A stretch of DNA of 64,000 nucleotides from Defluviimonas sp. SAOS-178_SWC. GTDB lineage: Bacteria; Pseudomonadota; Alphaproteobacteria; Rhodobacterales; Rhodobacteraceae. The translations under genes and the position numbers were made by a program. The stretch lies in contig NZ_CP156081.1 in assembly GCF_039830135.1 (NCBI RefSeq), positions 2,094,001-2,158,000 of the forward strand. Reading direction: 5' to 3'. Below are positions 1 through 64,000 of this stretch, piece by piece. The notes below the pieces were generated by a model. It was not told the origin of the DNA and did no database searches. It saw only the letters and a program-made list of their open reading frames with translations. Each line of letters begins with the position of its first letter. Position 1 is the first letter of the stretch.

Positions 1-1159
1 GTTCCACCAGCTCCGAATGTGCGTTGAGCGCCTTCGGCAAGGGGCGCATCGACTGACGGTCGGCCACCAGTTCGAACGCGAGAAGGAGACCCTTGCCGCG
101 CACGTCGCCGATGAAGGCATAGCGCTGCATGAGATCGCCGAGCCGCGATTTCAGAAGATCGCCGGTCGCGGCGGCATTCTCCATCATCGCGCCCGCCTCG
201 ATCTCTTCCAGCACCGCGAGACCGGCGGCGCAGGCAAGCGGGTTGCCGGCATAGGTATGGCCGTGCATGAAGCCGCCGGCCTTCAGGACCGGATCGACGA
301 TGCGGTCGTGGGCGATCATCGCACCCAAGGGGGCGTAGCCCGCACCGAAGCCTTTCGAGATCGCGATGATGTCGGGGGCCACGCCCCAGTGATCCGCACC
401 GAGAAAGCGTCCCGTGCGCCCGCCGCCCGACATCACCTCGTCATGGATGAGAATCACGCCGTGGCGGTCGCAGGTGTCGCGCACCGCCTGCATGTAGCCC
501 GCCGGCGGCACCAGGGCGCCCGTGGAGGCCCCGCCCACGGGTTCGTGGATGAATGCCAGAACGGTGTCCGGCCTCTCTTCGAGGATCTTCGCCTCCAGCA
601 TGGCCGCGTAATGGGCGCCGGTGGCCGGATCGCCCGGGTCGAGACCGTCGAGATAGGCCTGCGGCGCGGGGATCTTCGGCATCGCCTGCATCATCGGTTC
701 GAACGGCCGGGTGAGCGGCGTGTAGCTCGTCAGCGCCAGCGCGCCGAGGGTCGAGCCGTGATAGGACGGCGCGCGGGAGATCACCTTCCAACGCGAGGAT
801 TGTCCAATTGTGACAGCATATTGCCGGGCGATCTTTATAGCGCTCTCGACGGCTTCGGAGCCACCGGAGACGAAGAAAACCTTCTCCATCCCCTCGGGTG
901 TCAGCCCGGCCACCTTCGCAGCCAGCTTCTCGCTCGGTTCCGTTTCGAAATGCAGACGGTAGCCGAAGGTGGACTTCTCCATCTGCCGCCGCATCGCATC
1001 GAGGACGCGCGGATTGGAATGGCCGATATTCGAGACCATCGCGCCCGAGGAGCCGTCAATGTAGCGCTTGCCGTCGACATCCCACATGTAGATCCCGCGG
1101 GCTTCGGCCAGGACCGGGCGGCGGCTGTCGGTCTGGTAGAAGAGATGGCTTTGAGTCAT
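1..1159 (-). CDS. Class III (PLP-dependent) aminotransferase, C-terminus cut by window edge
   Basis: The reading frame runs from an ATG at 1159 leftward off the window, about 386 codons. It reads as a fold-type I class III aminotransferase: early GIYMWDVDGKRYIDGSSG, glycine-rich VSGGSEAVESA for the PLP phosphate, HDEVMSGGGRTG, and ISKGFGAGYAPLGA with the presumed Schiff-base lysine. Its ATG overlaps the stop of the upstream ABC ATPase gene (ATGA), so it is the last visible gene of the transporter operon. Inference: it transaminates the imported amine or an omega-amino product. The exact substrate cannot be read from sequence. Confidence 0.9.
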   Translation of the reverse strand, partial: MTQSHLFYQTDSRRPVLAEARGIYMWDVDGKRYIDGSSGAMVSNIGHSNPRVLDAMRRQMEKSTFGYRLHFETEPSEKLAAKVAGLTPEGMEKVFFVSGGSEAVESAIKIARQYAVTIGQSSRWKVISRAPSYHGSTLGALALTSYTPLTRPFEPMMQAMPKIPAPQAYLDGLDPGDPATGAHYAAMLEAKILEERPDTVLAFIHEPVGGASTGALVPPAGYMQAVRDTCDRHGVILIHDEVMSGGGRTGRFLGADHWGVAPDIIAISKGFGAGYAPLGAMIAHDRIVDPVLKAGGFMHGHTYAGNPLACAAGLAVLEEIEAGAMMENAAATGDLLKSRLGDLMQRYAFIGDVRGKGLLLAFELVADRQSMRPLPKALNAHSELVE

Positions 1160-2244
1160 GGGCGCGGCTCCGAGGGCAGGGCGGCGCAGTCCCGCGCGCG
1201 AAAGCGCACCGAGACAGCGGCCCCGATGGGCAAGGGGTGGGTGTCGATCATGTTGATGGCCTGCAATGCGTGGCGGCCGACACGCAGGAAATAGCGGGCC
1301 GACTGGCCCTGATAATCCACGGTCTCGACACTGCCCGCAACGGCATAGCGGTCGTCCGGCGCAGCGTCGGCCGGCAGGACGTCGAGCTTTTCGGCCCGGA
1401 TCACCAGCCGCGCCGGACCGGCACCGGTGACGGCGGGCGCCCGGCTGCGCGGGACGGAAAGGGGCGGCAGATCGGGTACGTCGAGCGCGACGTGTTCACT
1501 GTCGGCGCCGGTGCAGGTCGCCGAAAGAATATTCGACGCGCCAAGGAAGGTCGCTACGAACTCGCTCGCCGGCGTGTTGTAGACCTCTTCCGGCGCGCCC
1601 ATCTGCTCCACCCGGCCTTTCGACATGACGATGATCTTGTCCGACATCGCCAAGGCCTCCGTCTGGTCATGGGTGACGAAAATTGTTGTCACGCCAATGC
1701 GTTGCTGGATCTTCTTTAACTCGACCCGCATATCCTCGCGCAGGTTCGCGTCCAGCGCGGAGAGCGGTTCGTCGAGCAAAAGCACGTCCGGCTCGATCAC
1801 GATGGCGCGGGCGAGCGCCACGCGCTGCTGCTGGCCGCCGGACAGTTCCTTTGGATAGCGCAAGCCGAGATCGGGAAGTTGCACAAGGTCCAGCGCCTCG
1901 GCCACGCGGCGGCGGATCTCGTCCTTGCCGACATTGCGATAGCGCAGGCCGAAGGCGACGTTGTCGGCCACCGTCCGGTGCGGAAAGAGCGCGTAGTTCT
2001 GGAAGACGAGCCCGAGGTTGCGCCGGTGGATCGGCACGTCGTTCACGCGCTTGCCGTTGATGGCGATGTCGCCCTCGCTCGGGTCGAGAAGCCCCGCGAT
2101 CATCCTCAGCGTGGTTGTCTTGCCGCAGCCCGAGGGGCCGAGGAGGGTGACGAAACTGCCTTGCGGAATCTCCAGCGACATCCTGTGGACGGCGGTGTAG
2201 TCGCCGAAGCGTTTGACGATGTCGGTCAGGGTGACGGCGCTCAA
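1156..2244 (-). CDS. ABC transporter ATPase, PotA-like (spermidine/putrescine family)
   Basis: 362 residues. The nucleotide-binding domain has Walker A GPSGCGKTTT near residue 37, signature LSGGQQQRVALARA, Walker B VLLLDEPLSALD and the switch histidine in FVTHDQTEALA. A C-terminal TOBE-type regulatory domain (about 230-362) is typical of PotA/FbpC ATPases. It energises uptake through the two permeases encoded upstream. The stop overlaps the aminotransferase start by 4 bp. A strong hairpin separates it from the binding-protein gene, so it may be expressed at a lower level than the binding protein. Confidence 0.93.
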   Translation of the reverse strand: MSAVTLTDIVKRFGDYTAVHRMSLEIPQGSFVTLLGPSGCGKTTTLRMIAGLLDPSEGDIAINGKRVNDVPIHRRNLGLVFQNYALFPHRTVADNVAFGLRYRNVGKDEIRRRVAEALDLVQLPDLGLRYPKELSGGQQQRVALARAIVIEPDVLLLDEPLSALDANLREDMRVELKKIQQRIGVTTIFVTHDQTEALAMSDKIIVMSKGRVEQMGAPEEVYNTPASEFVATFLGASNILSATCTGADSEHVALDVPDLPPLSVPRSRAPAVTGAGPARLVIRAEKLDVLPADAAPDDRYAVAGSVETVDYQGQSARYFLRVGRHALQAINMIDTHPLPIGAAVSVRFRARDCAALPSEPRP

Positions 2245-2268
2245 CGGGCCTCTCCTCGGGGCTGGGGT

Positions 2269-2296
2269 GCCCGGCCCCCCGGGTCGGGGGCCGGGC
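2269..2296 (-). repeat. 11-bp perfect hairpin between binding-protein and ATPase genes
   Basis: GCCCGGCCCCC (2269-2279) pairs perfectly with 2286-2296 around a 6-nt loop. It lies 10 bp downstream of the binding-protein stop and 25 bp upstream of the ATPase start. No T-run follows on the minus strand, so it is not a clear intrinsic terminator. A 3' mRNA-stabilising or processing hairpin is the likelier role, giving excess binding protein. Confidence 0.6.
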
Positions 2297-2305
2297 TCAT
2301 CGGGC

Positions 2306-3448
2306 TCAGTAACCGCGCTGGACGCGGGAGAAGGTCTCGGACCACTCGGCCTCGTTGCCGTTCCAGTAGCCCGGGTCGGCGAAGGTCAGGCCCGACAGCG
2401 TGCCGGTCGGGTCGAAGGCCGGCAGCGTCGGGATCTTCGCGCCGAGATCGACCTTCGTCGGGTCGAGCGCCGGCGGGTAGTTCTGCCCCTCGGCCACCGC
2501 GATCGAGGTGTCCTTGTCGAGCATGAAGTTCAGAAGCTCCTCACAAGCCTCCATCGGGCTGCCCTTGATCACGAAGAGGCATTCCTGCCAGCCGAAGCCC
2601 TGCGGCGGGTCGAAATAGCCGATGTCGTGGCCCTGTTCCTGAAGCGCGAAGACGCGGCCCGACCAGGCTTCGGTGACGTGGATCTCCTCCTCGGCGAGAA
2701 GGCTCATCAGTTCGGCGCCCGAAGCCCAGTATTTCAGCGCGAGGTCGCGGTGCTTGCGCACGGCGTCCCAGACCGCTTCCATATCGGTGATGGCGTTCGG
2801 GTCCTGGTCGGTCTGAAGGGCGCCGTACCAGACGCGGGTGCGCCAGTCGCTCCAGCCGCCGATCTTGCCCTTGTGGGCCTCGTCGATCAGGATCTTGGCA
2901 CCCTTTTCCTTCATTTCGTCGTCCGCGATGTACTTGCGGTTATAGGCGATCCCGGTGGAGCCGTAATCGTAGGGCACGGCGCTGAGGCTGTCGGGCGTCA
3001 CGGCGGCGAAGGCATTGGTCAGCGCCGGCATCACCAGCGCCATGTTCGGGATATTGTCGAGGTTGAGCGCGCTCGTCAGGTCGAAGGAGTGATAGCGCGC
3101 ATAGTCGAAGACGCCCGAAAGGTGGGCGATGTTGTATTCGCCGGGCTGCGAGGCGCGGACCTGCGCGAGGTATTCGTCGCCGCCGGGGAAGGTTCCGTCG
3201 ACCACAGTCACGCCGGTCTTGGCGGTATAGGGATCGAAGGCGTATTTCCGGAACGCCTCGGAGACGATGCCGCCCCAGCCGTCGAACCGCACCTGGCTCA
3301 CGGTCTGCGCGTTCGCGTATTTCGCGAAGGGCGTCTGAAGCCCGTAGGCGGCCCCGGCCGCGCCGATCAGGCCAAGAAACTTTCGCCGGTCGAGATCGCC
3401 ATTCTGAAACCGCTCGCGCAGCCGTTCGTAACGTGTCGTGTTGTCCAT
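2306..3448 (-). CDS. Extracellular solute-binding protein, PotD/PotF type, Tat-exported
   Basis: 380 residues from an ATG at 3448, chosen because a perfect AAGGAGG precedes it; an ATG 33 bases upstream lacks one. The N-terminus carries a twin-arginine motif (LDRRKFLGLIG, about residues 17-27), then a hydrophobic stretch and an AQT cleavage region, so export by the Tat system is likely. The rest resembles periplasmic polyamine/iron-type binding proteins (VVDGTFPGGDEYLAQV, YDYGSTGIAYN). It delivers substrate to the permeases encoded just upstream. A polyamine or related amine is inferred from the family, not proven. Confidence 0.9.
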   Translation of the reverse strand: MDNTTRYERLRERFQNGDLDRRKFLGLIGAAGAAYGLQTPFAKYANAQTVSQVRFDGWGGIVSEAFRKYAFDPYTAKTGVTVVDGTFPGGDEYLAQVRASQPGEYNIAHLSGVFDYARYHSFDLTSALNLDNIPNMALVMPALTNAFAAVTPDSLSAVPYDYGSTGIAYNRKYIADDEMKEKGAKILIDEAHKGKIGGWSDWRTRVWYGALQTDQDPNAITDMEAVWDAVRKHRDLALKYWASGAELMSLLAEEEIHVTEAWSGRVFALQEQGHDIGYFDPPQGFGWQECLFVIKGSPMEACEELLNFMLDKDTSIAVAEGQNYPPALDPTKVDLGAKIPTLPAFDPTGTLSGLTFADPGYWNGNEAEWSETFSRVQRGY

Positions 3449-3487
3449 GGTCAGCCTCCTTGCTGGATATGGGTCGGTCATGGCGGT

Positions 3488-4273
3488 TCACCCGCCCTTT
3501 CTGTTGGCGAGGGTCCGGGCGATCCCGGCCCCGATAAGCGGCAACCCGACGGTCATCACGATCATCACGGTGCCGAGCGCGTTGATCTCGGGCGAGATCG
3601 AGTTCCTGAGCATCGAGAAGATCTGGGTCGGCACCGTCTCCACCCCGCCGGGTTTCCAGAAGAGCGTGCCGGTGATGTCGTCGAAGCTGATGGTGAAGGC
3701 GAAGAGCGCCCCGGCCGCGACCGCCGGAGTCAGGAGCGGCAGCGTCACCGCGAAGAAGGTCTGCCGAGGCGTGGCGCCAAGGCTCAGCGCCGCCTCCTCG
3801 ACGTCGCGGCGGATCGAGACGAGCCGCGCCTGCACGACGAGGATGACGAAGGGCAGGGTGAAGATCACATGCCCCATGAGGAGAAGGCCGAAGCTCTTGT
3901 TGATATGGAGCGCGTTGAGGAAAAGAAGGAGGGCGACGGCCAGCACCACCTCGGGCACGAGGATCGGCGCGATGAGAAGCGTGGTGATCATGTCGCGCCC
4001 CGGCACCCGGTAGCGCACCAGCGCCAGCGCCGCGAGAACCCCGAGCGTGGTCGAGACAAGCGCGGTCATCAGCCCTAGCGCGATCGAGGTCTTGAAGGCG
4101 CGCACGATCGCCTCGTTCTGCCACAGCGTCTCGAACCACCGGAAGGAAAAGCCGGTCATCGGGAAGCTGCCGAACTGGCTCGCGTTGAACGAAAGAAGCA
4201 CGACCACCGCGACGGGCAGGAACATGAATAGGTAGACGAGGACCGTATAGGCCCGGATCAGCGCCCAGCCCAT
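3488..4273 (-). CDS. ABC transporter permease, PotC-like
   Basis: 261 residues with six predicted membrane helices. The cytoplasmic EAA loop is visible as VEEAALSLGATPRQTFFAVT followed by LP and a glycine, the site that docks with the ATPase. The start codon shares one base with the stop of the upstream permease gene (TGATG), which points to translational coupling. It forms the inner-membrane channel as a heterodimer with its neighbour. Confidence 0.92.
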   Translation of the reverse strand: MGWALIRAYTVLVYLFMFLPVAVVVLLSFNASQFGSFPMTGFSFRWFETLWQNEAIVRAFKTSIALGLMTALVSTTLGVLAALALVRYRVPGRDMITTLLIAPILVPEVVLAVALLLFLNALHINKSFGLLLMGHVIFTLPFVILVVQARLVSIRRDVEEAALSLGATPRQTFFAVTLPLLTPAVAAGALFAFTISFDDITGTLFWKPGGVETVPTQIFSMLRNSISPEINALGTVMIVMTVGLPLIGAGIARTLANRKGG

Positions 4274-5139
4274 CAGCCCAGCCCCTTCGCAAGCTGCGCC
4301 ATGCCGAGATAGCGGTTGTAGATCAGCACCAGCGCGCCAAGGACCGCGAGGAGCGCGAGCGACAGCGCCGAGCCGAGCGGCCAGTTAAGCTGTCGGATGA
4401 TCGCCTCGAAGACGAGGTTGGCGAACATCGCGTCACGCGGGCCGCCGAGGATCACCGGGGTGATATAGGTCCCGGCGCCGAGGACGAAGCACAAAAGCCC
4501 GCCGGCGGCGAGGCCGGGCAGCGAGAGGGGCAGCGTGACCTGCACGAAGCTCTGCCACCGCGTCGCGCCAAGCGAATTCGCGGCGTCCTCGAGGTTGGTG
4601 TCGATGCCTTCGAGGCTGACATAGATGTTCAGCACCATGAACGGCAGCAGGAAATGCACGAGACCGAGGATCACCGTCACCTCGTTATAGAGCATCTGGA
4701 CAGGTTCGCTGACGATCCCGAGCGTCAGGAGCAGCGAGTTGAGCGCCCCGGAAATGCCGAGGATGTTGATCCAGCTCATCGTGCGGATGATGTAGCTGAT
4801 CCAGAAGGGCAACATCAGAAGAACAAGCAAAATCAGCTTGTTGCCATTCGATCTTGCGATGAAATAGGCCGCCGGATAGCCCATGACCGCGCAAACCGCC
4901 GTGGTGATCGCGGCGATCTTCAGCGTGTTCAGAAGGATGTCGCGGTAGAAGCGGTCGCTCAGCACCTTCTGCCAGTTGTCGAGGTGGAAGCCCGGCGTGT
5001 CGGCGCCGGCGGCGCTGCGCAGCCAGAACGAATAGACCACGATGAAGAGAAGCGGCACGACCAGGAGCAGGATCACCGCCGTCAATGCCGGCGAGAGCAG
5101 GATCCAGGGTTGCCGTCTTTCCCGTGACTCGATGGTCAT
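4273..5139 (-). CDS. ABC transporter permease, PotB-like; first gene of the importer operon
   Basis: 288 residues, six membrane helices starting at about residue 13 (LLSPALTAVILLLVVPLLFIV). The EAA loop reads LEDAANSLGATRWQSFVQVT. It is the promoter-proximal gene of the permease-permease-binding protein-ATPase-aminotransferase operon and is divergent from a LysR gene, with about 100 bp between the two starts. Confidence 0.92.
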   Translation of the reverse strand: MTIESRERRQPWILLSPALTAVILLLVVPLLFIVVYSFWLRSAAGADTPGFHLDNWQKVLSDRFYRDILLNTLKIAAITTAVCAVMGYPAAYFIARSNGNKLILLVLLMLPFWISYIIRTMSWINILGISGALNSLLLTLGIVSEPVQMLYNEVTVILGLVHFLLPFMVLNIYVSLEGIDTNLEDAANSLGATRWQSFVQVTLPLSLPGLAAGGLLCFVLGAGTYITPVILGGPRDAMFANLVFEAIIRQLNWPLGSALSLALLAVLGALVLIYNRYLGMAQLAKGLG

Positions 5140-5208
5140 CTGGAAGGGTGTCCGCGAAAGGTCATTGCGCGGACAGGATGCGGGTTGCGGAAGGTATCAA
5201 TCAAATAG

Positions 5209-5228
5209 ATAATGAGAATTCTGATAAT
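5209..5228. promoter_or_regulatory. Candidate LysR operator in the divergent intergenic region
   Basis: ATAATGAGAATTCTGATAAT is an imperfect dyad (16 of 20 positions symmetric) in an A+T-rich patch. It ends 11 bp before the LysR start codon and lies about 70 bp upstream of the permease start. The place and symmetry fit an autoregulatory LysR-type site shared by both genes. Binding is inferred. Confidence 0.45.
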
Positions 5229-5239
5229 AGATCTGAGCT

Positions 5240-6199
5240 ATGCAGAGACTGTCTCCGACCGAAAAACTTGCCCGCGATCTCGACTGGAACCTTCTTCGGA
5301 CGTTCCTCGTCCTGGCCCAGTCCCGCTCCGTCACCGATGCCGCCGACCGGCTCGGGCTCAAGCAGCCGTCGGTGTCGAGCGCGCTGAAGCGGCTCGAGGA
5401 CCGGCTCGGCAAGCGCCTGATCGACCGCCGGCCGGGGCGGTTCGACCTGACCGCGGCGGGGCGGTTGCTGGCGTCGGAGGCGACGGACATTCACGGTGCG
5501 ATTCTGCGCCTTGGCACCGTGATGCGTGATGTCGAGGACGAGGTGCGCGGCCATGTCTCGATCGCGATGGCGAGCCATGTCGTCTGCCCGATCTTCGATT
5601 CCACCCTGACCGAGGTTCACGCCACATACCCCCGCGCTACCTTCTCGATCGAGATCATGGCGAGCCGCGAGGCGATTGCCGCCGTGACCGCGCGCCGGGT
5701 CTCCTTCGCGGTCTGCCTCGTCAACGAACACCGTCCCGGCCTTGAATACCGCCGTTTGTTCCGTGAGCATTTCGGCCTCTTCTGCGGCCCGGCGCATCCC
5801 CTGTTCGGCCGGCGCGGGCTGAAGACCACCGACCTCGCCGGCCAGTCCTCGGTCAGTTTCGTCACCGACCAGATGAGCGACGCGTTGCGGGCGGTGACCG
5901 TCATGCGCGCCGAGGCGCGGCTCGACGAGCGCATCGTCGGCACCTCGGCGAACCTCGAGGAGGTGCGCCGAATGATCATCGCCGGACTCGGAATCGGACC
6001 CCTGCCGCTCCATGTCGTCGCCGAGGATGTCGAGATGGGCCGGCTCTGGCGGCTGCCACCCTATGACTCGCCCCCGGCCATCGACGTCTACATCGCCTGG
6101 AACCCGCGCACGCGGATGAACCGGGCCGAGCAAATGACGCTCGACATCCTCCTGAAACGGGTGGAGGCGACGCCGATGGAGGAGCGGATCTACTACTGA
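5240..6199 (+). CDS. LysR-family transcriptional regulator
   Basis: 319 residues. The N-terminal winged HTH (about residues 13-72) has the usual LysR pattern: LDWNLLRTFLVLAQSRSV, then LKQPSVSSALKRLEDRLGKRL and FDLTAAGRLL. The remainder is the periplasmic-binding-protein-like effector domain. It is transcribed away from the polyamine-type importer operon, which it probably controls together with its own gene. The inducer is unknown and may be the imported amine. Confidence 0.9.
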   Translation: MQRLSPTEKLARDLDWNLLRTFLVLAQSRSVTDAADRLGLKQPSVSSALKRLEDRLGKRLIDRRPGRFDLTAAGRLLASEATDIHGAILRLGTVMRDVEDEVRGHVSIAMASHVVCPIFDSTLTEVHATYPRATFSIEIMASREAIAAVTARRVSFAVCLVNEHRPGLEYRRLFREHFGLFCGPAHPLFGRRGLKTTDLAGQSSVSFVTDQMSDALRAVTVMRAEARLDERIVGTSANLEEVRRMIIAGLGIGPLPLHVVAEDVEMGRLWRLPPYDSPPAIDVYIAWNPRTRMNRAEQMTLDILLKRVEATPMEERIYY

Positions 6200-6349
6200 C
6201 CCGGCGGGACGCCCCGGTCGTCATCTTCCCTTCGGTGCCGGAATGGTTTAGCAGGGAAGCAGACGTTGCCCGGCGCGGAAGCGCATCATGATAAACCAAT
6301 ATATCGCAGCCGGTTAGGCGGCGATCCTCAACCTAAGAGAGCACAAGAC

Positions 6350-7534
6350 TTGACCCCTGCGGCCCGGATTGAAGCGGCGATCGGCATTCTCGACCGGATC
6401 CTCTCCGGTACCGCGGCCGAACAGGCGCTGACCGGCTGGGCGCGGGCGAGCCGTTTCGCCGGCTCCGGCGACCGCACGGCGATCCGCGATCTCGTCTTCG
6501 ACGCCTTGCGCTGCCGACGATCCTTCACCGTGCGCGCCGGTGCCGCCGCGCCGACGGGCCGGGCGTTGATGATCGGCACCCTCGTCGCCAGCGGCACCGA
6601 TCCCGATGCGGTCTTTAGCGGCCAGGGCTACGCGCCGGCTCCTCTCGACGCCGACGAACGCGCCGCCCTCGCCACCGCGCCGGTCGAGGCCGATCTTCCT
6701 GAACTCGTCGCGCTCGATTGCCCGGACTGGATCGCGCCCGCCTTGCGCGGCTCGCTCGGTGCGGATTTCTCTGAGGTGCTGAAGGCGGAGCGCGAAAGGG
6801 CGCCGGTCTTCCTGCGCGTCAATGCCGTGCGGGGAAGCCGCGCCGATGCCCGCGCGGCGCTGGCCCGCGACGGGATTGACTCCGAACCGGAGGAGGGCGT
6901 GAACTTCGCTCTGAAAGTCACGCAAAACCCACAGAAAATCCGCAATTCTTCGGCCTATCTCGGTGGCCTCGTCGAATTGCAGGACCTGAGCCCGCAGGCC
7001 GCCGTTGAGGCGCTGCCGCTTCGCCCCGGCGACAGCGTTCTCGACTACTGCGCGGGCGGGGGCGGCAAGGCCTTGGCGTTGGCCGCGCGCGGGGTTCGAT
7101 CGGTCACCGCCCATGACGCCTTGCCGCAGCGCATGCGCGACCTTCCCGCCCGCGCCGCACGTGCCGGCGCCGATGTGGCACTTGCCGACACCAGATCCTT
7201 GCGCGGACGTGAATTCGACCTGGTACTCGTCGACGTGCCCTGTTCGGGAACCGGCACCTGGCGCCGCACCCCCGATGCGAAGTGGACGCTAACGGCCGAG
7301 CGCGTGGCGGACCTCGTGCGCCTCCAGGCGGACATTCTCGATGCTGCCGAGCACTTTGTGGCGCCGAAAGGGCATCTCGCCTACATGACCTGCTCGCTTC
7401 TGGCCGAGGAAAACCGCGCCCAGATCGACCGGTTTGTTGCGCGCAGTCCCGGTTGGGGCCTGGTGGAGGACCGGCTCTACACCTCTCTAGGCGGAGGGGA
7501 CGGCTTCTACAGCGCTCTCTTGACGCGGGTCTGA
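6350..7534 (+). CDS. RsmB/NOP2-type RNA (cytosine-C5) methyltransferase
   Basis: About 394 residues from a TTG at 6350 (reads LTPAARIEAAIGILDRIL, a natural RsmB start; a purine-rich GAGAG lies upstream). A longer in-frame version from TTG 6266 would add 28 unrelated residues. It has an SAM-binding domain (VLDYCAGGGGKALALA) and the two cysteines of this family: VDVPCSGTGTWRR (motif IV) and AYMTCSLLAEEN (motif VI, nucleophile). It probably methylates 16S rRNA or tRNA. A hairpin follows directly after the stop. Confidence 0.88.
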   Translation: MTPAARIEAAIGILDRILSGTAAEQALTGWARASRFAGSGDRTAIRDLVFDALRCRRSFTVRAGAAAPTGRALMIGTLVASGTDPDAVFSGQGYAPAPLDADERAALATAPVEADLPELVALDCPDWIAPALRGSLGADFSEVLKAERERAPVFLRVNAVRGSRADARAALARDGIDSEPEEGVNFALKVTQNPQKIRNSSAYLGGLVELQDLSPQAAVEALPLRPGDSVLDYCAGGGGKALALAARGVRSVTAHDALPQRMRDLPARAARAGADVALADTRSLRGREFDLVLVDVPCSGTGTWRRTPDAKWTLTAERVADLVRLQADILDAAEHFVAPKGHLAYMTCSLLAEENRAQIDRFVARSPGWGLVEDRLYTSLGGGDGFYSALLTRV

Positions 7535-7535
7535 T

Positions 7536-7570
7536 CCCGGCAATACACAATCATTAGTTGTGTTTCCGGG
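7536..7570 (+). terminator. Hairpin after the RsmB-type gene
   Basis: CCCGG (7536-7540) pairs with CCGGG (7566-7570), and an inner ACACAA/TTGTGT stem (7545-7550 with 7558-7563) closes a 7-nt loop. It begins 2 bp after the methyltransferase stop. The T-run is weak, so termination is plausible rather than certain. Confidence 0.4.
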
Positions 7571-7574
7571 GCGG

Positions 7575-7589
7575 TTAATCGCCGTTTAA
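7575..7589. promoter_or_regulatory. CtrA-type binding site (TTAA-N7-TTAA) upstream of cckA
   Basis: TTAATCGCCGTTTAA is an exact match to the alphaproteobacterial CtrA consensus TTAA-N7-TTAA. It ends 47 bp before the cckA start codon, where it could overlap the promoter. CckA phosphorylates CtrA through ChpT in this family, so the site suggests feedback of CtrA on cckA. Confidence 0.6.
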
Positions 7590-7635
7590 GCATTTCAAGT
7601 CGGAATGCGGTGAAACCGAATCTGAAGGGAGCCAC

Positions 7636-9948
7636 GTGGTGTCGCATCCGGCGCTTTCCCCGCATCCGCTGACCCGAACCGCGCTGAATCTGGCGCCGCG
7701 CAGCCATTATCTTGTTGGAGCAGCCGTTCTTTTCGCGGCCGCCGCCTATTTCGTCTCCGATGGCGTGACCGGTCTCGCGATCTTTGCCGCCGCCGGTACT
7801 TTCGCCGCGCTGGCGGGACTCATTGCCTGGCTCTCCGGGCGTCACGGGCGCGCCGACAGCGACCTGCAAGACCAGATCGCGGAATTCATCGCCCACGATG
7901 CCTCCCCAAGCTTCACCACCGACGCGGAAGGGGAGATCGGCACCCAGAACCGTGCCGCGGTGGAACGCTTCGGCAGCAGGGGCGGGCAGACGCTGACGCG
8001 GACGCTGGGCGAGGTTTTCGCCAATCCCGCCGCCGTCCTCCACAGGATGCAGAACCGGGCCGAGGCGCTCGGTGCGGCGCGGGAGGATCTGGTGACTCGG
8101 CGCGGCCATGTCCGGCTGGCCGTGCACCGGATCGGCGAGGCGGGATTCCTCTGGCGGCTCGAGGACATGGCCGAGCGGGCCGTCGGCGGGCGCGGCGCCG
8201 AAACCATCAGCCTGCCGATGCTGACGGTTTCGAAGACCGGGACGATCCTTTTCATGAACGAGGCGTTGCGCCGGCTGGTCGGGGAACGGGTGAAGACCCT
8301 CGACCGCATCTTCAAGGATCTTCCCCTGCGGCCGGGCGAAGAGCACGAAATCGCGGGCGCGGACGGGTCGATTCGGGCCCTGGTCGCGTCGCTCGAAAGC
8401 GCGGGCGGGCGGCGGGAAATCTACCTGCTGCCTGCGGCGGCGGGGGCAACGCCCTTTGCGGGCGATCCGACGGCCTTCGAAACCCTTCCCGTCGCGCTCC
8501 TGCGCGTCGGCAGTTCGGGCGATCTGCGTGAGGCAAACCGCGCGGCCCGGACGCTTTTGGGGAATGCGGAGGTCGGAACCGGCCTTGCGGCGTTGCTGGA
8601 AGGGCTCGGGCGGCCCGTGAACGACTGGCTCGCCGACGCGCTGGCGGGCCGGGCCGACCAGCGCCCCGAAGTCCTGCGCGTGCGCGGCGCGGAACAGGAT
8701 GTCTACCTCCAGGTGACGCTGACCCGCGTCGTGGAGGAGGGGCGGCCGGCCCTCGTCGCGGTCCTGTCGGACGCGACCAAGCTCAAGACGCTCGAGGCGC
8801 AATTCGTGCAGAGTCAGAAGATGCAGGCGATCGGACAGCTCGCCGGTGGTGTCGCGCATGATTTCAACAACCTGCTGACCGCGATTTCGGGGCACTGCGA
8901 CCTCCTGCTCCTGCGGCACGACAAGGGCGATCCCGATTATGCCGACCTCGTGCAGATCAACCAGAACGCCAACCGGGCGGCGAGCCTCGTCGGCCAGCTG
9001 CTCGCATTCTCGCGCAAGCAGACGCTGAAGCCGCAGGTCATCGACCTGCGCGATTCCCTTTCGGACCTGACGCATCTTCTGAACCGTCTGGTCGGCGAAA
9101 AGGTCCGGCTGACCCTCGTGCACGACCCCGAATTGCGCCCGATCCGCGCCGACAAGCGCCAGCTGGAACAGGTGCTGATGAACCTTGTCGTCAATGCCCG
9201 CGACGCGATGCCGGGGGGCGGCGAGATCCGGATCGAGACGGAGAACCAGTCTCTCGAGGAAGGGCTGAAGCGCGACCGCGCGGTCGTGGCGCCCGGGGAG
9301 TATGTCGTCGTCCGGGTCACGGACTATGGGATCGGGATCGCCACGGACAAGCTGCCGAAGATCTTCGAACCCTTCTTCACGACCAAGCGGCAGGGCGAGG
9401 GGACGGGGCTTGGCCTGTCGACCGCCTACGGGATCGTGAAGCAGACGGGCGGCTTCATCTTCTGCGACAGCATCGTCGGGCAAGGAACGACATTCACACT
9501 CTATTTCCCGGTTCACGACCAAGTCGAGGAGGTCGAGGTCCGACCGCAGGCAACGTCTGCGCCGCGCCGCGTCACCCGCAGCGGCGAAGGCGTCGTCCTG
9601 CTGGTCGAGGACGAAGCGCCGGTCCGCGCCTTCGCGAGCCGGGCGCTGCGAATGCGCGGATACACGGTGATCGAGGCGGAGAACGCCGAAGAGGCGCTGA
9701 AGACGCTGGAAGACGGTTCCCTCGCGATCGATGTCTTCGTGACCGACGTGATCATGCCGGGAATGGACGGGCCGTCCTGGGTGCGCGAGGCGCTCAAGGA
9801 ACGCCCCAATACCCGGGTTGTCTTCGTTTCGGGTTATTCGGAGGAGAGCCTGACCGAAACGCGGGAACGGATTCCGAACTCGGTCTTCCTGCCGAAGCCG
9901 TTCTCGCTCAGCGAACTGACCGCGACCGTACAGGGCCAGATTCACTGA
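7636..9948 (+). CDS. cckA: CckA-type hybrid sensor histidine kinase/phosphatase
   Basis: 770 residues, GTG start with GAAGGGA 5 bp upstream. Two membrane helices lie at about 25-68, two PAS-like regions follow (about 80-180 and 190-380), then a HisKA domain with GGVAHDFNNLLTAI (phospho-His near 408), an HATPase domain (NLVVNARDAMPGGG, GTGLGLSTAYGIV) and a C-terminal receiver (about 652-770, phospho-Asp in VTDVIMPGMDG near 704). This architecture and the HDFNNLLTAI motif are those of CckA, which feeds ChpT and CtrA. In Rhodobacter that pathway controls motility and gene transfer agents. Confidence 0.9.
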   Translation: MVSHPALSPHPLTRTALNLAPRSHYLVGAAVLFAAAAYFVSDGVTGLAIFAAAGTFAALAGLIAWLSGRHGRADSDLQDQIAEFIAHDASPSFTTDAEGEIGTQNRAAVERFGSRGGQTLTRTLGEVFANPAAVLHRMQNRAEALGAAREDLVTRRGHVRLAVHRIGEAGFLWRLEDMAERAVGGRGAETISLPMLTVSKTGTILFMNEALRRLVGERVKTLDRIFKDLPLRPGEEHEIAGADGSIRALVASLESAGGRREIYLLPAAAGATPFAGDPTAFETLPVALLRVGSSGDLREANRAARTLLGNAEVGTGLAALLEGLGRPVNDWLADALAGRADQRPEVLRVRGAEQDVYLQVTLTRVVEEGRPALVAVLSDATKLKTLEAQFVQSQKMQAIGQLAGGVAHDFNNLLTAISGHCDLLLLRHDKGDPDYADLVQINQNANRAASLVGQLLAFSRKQTLKPQVIDLRDSLSDLTHLLNRLVGEKVRLTLVHDPELRPIRADKRQLEQVLMNLVVNARDAMPGGGEIRIETENQSLEEGLKRDRAVVAPGEYVVVRVTDYGIGIATDKLPKIFEPFFTTKRQGEGTGLGLSTAYGIVKQTGGFIFCDSIVGQGTTFTLYFPVHDQVEEVEVRPQATSAPRRVTRSGEGVVLLVEDEAPVRAFASRALRMRGYTVIEAENAEEALKTLEDGSLAIDVFVTDVIMPGMDGPSWVREALKERPNTRVVFVSGYSEESLTETRERIPNSVFLPKPFSLSELTATVQGQIH

Positions 9949-10086
9949 CGGAGCGGCCGGGTCCCCCGGCAATGAGCGGGCCTGCCGGGGGGCGGCGCAT
10001 CGAGGCAGATGTGCCATGGCGGCAGAGCAATCGCGACCCGCTCCGACGCTTTCGCGCCGGGGCGGTCGCCAGAATGCCCCGTTCCC

Positions 10087-10680
10087 TCAGGTCCGGAGCG
10101 AGTCGTAGAGGGCGAAATCCTTGACGCAGGCCTCGCGCAGGCGCGCCTCGAGCGCCGGATCGAGATCCGTGGACCCTTCCGGCGACACGTTGAGCCGGGG
10201 CAGAGTGATCTCGCAGTCCAGCCGGTCTTCGAGAAAGCCGACGAGGCTTCCCATGTCGTCGTAGCGGAACAGCCGGTCGACACCCGGACCTTTCTCGGGA
10301 ACGAGGAACCGGCTCTGCCAGCCGACATTGGCGTATTCGGGTTGGGGATCGCTGAGATAGCCCTCGATAAAGTTGTTGAAACTCATACCCGAGGTGCTGC
10401 GGTCGGGATGGACGCCGCTGATCCGCTGGCGGTAGCGATACCAGCTGCCGAGCCAGTCGATAGGTTCCCGCATCACCGCGACGACCATGAAATCCTCGTC
10501 GGCGGCAAGTTCGAGATAGGGCGCGAGGAAACGCCAGTACCGATGCACCGAGGTGTGCTTCAGTTCGGGCGGGCGCTGGATCACCACGCTCGCCAGCGGC
10601 TCCAGCGCCGCCTCGATCGCCGTGGTGCCCGTCTTTGGCGTCGCGAGGTAGACGAGTCGCTGTTTCCAGAAAACCAGCAT
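10087..10680 (-). CDS. Small sulfotransferase-family protein
   Basis: 197 residues from the ATG at 10680, which has AAGGAT upstream; a longer frame starting at 10725 lacks this. The N-terminal VYLATPKTGTTAIEAAL is the P-loop-like 5'-phosphosulfate-binding loop of the sulfotransferase superfamily, and VAVMREPIDWLGSWYRYRQR resembles the 3'-phosphate motif. It is shorter than typical enzymes (250-300 residues). It is divergent from recA. Substrate unknown; a role in modifying a surface glycan or small molecule is only a guess. Confidence 0.7.
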   Translation of the reverse strand: MLVFWKQRLVYLATPKTGTTAIEAALEPLASVVIQRPPELKHTSVHRYWRFLAPYLELAADEDFMVVAVMREPIDWLGSWYRYRQRISGVHPDRSTSGMSFNNFIEGYLSDPQPEYANVGWQSRFLVPEKGPGVDRLFRYDDMGSLVGFLEDRLDCEITLPRLNVSPEGSTDLDPALEARLREACVKDFALYDSLRT

Positions 10681-10781
10681 GCCGATCCTTTTCTTCACAC
10701 GCGGGACACGAAATCCCGGCGCCATTAACTAAACATTTACCCAAAGGAGAAAAGCTCGATTTTAGAAAAATGAGTTGTAAT

Positions 10782-10796
10782 GTTCCCTCTTTGATC
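10782..10796. promoter_or_regulatory. LexA/SOS box GTTC-N7-GATC upstream of recA
   Basis: GTTCCCTCTTTGATC matches the Rhodobacter-type SOS box GTTC-N7-GATC exactly. It lies 78 bp before the recA start codon. Confidence 0.7.
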
Positions 10797-10808
10797 TCAT
10801 AACGCTGA

Positions 10809-10823
10809 GAACAAGAGGCGAAC
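10809..10823. promoter_or_regulatory. LexA/SOS box GAAC-N7-GAAC upstream of recA
   Basis: GAACAAGAGGCGAAC is an exact direct repeat, equal to GTTC-N7-GTTC on the other strand, the alphaproteobacterial LexA motif. It lies 12 bp after the first box and 50 bp before the recA start. Confidence 0.7.
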
Positions 10824-10873
10824 ACGAGCAATGATTGCCGCGCCCCGACGGGTGTGAAATAAGGAACCGAACA

Positions 10874-11947
10874 ATGGCAGTGACGAACCTTCTCGACATG
10901 AACGACAAGCGCTCCGCGGACAAACAGAAAGCGCTCGACAGCGCGCTCGCCCAGATCGAACGGCAGTTCGGCAAGGGTTCCATCATGAAGCTCGGCGCCG
11001 ACAATCCGGTGATGGAGATCGAGGCGACCTCGACCGGCTCGCTCGGGCTCGATATCGCGCTCGGCATCGGCGGATTGCCGAAGGGCCGGGTGGTCGAGAT
11101 CTACGGGCCGGAAAGCTCTGGCAAGACGACGCTGACGCTCCATGTCGTGGCCGAAGAGCAGAAGAAGGGCGGCGTCTGCGCCTTCGTCGACGCCGAGCAC
11201 GCGCTCGACCCGCAATATGCCAAGAAGCTCGGCGTCAACCTCGACGAGCTTCTGATCTCGCAGCCCGATACCGGCGAGCAGGCGCTGGAGATCGTTGACA
11301 CGCTGGTGCGGTCCGGCGCGGTCAGCCTTGTCGTCGTCGACTCGGTCGCGGCGCTCGTGCCGAAGTCCGAGCTTGAGGGCGACATGGGCGATTCCAGCGT
11401 CGGTGTGCATGCCCGCCTGATGAGCCAGGCGATGCGGAAGCTGACGAGCTCCATCAGCCGCTCGAACTGCATGGTGATCTTCATCAACCAGATCCGCATG
11501 AAGATCGGCGTGATGTTCGGTTCGCCCGAGACGACGACGGGCGGCAACGCGCTCAAGTTCTACGCGTCCGTCCGGCTCGATATCCGCCGCATCGGCTCGA
11601 TCAAGGATCGCGACGAGGTGGTCGGCAACACCACCCGCGTAAAGGTCGTGAAGAACAAGGTGTCGCCACCCTTCAAGCAGGTCGAGTTCGACATCATGTA
11701 CGGCGAGGGGATCTCCAAGACCGGCGAGTTGATCGACCTTGGCGTGAAGGCCGGGGTCGTGGAAAAGTCCGGCGCCTGGTATTCCTACGGGGATGAGCGC
11801 ATCGGCCAGGGGCGCGAGAACGCCAAGCAGTTCCTCAAGGACAATCCCGATTTCGCCCACGCCATCGAGGACAAGATCCGCGCCAGCCACGGGCTCGATT
11901 TCGGGGCCTCGGATGACGGTCCGGGCGACGACGTCATGGAGGCCTGA
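10874..11947 (+). CDS. recA: RecA recombinase
   Basis: 357 residues. The start ATG at 10874 has AAGGAAC just upstream and gives the usual short N-terminus before [21 protein letters not shown]; an upstream in-frame start would run into the SOS boxes. Walker [10 protein letters not shown], Walker [11 protein letters not shown], the L2/DNA-binding segment ([20 protein letters not shown]) and the acidic C-terminus are all present. It catalyses strand exchange and LexA self-cleavage. Regulated by two LexA boxes; a terminator follows. Confidence 0.98.
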
Positions 11948-11977
11948 CCGGGCTGCGCCGGAAGACGAAGGCAGGAA

Positions 11978-12005
11978 GGCCGGGCCATCACGCCCGGTCT
12001 TTTTT
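11978..12005 (+). terminator. Rho-independent terminator of recA
   Basis: An 8-bp stem (11978-11985 with 11992-11999, one G-T pair) around a 6-nt loop is followed by six T residues (12000-12005). It lies 30 bp after the recA stop and separates recA from alaS. Confidence 0.85.
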
Positions 12006-12173
12006 CGTGAGATCGCTGCCGCCGGCCCGGCCCCCCGACATGGCCGGAGCCGTCCCCGACTGTATTGCAGAGAGCGTCTTTCGCAGATGCGGAAAGCCTT
12101 GCTGGACAGGGGGGCGGGCGAAAGATAAACGTGTCGGGCCGACTGCCCCTCGCTTTCCCGGAGCCGCGATCCG

Positions 12174-14840
12174 ATGCCCAGCCTGAACGATATCCGCTCG
12201 ACCTTCCTCGACTATTTCAAGCGCAACGACCACCGGGTCGTCGCGAGTTCGCCGCTTGTCCCGCGCAACGATCCGACTCTGATGTTCACCAATTCGGGCA
12301 TGGTGCAGTTCAAGAACTGCTTCACCGGGGTGGAAAAGCGCGACTACGTGCGTGCGACGACGGCGCAGAAATGCGTACGCGCGGGCGGCAAGCACAACGA
12401 TCTCGACAATGTCGGCTACACCGCGCGGCACCACACGTTCTTCGAGATGCTCGGCAACTTCTCGTTCGGCGACTATTTCAAGGAGGAGGCGATCCCCTAT
12501 GCGTGGGAATTGCTGACCAAGGATTTCGGGCTGAACAAGGACCGGCTTCTGGTCACCGTCTACCATACCGATGACGAGGCGGCGGGGATCTGGAAGAAGG
12601 TCGCGGGCCTGTCGGACGACCGCATCATCCGCATCCCCACGGACGACAATTTCTGGCGCATGGGGCCGACCGGCCCCTGCGGCCCCTGTACCGAGATCTT
12701 CTACGACCACGGGCCCAGCATCTGGGGCGGCCCTCCGGGTTCGGCCGAGGAGGACGGCGACCGCTTCATCGAGATCTGGAACCTCGTCTTCATGCAGAAC
12801 GAGCAGTTCGAGGACGGCTCGATGCGGGCGCTCGACATGCAGTCGATCGACACCGGCATGGGGCTGGAACGGATCGGCGCGCTCCTCCAGGGCAAGCACG
12901 ACAATTACGACACGGACCTGATGCGGAGCCTGATCGAGGCCTCCGCGCATGGCACGTCGACCGATCCCGACGGGCCGGGCAAGGTTCATCACCGGGTGAT
13001 CGCGGATCACCTGCGCTCCACCTCGTTCCTCATCGCCGACGGGGTGATGCCGTCGAACGAAGGCCGTGGCTATGTTCTGCGCCGGATCATGCGGCGGGCC
13101 ATGCGGCATGCGCATCTTCTGGGCGCGGATGACCCGCTGATGTACCGGCTGGTGCCGGCGCTGGTGCGCCAGATGGGCGCGGCCTATCCCGAACTCGTGC
13201 GCGCCGAGGCACTGATCGAGGAAACGCTGAAACTGGAAGAGACGCGGTTCAAGCAGACGCTCGATCGCGGGCTGAGGCTCCTTGACGACGAGCTTTCGAA
13301 GCTCGGCGAGGGCCAGCCCCTGCCGGGTGCGGCGGCGTTCCGGCTTTACGACACTTATGGCTTCCCGCTCGACCTCACCCAGGACGCGCTGCGCGAGAAG
13401 GGTCGCGCCGTCGACGTCAAGGGGTTCGGCCACGCGATGGAGGAACAGAAGGCCAAGGCGCGGGCCGCCTGGGCCGGATCGGGCGAAACGAAGGACGCAC
13501 AGATCTGGTTCGACCTCACGGAAAAGCACGGGGCCACGGAATTCCTCGGCTACGACACCGAGACGGCCGAAGGCCAGATCGTGGCGCTCGTCGCCGACGG
13601 GAAGGAAACCGGATCGGCCGCCGCGGGGGCGAAGATCCAGATCGTCGTCAACCAGACGCCGTTCTATGCCGAGGCCGGCGGCCAGGTCGGCGACAGTGGC
13701 CTGATCCGCACCGATACCGGGACAGCGACGGTGACCGACACCAGGAAGGCCGCAGGCGTTTTCATCCATATCGCTGAAGTGAGCGATGGCCAGATCGCGC
13801 GCGGTCAGCCGGCGAAGCTGGAGGTCGGCCATACCCGCCGCTCGGCCATCCGCGCCAACCACTCGGCGACCCACCTCCTGCACGAGGCCCTGCGCCGCGC
13901 GCTCGGCGCCCATGTCGCACAGCGCGGCTCGCTCAATGCCGAGGACCGGCTGCGCTTCGACTTCAGCCATTCGAAGGCGATGTCGGCCGATGAGGTCGCG
14001 ACGGTCGAGGCCGAGGTCAACGAATACATCCGCCAGAACAGCCCGGTCGAGACACGGATCATGACGCCGGACGATGCCCGCGCGCTCGGCGCGCAGGCGC
14101 TGTTTGGCGAGAAATACGGCGACGAGGTGCGCGTCGTGTCGATGGGCCGCCTGGCCGGCGCCGGCAAGGGTACCGACGGCGCCACCTATTCGCTCGAGCT
14201 TTGCGGCGGCACCCATGTTGCCCGCACCGGCGATATCGGTGCCTTCGCGCTTCTGGGCGACAGCGCGTCCTCGGCAGGCGTGCGGCGGATCGAGGCGCTG
14301 ACCGGGCAGGCGGCGCTCGACCATCTGCGCCGGCAGGATCAGCGGCTTTCGGAAGTCGCGGCGGTGCTGAAGGCGCAGCCGGGCGACGTGCCGGCGCGGG
14401 TGAAGGCGCTGATGGAGGAACGCAAGGCGCTTGCCAATGAAGTGGCGCAGCTACGCCGCGAACTCGCGATGGGCGGAGGCGCTGGCACAGCCGTCCCGGA
14501 AACGCGCGAGATCGGCGGGGTGAAGTTTCTGCCGCAGGTCGTCGCCGGCGTGTCGGGCAAGGATCTTCCGGCGCTCGTCGATGAACTCAAGGCGCGCATC
14601 GGCTCCGGCGCGGTACTCGTCGTCGCCGATACCGGCGGCAAGGCGGCGGTCGCGGCGGGCGTCACCAGTGACCTGACCGGGCGGCTTTCGGCCGTCGAGA
14701 TCGTTAAGGCCGCCGCCGCCGCGCTTGGCGGCAAGGGCGGCGGCGGCAGGCCCGACATGGCGCAGGCCGGCGGCGCGGATGCGTCGAAGGCCGACGATGC
14801 CGTAAAGGCCGCCGAGGCGGTGATCGGAGGTGCGGCATGA
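12174..14840 (+). CDS. alaS: Alanyl-tRNA synthetase
   Basis: 888 residues. The N-terminal catalytic core shows [16 protein letters not shown] and [14 protein letters not shown]. The editing domain carries the zinc ligands [13 protein letters not shown] (HxxxH) and [11 protein letters not shown] (CxxxH), and a C-terminal DHHA1-like domain follows. It charges tRNA-Ala in the cytoplasm. It lies downstream of recA, as in many alphaproteobacteria, but behind its own leader of about 170 bp. Its stop overlaps the next start (ATGA). Confidence 0.97.
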
Positions 14841-15133
14841 GCGAGACGAAGTCAGCCCTCTGGATCGCCCATGTGAAGGTGCTCGACGCAGAGGCCTACG
14901 GCAAGTACGCCGCCCTCGCCGGGCCGGCGATCGCCAAGCATGGCGGTGTGTTCCTTGCGCGGGGCGGACGCCATGTTCAACTCGAAGGCAACGACCGGCC
15001 GCGCAACGTGGTGGCACGCTTCCCGTCGCTCGACGCGGCGGTCGCCTGTTACCACAGCCCCGAATATCAGGCCGCGCTCGCCCATGCGAAGGGCGCGTCG
15101 GAACGCGACCTGATGGTGGTCGAGGAAAGCTGA
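14837..15133 (+). CDS. DUF1330 family protein
   Basis: 98 residues, starting inside the alaS stop (ATGA overlap). [31 protein letters not shown] and [28 protein letters not shown] match the small dimeric alpha-beta barrel DUF1330 fold. No enzymatic function is established for the family. Coupling to alaS is probably fortuitous. Confidence 0.85.
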
Positions 15134-15219
15134 GGCGGCGGGCCTTCGTCCGCCGCGATATTGCCGTTTTGAGCAGGGTGAGGGACAGAAGTCCCCATAA
15201 GGAACGGGCGAGGGCGAGA

Positions 15220-16011
15220 ATGTGCAGATGGGCGGCCTATACCGGTGAGCCGGTCTTCCTCGAGGAGATCGTAAGCCGGCCGGGACATTCCCTGATCCAT
15301 CAAAGCCACGGCGCGACCCAGAGCAAGACCGCGATCAATGCCGACGGGTTCGGCGTCGCCTGGTATGGCGAGCGGGAGGAGCCGGGCCTCTTCCGCGACA
15401 TCCTTCCCGCCTGGTCGGACCCGAACCTGCGGTCGCTGACCGCCCAGGTGAAGTCGCCCCTCTTTCTTGCCCATGTCCGCGCCTCGACCGGGACGGCGAC
15501 GAGCCGCAACAACTGCCACCCGTTCGTCGTCGGCAACTGGACCTTCATGCATAACGGCCAGATCGGCGGTTACGACGGGTTTCGCCGCGATGCCGAAATG
15601 CTTATCCCCGACCCGCTCTATCCGCACCGGAAAGGCGCCACCGACAGTGAGGCCCTGTTCCTGATCGCGCTCGGCGAGGGCCTCAGGGACGACGCGAAGG
15701 GGGCGCTGGAGCGGGCGACCGCCCGGCTCGAAAGCCTGTCACGCCTGAAGGGCGCCGCCCCCCATGTCCGGATGACGGCCGCGTTTTCGGACGGAAAGCG
15801 GCTTTTCGCTGTGCGCTATGCCACCGACGAGAACGCCCCGACGCTCTATCATCGCTGGTCGGAGATGCGGCGCGGTCGGGCCGTCGTTTCCGAACCCCTG
15901 GAGGCCGGAGAGTGCTGGGATTCTGTCCCGCCCGGCAGCTTCTGCACATTCGAGGCGGATGGCGTGACGATCGAACCCTTCGAGCCGCGCTGCCTCGCCC
16001 GGGTCGCCTGA
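15220..16011 (+). CDS. Class II glutamine amidotransferase (YafJ/EgtC-like)
   Basis: 263 residues from the ATG at 15220, chosen because it places Cys at position 2 (MCRWAAY), the N-terminal nucleophile after Met removal. Other family features: INADGFGVAWYG, FLAHVRASTGTATSRNNCHPF and WTFMHNGQIGGY, which form the glutaminase pocket. There is no synthase domain, as in YafJ and EgtC-type proteins. The physiological substrate (glutamine or a gamma-glutamyl compound) is unknown. Confidence 0.88.
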   Translation: MCRWAAYTGEPVFLEEIVSRPGHSLIHQSHGATQSKTAINADGFGVAWYGEREEPGLFRDILPAWSDPNLRSLTAQVKSPLFLAHVRASTGTATSRNNCHPFVVGNWTFMHNGQIGGYDGFRRDAEMLIPDPLYPHRKGATDSEALFLIALGEGLRDDAKGALERATARLESLSRLKGAAPHVRMTAAFSDGKRLFAVRYATDENAPTLYHRWSEMRRGRAVVSEPLEAGECWDSVPPGSFCTFEADGVTIEPFEPRCLARVA

Positions 16012-16151
16012 CGCCCGACGCTGTCGGGCCGAGACCGGTGCCAGACCGATGCCAATGTCGTTTTCGCCCGCGAGATGACGTAATCCGCAGCCGAGGCCGC
16101 GCGAATAGCGATAAAACGGCGCCACAACCGGCAGTGTCAGGAGCATGCGGC

Positions 16152-17696
16152 ATGAACGAGGTGGCTGAAGGACGGCGGGCCCGTGGTGGTGGTGGCGCGG
16201 CGCGGCGGGCGGAACGGACAGCCGTTCGCATCGAATGCGCGAAGTTCATCGAGCGCAACATCCCCAATCTCGACATCCTCAACGAAGAGGCGCTCGAGAT
16301 CATCGAAACGAACGCCGAGACGATCCTTGAGGAGATCGGCGTCAATTTCGTCGAGAACCCCGAGGCGCTGATCCGCTGGAAAGAGGCTGGCGCCGACGTT
16401 CAGGGCGAGCGCGTCCGCATCCCGCGCGGGCTCGCGCGCGAACTGTGCAAGACCGCGCCGTCATCCTACGTCCAGCATGCGCGGAACGCGGAGCGGAACG
16501 TGACGGTGGGCGGGAAGGGGCTGGTCCTCGCGCCGGTCTACGGACCTCCCTTCGTGCGCGACGCCGATGGCGGCCGCCGGTATGCGACGCTCGACGATTT
16601 CCAGAAATTCGTGAAACTCGGCTACATGTCGAAATGGCTGCACCATTCCGGCGGGACGGTCTGCGAACCGACCGACGTGCCGGTCAACAAGCGTCATCTC
16701 GACATGCTCTTCGCGCATATGACGCTTTCGGACAAACCCTACATGGGGTCGGTGACCGAACCGAGCCGCGCCGAAGACTCGGTCGAGATGTCGAAGATCC
16801 TCTTCGGCGACGACTTCGTCGAACAGAACACGGTGATGACCTCGCTCATCAACATCAACTCGCCGATGACTTTCGACGGGATCATGATGGGCGCGCTCGA
16901 GGTCTACGCGCGCCATAATCAGGCCGCGATCATCTCGCCCTTCATCGTGGGCGGCGCGATGGCGCCGGTCACGGTCGCGGGCACGCTGACACAGGTTCTG
17001 GCCGAGGTGCTGGCCGGCGTCGCTTACAGCCAGCTCGTCCGCAAGGGTGCGCCGGTGATCTTCGGCGCCTTCGTGACCTCGATCGACATGAACTCCGGCG
17101 CGCCGACCTTTGGCACCCCCGAAGCCGCCCACATCACCTATGGCGCGGGCCAGCTTGCCCGGCGTCTGGGGCTTCCCTACCGCTCGGCCGGCTCGTTCTG
17201 CGGATCGAAGCTGCCTGATGCGCAGGCCGCCTACGAGACGTCGAACAGCCTCAACATGGGGCTTCTCTCCGGCGTCAACTTCATGCTCCATGCCTGCGGC
17301 TGGCTGGAAGGGGGCTTGGTGTCGTCCTTCGAGAAGTTCGTGATGGATGCCGACCAGCTCGGCACGCTCCATCACCTCGCCAAGGGCATCGACATGTCGG
17401 AAACCGGCCAGGCGATGGACGCGATCCGCGAAGTCGGTCCGGGCGGGCACTATCTCGGCTGCGCCCACACCCAGGCGAACTTCAAGCAGGCGTTCTGGCG
17501 GACCGAGCTTCTCGACTACAAGCCTTATGAGACTTGGGAGGAAGAGGGCGCCCGCGACACCGTGCAGCTTGCCCGCGCGCGGGTCACGAAGCTTCTGAAC
17601 GACTACCAGAAGCCGGCGATCGACCCTGCGGTCGAGGAAGCACTTGCCGACTATGTCGCGCGCAAGAAGGCCGCGGTTCCCGACGCCTTCATGTGA
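16152..17696 (+). CDS. Trimethylamine methyltransferase (MttB) family protein, pyrrolysine-free
   Basis: 514 residues from ATG 16152, the first ATG that leads into conserved sequence (the frame is open further upstream). The MttB fold is evident: LNEEALEIIETNAETILEEIGVNF near the N-terminus, then MTSLININSPMTFDG and GAPVIFGAFVTSIDMNSGAP. There is no in-frame TAG, so pyrrolysine is absent, as in the MtgB-type branch that uses quaternary amines such as glycine betaine. It would transfer a methyl group to a corrinoid protein, but no corrinoid partner gene is adjacent. Substrate is inference. Confidence 0.85.
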   Translation: MNEVAEGRRARGGGGAARRAERTAVRIECAKFIERNIPNLDILNEEALEIIETNAETILEEIGVNFVENPEALIRWKEAGADVQGERVRIPRGLARELCKTAPSSYVQHARNAERNVTVGGKGLVLAPVYGPPFVRDADGGRRYATLDDFQKFVKLGYMSKWLHHSGGTVCEPTDVPVNKRHLDMLFAHMTLSDKPYMGSVTEPSRAEDSVEMSKILFGDDFVEQNTVMTSLININSPMTFDGIMMGALEVYARHNQAAIISPFIVGGAMAPVTVAGTLTQVLAEVLAGVAYSQLVRKGAPVIFGAFVTSIDMNSGAPTFGTPEAAHITYGAGQLARRLGLPYRSAGSFCGSKLPDAQAAYETSNSLNMGLLSGVNFMLHACGWLEGGLVSSFEKFVMDADQLGTLHHLAKGIDMSETGQAMDAIREVGPGGHYLGCAHTQANFKQAFWRTELLDYKPYETWEEEGARDTVQLARARVTKLLNDYQKPAIDPAVEEALADYVARKKAAVPDAFM

Positions 17697-17717
17697 TCCT
17701 CGCGATCAACGCGGATC

Positions 17718-17747
17718 AGGCCGCTCCCGCACCGGGGGCGGCCTTTT
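17718..17747 (+). terminator. Intrinsic terminator after the MttB-family gene
   Basis: A 10-bp stem (17719-17728 with 17734-17743, one G-T pair) with a 5-nt loop is followed by TTTT (17744-17747). It begins 22 bp after the stop and just before the convergent DUF6477 gene. Confidence 0.75.
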
Positions 17748-17756
17748 CGTATCCCC

Positions 17757-18047
17757 TCAAGCGCGGTTCGGGCGCGGGAGAAGCCGGGCCTCGGCCATCA
17801 TCGCGATGAGAAGGTCGATATGGCGCAGGAAACTGTAGGACGCGTCGCCGGAACGCCGCGTCGCCTCGATCCGCTCCTCCTCGGCCAGGAGCGCGCTCAG
17901 CGCGTGGTCCGGTGCCGGCGCCTCGGCGCTCCGGATCAATCGCTTGAGGTCGCGATTGCGGTTGTATTCCGCCAGCCCCGCCCGCGCAGCCCGGATCAAG
18001 AGCCGGGGGCGGCGGAGTTCGGATACAACAGAGAGCAGATCGGACAT
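17757..18047 (-). CDS. DUF6477-like small protein, divergent from the DUF6456 gene
   Basis: 96 residues. Start at 18047 (MSDLLSVVSELRRPRLL) is preferred because AAGGAG lies 8 bp upstream; another ATG at 18053 is too close to it. Mostly helical, arginine-rich (RRPRLLIRAARAGLAEYNRNRDLKRLI), no signal peptide or membrane helix. Small proteins of this type sit beside DUF6456 genes in Rhodobacteraceae. My recollection is that R. capsulatus rcc01866 next to rcc01865 is the same arrangement, which would link it to gene transfer agent control. Function unproven. Confidence 0.7.
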   Translation of the reverse strand: MSDLLSVVSELRRPRLLIRAARAGLAEYNRNRDLKRLIRSAEAPAPDHALSALLAEEERIEATRRSGDASYSFLRHIDLLIAMMAEARLLPRPNRA

Positions 18048-18180
18048 CTTCATTCTCCTTGAGATACACAACCGGAAGATGAAACAAGACTCCGACATGT
18101 TGCGAATTGTGTCCGAAATGCGTCCGCCCGTTTTAGCAAAATTTATATTTTATCAAGAAATATCGGGATCGTGCTCGATT

Positions 18181-18195
18181 TTAACGATCAGGTAA
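18181..18195. promoter_or_regulatory. CtrA-like site (TTAA-N7-GTAA) in the DUF6477/DUF6456 intergenic region
   Basis: TTAACGATCAGGTAA differs from TTAA-N7-TTAA by one base. A second weak copy, TTAA-N7-TAAA, lies at 18228-18242 close to the DUF6456 start. Either could bind CtrA; both are imperfect. Confidence 0.35.
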
Positions 18196-18199
18196 CGAA

Positions 18200-18225
18200 T
18201 ACAACGTCAGGTTGTTTTCGTTGTA
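18200..18225. promoter_or_regulatory. Inverted repeat TACAACG-N12-CGTTGTA, candidate operator
   Basis: A perfect 7-bp inverted repeat with a 12-bp spacer, 40 bp before the DUF6456 start codon, within an A+T-rich divergent promoter region. Its regulator cannot be named. Confidence 0.4.
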
Positions 18226-18264
18226 GTTAAGGCGACGTAAAGACGCCGCAGACTTTCGGGGGAA

Positions 18265-19413
18265 ATGATGACAGTTCCATTCCAGACGCCGGCGGCGTTG
18301 CCCGCCTGGTTGCCGGAAAATGCACGGCTTTACCTTCGCCACATCGAAGAGGGCCTCTCCATCCGCGCGCTGGCGAGAAATGAAGGATGTCATGCCTCGA
18401 CGATCCTGCGCAAGGTCCGTGCCTTCGAGAACCGCCGCGACGACCCCCTGATCGACGAAGCGCTGAACCGGCTCGGCCGCCTGCACCTGCGGCTGGCCGG
18501 AGCGGCACGGGCACAAGACACCACACCAAAGCCAGTGATACAGGAAGGAACCTGCCCGATGACCGCACCGATCCGTTCGCCCCACATGCAGATCGTCGAC
18601 GAAGCGACCGTTCTTCGCGAGGCGCGCCGCATTCTGCGCCGCCTTTGTGAAATCGGCGCGATGCTCGCCGTCTCTGCGGAGATGGAGAAGGCGGTCGTGC
18701 TGAAGGGCACGGTTCGCACCGCCGTCGTCGACCGGACTGTGGCGCAGGCCTTCGCGCTCAAGGACTGGATCGCGGTGCAGAAGCCGGGGCGGGTAACGAC
18801 CTACGAGATCACCGGGGCAGGGCGGTCGGCCCTGAAACGGCTTCTCGCCGAGGATCAGGACGCCCGCGCGGCCGGTTTTGCCGAGGCGCAGACGCCCTTC
18901 GCGGACCAGCACCGCGTCTGGGACGAACGCGCCGTGATGGAACCGGGATCACGAACGCCCCGGAAAATGCGCTACAACCTCGCCGAAAGCCCGCTTGCCG
19001 TTCTGGCGCGCCGGAAGGACAAGGACGGCAGCCCGTTTCTCGACCCCGAACTGGTTGCGGCCGGCGAGCGGCTGCGCGAGGATTTCGAACTGGCGCAGAT
19101 GGGGCCGAGGGTGGCCCAGAACTGGGACCGGTTCCTGACCGCCGGGGATCGCGGCAATTTCGCCGGCGACGGCGGGGCGGGCGGCGGGTCGGGCCGAGCG
19201 CGCGACCGGGTGGCCGCCGCGCTTCGCGATCTCGGGCCGGGGCTCGGCGACATGGTCCTGCGCTGTTGCTGCTTTCTCGAAGGTCTGGAAGTTGCCGAGA
19301 AGCGGATGGGATGGTCGGCGCGGTCGGGCAAGATCGTCCTCCGAATCGCGCTGCAACGGCTCAAGCGCCATTACGACGAAACCTATGGCGGCAAGGCGCC
19401 GCTCATCGGGTAG
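18265..19413 (+). CDS. DUF6456 protein, GafA-like activator of gene transfer agents
   Basis: 382 residues, ATG at 18265 after GGGGGAA. The N-terminus (about 13-72) is a helix-turn-helix: LPENARLYLRHIEEGLSIRALARNEGCHASTILRKV. The middle is basic. The C-terminal DUF6456 region (about 230-380) ends in MGWSARSGKIVLRIALQRLK, reminiscent of a sigma region 4 helix-turn-helix. R. capsulatus GafA (rcc01865), the direct activator of RcGTA, has as I recall this two-domain organisation. CtrA-like sites upstream fit known CtrA control of gafA. The gene symbol is withheld because orthology was not tested. Confidence 0.65.
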   Translation: MMTVPFQTPAALPAWLPENARLYLRHIEEGLSIRALARNEGCHASTILRKVRAFENRRDDPLIDEALNRLGRLHLRLAGAARAQDTTPKPVIQEGTCPMTAPIRSPHMQIVDEATVLREARRILRRLCEIGAMLAVSAEMEKAVVLKGTVRTAVVDRTVAQAFALKDWIAVQKPGRVTTYEITGAGRSALKRLLAEDQDARAAGFAEAQTPFADQHRVWDERAVMEPGSRTPRKMRYNLAESPLAVLARRKDKDGSPFLDPELVAAGERLREDFELAQMGPRVAQNWDRFLTAGDRGNFAGDGGAGGGSGRARDRVAAALRDLGPGLGDMVLRCCCFLEGLEVAEKRMGWSARSGKIVLRIALQRLKRHYDETYGGKAPLIG

Positions 19414-19559
19414 GGACGACGGCGCCGGGCTAGCCCGGCGCCAAATCTCGCGTGGCGGGGGCGGGATCGTTCCGCCATGAAGCGCCACGGCGTTCCGCGT
19501 TGTCTTCCCCGACGAAAAGGCCTATCTCGACGTTAGCCCAGCGTTAGGGGGAACTATCC

Positions 19560-20510
19560 GTGCGCGACCTCAAGATTCCTGGCGAACGTCATCCCGAAAA
19601 GGCGCATCGCGCCGACCAGGCCCAGCCGAAGAAACCCGCCTGGATCCGCGTGAAGGCGCCGACCTCGGCCGGTTACAAGGAAACCCGCGACATCCTGCGG
19701 ACCAACAAGCTGGTGACGGTCTGCGAAGAGGCAGGCTGCCCGAATGTCGGCGAGTGCTGGAGCCAGGGCCACGCCACGATGATGATCATGGGCGAGATCT
19801 GCACACGTGGATGTTCGTTCTGCAATATCGCCACCGGGCGCCCCGACGCGCTCGACGTGTTCGAGCCGGGCCGCGTGGCCCATGCGGTCGAAACGCTGGG
19901 GCTGAAGCATGTCGTCATCACCTCGGTCGATCGCGACGATCTCGACGACGGCGGAGCCGAGCATTTCGCTCAGACGATCCGCGCGGTCCGGCACCGTTCC
20001 CCCAACACTACGATCGAGATCCTGACCCCCGACTTCCTCAAATGCGCCCCGGAAGCGCTTGAAAAGGTTGTCGAAGCGCGTCCCGACGTCTTCAACCACA
20101 ATCTTGAGACCGTGCCCGGCCTCTATCCCTCCGTCCGCCCCGGCGCGCGGTATTTCCATTCGCTCCGGCTGCTCCAGCGGGTGAAGGAACTGGACCCGGC
20201 GATGTTCACCAAGTCCGGCATCATGGTCGGGCTCGGCGAGGACAAGCAGTCGGTCGGGCAGGTGATGGATGACATGCGCGCGGCGAATGTCGATTTCCTC
20301 ACCATCGGCCAATACCTTCAGCCGACGCCGAAGCATCACCGGGTCGACCGCTTCGTGACGCCTGAGGAGTTCAAGGCCTATGAGAAGGCGGCCTTCGGCA
20401 AGGGCTTCCTGATGGTGTCGGCAACGCCGCTGACGCGATCATCCTATCATGCTGGCGAGGATTTCGCCCGGCTCAGGGCTGCACGGCTGGCAAAGCTCGG
20501 CCGCGCCTGA
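19560..20510 (+). CDS. lipA: Lipoyl synthase
   Basis: 316 residues, GTG start after AGGGGG. It has both 4Fe-4S clusters: the auxiliary [12 protein letters not shown] and the radical-[11 protein letters not shown], plus the conserved RSSYHA serine ligand near the C-terminus. It inserts two sulfur atoms into octanoyl groups on E2 and H proteins. It stands alone, with its stop only 6 bp from the convergent cytochrome gene stop. Confidence 0.97.
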
Positions 20511-20516
20511 GGCCGG

Positions 20517-21407
20517 TCACTCGGCGGGCGGGACTTTCTTGAGGTAGGCGGCGATCGCCGCCCGATCCTCGGCCGGCAGATTCGCGGTATTTTCCACCAC
20601 CAAAGCCATGTGACCGCCCGCGCTGTCGAAATCCGGTGTGAATCCCGAGGTCAGGTATTCGACGATATCCGCCTCGGACCAGGTGAGCTTGGCGGGCGTG
20701 ATATTGGGGAAGTTCCCCTTGCCGCCCGGCACCGGCCCGCCGGCGAGCCAGCGGACGCGCTCCATCCCGCCAAGGGCATTGCGCGGCGTATGGCATTCGC
20801 CGCAATGACCAAGTGCCTCGGCCAGGTAGCGGCCGCGTTCCTCGGCCGGGGTCAGGTCGCCAGTCACGACCCAGTTCTCATCGAGGAAGAGATACTTCCA
20901 GCCGCCGAGGCTGCGACGGATATTGTAGGGAAAGCCCACCTCGTGCGCCGCCGACGGCGTGGGATCGGCGGGCAAGGTGGCGAGAAAGGCGCGCAAATCG
21001 ACGATGTCTTGCAGCGACGCCTTCGCGTAGCTGGCATAGGGAAAGACGGGGTAGTAATGCGCGCCCTTTGGCGAGACGCCGCGGGTCATCGCATTGGCGA
21101 GGTCGAGGTCGGACCAGCCACCGATCCCGGCAACCAAGTCGTTCGAGATATTGGGCGCGACGAAGGTCCCGAAGGGCGACGGGAAGCGCTGGCCACCTGT
21201 GAGGATCAGCTTCTGGTCGCCCGTCGCCTCGGCATCGGCATGGCAAGCCGCGCATCCGCCGGCCCAGAACACCTGTTCCCCATGCGCCGGATCGGGCACT
21301 AGCCCCGCCAGCGCATCGGCGGGCAGCGGCCGGGGCCGGGTGACGACCCAGAACACGCCGAGACCAAGAACGGCAAGGACGAGCAGGGCAGTCAGCAACT
21401 TGCGCAT
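20517..21407 (-). CDS. Diheme c-type cytochrome (dehydrogenase-associated type)
   Basis: 296 residues from the ATG at 21407 (CGGAG 8 bp upstream). An N-terminal hydrophobic segment (KLLTALLVLAVLGLGVFWVV) serves as signal or anchor. Two heme sites are visible, CAACH (about residue 50) and CGECH (about 205), with candidate Met ligands later in each half. The architecture resembles the cytochrome subunit of alcohol, gluconate or sulfite-type dehydrogenases, but no dehydrogenase gene is next to it. It acts in periplasmic electron transfer. Confidence 0.88.
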   Translation of the reverse strand: MRKLLTALLVLAVLGLGVFWVVTRPRPLPADALAGLVPDPAHGEQVFWAGGCAACHADAEATGDQKLILTGGQRFPSPFGTFVAPNISNDLVAGIGGWSDLDLANAMTRGVSPKGAHYYPVFPYASYAKASLQDIVDLRAFLATLPADPTPSAAHEVGFPYNIRRSLGGWKYLFLDENWVVTGDLTPAEERGRYLAEALGHCGECHTPRNALGGMERVRWLAGGPVPGGKGNFPNITPAKLTWSEADIVEYLTSGFTPDFDSAGGHMALVVENTANLPAEDRAAIAAYLKKVPPAE

Positions 21408-21429
21408 CTGGATCACTCCGTTTCTCAAG

Positions 21430-21457
21430 CGTCAGGCGCGCCGTGGCGCGCCTGACG
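21430..21457. repeat. 13-bp perfect stem between two cytochrome genes
   Basis: CGTCAGGCGCGCC (21430-21442) and its exact complement (21445-21457) flank two bases. It lies 14 bp downstream of the cytochrome c-556 stop and 22 bp upstream of the diheme cytochrome start. No T-run follows on the minus strand. It is likely an intercistronic mRNA hairpin rather than a full terminator. Confidence 0.6.
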
Positions 21458-21471
21458 ATCTTTGTCTGATC

Positions 21472-21933
21472 CTACTCGGACTTACGATACTGCTTGTGAC
21501 ACCCGCCGCAAGCTGCGCCGACACCCTTCATCGCCCCCTGAAGCGAGGCGAGATCGGTGCCCGCCGCCAAGACCATCGCGTCCGCCGCCGTCTTCAGAGC
21601 GGCGAACTTCACGTCCCGGTCGCCGGCATTGGCGTTGATCTCGGGCAGGGCGGAGCTGTCGTCCAGCACGCCGTTTTCCGTCCCCGGCACCCAGAGCATG
21701 GACGAGTCGACCGAGGCGAGGGCCGCGAGGCTGCTTGCCGCCCGGCCCGCGGTCTCGGCATCGTAGGGCACCTCGCCCTTGGCCATCCCGCCAAGCGGCG
21801 CGAGGTTCATCGCCATCATCAACATGTAACCGTGGCGCGCGGTCAGGATTTCTTCGGGATCGCTCAGATCCTCGGCAAGCACCGGCCCGCAGGTCAAGAC
21901 CGCCGCCGCGATCAGAGACAGAACATTCCGCAT
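21472..21933 (-). CDS. Class II cytochrome c (c-556/c' type)
   Basis: 153 residues. Signal peptide MRNVLSLIAAAVLTCGPVLA, a four-helix-bundle pattern (RHGYMLMMAMNLAPLGGMAKGEV) and a single C-terminal heme motif CGGCHKQYR, the hallmark of class II cytochromes. It is a paralogue of the cytochrome just upstream. It probably carries electrons or binds small ligands in the periplasm and may work with the diheme cytochrome encoded downstream. Confidence 0.9.
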   Translation of the reverse strand: MRNVLSLIAAAVLTCGPVLAEDLSDPEEILTARHGYMLMMAMNLAPLGGMAKGEVPYDAETAGRAASSLAALASVDSSMLWVPGTENGVLDDSSALPEINANAGDRDVKFAALKTAADAMVLAAGTDLASLQGAMKGVGAACGGCHKQYRKSE

Positions 21934-22160
21934 CGTGAACTCCTAGACTTGTATGGTTTCGCGTCGTCTCAGCACCGTCGGCTCAAAGGCCGGAGGTTTT
22001 CGCTGCAACGCGGCGGGATGGAAGCCCGGGCGCAGGGAAAAAGGAAATAAACTTCCATTCGAGCGACCTGCAACTTGAGGTGGAGGCACCGCTTCCGGGC
22101 GATTTTTGGGCATGGCGCCGCTCATCGACAGCGTGGATTCCGGCGGCGGTCCACTCATCA

Positions 22161-22187
22161 AGACAAAGGGCGGGACCAAGCCCGCCC
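22161..22187 (-). terminator. Terminator after the first cytochrome c' gene
   Basis: GGGCGGG (22168-22174) pairs with CCCGCCC (22181-22187) over a 6-nt loop, and on the minus strand TTTGTCTT follows. It begins 23 bp downstream of the stop of the 22211-22675 gene. It would make the next two cytochrome genes a separate or attenuated unit. Confidence 0.65.
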
Positions 22188-22210
22188 CCGTCGTGAGGGT
22201 TCCGGCCGGA

Positions 22211-22675
22211 TCAGTTCGTCGAAAGGCGGAACGCCTTGTGACAGCCGCCGCAAGCCCCGCCGACCGGACCCATCGCCGACTTGAGCCCGTCGAGCCCGGT
22301 GCCGGCCGCCGCCTTCATCGCCGTCGCCGCCTCGCCCAGTGCCTTCGCTTTTTCACCAATGTCCGAGCCCTCTTCCCAGATTTTCGGGAGCGCAGCGGTC
22401 GCGGGGTTGGCGGAATTGTCCGATCCCTTCGGCCACAGCATCGAGGCATCGAGCGTGACGGTGGCCATCAGGTTGTCGGCCGCCTTCTGCGCGGCTTCGG
22501 CATTGTATTCGACCTCACCCTTGGCCATGCCGCCGAGAACGCCAAGCTGGAGCGCGCGGTATTCCATGATCCCCTGCCGCGCCTTGATCTGGCTGGCGAA
22601 AGGGGTGTCCTGCGCTGTCGCGGCCCCGGCGAGGGCAATGGTGGCAGCGGTCAATCCGGCAAGAAAAGTCTTCAT
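22211..22675 (-). CDS. Class II cytochrome c (c' type)
   Basis: 154 residues from ATG 22675, with AGGGAG upstream and a clean signal peptide (MKTFLAGLTAATIALAGAATAQ). Class II features: GVLGGMAKGEVEYNAEAA, SMLWPKGSDN and C-terminal CGGCHKAFR. It is closely similar to the following cytochrome, indicating tandem duplication. It is divergent from a LysR gene with 190 bp between starts. Confidence 0.9.
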   Translation of the reverse strand: MKTFLAGLTAATIALAGAATAQDTPFASQIKARQGIMEYRALQLGVLGGMAKGEVEYNAEAAQKAADNLMATVTLDASMLWPKGSDNSANPATAALPKIWEEGSDIGEKAKALGEAATAMKAAAGTGLDGLKSAMGPVGGACGGCHKAFRLSTN

Positions 22676-22865
22676 CGTACAACTCCCTGTTGAGGATTGA
22701 AAAAGTGTATCTGTGAGAAATTTCATTACCAATCGAAAATTCCGCAGAGTATTAGTGAATAAACGCACAGGTGCCGCCAGGCCGCGGATTTTCGGCGGTT
22801 CAAGGGTGAATCCCCGCGAAAGACCGGCCGGAAATGACGGAATCGTGACCGCGGAGGAGCGCGCG

Positions 22866-23756
22866 ATGACACGCGAGAACTGGGACGACCTGAGGTTCAT
22901 CCTTGCCGTGGCCGAAGAAGGCTCGGTCAGCGCCGCCGCGAGACGGCTCGGCGTGAATCACGCGACCGTGCTTCGGCGTGTGGCCGCATACGAACACGCG
23001 GCAGGGTTCGAGATCTTCGACAAGACCGCGCGCGGCTATGTCGTCCCCGGCGCGCGCAAGCGCATCATCGACGCGACGCGCGAGGTCGATCGCGCCGTCC
23101 AGGCGGTGGGCCGGATGCTTCAGGGCAGCCGGGCGCCCTTGGCGGGCGAGGTGCGCGTCACCTCGACCGACTCGTTCTGCCAATACGTCCTGCCGCCGAT
23201 CGTCGCGCGGTTGCGGCATGTGTCGCCCAACCTCAGGATCGAGCTTTTGTGCTCCAACAGCCATCTCGACCTAGCCCGGACCCATGCCGACATTACCGTG
23301 AGACCGGCGGTGAAACTGCCGGACGATCTCGTGGGCGAAACCTCGGCGATGCTCGGCTTCGGCCTTTTCCGGGCAAGGGGAATTCAGGGCGACGCGTGGC
23401 TCGGCATCTCCGGTCCCTTGGCGCGATCGCGCGTCGGACAGTGGATCGCGGCGGAGGTGGACGCATCGCAGATTGCCGCCGCCGCAGACAGTTTCCTGGT
23501 CCTGCGCGAACTCGCGGCGGAGGGGCAGGGGATGACGATCCTGCCGGATTTTCTCGGCACCGAGGACGCGCGGCTCGAAAGGGTCGCGGGACGGATGCCG
23601 GATATCGCGGTCGCCATCTGGGTCGCGAGCCATTCCGACCTTGCCGATGTGCCCCGTATTGCGGAAACCCGTCGCGCATTGACGCGGGCTCTCGCCACCA
23701 TCGGGGCGCGGTTGCGCGGAACGGCGGGCGCCGAAGGCGCCGCCGCGCCGGCGTGA
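22866..23756 (+). CDS. LysR-family transcriptional regulator
   Basis: 296 residues from ATG 22866, preceded by GGAGGAG. HTH: NWDDLRFILAVAEEGSVSAAARRLGVNHATVLRRVAAYE, followed by a LysR effector domain (GEVRVTSTDSFCQYVLPPIVARLR). It is divergent from the cytochrome c' gene, a possible target. The TGA stop forms the palindrome TGATCA with the stop of the convergent small gene. Confidence 0.88.
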   Translation: MTRENWDDLRFILAVAEEGSVSAAARRLGVNHATVLRRVAAYEHAAGFEIFDKTARGYVVPGARKRIIDATREVDRAVQAVGRMLQGSRAPLAGEVRVTSTDSFCQYVLPPIVARLRHVSPNLRIELLCSNSHLDLARTHADITVRPAVKLPDDLVGETSAMLGFGLFRARGIQGDAWLGISGPLARSRVGQWIAAEVDASQIAAAADSFLVLRELAAEGQGMTILPDFLGTEDARLERVAGRMPDIAVAIWVASHSDLADVPRIAETRRALTRALATIGARLRGTAGAEGAAAPA

Positions 23757-23948
23757 TCAGGGCAGAACCTGTGCTTTGGGCGGCTTCGGACGTGGATCGA
23801 GGCCAAGCCCGTGTGGCAGAACGCCGGCCCATTCCAGGCCCGCCAGCCCCAGACAGGCCGCGACGACCGCAAGGACCAGAACGACGCGGCGGACAGGTGG
23901 TGGGTTGCGCGCCCACCGGGACATCCGCAGCAGGTGGCGCAGATTCAT
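23757..23948 (-). CDS. Small single-span membrane protein downstream of hpt
   Basis: 63 residues. The ATG at 23948 overlaps the hpt stop (ATGA). A basic N-terminus ([21 protein letters not shown]) precedes one membrane helix ([23 protein letters not shown]) and a short proline-rich tail. It is probably translated with hpt. The function is unknown. Confidence 0.75.
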
Positions 23949-24493
23949 GCCTCGGTATCGGGGAACCTGACCTTGCCGATATAGGGCAGGTTGCGGTTGC
24001 GCTGCGCGAAGTCGATACCGTAACCGACGACGAACTCGTCCGGAATCTCGAACCCGGTCCAGGTCGCCTTGATCGGCACCTCCCGCCGCGACGGCTTGTC
24101 GAGAAGCGCGCAGACTTCCAGCCGCTTCGGATCGCGTGACCGAAGAAGATTGACGACATGGTGGAGCGTGAAACCGGTATCGACGATGTCCTCGACAACC
24201 AGTACGTCGCGGCCCGCGATCTCGCCCCGAAGGTCCTTCAGGATCCGCACCTCGCGGCTCGATTCCATCGCGTTGCCGTAGGACGACGCTTCGAGGAAAT
24301 CGACCTCCACCGGCAGGTCGATCTCGCGCACGAGGTCGGCGATGAAGACGAAGGAGCCGCGCAGAAGGCCGACGACGACGAGCTTGTCGGTGCCCTTGAA
24401 GGCCCTGGTGATGTCCTTTGCCAACGCCTCGACCCGGGCCGCGATTGCCTTGGCGGAGATCATCTCGTCGATAACATAGGGTCGGTGCGGCAT
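23945..24493 (-). CDS. hpt: Hypoxanthine phosphoribosyltransferase
   Basis: 182 residues from ATG 24493 (AAGGGG upstream), the usual length for HPRT; a longer start adds 9 residues without an RBS. The PRPP-binding loop [17 protein letters not shown] and the flexible-loop region [12 protein letters not shown] are diagnostic. It salvages hypoxanthine and guanine to IMP and GMP. The gene overlaps a small membrane-protein gene downstream. Confidence 0.93.
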
Positions 24494-24560
24494 GGCGGCC
24501 CCTTGATTTTGCGCCTCCATTTAGCGACATGGGGCGCCAGTGTCACCAACGGACGAGCGG

Positions 24561-25016
24561 ATGCCGACACATTCCGAGACGCGCACGATGCCCTACACTG
24601 CCCGCCAGATGTACGATCTGGTCGCCGATGTCGCGCGCTACCCCGATTTCCTGCCCTGGACCGCCGCCGCCCGCATCCGCTCGCGTACGCCCCGCGCCGA
24701 CGGGGCGGTGGTGATGGAGGCGGACCTGGTGATCTCGTTCAAGGTCTTCCGCGAACGCTTCGGCAGCCGGGTGACGCTCTGGCCCGAGGCGATGAAGATC
24801 GACACCGAATATCTTGACGGACCGTTCAGGTTCATGCGCTCCAACTGGGCGTTCGAGGACCGGGCAGGGGGTGGCTGCGATGTCGCCTTCTTCGTCGATT
24901 TCGAGTTCAAGAGCGCGATCCTGCAAAAGCTGATCGGCGTGGTCTTCGACGAGGCGATGCGCCGGGTGGTGCGCGCGTTCGAGGGCCGGGCGGCGGAACT
25001 TTACGGACAGGTGTGA
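24561..25016 (+). CDS. RatA/COQ10-type START-domain protein
   Basis: 151 residues from ATG 24561. SETRTMPYTARQMYDLVADVARYPDFLPWTAAARI is the signature start of COQ10/RatA polyketide-cyclase-like proteins, and FEFKSAILQKLIGVVFDEAMRRVV is the conserved C-terminal helix. Homologues chaperone ubiquinone (Coq10) in mitochondria and alphaproteobacteria; the RatA toxin label comes from E. coli. A ubiquinone-binding role is more likely here. Confidence 0.88.
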   Translation: MPTHSETRTMPYTARQMYDLVADVARYPDFLPWTAAARIRSRTPRADGAVVMEADLVISFKVFRERFGSRVTLWPEAMKIDTEYLDGPFRFMRSNWAFEDRAGGGCDVAFFVDFEFKSAILQKLIGVVFDEAMRRVVRAFEGRAAELYGQV

Positions 25017-25183
25017 CCGACCGGATAAAGGGGTCGGAAGTCCCGTTTCCGATGATCCCGGATCCGCGCGCCGGGGAAAGCCCCGAGCGGTTTCGCGTCG
25101 CCGGATTTTCAGGCGTTTTCGAAACGGGGTGCAACCTGATCGGTCCGACCGTCGAGACGACCATTTTCAGGGCGCGTCATGAA

Positions 25184-25657
25184 TCAGCCGTCGAGCGCTT
25201 GCAGAAGAAGGTCCAGGGCGTGAAGGACCGTCGCTTCCCGCACGCCGGCCCGCCCGCGCGGGCCGAACTCCACCGTCTCCACCCATGTCGGGTGGCCCCT
25301 CCGGGCAAGGCCGAAGCAGACGCGGCCTTCAGGCTTGTGCTCCGACCGGCCGGGTCCGGCGATACCGGTGACAGCGACGGCGAGCGTCGCGCCCGACCGC
25401 TCAAGCGCGCCCTCGGCCATCTCGCGCGCGACCTCCTCGCTCACCGCGCCGTGGGCGGAAAGCGTTGACGCGCGGACGCCGAGCATCGCCGTCTTGGCCG
25501 CGTTGGAATAGGTGATGAAGCCGCGGTCGAAGATATCCGACGATCCCGCGACATCGGTGATCGCGGCGCCGATCATCCCGCCCGTGCAGCTTTCGGCAGT
25601 GGCAATCATCGCGCCCTTGGCGCGCGCCGCAGCCAGAAGCGCCTCGGCGCGGGTCAT
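25184..25657 (-). CDS. CinA C-terminal-domain protein (nicotinamide-nucleotide amidohydrolase, PncC type)
   Basis: 157 residues, a stand-alone CinA C-terminal domain: IATAESCTGGMIGAAITDVAGSS and AVTGIAGPGRSEHKPEGRVCFG. The PncC activity deamidates NMN to NaMN in NAD recycling. The ATG overlaps the pgpA stop by 4 bp, making it the last gene of ispDF-pgpA-cinA. Confidence 0.9.
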   Translation of the reverse strand: MTRAEALLAAARAKGAMIATAESCTGGMIGAAITDVAGSSDIFDRGFITYSNAAKTAMLGVRASTLSAHGAVSEEVAREMAEGALERSGATLAVAVTGIAGPGRSEHKPEGRVCFGLARRGHPTWVETVEFGPRGRAGVREATVLHALDLLLQALDG

Positions 25658-26157
25658 GTCGCCATGATCCCGTGCGCGATCCCGGCCGCGATCAGCGTGG
25701 CCACGCCGGCGAAAAGCCCGGCCCAGAGATCGTCTTCCATCGTGCCCGACGCATCGCCCCGCCGGTCGGCGCGGCCGACCGGTCCGGGCTTCCAGATGTC
25801 GAAGAGCCGGAAGAAGAGGAAGGCCGCCACCCAGCCGGGATAGGCAGCAAGCCACCATTGCTCCATCCCGCGCATCCAGAAGGCGGCGGCGGGGAAAAGA
25901 AGGGCGATCCACTGGCCCGCCACCTCGTCGATGACGATTTCAGAGGGATCCTTGTCGGGGCTGTCCGCCACCATCCGCGCCGTCGCCCAATAGCCGAGCG
26001 GTATGACGGCGAGGGTTGCCACCAAGAGCGCCGGAAAGCCCAGAACGTGGTCGATGGCCACCCCCGCCACGATGGCGACCGCCGATCCCCAGGTTCCGGG
26101 TGCGGGCCTGAGGTAGCCGGTGCCGAACACCGTGGCGATGAGGCGGGGGAGGGTCAT
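25654..26157 (-). CDS. pgpA: Phosphatidylglycerophosphatase A
   Basis: 167 residues, membrane protein with about four helices. [11 protein letters not shown] near the N-terminus, [14 protein letters not shown] and [20 protein letters not shown] are the conserved PgpA motifs. It dephosphorylates phosphatidylglycerophosphate to phosphatidylglycerol. It overlaps ispDF upstream and cinA downstream by 4 bp each. Confidence 0.93.
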
Positions 26158-27293
26158 GATTTCACCAATGTCACCGTGGCAAGCGCCGCAATCCCCTCCT
26201 CGCGCCCCGTGAATCCGAGCCGTTCGGAGGTGGTGGCCTTGACGCTGATCCGGTCCGCGGCGATGCTTGCAATCCGCGCGAGTTCTGCCGCCATGTCAAC
26301 GGCATGCGGCCCGATCTTCGGGTGTTCGCAGATCAGGGTCACGTCGGCGTTCGAGATCGCGTAACCCTTTTCCCGCGCAAGTTCGGCGGCATGGGACAGG
26401 AAGATATGGCTCGCCGCCCCCTTCCATTGCGGATCGGAGGGCGGGAAGTGCCGGCCGATATCGCCCTCGGCCAGCGCACCGTAGATCGCGTCGGTCAGGG
26501 CATGCATGCCGACATCGGCATCGGAATGGCCGAGAAGCCCACGCCCATGCGGCACCTTCACGCCGCAGAGCGTCACATGGTCGCCCTCGGTGAAGGCGTG
26601 AACGTCGAACCCGTTTCCGGTGCGGATATCCATCCTGTCCTTCAGATGTCTTTCGGCCCGCGCGAAGTCGCCGGGCCAGGTGATCTTCATATTCTCCTCC
26701 TCGCCGTCGACGATGGCAACGTCAAGCCCGGCGGCAAGCGCCACCTCCACATCGTCGGCGGCCGCGCCGGAATGGGCGCGGTGTGCGTCGAGGATCGCGG
26801 GAAAGCGGAAGCCCTGCGGCGTCTGCGCGCGGAACAGCCTCTCGCGGGGCGCAGTGCCGGTAACTCTGCCGTCCGTGCCGGTCCAGAGCGCATCCGTCAC
26901 GGCAAGGGCCGGCGCCGCAGCCGGCGCGCGGTCGAGGGCGGCAACGACCCTTCCGATGAGGGCAGGCGAGGCGAAGGGGCGCGCGCCATCATGGATGAGG
27001 ACGCGGGAAATTCCCGATGAAACAAGCGATTCCAGCGCGTTCCTCACAGACTGGGCGCGGTTCGTGCCACCGGCAATCAGCGTGACCGTACCGCCGAACT
27101 CCTCCACCCCGCGCGCCATGTCATCGTGATGCAGCACGACGACGATCCGCCGGAACCCGGAAAAGGCCGCCACCGTCCGCGCCAGGACCGACCGGCCGCC
27201 GATCCGGCGCCACTGCTTCGGTTCCTCGCTGCCGGCCCGGGTTCCGCGCCCGGCCGCGACGATGATAACCGCTGTATCTACGGGTTCTGCCAC
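26154..27293 (-). CDS. ispDF: Bifunctional IspD/IspF (MEP pathway)
   Basis: 379 residues from a GTG at 27293 with GGAGG 5 bp upstream; the frame is open further but has no better start. The N-terminal IspD (about 1-220) has [14 protein letters not shown] and the C-terminal IspF (about 222-379) begins [11 protein letters not shown] and has [18 protein letters not shown]. It makes CDP-ME and MEcPP for isoprenoids. The fusion is typical of alphaproteobacteria. Divergent from dusB. Confidence 0.95.
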
Positions 27294-27485
27294 GATATCC
27301 TCCGCTTCCCGCACCGGTCTAGTCCGGCGATGCCGCGCGGGCAATGCCGTCCGTCACGGCGCCGCGCTGCGAGGTTTGCGCAAATTTTGTGCAAACCATG
27401 TCTGCCCCACGAAAGAGCGGGCGAATTCATTGCGGTTTTCCCAAGGCGAGTCTATCTGGATGGCAGTTGCACAAGGATTAGGCAC

Positions 27486-28481
27486 TTGCCCCTCCACCTC
27501 GGTGACATAGAAATCGCCCCCCCGGTCTTCCTCGCGCCGCTCGCGGGGATCACCGATCTGCCGTTCCGCCGCCTCGTCGCGCGGTTCGGGGCCGGGCTTG
27601 TCGTGTCCGAGATGGTGGCGTCGGGGGAACTTCTGACGGAAAAGCCCTCGGTCCGGGCGAAGGCGCGCACCGATCTCGGCCTTGCGGACGGGGCCAGGAC
27701 GTCGGTCCAGCTTGCCGGGCGCGAGGCCGGCGCGATGGCCGAGGCGGCGCGCGTCGTCGCCGGCATGGGGGCCTCGATCATCGACATCAACATGGGCTGC
27801 CCGGCCAAGAAGGTCACCGGCGGCGCGTCCGGCTCGGCGCTGATGCGCGATCTCGACCACGCGCTGTCACTGATCGACGCGGTCGTTGGCGCGGTGGACC
27901 TGCCCGTGACGCTGAAATGCAGGCTGGGTTGGGACAGCGACTGCCTCAACGCAGCTGAACTCGCCCTGCGGGCGGAAGCGGCGGGCATCCGGATGATCAC
28001 GGTGCACGGCCGCACCCGGCAGCAGTTCTACAAGGGCTGCGCCGACTGGGCCGCGATCCGCGCGGTGACGGACGCGGTCACGATCCCGGTGATCGCCAAC
28101 GGTGACATTGTCGACGCGAAAAGCGCCGCCGCCGCGCGAGAGCTATCCGGGGCAACAGGCGTGATGGTCGGACGCGGCGCGCAGGGCGCACCCTGGCGTC
28201 TGGCGGAAATCGCCGCCGCGCTCTTCGGCACACCGGCGCCTAAGGTTCCAACAGGTTCTGAACTTTCTGACATGATTGCAGAGCATTACGAGGCGATGTT
28301 GAACTTTTACGGGACAGAGGTCGGCGTTCGGATCGCTCGCAAGCACCTTGGCTGGTACGCGGATGAGGCCGGCGCCGATCCGGCCTTGCGCCCCGCCATG
28401 ATGACGAAGACCGATCCCGGGGACGTGCTGGCGCTGATCGGCCAAGCCTTTTCCGACACCACGATGAGGCGCGCCGCATGA
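27486..28481 (+). CDS. dusB: tRNA-dihydrouridine synthase DusB (NifR3)
   Basis: 331 residues from a TTG at 27486, the only start close to the conserved N-terminus (LHLGDIEIAPPVFLAPLAGITDLPFR), with AAGGA about 8 bp upstream. FMN-barrel motifs DINMGCPAKKVTGG (catalytic Cys) and TVHGRTRQQFYKG are present. In R. capsulatus this gene, nifR3, opens the nifR3-ntrB-ntrC operon, and the same order is seen here. Stop overlaps ntrB start (ATGA). Confidence 0.93.
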   Translation: MPLHLGDIEIAPPVFLAPLAGITDLPFRRLVARFGAGLVVSEMVASGELLTEKPSVRAKARTDLGLADGARTSVQLAGREAGAMAEAARVVAGMGASIIDINMGCPAKKVTGGASGSALMRDLDHALSLIDAVVGAVDLPVTLKCRLGWDSDCLNAAELALRAEAAGIRMITVHGRTRQQFYKGCADWAAIRAVTDAVTIPVIANGDIVDAKSAAAARELSGATGVMVGRGAQGAPWRLAEIAAALFGTPAPKVPTGSELSDMIAEHYEAMLNFYGTEVGVRIARKHLGWYADEAGADPALRPAMMTKTDPGDVLALIGQAFSDTTMRRAA

Positions 28482-29572
28482 CGCTACCTTCCGCGCCGAC
28501 GCTCTGGGCCTCGCTGCCGGTTCCCGCGATCCTGATCGACGGCGCCGACCACGCGGTCGAACTCAACCCGGCGGCCGAGCAGTTCCTCAACGTTTCCACC
28601 AAGGCGTTGAAGGGTCAGCCGCTTTTCGACCGGCTCGCCATCGACGCACCGCTCGAAGAGGTGTTCGCGCGGGTCCGTACCAACCAGTCGTCGCTGTTCA
28701 TCAACGATGTCGACGTCGGCACCGGCGAACGCGCGCCGGTCATCTGCAACCTTCAGGCCGCGCCGGTGGCGGATACGGACGACAATGTCCTTCTCCTCAT
28801 CTCGCCGCGCGAATTCGCCGAGCGGATGGGGCGCGGCCAGGGGATGAAGCACGCCGCCCGTTCGGCGATCGGCATGGCCGAGATGCTGGCGCACGAGATC
28901 AAGAACCCGCTGGCCGGGATCACCGGGGCGGCGCAGCTTCTGTCGATGAATCTTGGCGCCGAGGATCTGGAACTGGCCGACCTCATCGTCGCCGAGACGC
29001 GGCGGATCGTGAAGCTTCTCGAACAGGTCGAGCAGTTCGGCAATCTCCGGCCGCCAGAGGCGCGCGCCGTCAACATCCACGATGTGCTCGACCGCGCCCG
29101 GCGCTCGGCGCTATTGGGATTCGCCTCGCACATGACCATCCTTGAGGATTACGACCCCTCGCTGCCGGCGACGCTCGGCGATCCCGACCAGCTTTTGCAG
29201 GTCATCCTGAACCTTCTGAAGAACGCGGCCGAGGCGTCCGGGGGCACGGCCGGTACGATTCGGCTCCACACGTTCTACGATCATTCCCTGCGGCTCCGCC
29301 GGGTCGATGGCAGCGGTTCGTCGCTGCCGCTCCAGATCGAGATCATCGACGACGGTCCCGGCATTCCGGCCGAGTTGGCCGACTCGATCTTCGATCCCTT
29401 CGTCTCGGGACGCGAGAACGGCACCGGGCTCGGCCTCGCGCTTGTATCGAAGATCATCGCCGACCACGGCGGCTGGATCAGCGCCGATTCCGTTCCCGGC
29501 CGCACCGTGTTCCGCCTTTCGCTTCCCGTCGCCCCGAAGGAAGGGGCCCCGAAATCCGAGGAGACAGTCTGA
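28478..29572 (+). CDS. ntrB: Nitrogen-regulation sensor kinase NtrB
   Basis: 364 residues, cytosolic. PAS domain (about 10-120), then HisKA with [22 protein letters not shown] (phospho-His near 137) and HATPase motifs [16 protein letters not shown] and GTGLGLALV. It phosphorylates NtrC when nitrogen is limiting, under PII control. The start overlaps the dusB stop and the stop overlaps the ntrC start (TGATG). Confidence 0.95.
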
Positions 29573-30942
29573 TGGACGGCACCGTTCTCGTCGCCGACGA
29601 CGACCGCACCATTCGCACGGTCCTGACCCAGGCCCTGACCCGCGCCGGCTGCAAGGTCCACGCGACCTCGTCGCTGGTCACACTGATGCGCTGGGTCGAA
29701 GAGGGGAAGGGCGATCTCGTCATCTCGGACGTGGTCATGCCCGACGGTAACGGGATCGAGGCGCTGCCGAAGATCGCCGCGGAACGCCCCGGCCTGCCGG
29801 TCATCGTGATCTCGGCGCAGAACACGATCATGACGGCGATCCAGGCGGCCGAGGCCGACGCCTACGACTACCTGCCGAAGCCCTTCGACCTGCCCGACCT
29901 GATGAAACGGGCCTCGCGCGCGCTCAGTCAGAAGCGCCATGCGACGCCTGCCGTGGAACCGGCACCGAGAGGGGGCGGGGACGACCTGCCGCTCGTCGGC
30001 CGGACCCCGGCGATGCAGGCGCTTTACCGGCTTGTCGCGCGCGTGATGAATGCGGACCTGCCAGTGCTGATCACCGGCGAATCGGGGACCGGCAAGTCAC
30101 TCGTCGCCCGCGCGATCCACGACTTTTCGGACCGCCGGACCATGCCCTTCGTCACCGCGCTCGCGGCCGATCTTCAAGGGATCGACGGCCCTTCGGCGCT
30201 TCTGGCGCGGGCGCGCGGCGGCACCATCGTCTTTGACGAGATCGGCGACTTCGACCTCGAGGCGCAGGGCCGGATCGTTCGTATGCTCGACGCGCTGCCG
30301 GGCAACGCGCCCCGGATCATCGCGACCAGCCAGCAGGACTTGTCGGCCCGGCTCGAGTCCGGCGCCTTCCGCAACGACCTCTTCTACCGGCTCGGCGGGG
30401 TCACGCTGAACGTGCCCGCCTTGCGCGAACGGGTGGAGGATATTCCGCTTCTGGCCGAGCATTTCCTCGCCCGCGCCGAACGCGACGGCGCCCCGGCGCG
30501 GCGGCTGTCGGCCGAGGCGACGAAACTGATCCGCGCCTATCGCTGGCCGGGGAACGTGCGGCAGCTTGAGAACACGCTCCGTCGCCTGATCGTGACCGCG
30601 CTCGAACCCGAGATCTCCAAGACCGAGGTCGAGGCAGCACTTGGCGCGGCGCCCGCCGAAAGCCTCAGCGTCGGCACCGCCGAAGAGGGCGAGCGGCTTT
30701 CCGCCTCCATCGAGCGCCATCTCCGCCGTTACTTCGATCTGCACAACGACAGCCTGCCGCCGCCGGGGCTTTACGGGCGAATCCTGCGGGAAATGGAGGC
30801 GCCGCTGATCGAGATCGCGCTGGAGGCAACGGCCGGAAACCAGGCGAAATGCGCCGATCTTCTCGGCATCAACCGCAATACTTTGCGCAAGAAGATCACC
30901 GATCTGGATATCCGCGTGACACGGCGGCGCAAGTTGATGTAA
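29572..30942 (+). CDS. ntrC: Nitrogen-regulation response regulator NtrC, without the GAFTGA loop
   Basis: 456 residues: receiver (1-120, phospho-Asp in [11 protein letters not shown]), AAA+ domain (about 140-370; Walker A GESGTGKS, Walker [13 protein letters not shown]), Fis-type HTH at the C-terminus ([16 protein letters not shown]). Between [14 protein letters not shown] and the Walker B strand there is no GAFTGA, the loop that contacts sigma-54. This matches R. capsulatus NtrC, which activates sigma-70 promoters. Last gene of the dusB-ntrBC overlap set. Confidence 0.94.
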
Positions 30943-31041
30943 AACCGCAACACAAACGTGGCCCATCGGCGTCAGCCGGTGAAAGGATCACGAGATATCG
31001 GCGGTCGCCGCGTCAGCGGCGCAATATTCAGGGGCGAGCTC

Positions 31042-33315
31042 TTGCAGGGCCTGGCGCGCAGCGCATCATGGGACCGGTTGACCCGGCTCCGGCGACAACG
31101 CCGGTTCCAGAATGCCGTGACGCTCGGCCTCGTCGTCCTCGGCCCGATCCTGGCGCTTGCCACCTTCGTGGCGCTTGGGCCGTTCGGGCAGGGGGCGAAC
31201 TCGACCTCCCTCCGGCTCGTCCTTCTGGCCGACCTCGTCTATTTTCTGATGCTGGGCGGCATGGTTCTGTCGCGACTGGCGCGGATGATCGCGGCCCGGC
31301 GGGCGAAATCGGCAGGATCGCGGTTACACCTGCGGCTGACGGGTGTCTTCGCCGGCATCGCGCTGGTGCCGACGGTTCTGGTCGCGATCTTTGCCGGGCT
31401 TACCGTGAATATCGGCCTTGAGGGCTGGTTCTCGGACCGGGTGCGGGGGGTCGTCGGCACCTCCCTTGCCGCGGCCGAAGCCTATCAGGATGAGCATCGC
31501 CGCGATCTGGTCGCGGATGCTGAGGCGCTGGCGATCTTCATCAACAGCACCCGCCAGAATACGTTCCTCGTGTCGGATGGCGACCTTCGGCAGACCCTGA
31601 CGCAGGGCCAGAGCCAGATCCAGCGCGGCCTGCGCGAAGCCTATGTGATCGACGGCGGCGGCGAGATTCGGGCGCGCGGCGAACGCAGCTACCTTTTCGA
31701 CTACGAACGGCCCGCGGATGCGGAAATCGCGCGCGCCAAGGCCGGCGAGACGGTGCTGATCGAGGATTGGGCCAACAACGAGTTCCGCGCGCTCGTGCCG
31801 CTTCCCGCCTTCGCAGACCGTCTGCTTTATGTGAGCCGCAATGTCGACGGCCACATCCTCAGCCTTCTCGACGAGACGCGCGCCACGGTGGGCCTCTACC
31901 AGCAACTCGAAGCGTCGCGCGGCAAGGTCCTGTTCGAATTCGGGCTGGTCTATATAGGCTTCGCGCTCATCCTCGTTCTCGCGGCGATCTGGATGGGACT
32001 GTGGTTCGCCGAACGGCTGTCGCGGCCCGTCGGCCGGCTCGCCGGGGCGGCGCAGCGCGTCGGCGCGGGCGATCTGGAAGTGCAGGTGATCGAGGAAGAG
32101 GGCGACGACGAGATCGCTATGCTCGGCCGCGTCTTCAACCAGATGACCCGGCAACTCAACAGCCAGCGCCAGGCGCTGATCGAGACGAACCGCACCACCG
32201 AACGGCGCCGCAGGCTGTTCGATTCGGTACTCTCCTCGGTCACGGCGGGGGTGATCGGGCTCGATGCCGAGGGGCGCATCGATTTCGTCAACCGCGCCGC
32301 CACGCGGCTTCTGCAACTCGAGGAGGCCACCGACCACAGCCGCCCGCTGGCCGAGGCGGTGCCGGAATTCGCCGGGCTGTTCGACCGGCTCCGCGAGGGG
32401 ATCGGCGAGGCGGCGCAGGAGGAGATCAAGCTGAGCCGGGCTGGGCGGCTCGAAAACCTCCTCGTCCGGATGGCAATCCGCCGCAATGCTGACGGGCGGC
32501 TCGAAGGCTACGTGGTCGCGTTCGACGACGTGACCGACCTCGTCTCCGCCCAGAGGATGGCGGCCTGGGGCGACGTTGCGCGCCGGATTGCGCACGAGAT
32601 CAAGAACCCGCTGACGCCGATCCAGCTTTCGGCCGAGCGGATCAAGCGCAAGTTCGTCCGGCTGGTCGGCGACGAGTCGGAATCGCTCGAACAGATGACC
32701 GACGTGATCGTCCGCCAGACCGGCGATCTGAGGCGCATCGTCGATGAGTTCTCCAAGTTCGCCCGGATGCCGGAGCCGGACCGCCGCGACCACGATCTGA
32801 CGAAGCTCATGCGCGACGCGGTGACGTTGCAAGAGGGATCGTTGCAGGGCGCGCGCCTGGTCGCGGACCTTCCCGAGGGGCCGGTGATCGCGGAATTCGA
32901 CGCGACGATGATTTCCCAGGCCATCACGAACCTGATCAAGAACGCCGGGGAAGCCACTGAAACGCTTTCGGAAAAAGGCGCGCCAAACGGCTATGCGCCC
33001 GAGGTCCGGGTGTCGATGACGGCCGACGACGACCTCATCACGATCCGCATCGCCGATAACGGGATCGGCCTGCCGGAAGACCGGGCGCGGCTCTTCGAAC
33101 CTTACGTGACCACGCGCGAAAAGGGGACCGGACTCGGCCTCTCCATCGTCAAGAAGATCATCGAGGAACACGGGGGCACGCTGACGCTCAGCGATGCCGA
33201 GATTTTTGAAGGATGCGCCCATCGCGGCGCGATGGCCGAGATTCGCCTACCCCGGGCGCGGACCGGTCGTGGACAGAAGGAAAGGGCCGCCGAGCCGGCC
33301 GGAGGTGGGACATGA
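31042..33315 (+). CDS. ntrY: Nitrogen-regulation sensor kinase NtrY
   Basis: 757 residues from TTG 31042, which has AGGGG 7 bp upstream; a GTG at 30958 would add 28 residues but has no RBS. Membrane helices lie near 25-45, 60-80, 105-125 and 300-320 with a periplasmic loop between the last two, then HAMP, PAS, HisKA ([21 protein letters not shown]) and HATPase (NLIKNAGEA, GTGLGLSIV). It pairs with NtrX and is linked to nitrogen and redox signalling. The stop overlaps the ntrX start (ATGA). Confidence 0.93.
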   Translation: MQGLARSASWDRLTRLRRQRRFQNAVTLGLVVLGPILALATFVALGPFGQGANSTSLRLVLLADLVYFLMLGGMVLSRLARMIAARRAKSAGSRLHLRLTGVFAGIALVPTVLVAIFAGLTVNIGLEGWFSDRVRGVVGTSLAAAEAYQDEHRRDLVADAEALAIFINSTRQNTFLVSDGDLRQTLTQGQSQIQRGLREAYVIDGGGEIRARGERSYLFDYERPADAEIARAKAGETVLIEDWANNEFRALVPLPAFADRLLYVSRNVDGHILSLLDETRATVGLYQQLEASRGKVLFEFGLVYIGFALILVLAAIWMGLWFAERLSRPVGRLAGAAQRVGAGDLEVQVIEEEGDDEIAMLGRVFNQMTRQLNSQRQALIETNRTTERRRRLFDSVLSSVTAGVIGLDAEGRIDFVNRAATRLLQLEEATDHSRPLAEAVPEFAGLFDRLREGIGEAAQEEIKLSRAGRLENLLVRMAIRRNADGRLEGYVVAFDDVTDLVSAQRMAAWGDVARRIAHEIKNPLTPIQLSAERIKRKFVRLVGDESESLEQMTDVIVRQTGDLRRIVDEFSKFARMPEPDRRDHDLTKLMRDAVTLQEGSLQGARLVADLPEGPVIAEFDATMISQAITNLIKNAGEATETLSEKGAPNGYAPEVRVSMTADDDLITIRIADNGIGLPEDRARLFEPYVTTREKGTGLGLSIVKKIIEEHGGTLTLSDAEIFEGCAHRGAMAEIRLPRARTGRGQKERAAEPAGGGT

Positions 33316-34727
33316 GCGATATTCTGATTGTCGATGACGAACGCGATATCCGGGAACTGATTTCGGACATCCTGAAGGATGAGGGCTTCACGACCCGGCT
33401 CGCGGCCAATTCCGACGAATGCATGGCCGAGATCAACGCCGAAGCGCCGGCGCTGATGATCCTCGACATCTGGCTGAAGGACAGCCGGATGGACGGGATC
33501 GACATCCTGAAGACTGTGAAGCGCGACAACCCGGACGTTCCGATCATCATCATCTCGGGCCACGGCAATATCGAGATCGCGGTCGCGGCGATCAAGCAGG
33601 GCGCCTACGACTTCATCGAGAAGCCCTTCAACATCGACCAGCTCACCGTCGTGATCTCCCGCGCGATGGAGACCTCGCGGCTCCGGCGCGAGAATGCCTC
33701 GCTCCGCCGCCGCGACGTGTCCTCGTCGGAGATGATCGGCGCCTCGCCGGCCTTCCGCACGCTGAAAGGCCAGCTCGACAAGGTCACGAAGTCGAACGGG
33801 CGGGTGATGCTGACCGGTCAGCCGGGCTCCGGCAAGGAAGTCGCCGCGCGCTACATCCACATCAATTCGAACCGGGCGAGCGGCCCCTTCGTCACCGTCT
33901 CCTCGGCCTCGATCGAGCCGGAGCGGATGGAGGAGGTTCTTTTCGGCCGCGAAACCACCGAACGTGGGGTCGAGAAGGGGCTCCTGGAACAGGCGCATGG
34001 CGGGGTCGTCTATTTCGACGAGGTCGCCGACATGCCGCTCGGCACCCAATCGAAGATCCTCCGGGTGCTGACCGAACAGCAGTTCAACCGCGTCGGCGGA
34101 TCCGACAAGGTGCGGGTGGATCTCCGCGTCGTCTCCTCGACCACCCGCGACCTGCCGGCCGAAATCGCCGCGGGCCGCTTCCGGCAGGAACTCTATGATC
34201 GGTTGAACGTGGTCCCGGTCGCGGTGCCCTCGCTCGAAGAGCGGCGAGAGGACATTCCCGAACTCTCGCGCCATTTCATCGAAGGGTTCAACAAGAGCCA
34301 GGGCTTGCCGCTCCGGCCGATCAGCGAGGAGGCCGAGGCACTGATGCAGACGATGGCCTGGCCCGGCAATATCCGTCAGCTCAGGAACGTCATCGAACGC
34401 GTGCTCATCCTCGGTGATCACGGCGGCCCGATCGAGGCCCGCGAACTGCCGGGGCAGAGCGAGGGGCCGGCCGAGGAGGGCCGGATCGTGCTTTCCGGCG
34501 GGCTTGCCACCCTGCCGCTCCGCGAGGCGCGCGAGCTTTTCGAGCGCGAATACCTGCTGACCCAGATCAACCGCTTCGGCGGCAATATCAGCCGCACCGC
34601 GACCTTCGTCGGCATGGAGCGCTCGGCGCTCCACCGCAAGCTGAAATCGCTCGGCGTCGTGACGACGTCAAAATCCGGCGCCCGCGTCGCCCATCTGGAA
34701 GACGAGGACGAACAGGAAGAGGTCTGA
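33312..34727 (+). CDS. ntrX: Nitrogen-regulation response regulator NtrX, without the GAFTGA loop
   Basis: 471 residues from ATG 33312 preceded by GGAGGTGG. Receiver (IVDDERDIRELI; Asp in ILDIWLKDSRMDG), AAA+ domain with Walker A TGQPGSGKE and Walker B GGVVYFDEVAD, and a C-terminal HTH (ISRTATFVGMERSALHRKL). Where sigma-54 activators have GAFTGA this protein has LFGRETTERGVEKGLLEQA. It probably does not activate sigma-54 promoters. Confidence 0.93.
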   Translation: MSDILIVDDERDIRELISDILKDEGFTTRLAANSDECMAEINAEAPALMILDIWLKDSRMDGIDILKTVKRDNPDVPIIIISGHGNIEIAVAAIKQGAYDFIEKPFNIDQLTVVISRAMETSRLRRENASLRRRDVSSSEMIGASPAFRTLKGQLDKVTKSNGRVMLTGQPGSGKEVAARYIHINSNRASGPFVTVSSASIEPERMEEVLFGRETTERGVEKGLLEQAHGGVVYFDEVADMPLGTQSKILRVLTEQQFNRVGGSDKVRVDLRVVSSTTRDLPAEIAAGRFRQELYDRLNVVPVAVPSLEERREDIPELSRHFIEGFNKSQGLPLRPISEEAEALMQTMAWPGNIRQLRNVIERVLILGDHGGPIEARELPGQSEGPAEEGRIVLSGGLATLPLREARELFEREYLLTQINRFGGNISRTATFVGMERSALHRKLKSLGVVTTSKSGARVAHLEDEDEQEEV

Positions 34728-34827
34728 GGCGCGGCGTTTTCGTCGCCGCCCGGGCCGGCCCCTGCGGCGTTGACCCCGCCGGGGCCTCCGCCTATCAAGA
34801 GCGGCAGCCTCAGGCGGGAGAGCGGAC

Positions 34828-36204
34828 ATGAAGGTCATCATCTGTGGCGCGGGCCAGGTCGGCTGGCAGATCGCGCGCCATCTCTCGGGCGAGAAGAACG
34901 ATGTGACCATCGTCGACAACAACGCGGATCTGGTGCGCCGTGCGACCGAGACGCTCGACGTGCAGGGGGTGGCGGGTTTCGCATCCTACCCCGATGTCCT
35001 TGAACGCGCCGGCGCCCGCGATGCCGACATGATCATCGCCGCGACCTATTCGGACGAGGTCAACATGGTGACCTGCCAGGTCGCACATTCGGTCTTCGGC
35101 ATCACCCGCAAGATCGCGCGCCTCCGTGCGCAGTCCTACATGGACGCGATCTATTCCGACCTCTACCGGCGCGACCATCTTCCGATTGACGTGGTGATCA
35201 GCCCCGAACGAGAGGTGGCCGAGGCCGCGCTCCAGCGCCTTGCCGCGCCCTCGACCTTCGACACGGAAAGCTTCATGGGCGGACGGACGCAGCTTCTGGG
35301 CGTCGCCCTCGACGAGGACTGCCCGGTCCTCAACACGCCGCTGCGCCAGTTGACCGACCTCTTTTCGACGCTGCGCGCCATCGTCGTCGGGGTCCGGCGC
35401 GAGGGGCGCCTGTTTGCGCCCGAGCCGGGCGACCAGCTTTTCGCGGGCGACCAGATCTACGTCTTTTCCCATGTCGAGGACGTGAACCGCACACTCGACA
35501 TCTTCGGCAAGGCGACGAAGAAGCAGGAGCGGATCGTCATCATCGGCGGCGGCAATGTCGGCCTTGCCGTGGCGCGGGCGCTCGAAAAGCGCACCGACCG
35601 CATCCGCGCCAAGATGATCGAGAAGAACCGGGCGCAGGCCGAACGCGCGGCGGATGCGCTGGAACGGACCATCGTTCTGAACGGCGACGGGATGAGCATG
35701 GAGCTTCTGGCCGAAGCCAATATCGACCGGGCCGACGCCGTCCTTGCCGTGACCGACGACGACAAGACCAACATCCTCGCCGCCGTCCGCGCCAAGCAGG
35801 CCGGCTGCCCGATGGCCATCGCGCTGATCAACGATCCGACTCTGGTGCCCTTGATGGGCGCGCTCGACATCGACGCCTATATCAATCCGCGCGCCACGAC
35901 GGTCTCGTCGATCCTGCGCCATATCCGCCACGGACGGGTGCGCGCGATCTACTCCATCGGCGATGCCGAGGCCGAGGTGATCGAGGCGCAGGTGCTCTCA
36001 ACCTCGCCCATTGCAGGCCGCCCGATCCGTGACATCGAGTTCCCCGAGGGCGTGCTGATGGGTGCGCTGATGAAAGGCGAAAAGGTGGTGAAACCGACCG
36101 GCGACACGCGGGTGGACGAGGGCGACGTGATCGCGCTCTTCTGCATGTCGGGCGACGTGCCGGAGGTCGAGCGGCTTCTCCAGGTCTCGATCGACTTCTT
36201 CTGA
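34828..36204 (+). CDS. trkA: Trk potassium uptake regulatory subunit TrkA
   Basis: 458 residues with two RCK-N/RCK-C repeats. The first Rossmann loop is ICGAGQVGWQIARHL and the second IIGGGNVGLAVARAL near residue 235, each binding NAD(H). It gates the TrkH channel from the cytosol. trkH follows 3 bp after the stop. Confidence 0.96.
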   Translation: MKVIICGAGQVGWQIARHLSGEKNDVTIVDNNADLVRRATETLDVQGVAGFASYPDVLERAGARDADMIIAATYSDEVNMVTCQVAHSVFGITRKIARLRAQSYMDAIYSDLYRRDHLPIDVVISPEREVAEAALQRLAAPSTFDTESFMGGRTQLLGVALDEDCPVLNTPLRQLTDLFSTLRAIVVGVRREGRLFAPEPGDQLFAGDQIYVFSHVEDVNRTLDIFGKATKKQERIVIIGGGNVGLAVARALEKRTDRIRAKMIEKNRAQAERAADALERTIVLNGDGMSMELLAEANIDRADAVLAVTDDDKTNILAAVRAKQAGCPMAIALINDPTLVPLMGALDIDAYINPRATTVSSILRHIRHGRVRAIYSIGDAEAEVIEAQVLSTSPIAGRPIRDIEFPEGVLMGALMKGEKVVKPTGDTRVDEGDVIALFCMSGDVPEVERLLQVSIDFF

Positions 36205-36207
36205 GCC

Positions 36208-37722
36208 ATGCGCCGCCTTCTCGATCTTCCGTTCATGGTGATCCTCATGGGGATCGGGGCGCTGGCGATGCTGCTTCCGGCGGTCCACGCGCTGACGGTC
36301 AGCGATCATGCAGTGGCCCGTGCGTTCTTCTATTCCGGGATGCTCTTTCTCATGCTGTCCGCCCTTCTCGGGATCGCGACGGCGGCGAACCGGTCGGGAA
36401 ATCCCTCGCGCAGTCATCTCCTGACGCTTCTCGGGACCTTCACGGTCCTGCCCCTCATGCTCGCCGTGCCCTTTGCCGAGGCGGTCCCCGACACCACGCT
36501 TTACAATGCGTGGTGGGAGATGGTGTCGTCCCTGACCACGACCGGCGCCAGCCTTTTCGAACCGGGCCGCCTGCCGCCTTCGGTCCATCTCTGGCGCGCG
36601 CTTACCGGCTGGATGGGCGGGTTCTTCGTCCTTGTGACCGCCGTTGCCATCCTCGCGCCGATGAATCTCGGCGGGTTCGAGGTTCTGAGCGGCGCTCCCG
36701 CCGGGCAGGGGGTGATCGCGGCGGGGCAGGCGGCGCGGGGCGTGGCCCCGTCGGAACGGCTCTGGCGTCACACCAAGACCCTGTTTCCGGCCTATGCCGG
36801 CCTCACGCTGGCGCTCTGGATCGGTCTCATTCTTGCCGGCGACACGGCCCTTGTCGCTGCATGCCACGCGATGTCGACGCTGTCGACCTCCGGCATTTCG
36901 CCCGTGGGTGGGCTCTCCGGCAGCCGATCGGGCGCCTGGGGTGAGTTGGTGATCCTCGTCTTCCTCGTCTTCGCCCTCTCGCGGCGGCTCTATCCGTCCG
37001 GGCGCACGCTTCGCAACACGAGCGGCCTCTTTCTCGACCCCGAGCTGCGCATGTCCCTCCTGATCGTAACGCTGGTGCCGGCGCTCCTGTTCCTGCGCCA
37101 CTGGGTCGGCGCGCTCGAGGTCGATGAGGTCAAGGACACGGCGGCGGCGATACGCGCGCTCTGGGGGACGATTTTCACGGTGCTTTCGTTCCTGACCACG
37201 ACCGGGTTCGAATCCATCGACTGGACCGAGGCGCGCGACTGGTCGGGACTCGCGACGCCGGGCCTGATCCTTGCGGGTCTCGCGGTGATCGGCGGTGGCG
37301 TGGCGACGACGGCGGGGGGCGTGAAGCTTCTGCGGGTCTACGCGCTCTACCGCCACGGGGAACGGGAGATCGAGCGGCTGGTGCATCCGAGTTCCGTCGG
37401 CGGCGCTGGCGCCCAGGCCCGACGCCTGAGACGGCAGGGCGCGCAGATGGCGTGGATCTTCTTCATGCTCTTCGCGCTCTCGATCGCGGTGACGATGCTG
37501 GCGCTGGCGCTGACCGGGCTCGATTTCGTCGCCTCGACCACCTTCGCCGTCTCGGCGCTCTCGACGACCGGCCCCCTTGCCGCCGTCGCGGCCGAGGCCC
37601 CCTTGCCCTGGTCCGAACTGAACGGCGCGGCGCGGGCTGTCACGGCGGCCGCGATGGTGCTCGGGCGGCTGGAAACGCTGGCTATCATCGCGCTTCTCAA
37701 CCCCGACTTCTGGCGCGGCTGA
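36208..37722 (+). CDS. trkH: Trk potassium transporter membrane subunit TrkH
   Basis: 504 residues of hydrophobic helices with K+-filter P-loops recognisable as SLTTTGASLF, STLSTSGISPVGG, SFLTTTGFESIDW and SALSTTGPL. It translocates potassium with TrkA as partner. In Rhodobacteraceae the trkAH pair regularly follows ntrYX, as here. Confidence 0.95.
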   Translation: MRRLLDLPFMVILMGIGALAMLLPAVHALTVSDHAVARAFFYSGMLFLMLSALLGIATAANRSGNPSRSHLLTLLGTFTVLPLMLAVPFAEAVPDTTLYNAWWEMVSSLTTTGASLFEPGRLPPSVHLWRALTGWMGGFFVLVTAVAILAPMNLGGFEVLSGAPAGQGVIAAGQAARGVAPSERLWRHTKTLFPAYAGLTLALWIGLILAGDTALVAACHAMSTLSTSGISPVGGLSGSRSGAWGELVILVFLVFALSRRLYPSGRTLRNTSGLFLDPELRMSLLIVTLVPALLFLRHWVGALEVDEVKDTAAAIRALWGTIFTVLSFLTTTGFESIDWTEARDWSGLATPGLILAGLAVIGGGVATTAGGVKLLRVYALYRHGEREIERLVHPSSVGGAGAQARRLRRQGAQMAWIFFMLFALSIAVTMLALALTGLDFVASTTFAVSALSTTGPLAAVAAEAPLPWSELNGAARAVTAAAMVLGRLETLAIIALLNPDFWRG

Positions 37723-37866
37723 CGTTAGGTCCGGTCCGGCCGCAAATAGGGGGTGGAAAGTCCCGAAATCTTAAGCATACTTCCCCCAAGTCCCCGGTGC
37801 AGCGCCGAGGGGCGGAATTCCGCTCGTAGAAAAGACCTCAAAGAAAAGTACAAGGCGACGATAATC

Positions 37867-38100
37867 ATGGCTGCCGACAAGCAAAATTTGCAAGATGCCT
37901 TTCTCAACCATGTCCGCAAGGCCAAGGTTCCGGTGACGATCTTCCTGATCAACGGCGTGAAACTTCAGGGCGTGATCACCTGGTTTGACAACTTCTGTGT
38001 GCTCCTGCGCCGCGACGGCCAGTCGCAGCTTGTTTACAAGCACGCGATCTCGACGATCATGCCGGGGCAGCCGATCTCTCTTTATGAGGGCGAAGACTGA
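37867..38100 (+). CDS. hfq: RNA chaperone Hfq
   Basis: 77 residues from ATG 37867. Sm1 motif ([27 protein letters not shown]) and Sm2 motif [10 protein letters not shown] are intact; the C-terminal tail is very short (ISLYEGED), as usual in alphaproteobacteria. It promotes sRNA-mRNA pairing, including nitrogen-related control in this group. The last codons overlap the proposed hflX start. Confidence 0.97.
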
Positions 38101-39380
38101 CCGACGCGCATACCGTCAAGGACCGCCCGACCCGGGCGTTCGTCCTTCATCCCGACCTGAAAACCGGCCGAACCCGGCGGCTGCCCGAAGACGCCCTGGC
38201 CGAGGCCGTGGCGCTCGCCTCCGCACTTCCCGACCTCGACGTCGTCGGCGGAGAGATCGTGCGCCTTCCCAAGGTGCAGGCCGGCATGCTCTTCGGCTCC
38301 GGCAAGATCGAGGAGATGAAACACCGGTTCGCGGAGGACGGGGTGGACCTCGTCTTGGTCGACGGTCCGGTCAGCCCGGTGCAGCAGCGCAACCTTGAAA
38401 AGGAATGGGGCGTCAAGCTCCTCGACCGGACCGGGCTGATCCTTGAGATCTTTGCCGACCGCGCTCGGACGCGGGAAGGGGTGCTTCAGGTCGAGCTTGC
38501 GGCGCTTTCCTACCAGCGCACCCGCCTCGTCCGCGCCTGGACCCACCTTGAGCGCCAGCGTGGCGGCCTCGGCTTTGTCGGCGGTCCCGGCGAGACCCAG
38601 ATCGAGGCCGACCGCCGCGCCATCGACGACGAGGTGGTGAAGATCCGACGCCAGCTTTCGAAAGTCGTGAAGACGCGCGAGCTTCACCGCGCCGCCCGCC
38701 GCAAGGTGCCGTTCCCGATCGTGGCGCTCGTCGGCTACACGAACGCCGGCAAATCGACGCTCTTCAACCGGATGACCGGGGCGGAGGTGCTGGCCAAGGA
38801 CATGCTTTTCGCCACGCTCGACCCGACGATGCGCGGCGTGACGCTGCCGTCCGGCAAGAAGGTGATCCTGTCCGACACGGTGGGCTTCATCTCCGACCTT
38901 CCCACGCAGCTTGTCGCCGCCTTTCGCGCGACGCTGGAAGAGGTGCTGGAGGCCGACCTCATCCTGCATGTCCGCGACATCTCCCATGCCGAAACCGAGG
39001 CGCAGGCGGCCGACGTCGCCGAGATCCTCGAAAGCCTCGGCGTGAAAGAGGACGTTCCGCTCTTCGAGGTCTGGAACAAGATCGACCTTCTGCCGGAGAC
39101 CCGGCGCGAGGCGCTGAAGGTGCAGGACGCCCGCAGCCCCGGTACGCACGCGGTATCGGCCCTTACCGGCGAGGGGTTGCCGGCGCTTTTCGACGCGATC
39201 TCCGCCGCGCTGGACGAGGACCGGCACGAGGACACCCTCGTCCTGCCCTTCGCGGCCGGGCGCAAGCGCGCGTGGCTCCACGATGCGGGCGTCATACAGG
39301 CCGAGCGCGAGGGCGAGGAGGGCCACCACCTGACCGTCCGCTGGACTGCCCGCCAGAAGGCGGTCTTCGAAGCGCTCTAG
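38097..39380 (+). CDS. hflX: GTPase HflX, probable CTG start overlapping hfq
   Basis: 427 residues if translation begins at CTG 38097. The frame has no ATG, GTG or TTG between the upstream in-frame stop at 38085 and GTG 38208. Starting at 38208 would delete the conserved N-terminal segment ([20 protein letters not shown]). GAGGG at 38086-38090 stands 6 bp before CTG, which overlaps the hfq stop as CTGA. G-domain: [19 protein letters not shown]. It splits stalled or stressed ribosomes. Stop codon overlaps the convergent acylase stop. Confidence 0.88.
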
Positions 39381-41845
39381 TTCGCCGCTGCCGGTTCGAG
39401 CCGGGTGATCCCGGTCGCCGCTGCCCGCGCAAGCTCCGGGTCGAGCGACATCGGCACATATTCGCCCCGCCGCCACAGCGCGCTCAGGTCATCATAGTGC
39501 CGGCTCAGCGGGTGGCCGGACTGGCCTGTCGAGATGATGAAGACCGAACTGTCGGGATCGGCGAAATCGTAAACGCCGCGATAGCCGGCGCCGTTGACGT
39601 TGAGATAGGGTTCCGGCCCGCTGCCGGCCGTCCGCCCCCGGTCGAGCGTGTGGTCGCCGCCGCTCGTCGACTGGCGGATGTTCACCAGCCATTTCACGAC
39701 CGGCATCCGGCCGAGGACCGGGTGGTCCTGCGTCGCCTGATGCGCGTCGCCCCAGCGCCAGCTCTCGACATTGGACCCGTAGCGTTCGGAGAGCTCGACC
39801 AGCGCATCGTCCAGCGCCATCCGCGCGATCTCGGTGCAGGTCTCTTCCGGCGCCGACTGCATGATGTCACACCAGCGGCCGGCCCCGTCGATATTGCGGT
39901 AGACCCGTTCGATGAAAAGCGGCTCGACATGGGTGAAAGCATCGGCGAGCGGGCCGATCTCGTCGCGAATGAGCCGGTTCTGAAGCGCCCGGACCCAGGC
40001 CGCATAGATCAGCGGTTCGGGCAGATGCTCGTTCATGTCGCCGTCCCATTCGGCCAGCACTTCGAGCGCGCGTTGCCTGAGCCGTTCCGGGGTCCCGTTC
40101 GGCGCCGCCTCGCCGGTGAACCACAGATCGGCGGCGATCAACGGCAGGATCGTCCGTGCCGCAGGCGATACGGTATCAAGCTGGGCGGCGATGAAGCTCT
40201 CGCGGCTGTGGACCTCGCGCTCCTGCATGAGGCGCGTCCAGCGCTGCACCCGCTGGGTGTCGCCCCAGGTGAAGCTCACATGGCGCGGGAACGGGCGGTC
40301 CACGGTCTTGTTGTTGGTGTTGCCGACGATGCCGCCCTCTGGGTTCACGAAGCGCGGGTTGGCGGAATAGGGCAGGCGGCCCTTCCAGCGGTTCTCCGGC
40401 ATCCAACCGAGGGCGGGCATCCGGCCCTCGCCCCGCGTCGCGGGGTCGCGGCCGGGCATCGCCCCGAACATCACCATGGCGATACCGCTTTGATCGGCCA
40501 TCGTGACATTCTGCGCCGGCGCAACGAAATCCTTGCCGGCCGCGATGCCGTCGTCGATGCTTTTCGCCTGCATGAGCCGGATCGCGGCGGTCATCGAGGC
40601 GTCCGCCGGGTCGAGCGCGGTCCAGCTCAGGGCCGCGACATGGCCCTGCGGCGTGATCGAGTCGAGGTTGTAATGCGTGCCCGGCAGGACCGGGCCATTG
40701 TCGCTCCACCTCAGGGTGAAGGTGATCGGGGGCGCGTCCTTCACCTCGATGATCGAACGGCGACTGACGAAGGGCTTCCAGCCGTCCGGCGTCCGGTAGC
40801 GCTCGGGATCGGCGGGGTTCAGTTCCTCCAGCCGGATGTCCTGATCGTCGAGCCAGGCGGCGGTGATGCCCCAGCCGAAATTCGCGTTGCGCCCCGACAG
40901 TACGGCGGGAATCCCGGGGATCGTCGCGCCGATCACCCCGCCGGATCGCAGTTCCAGACGCGCAAGATACCAGAGCGACGGCGCCGAAAAGTCGAGATGG
41001 GGATCGTTGGCCAGAAGCGAGCCGCCGGCGGCCGAGCGCGACGGGGCCGCCGCCCAGGCGTTCGAGGCACCCGCGAAGGGCAGGCGGGCGACCGGCGACA
41101 GGGGATCGTCCGGGCCGGCATCGAGCGCCGCATAGGACCGCTTCACCCCCGGCACGAGGCTCGCATAAGGCGGCAGGGAGGCGACGCCCGCGCCGGTCAC
41201 GTCCGGCATCAGGTCGCGCGCCCAGTCCTCGGACAGAAGCGACAGCCGCGCGCGCAGCACCTCCGCGTCGATCTGCGCGGTCGACCGCATCGCCATCAGC
41301 TTCAGGATCGCGATGGAATCCGCCGGCTGCCAATAGGATATCTCGTTGGAGAAAAAGAAGAACTCCGGCGCGCCGCGGCCCTTGGCTTCGGCATTGACGA
41401 TACCGATCCAGGCATTCACCCCGCGCGAATAGGCCTCCAGCGCGGCTTTCGTCTCGGCGTCCTGCGCGGCGACCGAGCGCACCGCGAGGCCGTGCAGATC
41501 GAGCCGCCGCATCAGTTCGTCGGTCTTGACGCTGCTCTCGCCGAACACTTCCGACAGCCGCCCCTGCACGGTCCGCCGCAGGATCGTCATCTGCCAGAGC
41601 CGGTCCTGGGCATGGGCGAAGCCGAGGGCGAAGAAGACATCCGCGTCGCTCGTACCGAAGAGATGCGGGACATCGGCGGTATCGCGCACGATCTCGACCG
41701 GCGCGCCGATCCCTTCGGTGCGGAAATCCTCGCCGTAATCGGGAAGCGACCGGGCGGCGAAATAATATCCGAGCGCCAGCGTTCCCCCGGCCAGAAGCAC
41801 GAGCGCCGAGAAGATGCGCAAAAGCCAGCGAAACGCAGTCAGCAT
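39377..41845 (-). CDS. Penicillin-acylase-family N-terminal nucleophile hydrolase
   Basis: 822 residues from ATG 41845, giving a signal/anchor helix (FRWLLRIFSALVLLAGGTLALGYY). DVPHLFGTSDADVFFALGFAHAQDRLWQM is the classical alpha-chain start, and PFAGASNAWAAAPSRS holds the presumed nucleophilic Ser (SNAW) that becomes the beta-chain N-terminus after autocleavage. Family members cleave penicillins, acyl-homoserine lactones or other amides in the periplasm. The substrate is unknown. Confidence 0.9.
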   Translation of the reverse strand: MLTAFRWLLRIFSALVLLAGGTLALGYYFAARSLPDYGEDFRTEGIGAPVEIVRDTADVPHLFGTSDADVFFALGFAHAQDRLWQMTILRRTVQGRLSEVFGESSVKTDELMRRLDLHGLAVRSVAAQDAETKAALEAYSRGVNAWIGIVNAEAKGRGAPEFFFFSNEISYWQPADSIAILKLMAMRSTAQIDAEVLRARLSLLSEDWARDLMPDVTGAGVASLPPYASLVPGVKRSYAALDAGPDDPLSPVARLPFAGASNAWAAAPSRSAAGGSLLANDPHLDFSAPSLWYLARLELRSGGVIGATIPGIPAVLSGRNANFGWGITAAWLDDQDIRLEELNPADPERYRTPDGWKPFVSRRSIIEVKDAPPITFTLRWSDNGPVLPGTHYNLDSITPQGHVAALSWTALDPADASMTAAIRLMQAKSIDDGIAAGKDFVAPAQNVTMADQSGIAMVMFGAMPGRDPATRGEGRMPALGWMPENRWKGRLPYSANPRFVNPEGGIVGNTNNKTVDRPFPRHVSFTWGDTQRVQRWTRLMQEREVHSRESFIAAQLDTVSPAARTILPLIAADLWFTGEAAPNGTPERLRQRALEVLAEWDGDMNEHLPEPLIYAAWVRALQNRLIRDEIGPLADAFTHVEPLFIERVYRNIDGAGRWCDIMQSAPEETCTEIARMALDDALVELSERYGSNVESWRWGDAHQATQDHPVLGRMPVVKWLVNIRQSTSGGDHTLDRGRTAGSGPEPYLNVNGAGYRGVYDFADPDSSVFIISTGQSGHPLSRHYDDLSALWRRGEYVPMSLDPELARAAATGITRLEPAAAN

Positions 41846-41973
41846 GGGATCCGACGAAGCTCGAGCCAGGTGCGCCCGCTGCCGGCACCGGACCACGGAA
41901 CCGGTTGACGGCACGGGCAGGGCGGTTAACTAGGGCAGAACGGCTCCGGCTGCAATGATCTTGGGAGGAACGG

Positions 41974-42846
41974 ATGGCAAGGGTGGCATTTCTCGGCCTC
42001 GGCGTGATGGGCTTTCCGATGGCCGGGCACCTCGCGGCAAAGGGACACGAGGTCACGGTCTACAACCGGAGCGCCGCGAAGGCCGCGTCCTGGGTCGAAA
42101 CGCATGGCCACCGCTCGGCCCCGACCCCGCGCGAGGCGGCGGCGGGGGCGGCGTTCGTGATGGCCTGCGTCGGCAATGACGACGACCTCCGCGCCGTCTG
42201 CACCGGCCCCGACGGTGCCTTCGCGGGCATGGCCGAGGGCGCGCTCTTCATCGACCACACCACGGTTTCGGCCGCCGTCACCCGCGAATTGTCGGGCCTT
42301 GCCGCGCAATCCGGCATCGGCTTCGTCGATGCCCCGGTCTCGGGCGGACAGGCGGGGGCCGAGAACGGTGTCTTGTCGGTCATGTGCGGCGGCGACGCGG
42401 CGGCCTATGCCAGGGCCGAGCCGGTGATCGCCGCCTATGCGAGGGTCTGCCGCCTTCTCGGTCCTTCGGGCGCGGGACAGCTGACCAAGATGGTCAACCA
42501 GATCTGCATCGCCGGACTTGTCCAGGGCCTCTCCGAAGGGCTCCACTTCGCCGAGACGGCCGGGCTAGACATCGAGGCGGTGGTCGAGGTGATCAGCCAG
42601 GGCGCCGCCGGATCCTGGCAGATGGCCAACCGCCACAAGACGATGAAGGACGGCAAGTTCGATTACGGGTTCGCCGTCGACTGGATGCGCAAGGATCTCG
42701 GGATCTGCCTCGCGACCGCGAACGAGACCGGCGCGAGCCTTCCCGTCACCGCGCTCGTCGACCAGTTCTACAAGGACGTGCAGCGGATGGGCGGCGGTCG
42801 CTGGGACACGTCGAGCCTCATCGCGCGGCTCCGCGCCGCCGGCTAG
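41974..42846 (+). CDS. NAD(P)-dependent oxidoreductase, 3-hydroxyisobutyrate dehydrogenase family
   Basis: 290 residues. N-terminal Rossmann fold VAFLGLGVMGFPMAGHLA, the conserved VDAPVSGGQAGAENGVLSVM substrate loop and catalytic lysine in LTKMVNQICIAG. It is the beta-hydroxyacid dehydrogenase type (3-hydroxyisobutyrate, tartronate semialdehyde or succinate semialdehyde reductases); the exact substrate is not readable. Single gene, divergent from the acylase. Confidence 0.9.
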   Translation: MARVAFLGLGVMGFPMAGHLAAKGHEVTVYNRSAAKAASWVETHGHRSAPTPREAAAGAAFVMACVGNDDDLRAVCTGPDGAFAGMAEGALFIDHTTVSAAVTRELSGLAAQSGIGFVDAPVSGGQAGAENGVLSVMCGGDAAAYARAEPVIAAYARVCRLLGPSGAGQLTKMVNQICIAGLVQGLSEGLHFAETAGLDIEAVVEVISQGAAGSWQMANRHKTMKDGKFDYGFAVDWMRKDLGICLATANETGASLPVTALVDQFYKDVQRMGGGRWDTSSLIARLRAAG

Positions 42847-42895
42847 GATCGGTAAAGCCCGCCCCTTCTTCTTGGCGCAAATACTCCGGGTGGGT

Positions 42896-42942
42896 CCGGG
42901 AGGGCAGCGCCCTCCCGGCGGATCGGCCGCGTCAGCGGCCGA
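42896..42942. repeat. Two tandem perfect hairpins in a convergent gap; candidate family-wide intergenic repeat
   Basis: A 10-bp stem (42896-42905 with 42909-42918, 3-nt loop) is followed 4 bp later by an 8-bp stem (42923-42930 with 42935-42942, loop GTCA). They lie between the convergent dehydrogenase and SYLF genes. The preceding CTTCTTGGCGCAAATACTCC at 42868-42887 resembles a sequence I remember as recurrent in Rhodobacteraceae intergenic regions. A bidirectional terminator is likely. Confidence 0.55.
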
Positions 42943-42949
42943 CTTCCGG

Positions 42950-43507
42950 TCAGGGAATGATGCGGGTGTATTTCGTGCCTTCGAGCGTCGCCCCGGCAAT
43001 GAAACCCGACTGACCGAAGACGAGGGCGATCACCGGCGCGAGCGTCGTCGTCGTATCCGCCGCAAGCGAGCCACCCTGATCCGGCAGCGCGTATTTCGCG
43101 TCCGCGCCCACTGCCCAGCCGTCGGCCGCGCGGAAATCGGCCAGGGCCGGCTGGGTCATGAAGAAGAGCGCATGGGCATATTGCTGCGCCCCGATCTGCA
43201 AGCCCCAGCTTGCCTGCGCAGCGGAATAGTAATCCACCGTCACGTCGTTGATCCGAAGCGCCCCGCGCCCGTAGGCGCCGCCGAAGACGAAGCCCGCCTC
43301 GGTCATCAGGGGCATGTAGAGAACACCCGCCGCCTTGTTCATCAGATCCTGCGTGCCGGGATAGCGCGAGGTCAGGAAGTCCCGCGTCGCATCCACCCGC
43401 GCATCGAGCCGCGCCGCCCCGTTGTTGCCGACCCCGTTGCCGCAGGCAGACAGGCCCAGCAGGGCGCCCCCGGAAATAACCATATTACGACGGGAAAGTC
43501 CGTTCAT
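42950..43507 (-). CDS. SYLF (YSC84-like) domain lipoprotein with twin-arginine signal
   Basis: 185 residues. The N-terminus has SRRNMVISGGALLGLSAC: a twin-arginine pair and a lipobox Cys near residue 22. The mature part (AGVLYMPLMTEAGFVFGGAYGRGAL, WGLQIGAQQYAHALFFMT) matches the SYLF/YSC84 lipid-binding domain. It is probably anchored in the periplasm or outer membrane. Downstream of hemB with a 128-bp gap, so likely its own promoter. Confidence 0.82.
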   Translation of the reverse strand: MNGLSRRNMVISGGALLGLSACGNGVGNNGAARLDARVDATRDFLTSRYPGTQDLMNKAAGVLYMPLMTEAGFVFGGAYGRGALRINDVTVDYYSAAQASWGLQIGAQQYAHALFFMTQPALADFRAADGWAVGADAKYALPDQGGSLAADTTTTLAPVIALVFGQSGFIAGATLEGTKYTRIIP

Positions 43508-43635
43508 CTCACTGCTCCGCTCTCAAATACCCATGCCGGCCTTATCCGGCCGGTCCCCTACCATCTATAGGGCAGAACGCCCGGCCTGTCATTAAGTGTT
43601 GTGGAGGCTCACGCGATGTTGCGCGGTCCGCCGCC

Positions 43636-44631
43636 TCACTGGCCGAGGATCCGCGCCACGTCCGGCGCGAAATAGGTGAGAACCCCGTCGCAGCCCGCCC
43701 GCCGGAACGACATCAGGCTTTCGAGGATGACCTCCTCATTCACCCAGCCGTTCAGGACCGCGCCCTTCAGCATCGCGTATTCGCCCGAGACCTGGTAGGC
43801 GAAGGTCGGGACGCCGAAGGCGTCCTTCACCGCGCGGCAGATGTCGAGATAGGGCATGCCCGGCTTGACCATCACCATGTCGGCGCCTTCGGCCAGATCC
43901 CGCGCCACCAGCCGCAGCGCCTCGTCGGCATTGCCGGGGTTCATCTGGTAGGTCTTCTTGTCGCCCTTCAACGCCCCCGACGCCCCCACCGCGTCGCGGA
44001 AAGGCCCGTAGAAGCTCGACGCATATTTCGCGGCATAGGAGAGGATCGTCACATCCTTGTGGCCCGCCGCCTCGAGCGCCGCGCGCATCGCGCCGACCCG
44101 CCCGTCCATCATGTCGGACGGTCCGAGAATGTCGGCCCCCGCCTCGGCCTGCGCCAGCGCCATCTTCGCCAAGGCCTCGACCGTCTCGTCGTTCAGGATC
44201 ACGCCGTCGCGCACCAGCCCGTCATGGCCGTTGGAATTGTAGGGATCGAGTGCCACGTCGGTCATCACCGCGATCTCCGGCACCGCCGCCTTGATCGCGC
44301 GCACCGCGCGGTTCGACAGGTTCTCGGGGTTCCAGGCCTCCTCGCAGGCCTCGGTCTTCAGCGCCGGGTCGGTATAGGGAAAGAGGCAGATCGCCGGAAT
44401 GCCGAGTGCTGCCGCCTCTTCCGCGGCACGTGCCGCTCCTTCCACCGTCCGCCGCACCACGCCGGGCATTGACGGCACCTCAGCATCCGCGCCCGGCACG
44501 TCGGTCACGAAGACCGGCCAGATCAGGTCCTTCACCGACAGCCGGTGTTCCTGCACGAGGTCGCGCAGGGCGGCGGACCGGCGGAGGCGGCGCAGCCGCG
44601 TGGCGGGGAAGGGGGCCTGGATCGGGGTCAT
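43636..44631 (-). CDS. hemB: Porphobilinogen synthase (delta-aminolevulinate dehydratase), zinc-cysteine-free type
   Basis: 331 residues. Schiff-base lysines are seen in SYAAKYASSFYGPFRDA (Lys202) and MVMVKPGMPYLD (Lys256). The metal-site segment reads DVALDPYNSNGHDG (125-138), without the three cysteines of the zinc enzymes. R. capsulatus HemB, known to be metal-independent, has the same feature. It condenses two 5-aminolevulinate molecules for heme, bacteriochlorophyll and cobalamin. Confidence 0.96.
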   Translation of the reverse strand: MTPIQAPFPATRLRRLRRSAALRDLVQEHRLSVKDLIWPVFVTDVPGADAEVPSMPGVVRRTVEGAARAAEEAAALGIPAICLFPYTDPALKTEACEEAWNPENLSNRAVRAIKAAVPEIAVMTDVALDPYNSNGHDGLVRDGVILNDETVEALAKMALAQAEAGADILGPSDMMDGRVGAMRAALEAAGHKDVTILSYAAKYASSFYGPFRDAVGASGALKGDKKTYQMNPGNADEALRLVARDLAEGADMVMVKPGMPYLDICRAVKDAFGVPTFAYQVSGEYAMLKGAVLNGWVNEEVILESLMSFRRAGCDGVLTYFAPDVARILGQ

Positions 44632-44749
44632 GTCGCGCCTCTGGTCTTGGTCGGATCAACGGGTTACATGGATCGGGGCGCATCTCAAGGGTGGAAACCG
44701 TCGCAGGGCGGCACTAGCATCGCTTGCAACGTCGGGCCGGGGGCAGGAT

Positions 44750-45277
44750 TTGGACTGGACGAAACTGATTTTCGACCTGATCGACCTCAGGTCCTTTTCC
44801 AACCTTTGGTACTGGATCGCGCTGGCCGTCACCTGGTCGTCCGCCTCGCACTGGGTGTTGGGCATTCCCTACGACATGGTGCTGCGCGCGCGCCGGCGCG
44901 GCGGCCAGGCGGAGGCGGACCTGGAGGACATGGTCCGAATCAATATCAGCCGCCTCCTATATATCGAGCGCGAGGCCGGGGTGATCCTGCTTGCCATGCT
45001 CGCCTTCGCGCTGACCTCGCTGGCGCTTCTGGGCTTTCTCTACAAGGTCGAATTCTGCCAGGCGGTGTTCCTGATCGCGCTGCCCCTGTCGTTCGTCGGG
45101 ATGATGAGCATCGCGACCGCTCGGAAGATCGAGGCGACCGGGGACCGGGGCGAAGCCCTCCACCGCCGGCTGGCCCTGCACCGGGTCACTGTGCAGGTGA
45201 TCGGCATGATCTCCATCTTCGTCACCGCCTTCTGGGGCATGCTCCAGAATTACAACGTGTCGATCCTGCCGGGCTGA
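44750..45277 (+). CDS. Small integral membrane protein (labelled 'component of SufBCD complex' in relatives)
   Basis: 175 residues from TTG 44750, matching the MDW start of relatives (LDWTKLIFDLIDLRSFSNLWYWI). The frame is open upstream but that part looks non-coding and overlaps hemB's start region. Four helices: WYWIALAVTWSSASHWVLG, VILLAMLAFALTSLALLGF, AVFLIALPLSFVGMMSIA and VQVIGMISIFVTAFWGML. The SufBCD label is inherited from databases, as I recall, and I see no support for it in sequence. Confidence 0.75.
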   Translation: MDWTKLIFDLIDLRSFSNLWYWIALAVTWSSASHWVLGIPYDMVLRARRRGGQAEADLEDMVRINISRLLYIEREAGVILLAMLAFALTSLALLGFLYKVEFCQAVFLIALPLSFVGMMSIATARKIEATGDRGEALHRRLALHRVTVQVIGMISIFVTAFWGMLQNYNVSILPG

Positions 45278-45378
45278 CGACTGGACCTCAAGTCGTTCCG
45301 CCCCCAGACGGGAGAATTCGACCGCCACGACGGCGATTTCCGATTCAACATGACTGAAAAACCCTCTAGGGGAAGGCG

Positions 45379-48300
45379 ATGACCTCGCCCGCCCATATCA
45401 CCCTCTCCGGCGCGCCCGAAGGCTTCGACGCGCGCCTTCTCGCCCGCGAACTCGCGCGTGGGGCGCCCGTCCTGCATGTCGCGCGGGACGACAAGCGGAT
45501 GGAGGCGATGCGCGCGGCCCTGGCCTTCTTCGCCCCGGATGCGCTGGTCCTAACCTTCCCGGCCTGGGATTGCCTGCCCTATGACCGGGTCTCGCCCAAT
45601 GCCGATGTCTCGGCCGCGCGGATGGCGACGCTCGCCGCGCTGGCCCACGGGATGCCAGCGCCCTTCATCCTTCTGACCACACTCAGCGCCGCGACCCAGA
45701 AGCTGCCGGCGCGCGAGGTCCTGAAAGCCGCCGCCTTCACGGCCCGCGTCGGCCAGCGCGTGAATGAGGCTGCCTTGCGCGACTTCCTCGTCCGCATGGG
45801 CTTTTCGCAAAGCCCCACGGTGACGGAACCGGGCGACTACGCGATCCGGGGCGGTATCATCGACATCTACCCGCCGGGCGAGGGCGGGCCGGTGCGGCTG
45901 GATCTTTTTGGTGACGTGCTGGATGGGGCCCGGCGTTTCGACCCCGCCACCCAGCGCACGACCGAAAAGCTGGCGGTGGTGGAGCTTGCGCCCGTCTCCG
46001 AGGTCATCCTTGACGAGGCGGCGATCACCCGGTTCCGGCAGAATTACCGCATCGAGTTCGGCGCCGCCGGCACCGACGACCCGCTTTACGAAGCCGTCAG
46101 CGCCGGCCGCAAGCATGCCGGGATGGAGCACTGGCTGCCCTTCTTCCACGAGCGACTGGAGACGCTGTTCGACTACCTCCCTTGCGCCAGCGTGATGCTC
46201 GACGACCAGATCACCCCGGCGCGCCTCTCGCGCTGGGAAGGGATCGCGGACCAGTACGACACCCGCGTGGAGGCGATGAAGCGCAAGGACCGGCTCGACA
46301 CGGTCTACAAGCCTGCGGCGCCCGACCTTCTCTACCTCGACGATGCCGCTTGGGGGGCGGCGCTTGGCGGTCACCGGGTGGTTCAGCTCGTGGAGCTTCC
46401 GCAAGCGACCGGGCCTGGTGTCCTTGATGCGGGCGGGCGCATCGGGCGCAATTTCTCGGCCGAACGGCAGCTTGAGAATGTCAATCTTTTCAGTGCGCTC
46501 GCCGACCATCTGAATGCGCGCCGCGCCGAGGGGCAGGTGATCGTCGCCTCCTATTCCGAGGGCGCCCGCGAACGCCTGAAAGGGCTTCTCGAAGACGAGG
46601 ACATGGTCGGCGCCATGCCGATCCGCGACATCCGCGATGTGCCGGAGGGAAAGGGCGGGCTATACCTCGTGGTCTGGGCGCTGGAACACGGGTTCGTCGG
46701 CGACGGGTTGACTATCGTCTCGGAGCAGGACGTGCTCGGCGACCGGCTGATCCGGGGCGCCAAGAAACGCCGGAAGGCCGAGAACTTCCTGACCGAAGCC
46801 CAGTCGCTTTCGCCCGGCGATCTCGTCGTCCACGTCGATCATGGCGTCGGTCGTTACACGGGGCTCGAGACGATCACCGCGCTCGGCGCGCCGCACGATT
46901 GCGTCGCGCTGGAATACGCGGGCGGCGACCGGCTTTTCCTGCCCGTCGAGAATATCGAGCTTCTGAGCCGCTACGGGCATGAAGAGGGGCTTCTCGACAA
47001 ACTCGGTGGCGGGGCCTGGCAGGCGAAGAAAGCGCGGCTGAAGGAGCGGATCCGCCAGATCGCCGAGCGGCTGATGCGAGTCGCGGCGGAACGGCTTCTG
47101 CGTAAAGCGCCGATCCTTGAGGCACCGCACCACGAATGGGACGCCTTCTCGGCCCGCTTCCCGTATCAGGAGACCGACGACCAGCTTTCGGCGATTTCCG
47201 ACGTGGTCGAGGATCTCGAAGCTGGCCGGCCGATGGACCGGCTCATCGTCGGCGACGTCGGCTTCGGCAAGACCGAGGTGGCAATGCGCGCGGCCTTCAT
47301 CGCCGCGCAGTCGGGCGTTCAGGTCGCGGTGATCGCCCCGACCACCTTGCTCGCCCGCCAGCACTTCAAGACCTTCGCAGAGCGATTCCGGGGCACCGCG
47401 ATCACCGTGCGGCCACTCTCGCGCTTCGTCTCGGCCCGCGATGCGCAGGCGACAAGGGACGGGTTGGCGGAGGGCACCGTCGATATCGTCATCGGCACCC
47501 ATGCGGTCCTGGCCAAGGGCGTGAAGTTCCGCAACCTTGGCCTGTTAATCATTGACGAGGAACAGCATTTCGGCGTTCAGCACAAGGAACGTCTGAAGGA
47601 AATGCGGTCGGAGATCCACGTCCTGACCCTGACCGCGACGCCGATCCCGCGTACCCTGCAACTGTCGCTGACCGGGGTGCGGGACCTTTCGATTATCGGC
47701 ACGCCGCCGGTCGACCGCCTCGCCATCCGCACCTACGTATCCGAGTTCGACAGCGTCACCATCCGCGAGGCGCTTCTGCGCGAACGCTACCGGGGCGGGC
47801 AGAGCTTCTACGTCGTCCCGCGTATCGCCGACCTGCCGGAAGTCGAGGACTTCCTGAAGACCCATGTGCCGGAAATCTCTTACGTCGTGGCGCATGGCCA
47901 GATGGCCGCCGGCGACCTCGACGAACGGATGAACGCGTTCTACGACGGCAAATACGATGTGCTCGTGGCGACGTCGATTGTTGAAAGCGGATTGGATATT
48001 CCCACCGCGAACACCATGATTGTTCACCGTGCGGACATGTTCGGCCTGGCCCAGCTCTATCAGATCCGGGGTCGGGTCGGCCGTTCCAAGCTCCGCGCCT
48101 ATTGCTTCCTCACGACGAAACCCCGCGCACCGCTGACGCCGAACGCGCAGAAACGCCTCCGACTTCTGGGCAGCCTCGACAGCCTTGGTGCGGGATTTTC
48201 GCTGGCCAGCCAGGACCTCGACCTTCGCGGCGCCGGCAACATCCTCGGAGAGGAACAGTCCGGACACATCACCGAAGTCGGCTACGAACTTTACCAGGCG

Positions 48301-48813
48301 ATGCTGGAAGAGACGATTGCCCGGATCAAGTCGGGCGATCTCGACACGCCGACGGCCGAGGACGGACAGTGGTCGCCGCAGATCAACCTTGGCGTGCCGG
48401 TGATGATCCCGGAAGACTACGTGCCCGACCTCGACGTGCGGCTCGGCCTTTACCGGCGCCTGTCGTCCTTGACGACGAAGGTGGAGCTTGAAGGCTTCGC
48501 AGCCGAGCTGATCGACCGCTTTGGTCCGGTCCCGAAAGAAGTGAACACGCTTCTGTTGGTGATGCGGATCAAGGCGATGTGCCGGCGCGCCCATATCGGC
48601 CGGCTCGATGCCGGGCCGAAAGGGGCCACGATCCAGTTTCACATGGATAAATTCCCCAATCCCAAGGGCTTGGTCGACTTTCTTCAGGCGCAGAACGGCC
48701 TTGCGAAGATCAAGGACAACAAGATCATCATCCGTCGCGACTGGACCAGGGACAGCGACAAGATCCGTGGCGCCTTCGCGATCGCCAAAGACCTTGCCGA
48801 GAAGGCGAAATAA
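45379..48813 (+). CDS. mfd: Transcription-repair coupling factor Mfd
   Basis: 1144 residues; start preceded by AGGGGAAGG. UvrB-like N-terminal module (about 1-340), RNAP-interacting CarD-like domain (about 470-560; GDLVVHVDHGVGRYTGLETI), RecG-like translocase with Walker A GDVGFGKTE and DEEQ box, and a C-terminal TRCF domain. It removes stalled RNA polymerase and recruits UvrA. Its stop codon abuts the convergent efflux-gene stop with no spacer. Confidence 0.97.
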   Translation: MTSPAHITLSGAPEGFDARLLARELARGAPVLHVARDDKRMEAMRAALAFFAPDALVLTFPAWDCLPYDRVSPNADVSAARMATLAALAHGMPAPFILLTTLSAATQKLPAREVLKAAAFTARVGQRVNEAALRDFLVRMGFSQSPTVTEPGDYAIRGGIIDIYPPGEGGPVRLDLFGDVLDGARRFDPATQRTTEKLAVVELAPVSEVILDEAAITRFRQNYRIEFGAAGTDDPLYEAVSAGRKHAGMEHWLPFFHERLETLFDYLPCASVMLDDQITPARLSRWEGIADQYDTRVEAMKRKDRLDTVYKPAAPDLLYLDDAAWGAALGGHRVVQLVELPQATGPGVLDAGGRIGRNFSAERQLENVNLFSALADHLNARRAEGQVIVASYSEGARERLKGLLEDEDMVGAMPIRDIRDVPEGKGGLYLVVWALEHGFVGDGLTIVSEQDVLGDRLIRGAKKRRKAENFLTEAQSLSPGDLVVHVDHGVGRYTGLETITALGAPHDCVALEYAGGDRLFLPVENIELLSRYGHEEGLLDKLGGGAWQAKKARLKERIRQIAERLMRVAAERLLRKAPILEAPHHEWDAFSARFPYQETDDQLSAISDVVEDLEAGRPMDRLIVGDVGFGKTEVAMRAAFIAAQSGVQVAVIAPTTLLARQHFKTFAERFRGTAITVRPLSRFVSARDAQATRDGLAEGTVDIVIGTHAVLAKGVKFRNLGLLIIDEEQHFGVQHKERLKEMRSEIHVLTLTATPIPRTLQLSLTGVRDLSIIGTPPVDRLAIRTYVSEFDSVTIREALLRERYRGGQSFYVVPRIADLPEVEDFLKTHVPEISYVVAHGQMAAGDLDERMNAFYDGKYDVLVATSIVESGLDIPTANTMIVHRADMFGLAQLYQIRGRVGRSKLRAYCFLTTKPRAPLTPNAQKRLRLLGSLDSLGAGFSLASQDLDLRGAGNILGEEQSGHITEVGYELYQAMLEETIARIKSGDLDTPTAEDGQWSPQINLGVPVMIPEDYVPDLDVRLGLYRRLSSLTTKVELEGFAAELIDRFGPVPKEVNTLLLVMRIKAMCRRAHIGRLDAGPKGATIQFHMDKFPNPKGLVDFLQAQNGLAKIKDNKIIIRRDWTRDSDKIRGAFAIAKDLAEKAK

Positions 48814-50040
48814 TCAGTCCGTCAGCCGCGGCAGGCGCAGCATGATCGGCAGCGCCACGGCGACGCAGACGAAGACCCCGCCCATGAGCGGCACCGGCGT
48901 TCCGTCGAAGGCGAGCCCGATGGGGGCGGCCACGATCACCGAAAGCACGGTCGCCACCGCCGTCACGACCGACGCCGCGGTTCCCGCGATGTGGCCCATC
49001 GGCTCCAGCGCCAGCGCGTTCAGGTTGCCGATGGTCAGGCCCGCCATGAAGAAGACGGTGATCGTCCAGTAAAGATAGACCCAGAAGGCGAGGCTCTCGG
49101 GCACGATCCCAATTCCGAAAAGCAGCACCATCGCCCCCGAATTGACCACCTGATAACTGAAGGTGGCCGTGACCATCCAGCGCATCCCGAGCCTGACCAC
49201 GAGCCGCGCGTTGATCACGCTCGCCAGCCCGGAGACGAGCGCGATGACCGCGAACCAGTGCGGGAAGGTCACCGCGAGGCCAAAGCGTTGATCGAAGACC
49301 TGCTGGGTCGAGGACAGGACGCTGAAAAGGCATGCGAAGGCCAGCGACATCACAGCGATGATCATCAGGACGAGCTTGTGGGTCAGGATTTCCTTCACCG
49401 CGGCGCGCAGCGTGTCGAAGCGGAGCGGCCGGCGCGCGCGCACCGGCAGCGTCTCAGCCTGCCGCGCCCAGAACCAGGTCGTGGCCACGGTCGCAAAGAC
49501 AATGAAGGCCGGGAAGATGCCGCGCCATCCGAAACCCGCAATGATGAAGGAGCCGAGCAGTGGCGCGACAGCCGGCACGAGAGTGAAAATCATCATCGTG
49601 AAAGAGACGATCCGCGCCATCTGCCGGCCCGAATAGAGGTCGCGAACCAGCGCCATCGCGGCGACCCGCGGGCCGGCGACACCAAGTCCCTGAAGAACGC
49701 GCGCCGCGAGGACCAGTTCGAGGGTCGGCGCTGCCCAGGCAAGCGTCGCCCCGACGCAATAGAGGACGACACCACCAATGATGACCCGCCGCCGTCCAAA
49801 CGCATCCGAGAGCGGCCCGGTCAGGAACGTGCCCAACCCCATTCCCAGGACAAAGCTGGTGATGATCAATTGCGCCCGGTTCGGCGCCTCCGGGCTGAGT
49901 TCGGCCGAAATCTCCGGCATCGCCGGCAACATCGCGTCGATGGAGAAGGCCGTCAACGCGAACATCATCGCCAGAAGCGCGATGAACTCGCCCTGCGGCA
50001 GGCGGGCCGGCGCCGCGTCGGAACCCGAGGCGACCGTCAT
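48814..50040 (-). CDS. MFS multidrug efflux transporter, Bcr/CflA family
   Basis: 408 residues, twelve predicted helices. FSIDAMLPAMPEISAEL at helix 1 and GMGLGTFLTGPLSDAFGRRRVII (loop 2-3 motif A) are typical of Bcr/CflA drug-proton antiporters. The start overlaps the DsbA-like gene stop (ATGA), so it is the last gene of an operon with an acyl-CoA ligase and a thioredoxin-fold protein. Confidence 0.9.
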   Translation of the reverse strand: MTVASGSDAAPARLPQGEFIALLAMMFALTAFSIDAMLPAMPEISAELSPEAPNRAQLIITSFVLGMGLGTFLTGPLSDAFGRRRVIIGGVVLYCVGATLAWAAPTLELVLAARVLQGLGVAGPRVAAMALVRDLYSGRQMARIVSFTMMIFTLVPAVAPLLGSFIIAGFGWRGIFPAFIVFATVATTWFWARQAETLPVRARRPLRFDTLRAAVKEILTHKLVLMIIAVMSLAFACLFSVLSSTQQVFDQRFGLAVTFPHWFAVIALVSGLASVINARLVVRLGMRWMVTATFSYQVVNSGAMVLLFGIGIVPESLAFWVYLYWTITVFFMAGLTIGNLNALALEPMGHIAGTAASVVTAVATVLSVIVAAPIGLAFDGTPVPLMGGVFVCVAVALPIMLRLPRLTD

Positions 50041-50696
50041 CGTTCGTCGCCTTTCGCGGCCTCTGAGAGTTGCCGGTTGATGTCGTCGATGATCCGGCCC
50101 CAGGTCTCGCTCGGCTGGGCGCCTTGTACGACGTGGCGGTTGGCGATGACGAAGCAGGGAACGCCATTGACCCCGCGCGTCCGCGCATGGGTGTCGCGGG
50201 CGCGGATCTCTTCCAGGTCGCCGTCGCCGTCGAGGAGCCGGCGCATCATCGCCCGATCGAGCCCGACCTCGCCCGCGAGATCGGCGAGCACCTCCGGGTC
50301 ACCCAGATCGCGCCCGTCGCGCCAGAGCGCGCGGAAGAGGGCGGAGACCATCGGCGTCTGCCGCCCTTCGAGCCCCGCCCAGTGGATCAGCCGATGTGCG
50401 TCGAGCGTGTTGGGCTGCCGGGCAATCCGGTCGAAGTTCAATTCGACCCCGGCCGCCTCGGCATGTTCGACCAGCGGCGCATAGGCCCGCACCGCCCCGT
50501 CGCGGCCGCCGAACTTCGCTTCCATATAGGCCCGGCGGTCCATGCCCACTTCCGGCATGTCCGGATTGAGCTGGAACGGATGCCATTCGATCGAGAAGGG
50601 ATGGTCCGGATGGGCCTCCAGCGCCCGGTCCAGATAGGCCTTGCCGACATAGCACCAGGGGCAGGCGACATCCGAAATGATATCGAGGCGGATCAT
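50037..50696 (-). CDS. DsbA-family (FrnE-like) thioredoxin-fold oxidoreductase
   Basis: 219 residues from ATG 50696, which overlaps the ligase stop. DIISDVACPWCYVGKAYLDRAL carries the CPWC redox motif, and the cis-proline region is GVNGVPCFVIAN. There is no signal peptide, so it is cytosolic, as in FrnE/2-hydroxychromene isomerase relatives. Role unknown; 4-bp overlaps with both neighbours suggest coordinated expression. Confidence 0.9.
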   Translation of the reverse strand: MIRLDIISDVACPWCYVGKAYLDRALEAHPDHPFSIEWHPFQLNPDMPEVGMDRRAYMEAKFGGRDGAVRAYAPLVEHAEAAGVELNFDRIARQPNTLDAHRLIHWAGLEGRQTPMVSALFRALWRDGRDLGDPEVLADLAGEVGLDRAMMRRLLDGDGDLEEIRARDTHARTRGVNGVPCFVIANRHVVQGAQPSETWGRIIDDINRQLSEAAKGDER

Positions 50697-52204
50697 TGGC
50701 TTGCCTTCCATTCCTCACGCAAAGCGCGGCGATTGATCTTGCCGTTCGCGGTCACCGGGATCGCCTCGCGCCGAAGGTAGAGGCGCGGTTGCTTGTAGCG
50801 TGCGAGGCAGGTTTCGGCATGGGCGGCGAGCGCCGCGTCCTCTGCCGTTCCGACGTAGAAGAGCGCGATGACACTGGCATCGGCCTTGACCAGCAGTTCC
50901 ACGGCGGCGCTCGCGGTGACGCCCGGGCAGGTGCCCATCGCCATCTCTATCTCCACCGGCGAGACGCGGAAGCCGCCGGCGTTGATCATGTCGTCGGCGC
51001 GGCCGAGACTGGTGATCGCACCATCGTCGGCCATCACCACCATGTCGCCGGTCTGGAACCAGTCGGCTTCCGGCGCGTGGATTGTTTCGCCTTCGACCGT
51101 CCCGAGAAAGAGGCCCGGATCGCTCCGGTGCACCGCGAGAATGCCGGGCTCGCCCCGCGCGACTGGCGCCCCGTCGGGGCTGAGCACCGCGACCCGGCGG
51201 CCCGGCTGGGCATACCCCGTAGCCCCGTCCGGCGCGGGCCGCGCGGGCGAGGAGGAGAGAAAGGTCGAGCATTCCGACATGCCCATTGCCTCGTGCAGAT
51301 CGGTGCCGGTGGCGGCGCGCCAATGCTCGCGGATCGAAAAAGGTAATTTTTCCCCCGCTGACAGCCCGTGCCGCAAGCGCGGCAGAGACAGAGTCTCATT
51401 CCGCGCGAGAATCCGGCGGTAAACTCCGGGAACGGCGGCAAAAATCGTCGCATCGAAGCGCTTGGCCAGCAGCGGCAACTGATCCGGCGCGACGCCCTCG
51501 GCCGCGACCATCGCCGTCGCGCCAGCGGCCCAGGGATCGAAAAGCCCGGCGCCGAGCGTATACGTCCAGTTGAGCGCGCCCGCATGAAGCAGGCGGTCGT
51601 CCGGGCGGATGCCGATCCAGCCGTCCGCCATCATCCGCCGTGCCCAGACCGCGCGGTGGGCGTGGGCCACCGCGCGGGGGGTGCCGGAGGTGCCCGAGGT
51701 GAAGACGATATAGCCGAGCCGCTCGGGGTCGCCCATGACCCAGTCGGCGGGTGGCAGGGTCTCGAACGTCCGCATCTCCGCATCCGGCAGGACCGGGCAG
51801 GGCGGGAGGTCGGGCAGGGCGACCCCGTCGGCCGCGACGATGAGCTTCGGACGGATCGCCGCGCAAAGCTTCGCGACCTCGCTCGGCGTCAGCCCGGCAG
51901 CGGTCGGCACCGGAACGAGACCGGCAGTGACCGCGCCGAGAAAGGCGAGCGGAAAGCTCACGCCGTTGCCAAGCCGCAGGAGGATCCGGTCGCCGGGCAC
52001 GAGGCCGAGGGAGAGGAACCCGCTCGCCACGCCGCGCACGGTCGCTTCAAGCCGTCCGTAACTCCAGCGTTCGGCACCCTGCGGCCGCAGGATCTGGAGC
52101 GCGAGGTGATCCGGCCGCGTCTCCGCCGCGCCGAGGACATAGCGGGCAAGGTTGAACGGCGCGGGGCAGGGTTCGACGGTTATGGGATCGGTGAGCGAAA
52201 GCAT
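50693..52204 (-). CDS. AMP-dependent acyl/aryl-CoA ligase
   Basis: 503 residues, ANL superfamily. Adenylate-forming core motifs: YIVFTSGTSGTPRAVAHAH (A3), HEAMGMSE (A5), TGDM and the C-terminal catalytic lysine in NGKINRRAL (A10). Similarity is to benzoate-CoA/medium-chain acyl ligases. First gene of the ligase-DsbA-MFS operon and divergent from an XRE-cupin regulator. Substrate unknown. Confidence 0.9.
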   Translation of the reverse strand: MLSLTDPITVEPCPAPFNLARYVLGAAETRPDHLALQILRPQGAERWSYGRLEATVRGVASGFLSLGLVPGDRILLRLGNGVSFPLAFLGAVTAGLVPVPTAAGLTPSEVAKLCAAIRPKLIVAADGVALPDLPPCPVLPDAEMRTFETLPPADWVMGDPERLGYIVFTSGTSGTPRAVAHAHRAVWARRMMADGWIGIRPDDRLLHAGALNWTYTLGAGLFDPWAAGATAMVAAEGVAPDQLPLLAKRFDATIFAAVPGVYRRILARNETLSLPRLRHGLSAGEKLPFSIREHWRAATGTDLHEAMGMSECSTFLSSSPARPAPDGATGYAQPGRRVAVLSPDGAPVARGEPGILAVHRSDPGLFLGTVEGETIHAPEADWFQTGDMVVMADDGAITSLGRADDMINAGGFRVSPVEIEMAMGTCPGVTASAAVELLVKADASVIALFYVGTAEDAALAAHAETCLARYKQPRLYLRREAIPVTANGKINRRALREEWKASQ

Positions 52205-52289
52205 GTGTCCTCGCTACGCCTCCCGCCCGGGCGTTGCAAGCGGGGGGGGAATGGCGCTATTGCACAGGCAGGCCGCATGGGATGAACAG

Positions 52290-54570
<2,281 letters not shown>

Positions 54571-54661
54571 GGGCGGGGCATGGACGGGCGTTCGGGGGCG
54601 GAGATCACCCGGCGCGTGATCGTGCCTTTCCTTTGTCTAAAGATATCGCAAAGGTATCAAG

Positions 54662-55525
54662 ATGATTGGCGACGCGCCTTTTCTGATCGGATTTGACGGC
54701 GGCGGCACGTCCTGCCGCGCGGCGCTTGTCGCGGAGGGCAGGCGGTACGACGTGACCCTCGGCCCGGCCAATGTCTCGACGGATTTTGACGCGGCGCTCG
54801 CGACGATCCGCGATGCGCTTTCGGCTCTCGCGGAGAAGGCGGGTGTCGCGCCCTCGGCACTGGCCGACGCACCGGCCCATCTCGGCCTCGCGGGCGTCAT
54901 CAGCCCGACCATTGCCGCACGAGTCACGGCGGCGCTGCCGCTAGGGCGGGCTGTCGTCACCGACGACCGGCCGACCACGATCGCCGGGGCGCTCGGAGAC
55001 GACGACGGGGCGGTGGCGGCCATCGGCACCGGGTCGTTCATCGGTCGCCAGACCGGGGGCAGGGTGACCGGCATCGGCGGCTGGGGGTTCCGTCTCGGCG
55101 ATCAGGCGTCGGGGGCCTGGCTTGCGCGGCGCTGCCTCGAAGAGGTGATGCTGGCGGTCGACGGGATCGGGCCGGAAACCGATCTTACCCGGCGCATCCT
55201 GACCGAACACGGAGACGATCCCGGGCGGATCGTGCACTTTTCGCTCTCGGCACGCCCGGAAGACTACGCGCGCATGGCGCGCGAGATCGTGGCCGCGGCG
55301 GAGGCCGGCGACGCGCTCGGGGTGCGGCTGATGACCGAGGGGGCCGACTATATCCTCGCCGGCCTTGCCGCGCTCGGCTGGCGGCCGGGCGAGGCGCTTT
55401 GCCTGGCCGGCGGGCACGGCCCCGCCTATGCACACTGGCTCGGGGAGCCGGTCACGGCCGCGAAGGGCAGCGCGCTTGACGGGGCCCTTCTGCTCGCGGC
55501 GCGGGCTGCGGAGGCGGGCCGGTGA
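54662..55525 (+). CDS. BadF/BcrAD-type ATPase, probable N-acetylglucosamine kinase
   Basis: 287 residues. ASKHA fold: FLIGFDGGGTSCRAALVAEG (phosphate 1), AAIGTGSFIGRQTGG (phosphate 2) and GGWGFRLGDQASGAWLARR. The BadF-type kinases act on N-acetylglucosamine or glucosamine. Placed just before nagA, it is best read as the GlcNAc kinase. Its stop overlaps the next GTG start (GTGA), so the following relic was once a translated gene. Confidence 0.85.
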   Translation: MIGDAPFLIGFDGGGTSCRAALVAEGRRYDVTLGPANVSTDFDAALATIRDALSALAEKAGVAPSALADAPAHLGLAGVISPTIAARVTAALPLGRAVVTDDRPTTIAGALGDDDGAVAAIGTGSFIGRQTGGRVTGIGGWGFRLGDQASGAWLARRCLEEVMLAVDGIGPETDLTRRILTEHGDDPGRIVHFSLSARPEDYARMAREIVAAAEAGDALGVRLMTEGADYILAGLAALGWRPGEALCLAGGHGPAYAHWLGEPVTAAKGSALDGALLLAARAAEAGR

Positions 55526-55764
55526 CCGTCGCCGATTTCCTCGATCCCACTCACTGGGTGGCTCCGGCCGGTGGTCCACCTTACATCCAATTCAGAAAGC
55601 GGATAGAAGCAACGACAGCGCCTATACATATGATTTCATTCAATACCTTCACATTCCGTACGGTTGAGGAAATGGCAGGGGACCAAAGCATGATGCGCGA
55701 CGTGGTGCGGGAGATCGCCAACAGGCCCCTCCATCTCGGCAAGGTCACGGGAATGGAGCGATGA
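55522..55764 (+). pseudogene. 80-codon relic: GntR-like N-terminus joined to SIS (NagB-II-like) C-terminus
   Basis: An open frame with operon-style overlaps at both ends (GTGA with the kinase, ATGA with nagA). The first 30 residues (GGPPYIQFRKRIEA) resemble the start of a GntR regulator. The last 18 (ANRPLHLGKVTGMER) resemble the C-terminus of SIS-type glucosamine-6-phosphate deaminases (pattern RPxHLxKVT). Between them the DNA is A+T-rich, 42% GC by hand count over 55611-55670. Best read as the scar of a deletion that removed most of two genes; it could still be translated. Confidence 0.55.
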
Positions 55765-56921
55765 CCGCGACGCTCTATCACGGCGCCGATATCTTCGACG
55801 GAGAACGGCTTGGCCCCGGCGCGCTTCTGGTAGAGGACGGGCGTATAGCTGCGGTCCTGCCACCGAACGCGGCGCCGACGGGCGTGACGAACGTGGACCT
55901 CGACGGCGGCCTTCTGATGCCGGGCTTCGTCGACCTGCAACTGAACGGCGGTGGCGGCGTGATGTTCAACGACGCGCCTTGCGTCGAGACCCTGGCGACG
56001 ATGGCGGAGGCACATGCCGGGCTTGGCGCGCTCACGATGCTGCCGACGCTCATCACCGACACGCCGGAGATCTCCGAAGCGGCGGTTGCGGCGGTCGAAG
56101 CCGCCGTCGCCTCGGGCATGCCGGGCATTGCCGGGCTTCATCTCGAAGGCCCGCATCTCAGCCTCGCGCGGAAAGGGGCCCATGATCCGGCGCTGATCCG
56201 GCCGATGGGCGAGGGTGATCTGGCCTTTCTGATGGATGCCGCGAAAAGGCTGCCGCGCCTTCTGGTGACGCTCGCGCCCGAAAGCGTGACGAATGCCCAG
56301 ATCGCGGCGCTGGCAAAGGCGGGCGTGATCGTCTCGCTCGGCCATACCGATGCCGGGTTCGAAACCTGCCGGGCCGCCGTTTCGTCCGGCGCCACGATGG
56401 CCACGCATCTCTTCAACGCGATGAGCCAGTTCGGCAGCCGCGAACCGGGCCTCGTCGGCGCGGTTTTGACCGGCGGCGCGTTTGATGCCGGTCTCATCGC
56501 CGACGGCATCCATGTCCATCCGGCCGCGATACGCGCCGCGCAGGCCGACAAGGAAGGGCCGGGCGAGTTGTTCCTCGTCACCGACGCGATGGCGCCGGCC
56601 GGCACGTCGGTCACATCCTTCACGCTCAACGGCCGCGAGATCCGGCGCGCGGACGGACGGCTGACGCTTGCGGACGGAACGCTCGCCGGCGCCGATCTCG
56701 ACATGGCGCGCGCGCTTCGGGTTCTGCGCGACGATGTCGGCATCGCGCTCGACCGCGCGCTCGGCATGGCCACCCGCATTCCCGCGCGTGCCGCGCGGCT
56801 GTCCGACCGATGTGGGGCGCTTTTGCCGGGGCGGAGTGCCGATTTCCTTCATCTCTCGCAAGAGTTTCACCTGGTGCGGATCTGGCGGCGGGGGCGTGAT
56901 GTGCCCCTGTCTCCGGCATGA
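55761..56921 (+). CDS. nagA: N-acetylglucosamine-6-phosphate deacetylase
   Basis: 386 residues. Amidohydrolase fold: MPGFVDLQLNGGGGVMFND, GLHLEGPHLSLARKGAHDP with the metal-binding Glu, LGHTDAGFETCRAAV and THLFNAMSQFGSREPGLVG, and the catalytic Asp in FLVTDAMAPAG. It removes acetate from GlcNAc-6-P. A deaminase should take the product to fructose-6-P; no intact deaminase gene is nearby. The IS element begins 38 bp after the stop. Confidence 0.95.
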   Translation: MTATLYHGADIFDGERLGPGALLVEDGRIAAVLPPNAAPTGVTNVDLDGGLLMPGFVDLQLNGGGGVMFNDAPCVETLATMAEAHAGLGALTMLPTLITDTPEISEAAVAAVEAAVASGMPGIAGLHLEGPHLSLARKGAHDPALIRPMGEGDLAFLMDAAKRLPRLLVTLAPESVTNAQIAALAKAGVIVSLGHTDAGFETCRAAVSSGATMATHLFNAMSQFGSREPGLVGAVLTGGAFDAGLIADGIHVHPAAIRAAQADKEGPGELFLVTDAMAPAGTSVTSFTLNGREIRRADGRLTLADGTLAGADLDMARALRVLRDDVGIALDRALGMATRIPARAARLSDRCGALLPGRSADFLHLSQEFHLVRIWRRGRDVPLSPA

Positions 56922-56951
56922 CCCAATTATCTGATAAGCATAATTATGTAA

Positions 56952-56959
56952 TATAAAGA
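56952..56959 (+). repeat. 8-bp target-site duplication, left copy (TATAAAGA)
   Basis: TATAAAGA directly abuts the left inverted repeat of the IS and is repeated exactly at 58953-58960. Eight base pairs is the duplication length known for the IS1595 family. Confidence 0.93.
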
Positions 56960-56990
56960 GGGGCGTATCCCCTTGACATACGGTAGTCGA
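56960..56990 (+). repeat. Left terminal inverted repeat of the IS
   Basis: Starts GGGGCGTATCCCCT and matches the reverse complement of 58922-58952 at 24 of 31 positions. A TTGACA at 56973-56978 inside it could serve as the -35 of the transposase promoter. Confidence 0.9.
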
Positions 56991-56998
56991 ATTCCCAT

Positions 56999-57012
56999 CT
57001 GATAGGTATCAG
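56999..57012 (+). promoter_or_regulatory. Palindrome CTGATAGGTATCAG before the transposase gene
   Basis: A 6-bp perfect dyad with a GG centre, 21 bp downstream of the TTGACA hexamer and 14 bp before the transposase ATG. It could be an operator or an mRNA hairpin limiting transposase synthesis. Confidence 0.4.
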
Positions 57013-57026
57013 AGGGACATGCCACC

Positions 57027-57908
57027 ATGAAACAGACCACCGTTCGCCAGTTCTTCGCTCAATTTCCGAACGATGACGCCTGCTTGGAGCATCTGTTTAA
57101 CGTTCGCTTCGGCCAAGGCCACGTCTGCCCGAAGTGTGAGCGAGAGGCGAAATGGTATCGCCTGACCAATGAACAAGCCTATTCCTGCCAGTGGTGCGGC
57201 CATCACATTCACCCGATGGTCGGTTCCATCTTCGAAAAGAGCCGCACCCCGCTGCAACTCTGGTTCTACGCGATCTTCCTGTTCACCACGTCCAGGCATG
57301 GCGTCAGCGGCAAGGAATTGCAGCGTCAGCTTGGCGTCACCTACAAGACCGCATGGCGCATGGCCGCGCTCATTCGTGAGCATATGGCCGCTATCGACGG
57401 CGACGCGCCCATAGGTGGCCATGGCGAGGTTGTCGAGATTGACGAGACGTTCATGGGCGGCAAGACGGAAGGCCATGACTGGCGCGAGCGCAAGACGGTC
57501 GTGATGGGCATGATCGAACGCGACGGCGATGCGATCCTGACCGTTGTTCCCGACCAGACGCGCGGATCGCTAATCCCGCAAATCCACAAGAATGTTTTGC
57601 CCGGCTCAGAAATCCACACGGATGAGCTTCGCGCCTATGACCGTTTCCACGGTTCGCGCACCGAATACACCCACAAGACCGTGAACCATCGGAACGGTGA
57701 GTACGCCCTGCCGGACGGCACCAGCACCAACCAGATCGAAAGCTTCTTCAATCACCTGAAAAAGTCGATTGCTGGTACCCATACCAGTGTGTCGCGCAAG
57801 CACCTTCTGCGCTACGTCAAGGAATTCGAGTACCGCTTCAATCGTCGGATGCGTCCCGAGACGATGCTTTCGGAGTTGCTTTCGCGGTTCCCTGAGTTGG
57901 GCGCTTGA
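57027..57908 (+). CDS. IS1595-family transposase
   Basis: 293 residues, preceded by AGAGGGAC. An N-terminal zinc ribbon (CPKCEREAKWYRL, then CQWCGHHIHP, about 36-62) is typical of IS1595/ISXO2 transposases. The catalytic core shows VEIDETFMGGK (first Asp), EIHTDELRAYDRF (second Asp) and TNQIESFFNHLKKSI with the Asn-Gln-Ile-Glu and lysine motif of this family. Full length with no frameshift. Its last 71 bp overlap a convergent 57-codon gene. Confidence 0.95.
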   Translation: MKQTTVRQFFAQFPNDDACLEHLFNVRFGQGHVCPKCEREAKWYRLTNEQAYSCQWCGHHIHPMVGSIFEKSRTPLQLWFYAIFLFTTSRHGVSGKELQRQLGVTYKTAWRMAALIREHMAAIDGDAPIGGHGEVVEIDETFMGGKTEGHDWRERKTVVMGMIERDGDAILTVVPDQTRGSLIPQIHKNVLPGSEIHTDELRAYDRFHGSRTEYTHKTVNHRNGEYALPDGTSTNQIESFFNHLKKSIAGTHTSVSRKHLLRYVKEFEYRFNRRMRPETMLSELLSRFPELGA

Positions 57909-58011
57909 TCAAGGCGTCCAACTTATCAAGGTCGCCATCAGGATCGGTCTCGTGTGCCTTGATAAACATGTCAATTTTACCCGTCTTGCGGGCTGATTTT
58001 AGGTCACCCAT
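57838..58011 (-). CDS. 57-residue protein, third gene of the IS passenger operon
   Basis: ATG at 58011, two bases below the preceding gene's stop, ending with TGA at 57838-57840. The product begins MGDLKSARKTGKIDMFIKAH, continues with the acidic ETDPDGDLDKLDALIK and ends in a Ser/Asp-rich tail (ASSRDASDD). It is charged and soluble. I recall similar small proteins in other alphaproteobacteria but cannot confirm it here. It overlaps the transposase 3' end antisense by 71 bp, which may affect transposase expression. Function unknown. Confidence 0.6.
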   Translation of the reverse strand: MGDLKSARKTGKIDMFIKAHETDPDGDLDKLDALIKRPTQGTAKATPKASSRDASDD

Positions 58012-58012
58012 A

Positions 58013-58519
58013 TCAACCTATCGCACTTCCCCTGCCGCCACCTTGGCGTCCATTCATAAACTGGAAAACGATGTGAAGTGCGCTCCTAGCAGAGCGGCCA
58101 AGCGGTGCCCAAAACAGCATGAGCATTATGACTTCGATTACAAAAAGCAGGAAGCAAATTGGACTCGTTGCCATCATGCAAATGATTCCATGAACGAACG
58201 TTTGAGCGATCTCCCTGTGCTTAGGGTGCGACATCAGCTTGGGGTGAACTCTTGAACCTTGCCGCAGAACATTGAATACGCCCAGGGGGTATGTGATCAC
58301 CATCAACCACGCGGCCTTCGTGCTGAACATCATTCTTCCAAGACGATCAAGATCGTCCCTAAAGGAGCGCGGAATAGATTGATCTGCCAACAAATCTTCT
58401 ATGTTGTTTGCAACTTGCAGCCGCAGCGGCTGGAATGTACGCGACAAGCGCGCAGCAAGGTAAGCGTACGCGAGCATGACAAGAAGCGCAGCACCAAGAA
58501 TCATTTGATCTGATGTCAT
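58013..58519 (-). CDS. Passenger membrane protein, 168 residues
   Basis: ATG at 58519 overlaps the stop of the upstream passenger gene (ATGA). Predicted helices are near 7-24 (LGAALLVMLAYAYLAARL), 70-86 (AAWLMVITYPLGVFNVL) and 109-138 (TFVHGIICMMATSPICFLLF onward). A soluble loop of about 45 residues follows helix 1. No recognised family. The gene lies wholly inside the IS, between the transposase and the right end. Confidence 0.75.
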   Translation of the reverse strand: MTSDQMILGAALLVMLAYAYLAARLSRTFQPLRLQVANNIEDLLADQSIPRSFRDDLDRLGRMMFSTKAAWLMVITYPLGVFNVLRQGSRVHPKLMSHPKHREIAQTFVHGIICMMATSPICFLLFVIEVIMLMLFWAPLGRSARSALHIVFQFMNGRQGGGRGSAIG

Positions 58520-58869
58520 TTCCGACTCCGCTTGTCTTTCTTAGCAGATGACGCGCCCAAACGCGAGCGCGCAGCTTTCCGCTCCCTTTCAACCTCTTCC
58601 CGCAACTTTTCCGCATGTGGGTAAATGACAACCCAACGTAGAATTGCGGCGATGATAAGGCAGATCACGATAAGTGCCGGATCATCATGTAATACGCGTA
58701 AAACCCAAGTTAATGCTGTTGAAAAAAACGTGATCGTCTCATCGCCGATGACAGTGTCCTTTGCGCCCGGCACGTCAGCGAGGACTCCTGCAATCACACC
58801 TCCAGCCATGAGTAGGGCAAAGAGGCGACTTAACACCCACCAGACGGACAATAGAATGTACTTCATCAA
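58516..58869 (-). CDS. Passenger membrane protein, 117 residues, with basic helical tail
   Basis: Promoter-proximal gene of the passenger operon. Hydrophobic N-terminal helix (YILLSVWWVLSRLFALLMAG), a polar middle segment, a second helix near 65-83 (PALIVICLIIAAILRWVVIY), then a charged tail (KLREEVERERKAARSRLG) that may form a coiled coil on the cytosolic side. No known family. GC is low (37% over 58681-58740), unlike the host genes. Confidence 0.72.
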   Translation of the reverse strand: MMKYILLSVWWVLSRLFALLMAGGVIAGVLADVPGAKDTVIGDETITFFSTALTWVLRVLHDDPALIVICLIIAAILRWVVIYPHAEKLREEVERERKAARSRLGASSAKKDKRSRK

Positions 58870-58921
58870 ATACTGGACCCACAGCAGGTTGTGAGACCGA
58901 TAGATTCAAATCGCCATCAAG

Positions 58922-58952
58922 TCAATTAACGTATGCTGAGGGGATACACCCC
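58922..58952 (-). repeat. Right terminal inverted repeat of the IS
   Basis: On the minus strand it starts GGGGTGTATCCCCT and aligns with the left end at 24 of 31 positions. It ends directly at the right TATAAAGA copy. Confidence 0.9.
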
Positions 58953-58960
58953 TATAAAGA
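58953..58960 (+). repeat. 8-bp target-site duplication, right copy (TATAAAGA)
   Basis: Exact copy of 56952-56959. Removing the IS and one copy restores a continuous A+T-rich stretch about 110 bp upstream of rpe. Confidence 0.93.
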
Positions 58961-59071
58961 CGCGGTGCGATCGGCGCTGCAAGGGCAAATCCGCGCAGAT
59001 CGCCGGTCTTCGCTGGACGCCCCACGCCCTTTGCCGGTAGAGCAATGACACCACCAGTCCGGAGCGCGCGC

Positions 59072-59764
59072 ATGACCTTCAACCGATCCATCAAGATCGC
59101 CCCGTCGATCCTCTCCGCCGATTTCGCAGATTTCGGCCGCGAGATCGCGGCAATCGAAGCCGAAGGCGCCGACTGGGTCCATGTCGACGTCATGGACGGC
59201 CATTTCGTTCCGAACCTCACCTTTGGCCCGCCGCTCTGCAAGGCGATCCGCAAACACATCAAGACGGTCATGGACGTTCACCTGATGATCGCGCCGGTCG
59301 ATCCCTATATCGAAGCCTTCGCTGACGCCGGCGCCGACATCATCACCGCGCATCACGAAGCCGGACCGCACATTCACCGCACACTGCAAGCCATTCGTGC
59401 AACTGGGAAAAAAGCTGGTCTCGCGCTCAATCCCGGCACTCCGGTCGAAGCGGCCGCGCCACTTCTCGACCTCTGCGACCTCATTTGCGTGATGACCGTG
59501 AATCCCGGCTTTGGCGGGCAGAAATTCATTCATTCCCAAGTGGATAAGATACGGTCTTTGCGCAAGATGATCGGCGACCGCCCGATCCATATCGAGATCG
59601 ACGGCGGCATCACGCCCGAGACGGCACCGCTCGTGACCGCCGCCGGCGCCGATGTGCTCGTCGCCGGATCGGCGGTCTTTGCGGGCGGCTCGGTCGCGAA
59701 ACCGGAGGTCTACGGCAAGAACATCCGCGCCATCCGAACCGCCACGGCCAGCGCCCAAACCTGA
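59072..59764 (+). CDS. rpe: Ribulose-phosphate 3-epimerase
   Basis: 230 residues from ATG 59072 with GGAG upstream. TIM-barrel motifs IAPSILSADFADFG, VHVDVMDGHFVPNLTFGP, VMDVHLMI, MTVNPGFGGQKFI and IEIDGGITPETA hold the metal ligands and catalytic Asp residues. It interconverts ribulose-5-P and xylulose-5-P. The IS right end lies about 120 bp upstream, so its native promoter may be displaced. Confidence 0.96.
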   Translation: MTFNRSIKIAPSILSADFADFGREIAAIEAEGADWVHVDVMDGHFVPNLTFGPPLCKAIRKHIKTVMDVHLMIAPVDPYIEAFADAGADIITAHHEAGPHIHRTLQAIRATGKKAGLALNPGTPVEAAAPLLDLCDLICVMTVNPGFGGQKFIHSQVDKIRSLRKMIGDRPIHIEIDGGITPETAPLVTAAGADVLVAGSAVFAGGSVAKPEVYGKNIRAIRTATASAQT

Positions 59765-59783
59765 TTTCCACCAGGAGGAGAAC

Positions 59784-60338
59784 ATGCCCGTTTCCCCGCC
59801 CGTCTGCGATTTCGGCTGGAAAGCCCCGGATTTCACCCTGCCCGGCACCGATGGCCGCGACTGGTCGCTGGCCGACATCCGGGGGCCAAACGGCACGCTG
59901 CTCATGTTCATCTGCAACCACTGCCCCTACGTGCAGGCGGTCATCGACCGGATCATCCGCGATGCCAGGGCGTTGCAGGCGCTCGGGATCGGGGTCGCCG
60001 CGATCTCGTCCAACGACGCGGCGGAATATCCCCAGGACGGGTTCGGGAACATGCAGGCCGAAGCCAAGAAACACGGCTTCCCGTTCCCGTACCTTTACGA
60101 TGAAAGCCAAGCGGTGGCAAAGGCTTACGGCGCGACCTGCACACCGGATTTCTTCGGATTCGACGCCGGGCTTGGCCTGCAGTATCGCGGCCGCCTCGAC
60201 GCGTCGGGCCGTCAGGCCGCCGCGCCCGACGTGAAGCGCGAGCTTTACGAGGCGATGAAGCAGGTGGCCGAGACGGGTCACGGCCCGCGCGACCAGACCC
60301 CCTCGATGGGCTGCTCGATCAAGTGGAAGGCCGCATGA
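59784..60338 (+). CDS. Thioredoxin-family (AhpC/TSA-like) protein
   Basis: 184 residues, ideal AGGAGGAG before ATG 59784. DFGWKAPDFTLPGTDGRDWSL then FICNHCPYVQAVIDRI with a CxxC in the peroxiredoxin/TlpA-like position; C-terminal DQTPSMGCSIKWK is characteristic of this uncharacterised family. No signal peptide, so probably cytosolic. Stop overlaps the gph start (ATGA); rpe lies 19 bp upstream. Confidence 0.87.
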   Translation: MPVSPPVCDFGWKAPDFTLPGTDGRDWSLADIRGPNGTLLMFICNHCPYVQAVIDRIIRDARALQALGIGVAAISSNDAAEYPQDGFGNMQAEAKKHGFPFPYLYDESQAVAKAYGATCTPDFFGFDAGLGLQYRGRLDASGRQAAAPDVKRELYEAMKQVAETGHGPRDQTPSMGCSIKWKAA

Positions 60339-60994
60339 GCGCGCCGGTCGTCATCTTCGACCTCGACGGGACGCTGATCGATTCCGCGCCGGCGATTCAT
60401 GCCGTGTCGAATGCGGTTCTGGCCGATCTCGGGTTCGAGGCGCTCACCCTGCCGCAGGTGCGCAGCTTCGTCGGAAAGGGCGTGCCGAACCTCGTGCGGC
60501 AGCTTCTGATCGCCTCGGACGCAGACGCGGACGGCCCACTCTTTCGCCAGGTCGAGACGGCGCTTGTCGCGCGCTACGAGACGGACGTGGAGGGCAATGT
60601 CCCCTACCCCGGCGTCCCCGAGGCACTGGAGGCGCTTGCCGGTCTCGGTTGCCGCCTTGCCGTTTGCACCAACAAGCCCTACCGCCCCGCCGAGGCCGCG
60701 CTTCGCCATGTCGGCCTTTGGGAGCGGTTCGAACTGGTCATCGGCGGCGACAGCCTGCCGACGCGCAAGCCCGACCCGGCAATGTTGCATCGCACCCACG
60801 AAAAGCTCGGCGGCGGTCGGATGATCTATGTCGGGGACAGCGAAGTCGATTCCGAGACGGCGGCAAACGCCCAAGCCCCCTTCGCGCTTTACACCGAAGG
60901 CTACCGCAAGACCCCGGTCGCGGACCTGCCGCACAACATCGCCTTTTCGGATTTCGCGATGTTGCCCGGCATCGTCCGGCATTTCGAGTGGTGA
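60335..60994 (+). CDS. gph: Phosphoglycolate phosphatase (HAD family)
   Basis: 219 residues from ATG 60335. HAD motifs: VIFDLDGTLIDSAPAI (nucleophile Asp), VCTNKP, KPDPAML and YVGDSEVDSETAANA. It hydrolyses 2-phosphoglycolate from Rubisco oxygenation or DNA repair. Linkage to rpe suggests a Calvin-cycle or pentose-phosphate context. Likely cotranscribed with the thioredoxin-like gene. Confidence 0.9.
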   Translation: MSAPVVIFDLDGTLIDSAPAIHAVSNAVLADLGFEALTLPQVRSFVGKGVPNLVRQLLIASDADADGPLFRQVETALVARYETDVEGNVPYPGVPEALEALAGLGCRLAVCTNKPYRPAEAALRHVGLWERFELVIGGDSLPTRKPDPAMLHRTHEKLGGGRMIYVGDSEVDSETAANAQAPFALYTEGYRKTPVADLPHNIAFSDFAMLPGIVRHFEW

Positions 60995-61102
60995 ACGCCC
61001 ACAACCGCGCGCGCCGACCCGCGTAGCTCCAATTCATATTCATAACTTGCTATGTGTGCCCGCGTGCCTATATCATGGCGGTAATTCCAACGGGAGACGG
61101 TC

Positions 61103-61978
61103 ATGACGACGCGCGTGAAACCTGATGTGACGGCGTTCTTCGACGAGGCCACCAATACGGTGACATTCGTGGTGAAGGATCCTGGCAGCACCGCCTGCGC
61201 CATTGTCGATTCGGTTCTCGATTTCGACTACGCCTCGGGTCGGACCGATACCGAGAGCGCCGACAAGGTCATCGAATATGTCCGCAAGGAAGGGCTGAGC
61301 GTCGAATGGGTGCTTGAAACCCATGTCCATGCCGACCACCTTTCGGCTGCGCCCTATATCCAGGAGCGCGTCGGCGGCAAGATCGGCATCGGCGCCAACA
61401 TCACCGTGGTGCAGGACACGTTCGGCAAGGTCTTCAACGAAGGCACTGAGTTCCAGCGCGATGGCAGCCAGTTCGACCGGCTTTTCCGCGACGGCGACAC
61501 GTTCACGATCGGCGCGCTCGAAGGCCGGGTCATGCATACGCCGGGCCATACGCCCGCCTGCCTCACCTATGTCATCGGCGACGCGGCCTTTGTCGGCGAC
61601 ACGCTCTTCATGCCGGATTTCGGCACCGCGCGCTGCGACTTCCCCGGCGGATCGGCCGAGATGCTCTTCAACTCGATCCAGAAGATCCTGTGCCTGCCGG
61701 ACGAGACGCGGATCTTCGTCGGCCACGACTACAAGGCGCCCGGCCGCGACGAATACGCCTGGGAAACCACGGTGGCCGAGGAAAAGACGCGGAACGTCCA
61801 TGTCGGCGGCGGCAAGTCGGCGGCGGAGTTCGTCGAGATGCGGCAGGCCCGCGACAAGACGCTCGCCATGCCGCGGCTGATCATTCCCTCGCTCCAGGTC
61901 AACATGCGGGCCGGGCAGATGCCGCCGGCAGAGGACGACGGCAAGATCTATCTCAAGGTTCCCGTGAACAAGCTCTGA
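61103..61978 (+). CDS. MBL-fold metallo-hydrolase, persulfide dioxygenase-like
   Basis: 291 residues. Metal site residues in LETHVHADHLSAAPYI, MHTPGHTPACLTYVIGD, FVGDTLFMPDFGTARCDFPGG and VGHDYKAPGR. The FGTARCDFPGG segment and overall length match the ETHE1/BlhA branch that oxidises persulfides to sulfite. It sits 31 bp upstream of a SulP transporter, consistent with sulfur export after oxidation. Regulation by a BigR/SqrR-type repressor is known for relatives, but I found no clear operator. Confidence 0.85.
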   Translation: MTTRVKPDVTAFFDEATNTVTFVVKDPGSTACAIVDSVLDFDYASGRTDTESADKVIEYVRKEGLSVEWVLETHVHADHLSAAPYIQERVGGKIGIGANITVVQDTFGKVFNEGTEFQRDGSQFDRLFRDGDTFTIGALEGRVMHTPGHTPACLTYVIGDAAFVGDTLFMPDFGTARCDFPGGSAEMLFNSIQKILCLPDETRIFVGHDYKAPGRDEYAWETTVAEEKTRNVHVGGGKSAAEFVEMRQARDKTLAMPRLIIPSLQVNMRAGQMPPAEDDGKIYLKVPVNKL

Positions 61979-62009
61979 CGCCCACCCCATTCCCGGCGGA
62001 CCCCTCCCG

Positions 62010-63824
62010 ATGCTGAAACGCTTCCTTCCGATCCTCGACTGGGGTCCGTCCTACTCGCGCGACACGTTCGCGGCCGACATCATCGCCGCCGTGATCGTGA
62101 CGATCATGCTGATCCCGCAGTCGCTGGCCTATGCGCTTCTGGCCGGGCTGCCGGCAGAGGTCGGACTGTACGCCTCGATCGCGCCCTTGCTGGTCTACGC
62201 GATCTTCGGCACGTCGCGCGCACTCGCCGTGGGCCCGGTCGCGGTGGCCTCGCTGATGACGGCAGCGGCGGTCGGCGAGATCGCGGCGCAAGGCACGCCC
62301 GAATATCTCGGCGCGGCCATCGCGCTCGCCTTCCTGTCCGGGTTGATGCTTCTGGCGATGGGCGTGGCGCGGCTCGGCTTTCTCGCGGCGTTCCTAAGCC
62401 ATCCGGTGATCTCTGGCTTCATCACCGCCTCGGGGCTGATCATCGCGGCCAGCCAGATCCGCCACATCCTCGGGATCAAGGCCGACGGGCACAACCTCCT
62501 CGACCTCACCCTGTCGATCTTCGCCCATCTGGACGAGATCCATCTGCCGACCCTGCTCATCGGTGTGGGGGCGACCGCTTTTCTCTTCTGGGCCCGAAAG
62601 AGCCTGCGCCCGTTCCTGATCGGAAAGGGCGTGGACCCCAAGCTCGCGACGATCCTTGCCCGGACCGGCCCCGTCGTTGCGGTCGCGCTGACGACGATCA
62701 TCTCGGCCTCCCTTGCCGGCCTCGCGCATCTCTTCGGATCTGATGGCAGCGGCATCAGGATCGTGGGCGAGGTTCCTTCGGGCCTGCCGCTCCCTGCCCT
62801 GCCGCCCTTCGATGTAGAGCTCTGGACCAGGCTTGCCGTGCCGGCACTTCTGATTTCCGTCGTGGGGTACGTCGAGACAATTTCTGTCGCCCAGACGCTG
62901 GCCGCGAAGAAGCGTCAGCGCATCGACCCGGATCAGGAGCTGATCGCGCTTGGCGGCGCCAATCTCGGTGCGGCGCTGTCGGGCGGGTTTCCGGTGACGG
63001 GCGGCTTTGCCCGCTCGGTCGTCAACTTCGATGCCGGAGCCGAGACCCCGGCCGCTGGCGCCTATACGGCCGTCCTCATGGCGCTCGCGACGCTGACGCT
63101 CACGCCCCTCCTTTACTTCCTGCCGCAGGCGACGCTCGCCGCGACGATCATCGTCGCGGTTCTCTCCCTCGTCGATCTGAAGGCCCTGCCCCGCATCTTC
63201 GCCTATTCCAAGCCCGATGCGGCGGCGATGGCGGCGACGATCCTCGTGACCTTGGGTTTCGGCGTCGAAAAGGGCATCCTTGCCGGTGTCTCGCTCTCGC
63301 TGATGCTGCATCTCTACCGGTCGTCGCGCCCGCATGTCGCGATCGTCGGGCAAGTGCCGGGGACCGAGCATTTCCGCAACGTGCAGCGCCATACCGTCGT
63401 GACCGCCCCCGACGTGGTGACGATCCGCGTGGACGAAAGCCTCTACTTCGCCAATGCGCGCTTTCTCGAAGACGTCGTGCAGGCGGAGATCGCCGCGAAC
63501 CCGCGGCTGGCCCATGTCGTCCTCATGTGCCCGGCGGTGAACGAGATCGACGCCTCGGCGCTCGAGAGCCTTGAGGCGATCAATCACCGGCTGAAGGATG
63601 GCGGCGTGACGCTGCACCTGTCCGAGGTCAAGGGCCCGGTCATGGATCGCCTTGCCAGGAGCGTGTTCCTGGGCGAGCTGACGGGCAAGGTCTTCCTCAC
63701 CCAGTGCGACGCGATGCGCTCCCTCGCCCCTGACCTGACGGCCCGGACCTTGGGCGAGACCCGGCGCGACACGAGCCGCAAGGCGAACGCCTTACGAATG
63801 ACAGCGCCGGCCCAGCTTCCCTGA
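62010..63824 (+). CDS. SulP-family anion transporter with STAS domain
   Basis: 604 residues. Ten or more membrane helices with the SulP signature region (AAVIVTIMLIPQSLAYALLAGLP) and GGFPVTGGFARSVVNFDAGA in the core. A C-terminal STAS domain (about 460-560; VLMCPAVNEIDASALESLEAI) follows. It probably moves sulfate, sulfite or bicarbonate. Close spacing to the MBL-fold gene suggests one operon for sulfur oxidation and export. Confidence 0.92.
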   Translation: MLKRFLPILDWGPSYSRDTFAADIIAAVIVTIMLIPQSLAYALLAGLPAEVGLYASIAPLLVYAIFGTSRALAVGPVAVASLMTAAAVGEIAAQGTPEYLGAAIALAFLSGLMLLAMGVARLGFLAAFLSHPVISGFITASGLIIAASQIRHILGIKADGHNLLDLTLSIFAHLDEIHLPTLLIGVGATAFLFWARKSLRPFLIGKGVDPKLATILARTGPVVAVALTTIISASLAGLAHLFGSDGSGIRIVGEVPSGLPLPALPPFDVELWTRLAVPALLISVVGYVETISVAQTLAAKKRQRIDPDQELIALGGANLGAALSGGFPVTGGFARSVVNFDAGAETPAAGAYTAVLMALATLTLTPLLYFLPQATLAATIIVAVLSLVDLKALPRIFAYSKPDAAAMAATILVTLGFGVEKGILAGVSLSLMLHLYRSSRPHVAIVGQVPGTEHFRNVQRHTVVTAPDVVTIRVDESLYFANARFLEDVVQAEIAANPRLAHVVLMCPAVNEIDASALESLEAINHRLKDGGVTLHLSEVKGPVMDRLARSVFLGELTGKVFLTQCDAMRSLAPDLTARTLGETRRDTSRKANALRMTAPAQLP

Positions 63825-63830
63825 CAGCGC

Positions 63831-64000
63831 CTACACGATCGCCTCTTCGAGAAACGGCCGGTCCTCCAGCACCCGCTCGGGCCCGAGCGGCGAAAGGTCG
63901 AGCGTCCGGTAGCCACCGGTCAGGATCACCTCGGCCAGCCCCCGCCCGACCGCCGGGGCCTGTTGCAGCCCGTGGCCCGAGAAGCCGGCGGCGATGTGGA
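63831..64000 (-). CDS. FAD-dependent oxidoreductase (DAO family), C-terminal fragment
   Basis: A minus-strand frame entering from the right edge and ending with TAG at 63831-63833, about 56 codons. The sequence [20 protein letters not shown] followed by [20 protein letters not shown] is the FAD-binding C-terminus of D-amino-acid/sarcosine oxidase-like enzymes. The rest lies outside the window. Convergent with the SulP gene (6-bp gap). Confidence 0.85.

Follow-up and report, generated by a model that had tools for sequence, protein, structure and literature searches.

Seven groups make up the IS1595 family of insertion sequences, whose founding article is reportedly that of Siguier, Gagnevin and Chandler (2009). 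The element described here shares with this family the transposase domain, the N-terminal zinc ribbon, the 8-bp target duplication, and the inverted repeats. It differs in carrying cargo within a length of about 2 kb and in having a conserved antisense gene of 57 codons, referred to here as c57, that overlaps the transposase gene. The 8-bp duplication and the zinc ribbon are known features of IS1595 elements, the zinc ribbon being absent only in the IS1016 group (PMC8101967). Insertion sequences with passenger genes are designated tIS, an example being ISPa75 of the IS66 family, which carries fosZ (PMC12888890). As in the tIS described there, the passenger genes of our element lie downstream of the transposase gene and within the ends of the insertion sequence; unlike those tIS, all 43 delimited elements with c57 have room for cargo, the change of cargo is confined to a single fixed position, and the junction is occupied by a core gene. 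A constant transposition core and a variable cargo, defence genes among it, are also described for Tn7-like transposons (PMC8649781). In contrast to these, the elements examined here have a single transposase, are about 2 kb in size, and offer roughly 0.6–1.9 kb between the transposase stop and the right end. IS1595 elements and insertion sequences with passengers are thus already known, and the combination of c57 with an exchangeable bay is apparently undescribed within the literature searched. We found there no description of c57, of an exchangeable bay, or of such a subgroup, and no described function for the passenger genes of our element; the 2009 founding article lies outside this search, so an earlier mention is possible.

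The window analyzed is a stretch of 64,000 nucleotides from Defluviimonas sp. SAOS-178_SWC, and the complete unit within it is an IS1595-family transposon of 1993 bp (56960–58952). It is bounded by a target-site duplication, TATAAAGA, the two copies of which (56952–56959 and 58953–58960) match exactly at 8/8 positions. The terminal inverted repeats lie at 56960–56984 on the plus strand, starting with GGGGCGTATCCCC at 56960, and at 58928–58952 on the minus strand, finishing with GGGGATACACCCC at 58952; their likeness extends beyond the 25 nt given here to 24/31 positions (19/24 and 12/13), and similar ends occur in many relatives. The intact transposase of 293 amino acids (57027–57908, plus strand) matched three models above their curated cut-offs: PF12762 (DDE_Tnp_IS1595, ISXO2-like; 1e-36, 126.7 bits, cut-off 27), NF033547 (1.9e-54, 184.8 bits, cut-off 75), and, for its N-terminal zinc ribbon, PF12760 (7.8e-12, 45.4 bits, cut-off 25.4). 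A PDB sequence search with the transposase returned nothing credible. Three further genes of 57, 168, and 116 or 117 codons, all on the minus strand, are referred to as c57, c168, and c117. The DDE domain, the zinc ribbon, the 8-bp duplication, and the terminal inverted repeats are those by which an IS1595-family member is recognized, and the presence of c117 and c168 between the repeats makes the element a tIS as well. This analysis confirms an earlier sequence-only reading, which had proposed a complete IS1595-type element of 1993 bp with 24/31 repeats, an exact duplication of TATAAAGA, and intact ends and open reading frames. Given the family membership, we infer that the element would move by DDE-mediated transposition. 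Its G+C content is 0.537 versus 0.667 in the 5-kb flanks. A promoter scan found 3 sites versus 1.4 ± 0.9 in shuffled sequences, a result that was left unused.

Two host genes on the plus strand flank the element and lie outside it: a nagA-like gene for N-acetylglucosamine-6-phosphate deacetylase (55761–56921; TIGR00221, 1.6e-88) and rpe for ribulose-phosphate 3-epimerase (59045–59764; TIGR01163, 4.7e-83), both matches being above cut-off. The element was found as a single copy by a search of its own genome, which has only one gene matching PF12762 and in which a pattern for the ends, with up to 2 mismatches allowed, detected just the two ends of the element. Flanks and element were also searched for in 41 genomes (its own and 40 relatives), 36 of which gave a match. 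The best flank matches besides the own genome came from G012 and G019, members of the same genus, in each of which both flanks are on one contig with the two matched flank parts separated by 20 and 17 nt, respectively. In the empty-site alignment, which among the relatives covers G012 and G019, both are colinear with the flanks of the window joined at one copy of the target-site duplication, and the 1993 bp are missing from both; the site bears a TATA-like sequence. The site is therefore empty in these genomes, and the element arrived between nagA and rpe after the split from G012 and G019. The sequence-only reading had suggested a recent and mobile element and a search for empty sites in sister strains; such a site was found in these two relatives, and the three small genes were not encountered at this place apart from the transposase and the repeats.

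Relatives were collected by a transposase scan of GTDB species contigs, yielding 75 loci that by organism name belong chiefly to Rhodobacterales and Sphingomonadales with others scattered; the copy in the window (L001) and a plasmid copy (L002) bring the set to 77. Ends and target duplications were located by script, and six loci for which no credible ends were obtained (L011, L024, L060, L064, L069, and L075) were excluded from the cargo list. Other copies with similar ends and the same layout are present in this set; a lack of such copies would have told against the sequence-only reading. An antisense c57 was detected at the 3′ end of the transposase gene in 62 of the 77 loci, whatever the cargo (profile search, E ≤ 0.1); the count includes partial matches in L071 and L076 and a match in L024 without the first 18 positions. 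Four of the 15 remaining loci end at a contig edge (L014, L046, L048, and L072), and in the other eleven the identity of the transposase does not exceed 49% across the matched region. Forty-three elements, that of the window included, combine c57 with a target-site duplication of 7/8 or 8/8 (8/8 in 41 of them) and have a length of 1564–2863 bp; the duplication falls below 7/8 in twelve more c57 loci. Two delimited elements, L063 and L068, carry cargo with c57 undetectable.

The association of c57 with the transposase was also found when c57 itself served as the query. Among 385 genomes of the class, c57 was located at 16 places in 14 genomes. Leaving aside the own genome, 15 places remain, and at 13 of them an IS1595 transposase overlaps c57 convergently (one of these transposases is partly covered, and one place is identical to L023). 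The two other places are a chance match inside a long open reading frame (L119) and a c57 with no detectable transposase (L123). A search of 5.8 billion proteins matched 1062 sequences, and no Pfam domain was present among the best 120 of these matches listed. In the window, c57 (57838–58011, minus strand) stands last in the cargo operon and shares 71 nt of dual-coding sequence with the end of the transposase gene (57838–57908), the stops of both genes lying inside the overlap. Comparisons between elements used 42 of them, selected because c57 matches the profile in full and the transposase is intact. The overlap measures 71 nt in 24 of these, 74 nt in 10, 80 nt in 5, and another length in 3. 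The sequence-only reading was silent on the 71-nt overlap of c57 and the transposase gene and on cargo exchange between elements.

Substitution patterns were examined both outside and inside the overlap, with the qualification that pairs among 42 related elements are not independent. Outside the transposase gene, pN of c57 is lower than pS in 858 of 861 pairs, and in the 222 pairs of greater than 60% identity the mean pN is 0.18 and the mean pS 0.70. Within the overlap, the variability of four-fold sites of the transposase is 0.395 (14 columns) versus 0.580 elsewhere (158 columns; Mann-Whitney p = 4e-4); blocks of the same size outside the overlap are all more variable at these sites. The c57 frame is open in 42/42 elements as a consequence of how they were picked; the rival frames of the same stretch are open in 7 and 1 elements on the same strand, and in 19, 33, and 3 on the opposite strand. 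Because pN is below pS outside the overlap and four-fold variability is lowered within it, it is highly probable that c57 is a genuine gene, and one under purifying selection. This conservation also bears on an alternative in which the product of the region is an antisense RNA, the cargo transcript entering the 3′ end of the transposase gene and lowering its expression while the 57-codon frame merely holds ribosomes. Such a role would fit the convergent, overlapping layout seen wherever c57 and the transposase end are both found, but an RNA-only function has no need for the conservation of c57 amino acids outside the overlap, where pN is well below pS, and we consider it unlikely. As for the nature of the c57 protein, and for a possible toxin–antitoxin module in which c57 would neutralize a toxic cargo, no Pfam match at E ≤ 0.01 was obtained for 30 c57 proteins, no family in NCBIfam, PHROGs, or PADLOC matched the c57 of the window, and a PDB sequence search with the c57 profile returned nothing credible. 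A low-confidence structure model (66 sequences, pLDDT 76.1, pTM 0.37) had no Foldseek match in the PDB at E ≤ 10.

The DNA between the transposase gene and the right end behaves differently from the core. In 43/43 elements with c57 and a target-site duplication of at least 7/8, the transposase stop is at least 623 bp from the right end, and c57 takes up about 100 bp of this distance. When bay homology was assessed in all reading frames, the 42 elements fell into 25 groups. Transposases are greater than 80% identical in 93 of the 861 pairs, and bay homology was found in 3 of these 93 (L025/L027, L033/L034, and L033/L045), or in 2 of 93 when chosen open reading frames were used in place of the all-frame search. 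Transposase identity reaches 85% or more in 40 pairs, of which only L025/L027 shares bay homology. In the other 39, where homology of bay DNA is absent, the end point of the left homology ranges from 87 nt inside c57 to 5 nt past the start of that gene, with a median of 34 nt inside, and the right homology spans 25 nt in the median and 84 nt at most. The right inverted repeat is the sole homology to the right of c57 in most close pairs. L016 and L057 have transposases that are 97% identical and no detectable cargo homology, and conversely L013 and L022 have a cargo protein that is 86% identical on transposases that are 70% identical. The differences in cargo between relatives take the form of a block, with the 5′ part of c57 as one boundary and the right end as the other. 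On these sequence comparisons, the subgroup looks like a carrier with an exchangeable bay in which the cargo is swapped as a block. Part of this apparent exchange could be mimicked by very fast divergence, which may leave homologous cargos unrecognizable in some cases.

Of 82 loci examined for the junction between cargo and c57, 69 have a gene of 80 or more codons whose stop falls no more than 60 nt from the start of c57; at 49 loci this gene overlaps c57, most often by 14, 4, or 17 nt. L025 and L030 are among the loci where a cargo gene adjoins c57. L024, L071, and L119 were left out of this count, in which L110 and L092 repeat L023 and L028 and a single genome contributes both L120 and L124. 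For controls taken from the flanks, the corresponding spacing was seen for 221 of 1070 random ATGs and for 148 of 937 starts of open reading frames of 50–70 codons. The first codons of c57 supply stops in two frames, and part of the frequent overlaps of 4, 14, and 17 nt may be passive. Because the c57 codons give these stops and the junction travels with the cargo, the overlaps are not independent evidence of coupling.

The position of c57 at the end of the cargo operon, with a start that in most cases lies against the cargo stop or overlaps it and first codons that tend to move with the cargo, could be taken to mean that c57 is itself cargo, a generic partner (an immunity protein or antitoxin, for example) of the preceding membrane or effector gene with no role in transposition. 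This is rather improbable, given that c57 accompanies many unrelated cargos (42 elements with 25 bay groups), that its divergence follows that of the transposase (Mantel r = 0.56, 0/1000 permutations), and that 71–80 nt are common to c57 and the transposase gene in 39 of the 42 elements. By these comparisons c57 is part of the mobile core rather than of the cargo, because it is kept with the transposase across unrelated cargo and shares coding DNA with it. The three-gene passenger operon of the sequence-only reading accordingly stands for c117 and c168, which are passengers, but not for the 57-codon gene.

The reading that we prefer, with a fixed core, an exchangeable cargo, a transposition-related c57, and a membrane cargo in the window, is probable as a whole. 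The fixed core consists of the left end, the transposase gene, and antisense c57, and the variable cargo operon reads from the right end into c57. Cargo would be exchanged by recombination, for which the transposase/c57 region would provide one arm and the right end the other. c57 may be a transposition-related factor that is translated only by way of the cargo gene ahead of it, so that transposition, or its control, would be tied to expressed, intact cargo. The pair c117–c168 would be a two-gene membrane module kept for the benefit of the host or of the element, defence or superinfection exclusion being its likeliest class. A bolder version, which we hold to be possible but doubtful, is that the elements form a subgroup that checks its load: c57 would be made only if the cargo is translated to its end, only elements with intact cargo would then transpose or be controlled, and the c57/transposase stretch would be a universal joint for the swapping of defence-type modules. 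Were this version true, very small elements would be vehicles for the exchange of defence-type gene modules.

An insertion sequence with passengers, which might be taken for an oddity, thus looks like an instance of a subgroup-wide rule in which a conserved two-gene core is combined with a changeable bay whose content differs even where transposases are 97% identical. This offers a simple model, open to test, of the way in which very small transposons acquire and trade genes, and inspection of the DNA between c57 and the right end provides a route to unknown gene modules. In the overlap of c57 with the transposase gene, moreover, two bacterial genes on opposite strands use common DNA, an arrangement that is conserved.

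The cargo carried in the window consists of c168 (58013–58519, minus strand), a predicted helical membrane protein of 168 amino acids, and c117 (58516–58866 or 58869, minus strand), a predicted protein of about 116 amino acids (116 from an ATG, 117 from a TTG) with two transmembrane segments and a charged C-terminus. The sequence-only reading had recognized no described function for these passengers, and neither was named by any family library that we searched. For c168 no match at cut-off level was found in Pfam or NCBIfam and none in PHROGs or PADLOC; c117 gave only sub-threshold matches, to SLATT_4 in Pfam (0.094) and to a 2TM effector in PADLOC (0.018). Homology of c117–c168 to a known defence protein was not found in PADLOC. 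In the collection of 5.8 billion proteins, c168 has three relatives of 53–73% identity and c117 a single relative of 44% identity, all from short metagenome contigs of 1959, 1845, 1018, and 6004 bp. A search for c168 in viral contigs, plasmids, 385 genomes of the class, and 295 genomes of the family gave one remote match besides the own genome (G209; 25% identity, E = 1.9e-4); it adjoins a remnant of an IS1595 transposase, and no match to c57 better than E 2.8 was obtained at this locus. Foldseek searches of the PDB and BFVD with a c168 structure model built from 5 sequences (mean pLDDT 73.6) gave no match at E ≤ 0.001, and a PDB sequence search with the c168 profile returned nothing credible. 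Kinship to other membrane cargos was considered and rejected: profile comparisons gave a probability of at most 1.2% for c168 against each of two multi-helix groups and likewise for c117 against a one-helix group. A membrane-located defence or exclusion module is our best, though tentative, guess for c117–c168.

The scarcity of relatives of the window genes (3 and 1 detected) and the fast change of cargo identity between elements would also suit unselected hitchhiking DNA that decays between two insertion sequence ends. This is very unlikely, however, in that both window genes are intact and overlap by 4 nt, the three relatives of c168 retain its length as well as their 53–73% identity, and 11 homologous cargo pairs in other elements have pN/pS values of 0.11–0.66, of which the higher come with saturated pS. 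The three closest of these pairs (pN/pS 0.11–0.16) indicate purifying selection; in the distant pairs pS is saturated. A plain IS1595 insertion sequence beside unrelated host genes, its extra open reading frames being spurious, would agree with the single transposase gene usual for IS1595 elements (PMC8101967), but is scarcely credible when the extra genes are enclosed by the repeats and by the target-site duplication, the empty site is without them, and relatives have the same layout.

The functions of cargo in other elements were approached by comparison with PADLOC, using 72 cargo proteins, which are part of the cargo list, and 72 flanking control proteins that were roughly length-matched with none below 150 amino acids. 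Strong matches were obtained for 7 of the 72 cargo proteins versus 1 of the 72 controls. The seven belong to three groups: PDC-S42 (4), M78 peptidases of the capP/RmrA type (2, with an E-value on record for one of them), and PDC-S45 (1). The one strong control match was to PDC-M34A (two models), and nine other control rows ranged from 2.3e-5 to 0.0055. Six cargo proteins match an NCBIfam family named putative phage structural protein (LAPAL), a name that speaks against a firm label. A reading of the cargo as defence throughout was dropped, the PADLOC excess over flanking genes being small and concentrated in three groups.

Further information came from the PDC-S42 cargo protein of L033, relatives of which occur in 37 plasmid records and in 8 records of phages, the latter including duplicates. 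Because of the PADLOC matches and these phage and plasmid contexts, accessory or defence-type roles are suggested for some cargos only; defence-like cargo would be the reading we draw from this, with defence weakly indicated by the sequence matches. The likeness to accessory genes beside phage integrases concerns the cargo of L033, not that of the window. In Lactobacillus phage A2 the PDC-S42 relative (ORF19) is located between the lysin and the integrase, and in Listeria phage vB_LmoS_188 the relative (ORF27) has the integrase on one side and, on the other, a gene whose annotation is superinfection immunity.

Cargo carriage by IS1595-family elements extends beyond those that bear c57, the 57-codon gene antisense over the transposase 3' end, because two IS1595-type elements (L063 and L068), each flanked by target duplications matching at 8 of 8 positions, contain further open reading frames and have no detectable c57. 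At locus L105 of genome G209 (positions 2940–3497 and 3572–3841), a remote relative (25% identity) of c168, the 168-aa membrane protein gene of the window element's cargo, is convergent with an IS1595 transposase remnant, with no recognizable c57 between the two.

The right ends of nine elements (L002, L003, L004, L007, L010, L015, L017, L019, and L044) have in common a motif resembling CGTGAGATGA, which is absent from the window element. In each of the nine elements, exactly 7 nt separate this motif from the following ATG, which lies at the beginning of the first cargo gene or close to it, and a GACTC-like sequence is often found upstream of the motif; the cargo of most of the nine is mutually unrelated by BLAST. 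The motif could represent a promoter or operator, or alternatively a two-codon leader frame (GTG AGA TGA).

At the opposite end, several relatives (e.g., the plasmid copy L002, L027, and L030) contain TTGACA or TTTACA together with a TATAAT-like box inside the left repeat. Location of the TATAAT-like box just a few nucleotides 5' of the transposase ATG suggests that in these relatives the transposase mRNA is leaderless and transcribed from the inverted repeat.

The stretch containing the L028 element matches a contig classed as viral (L092, viral_contigs) without a single difference across 10885 bp, placing one transposon of this kind in DNA classed as (pro)phage.
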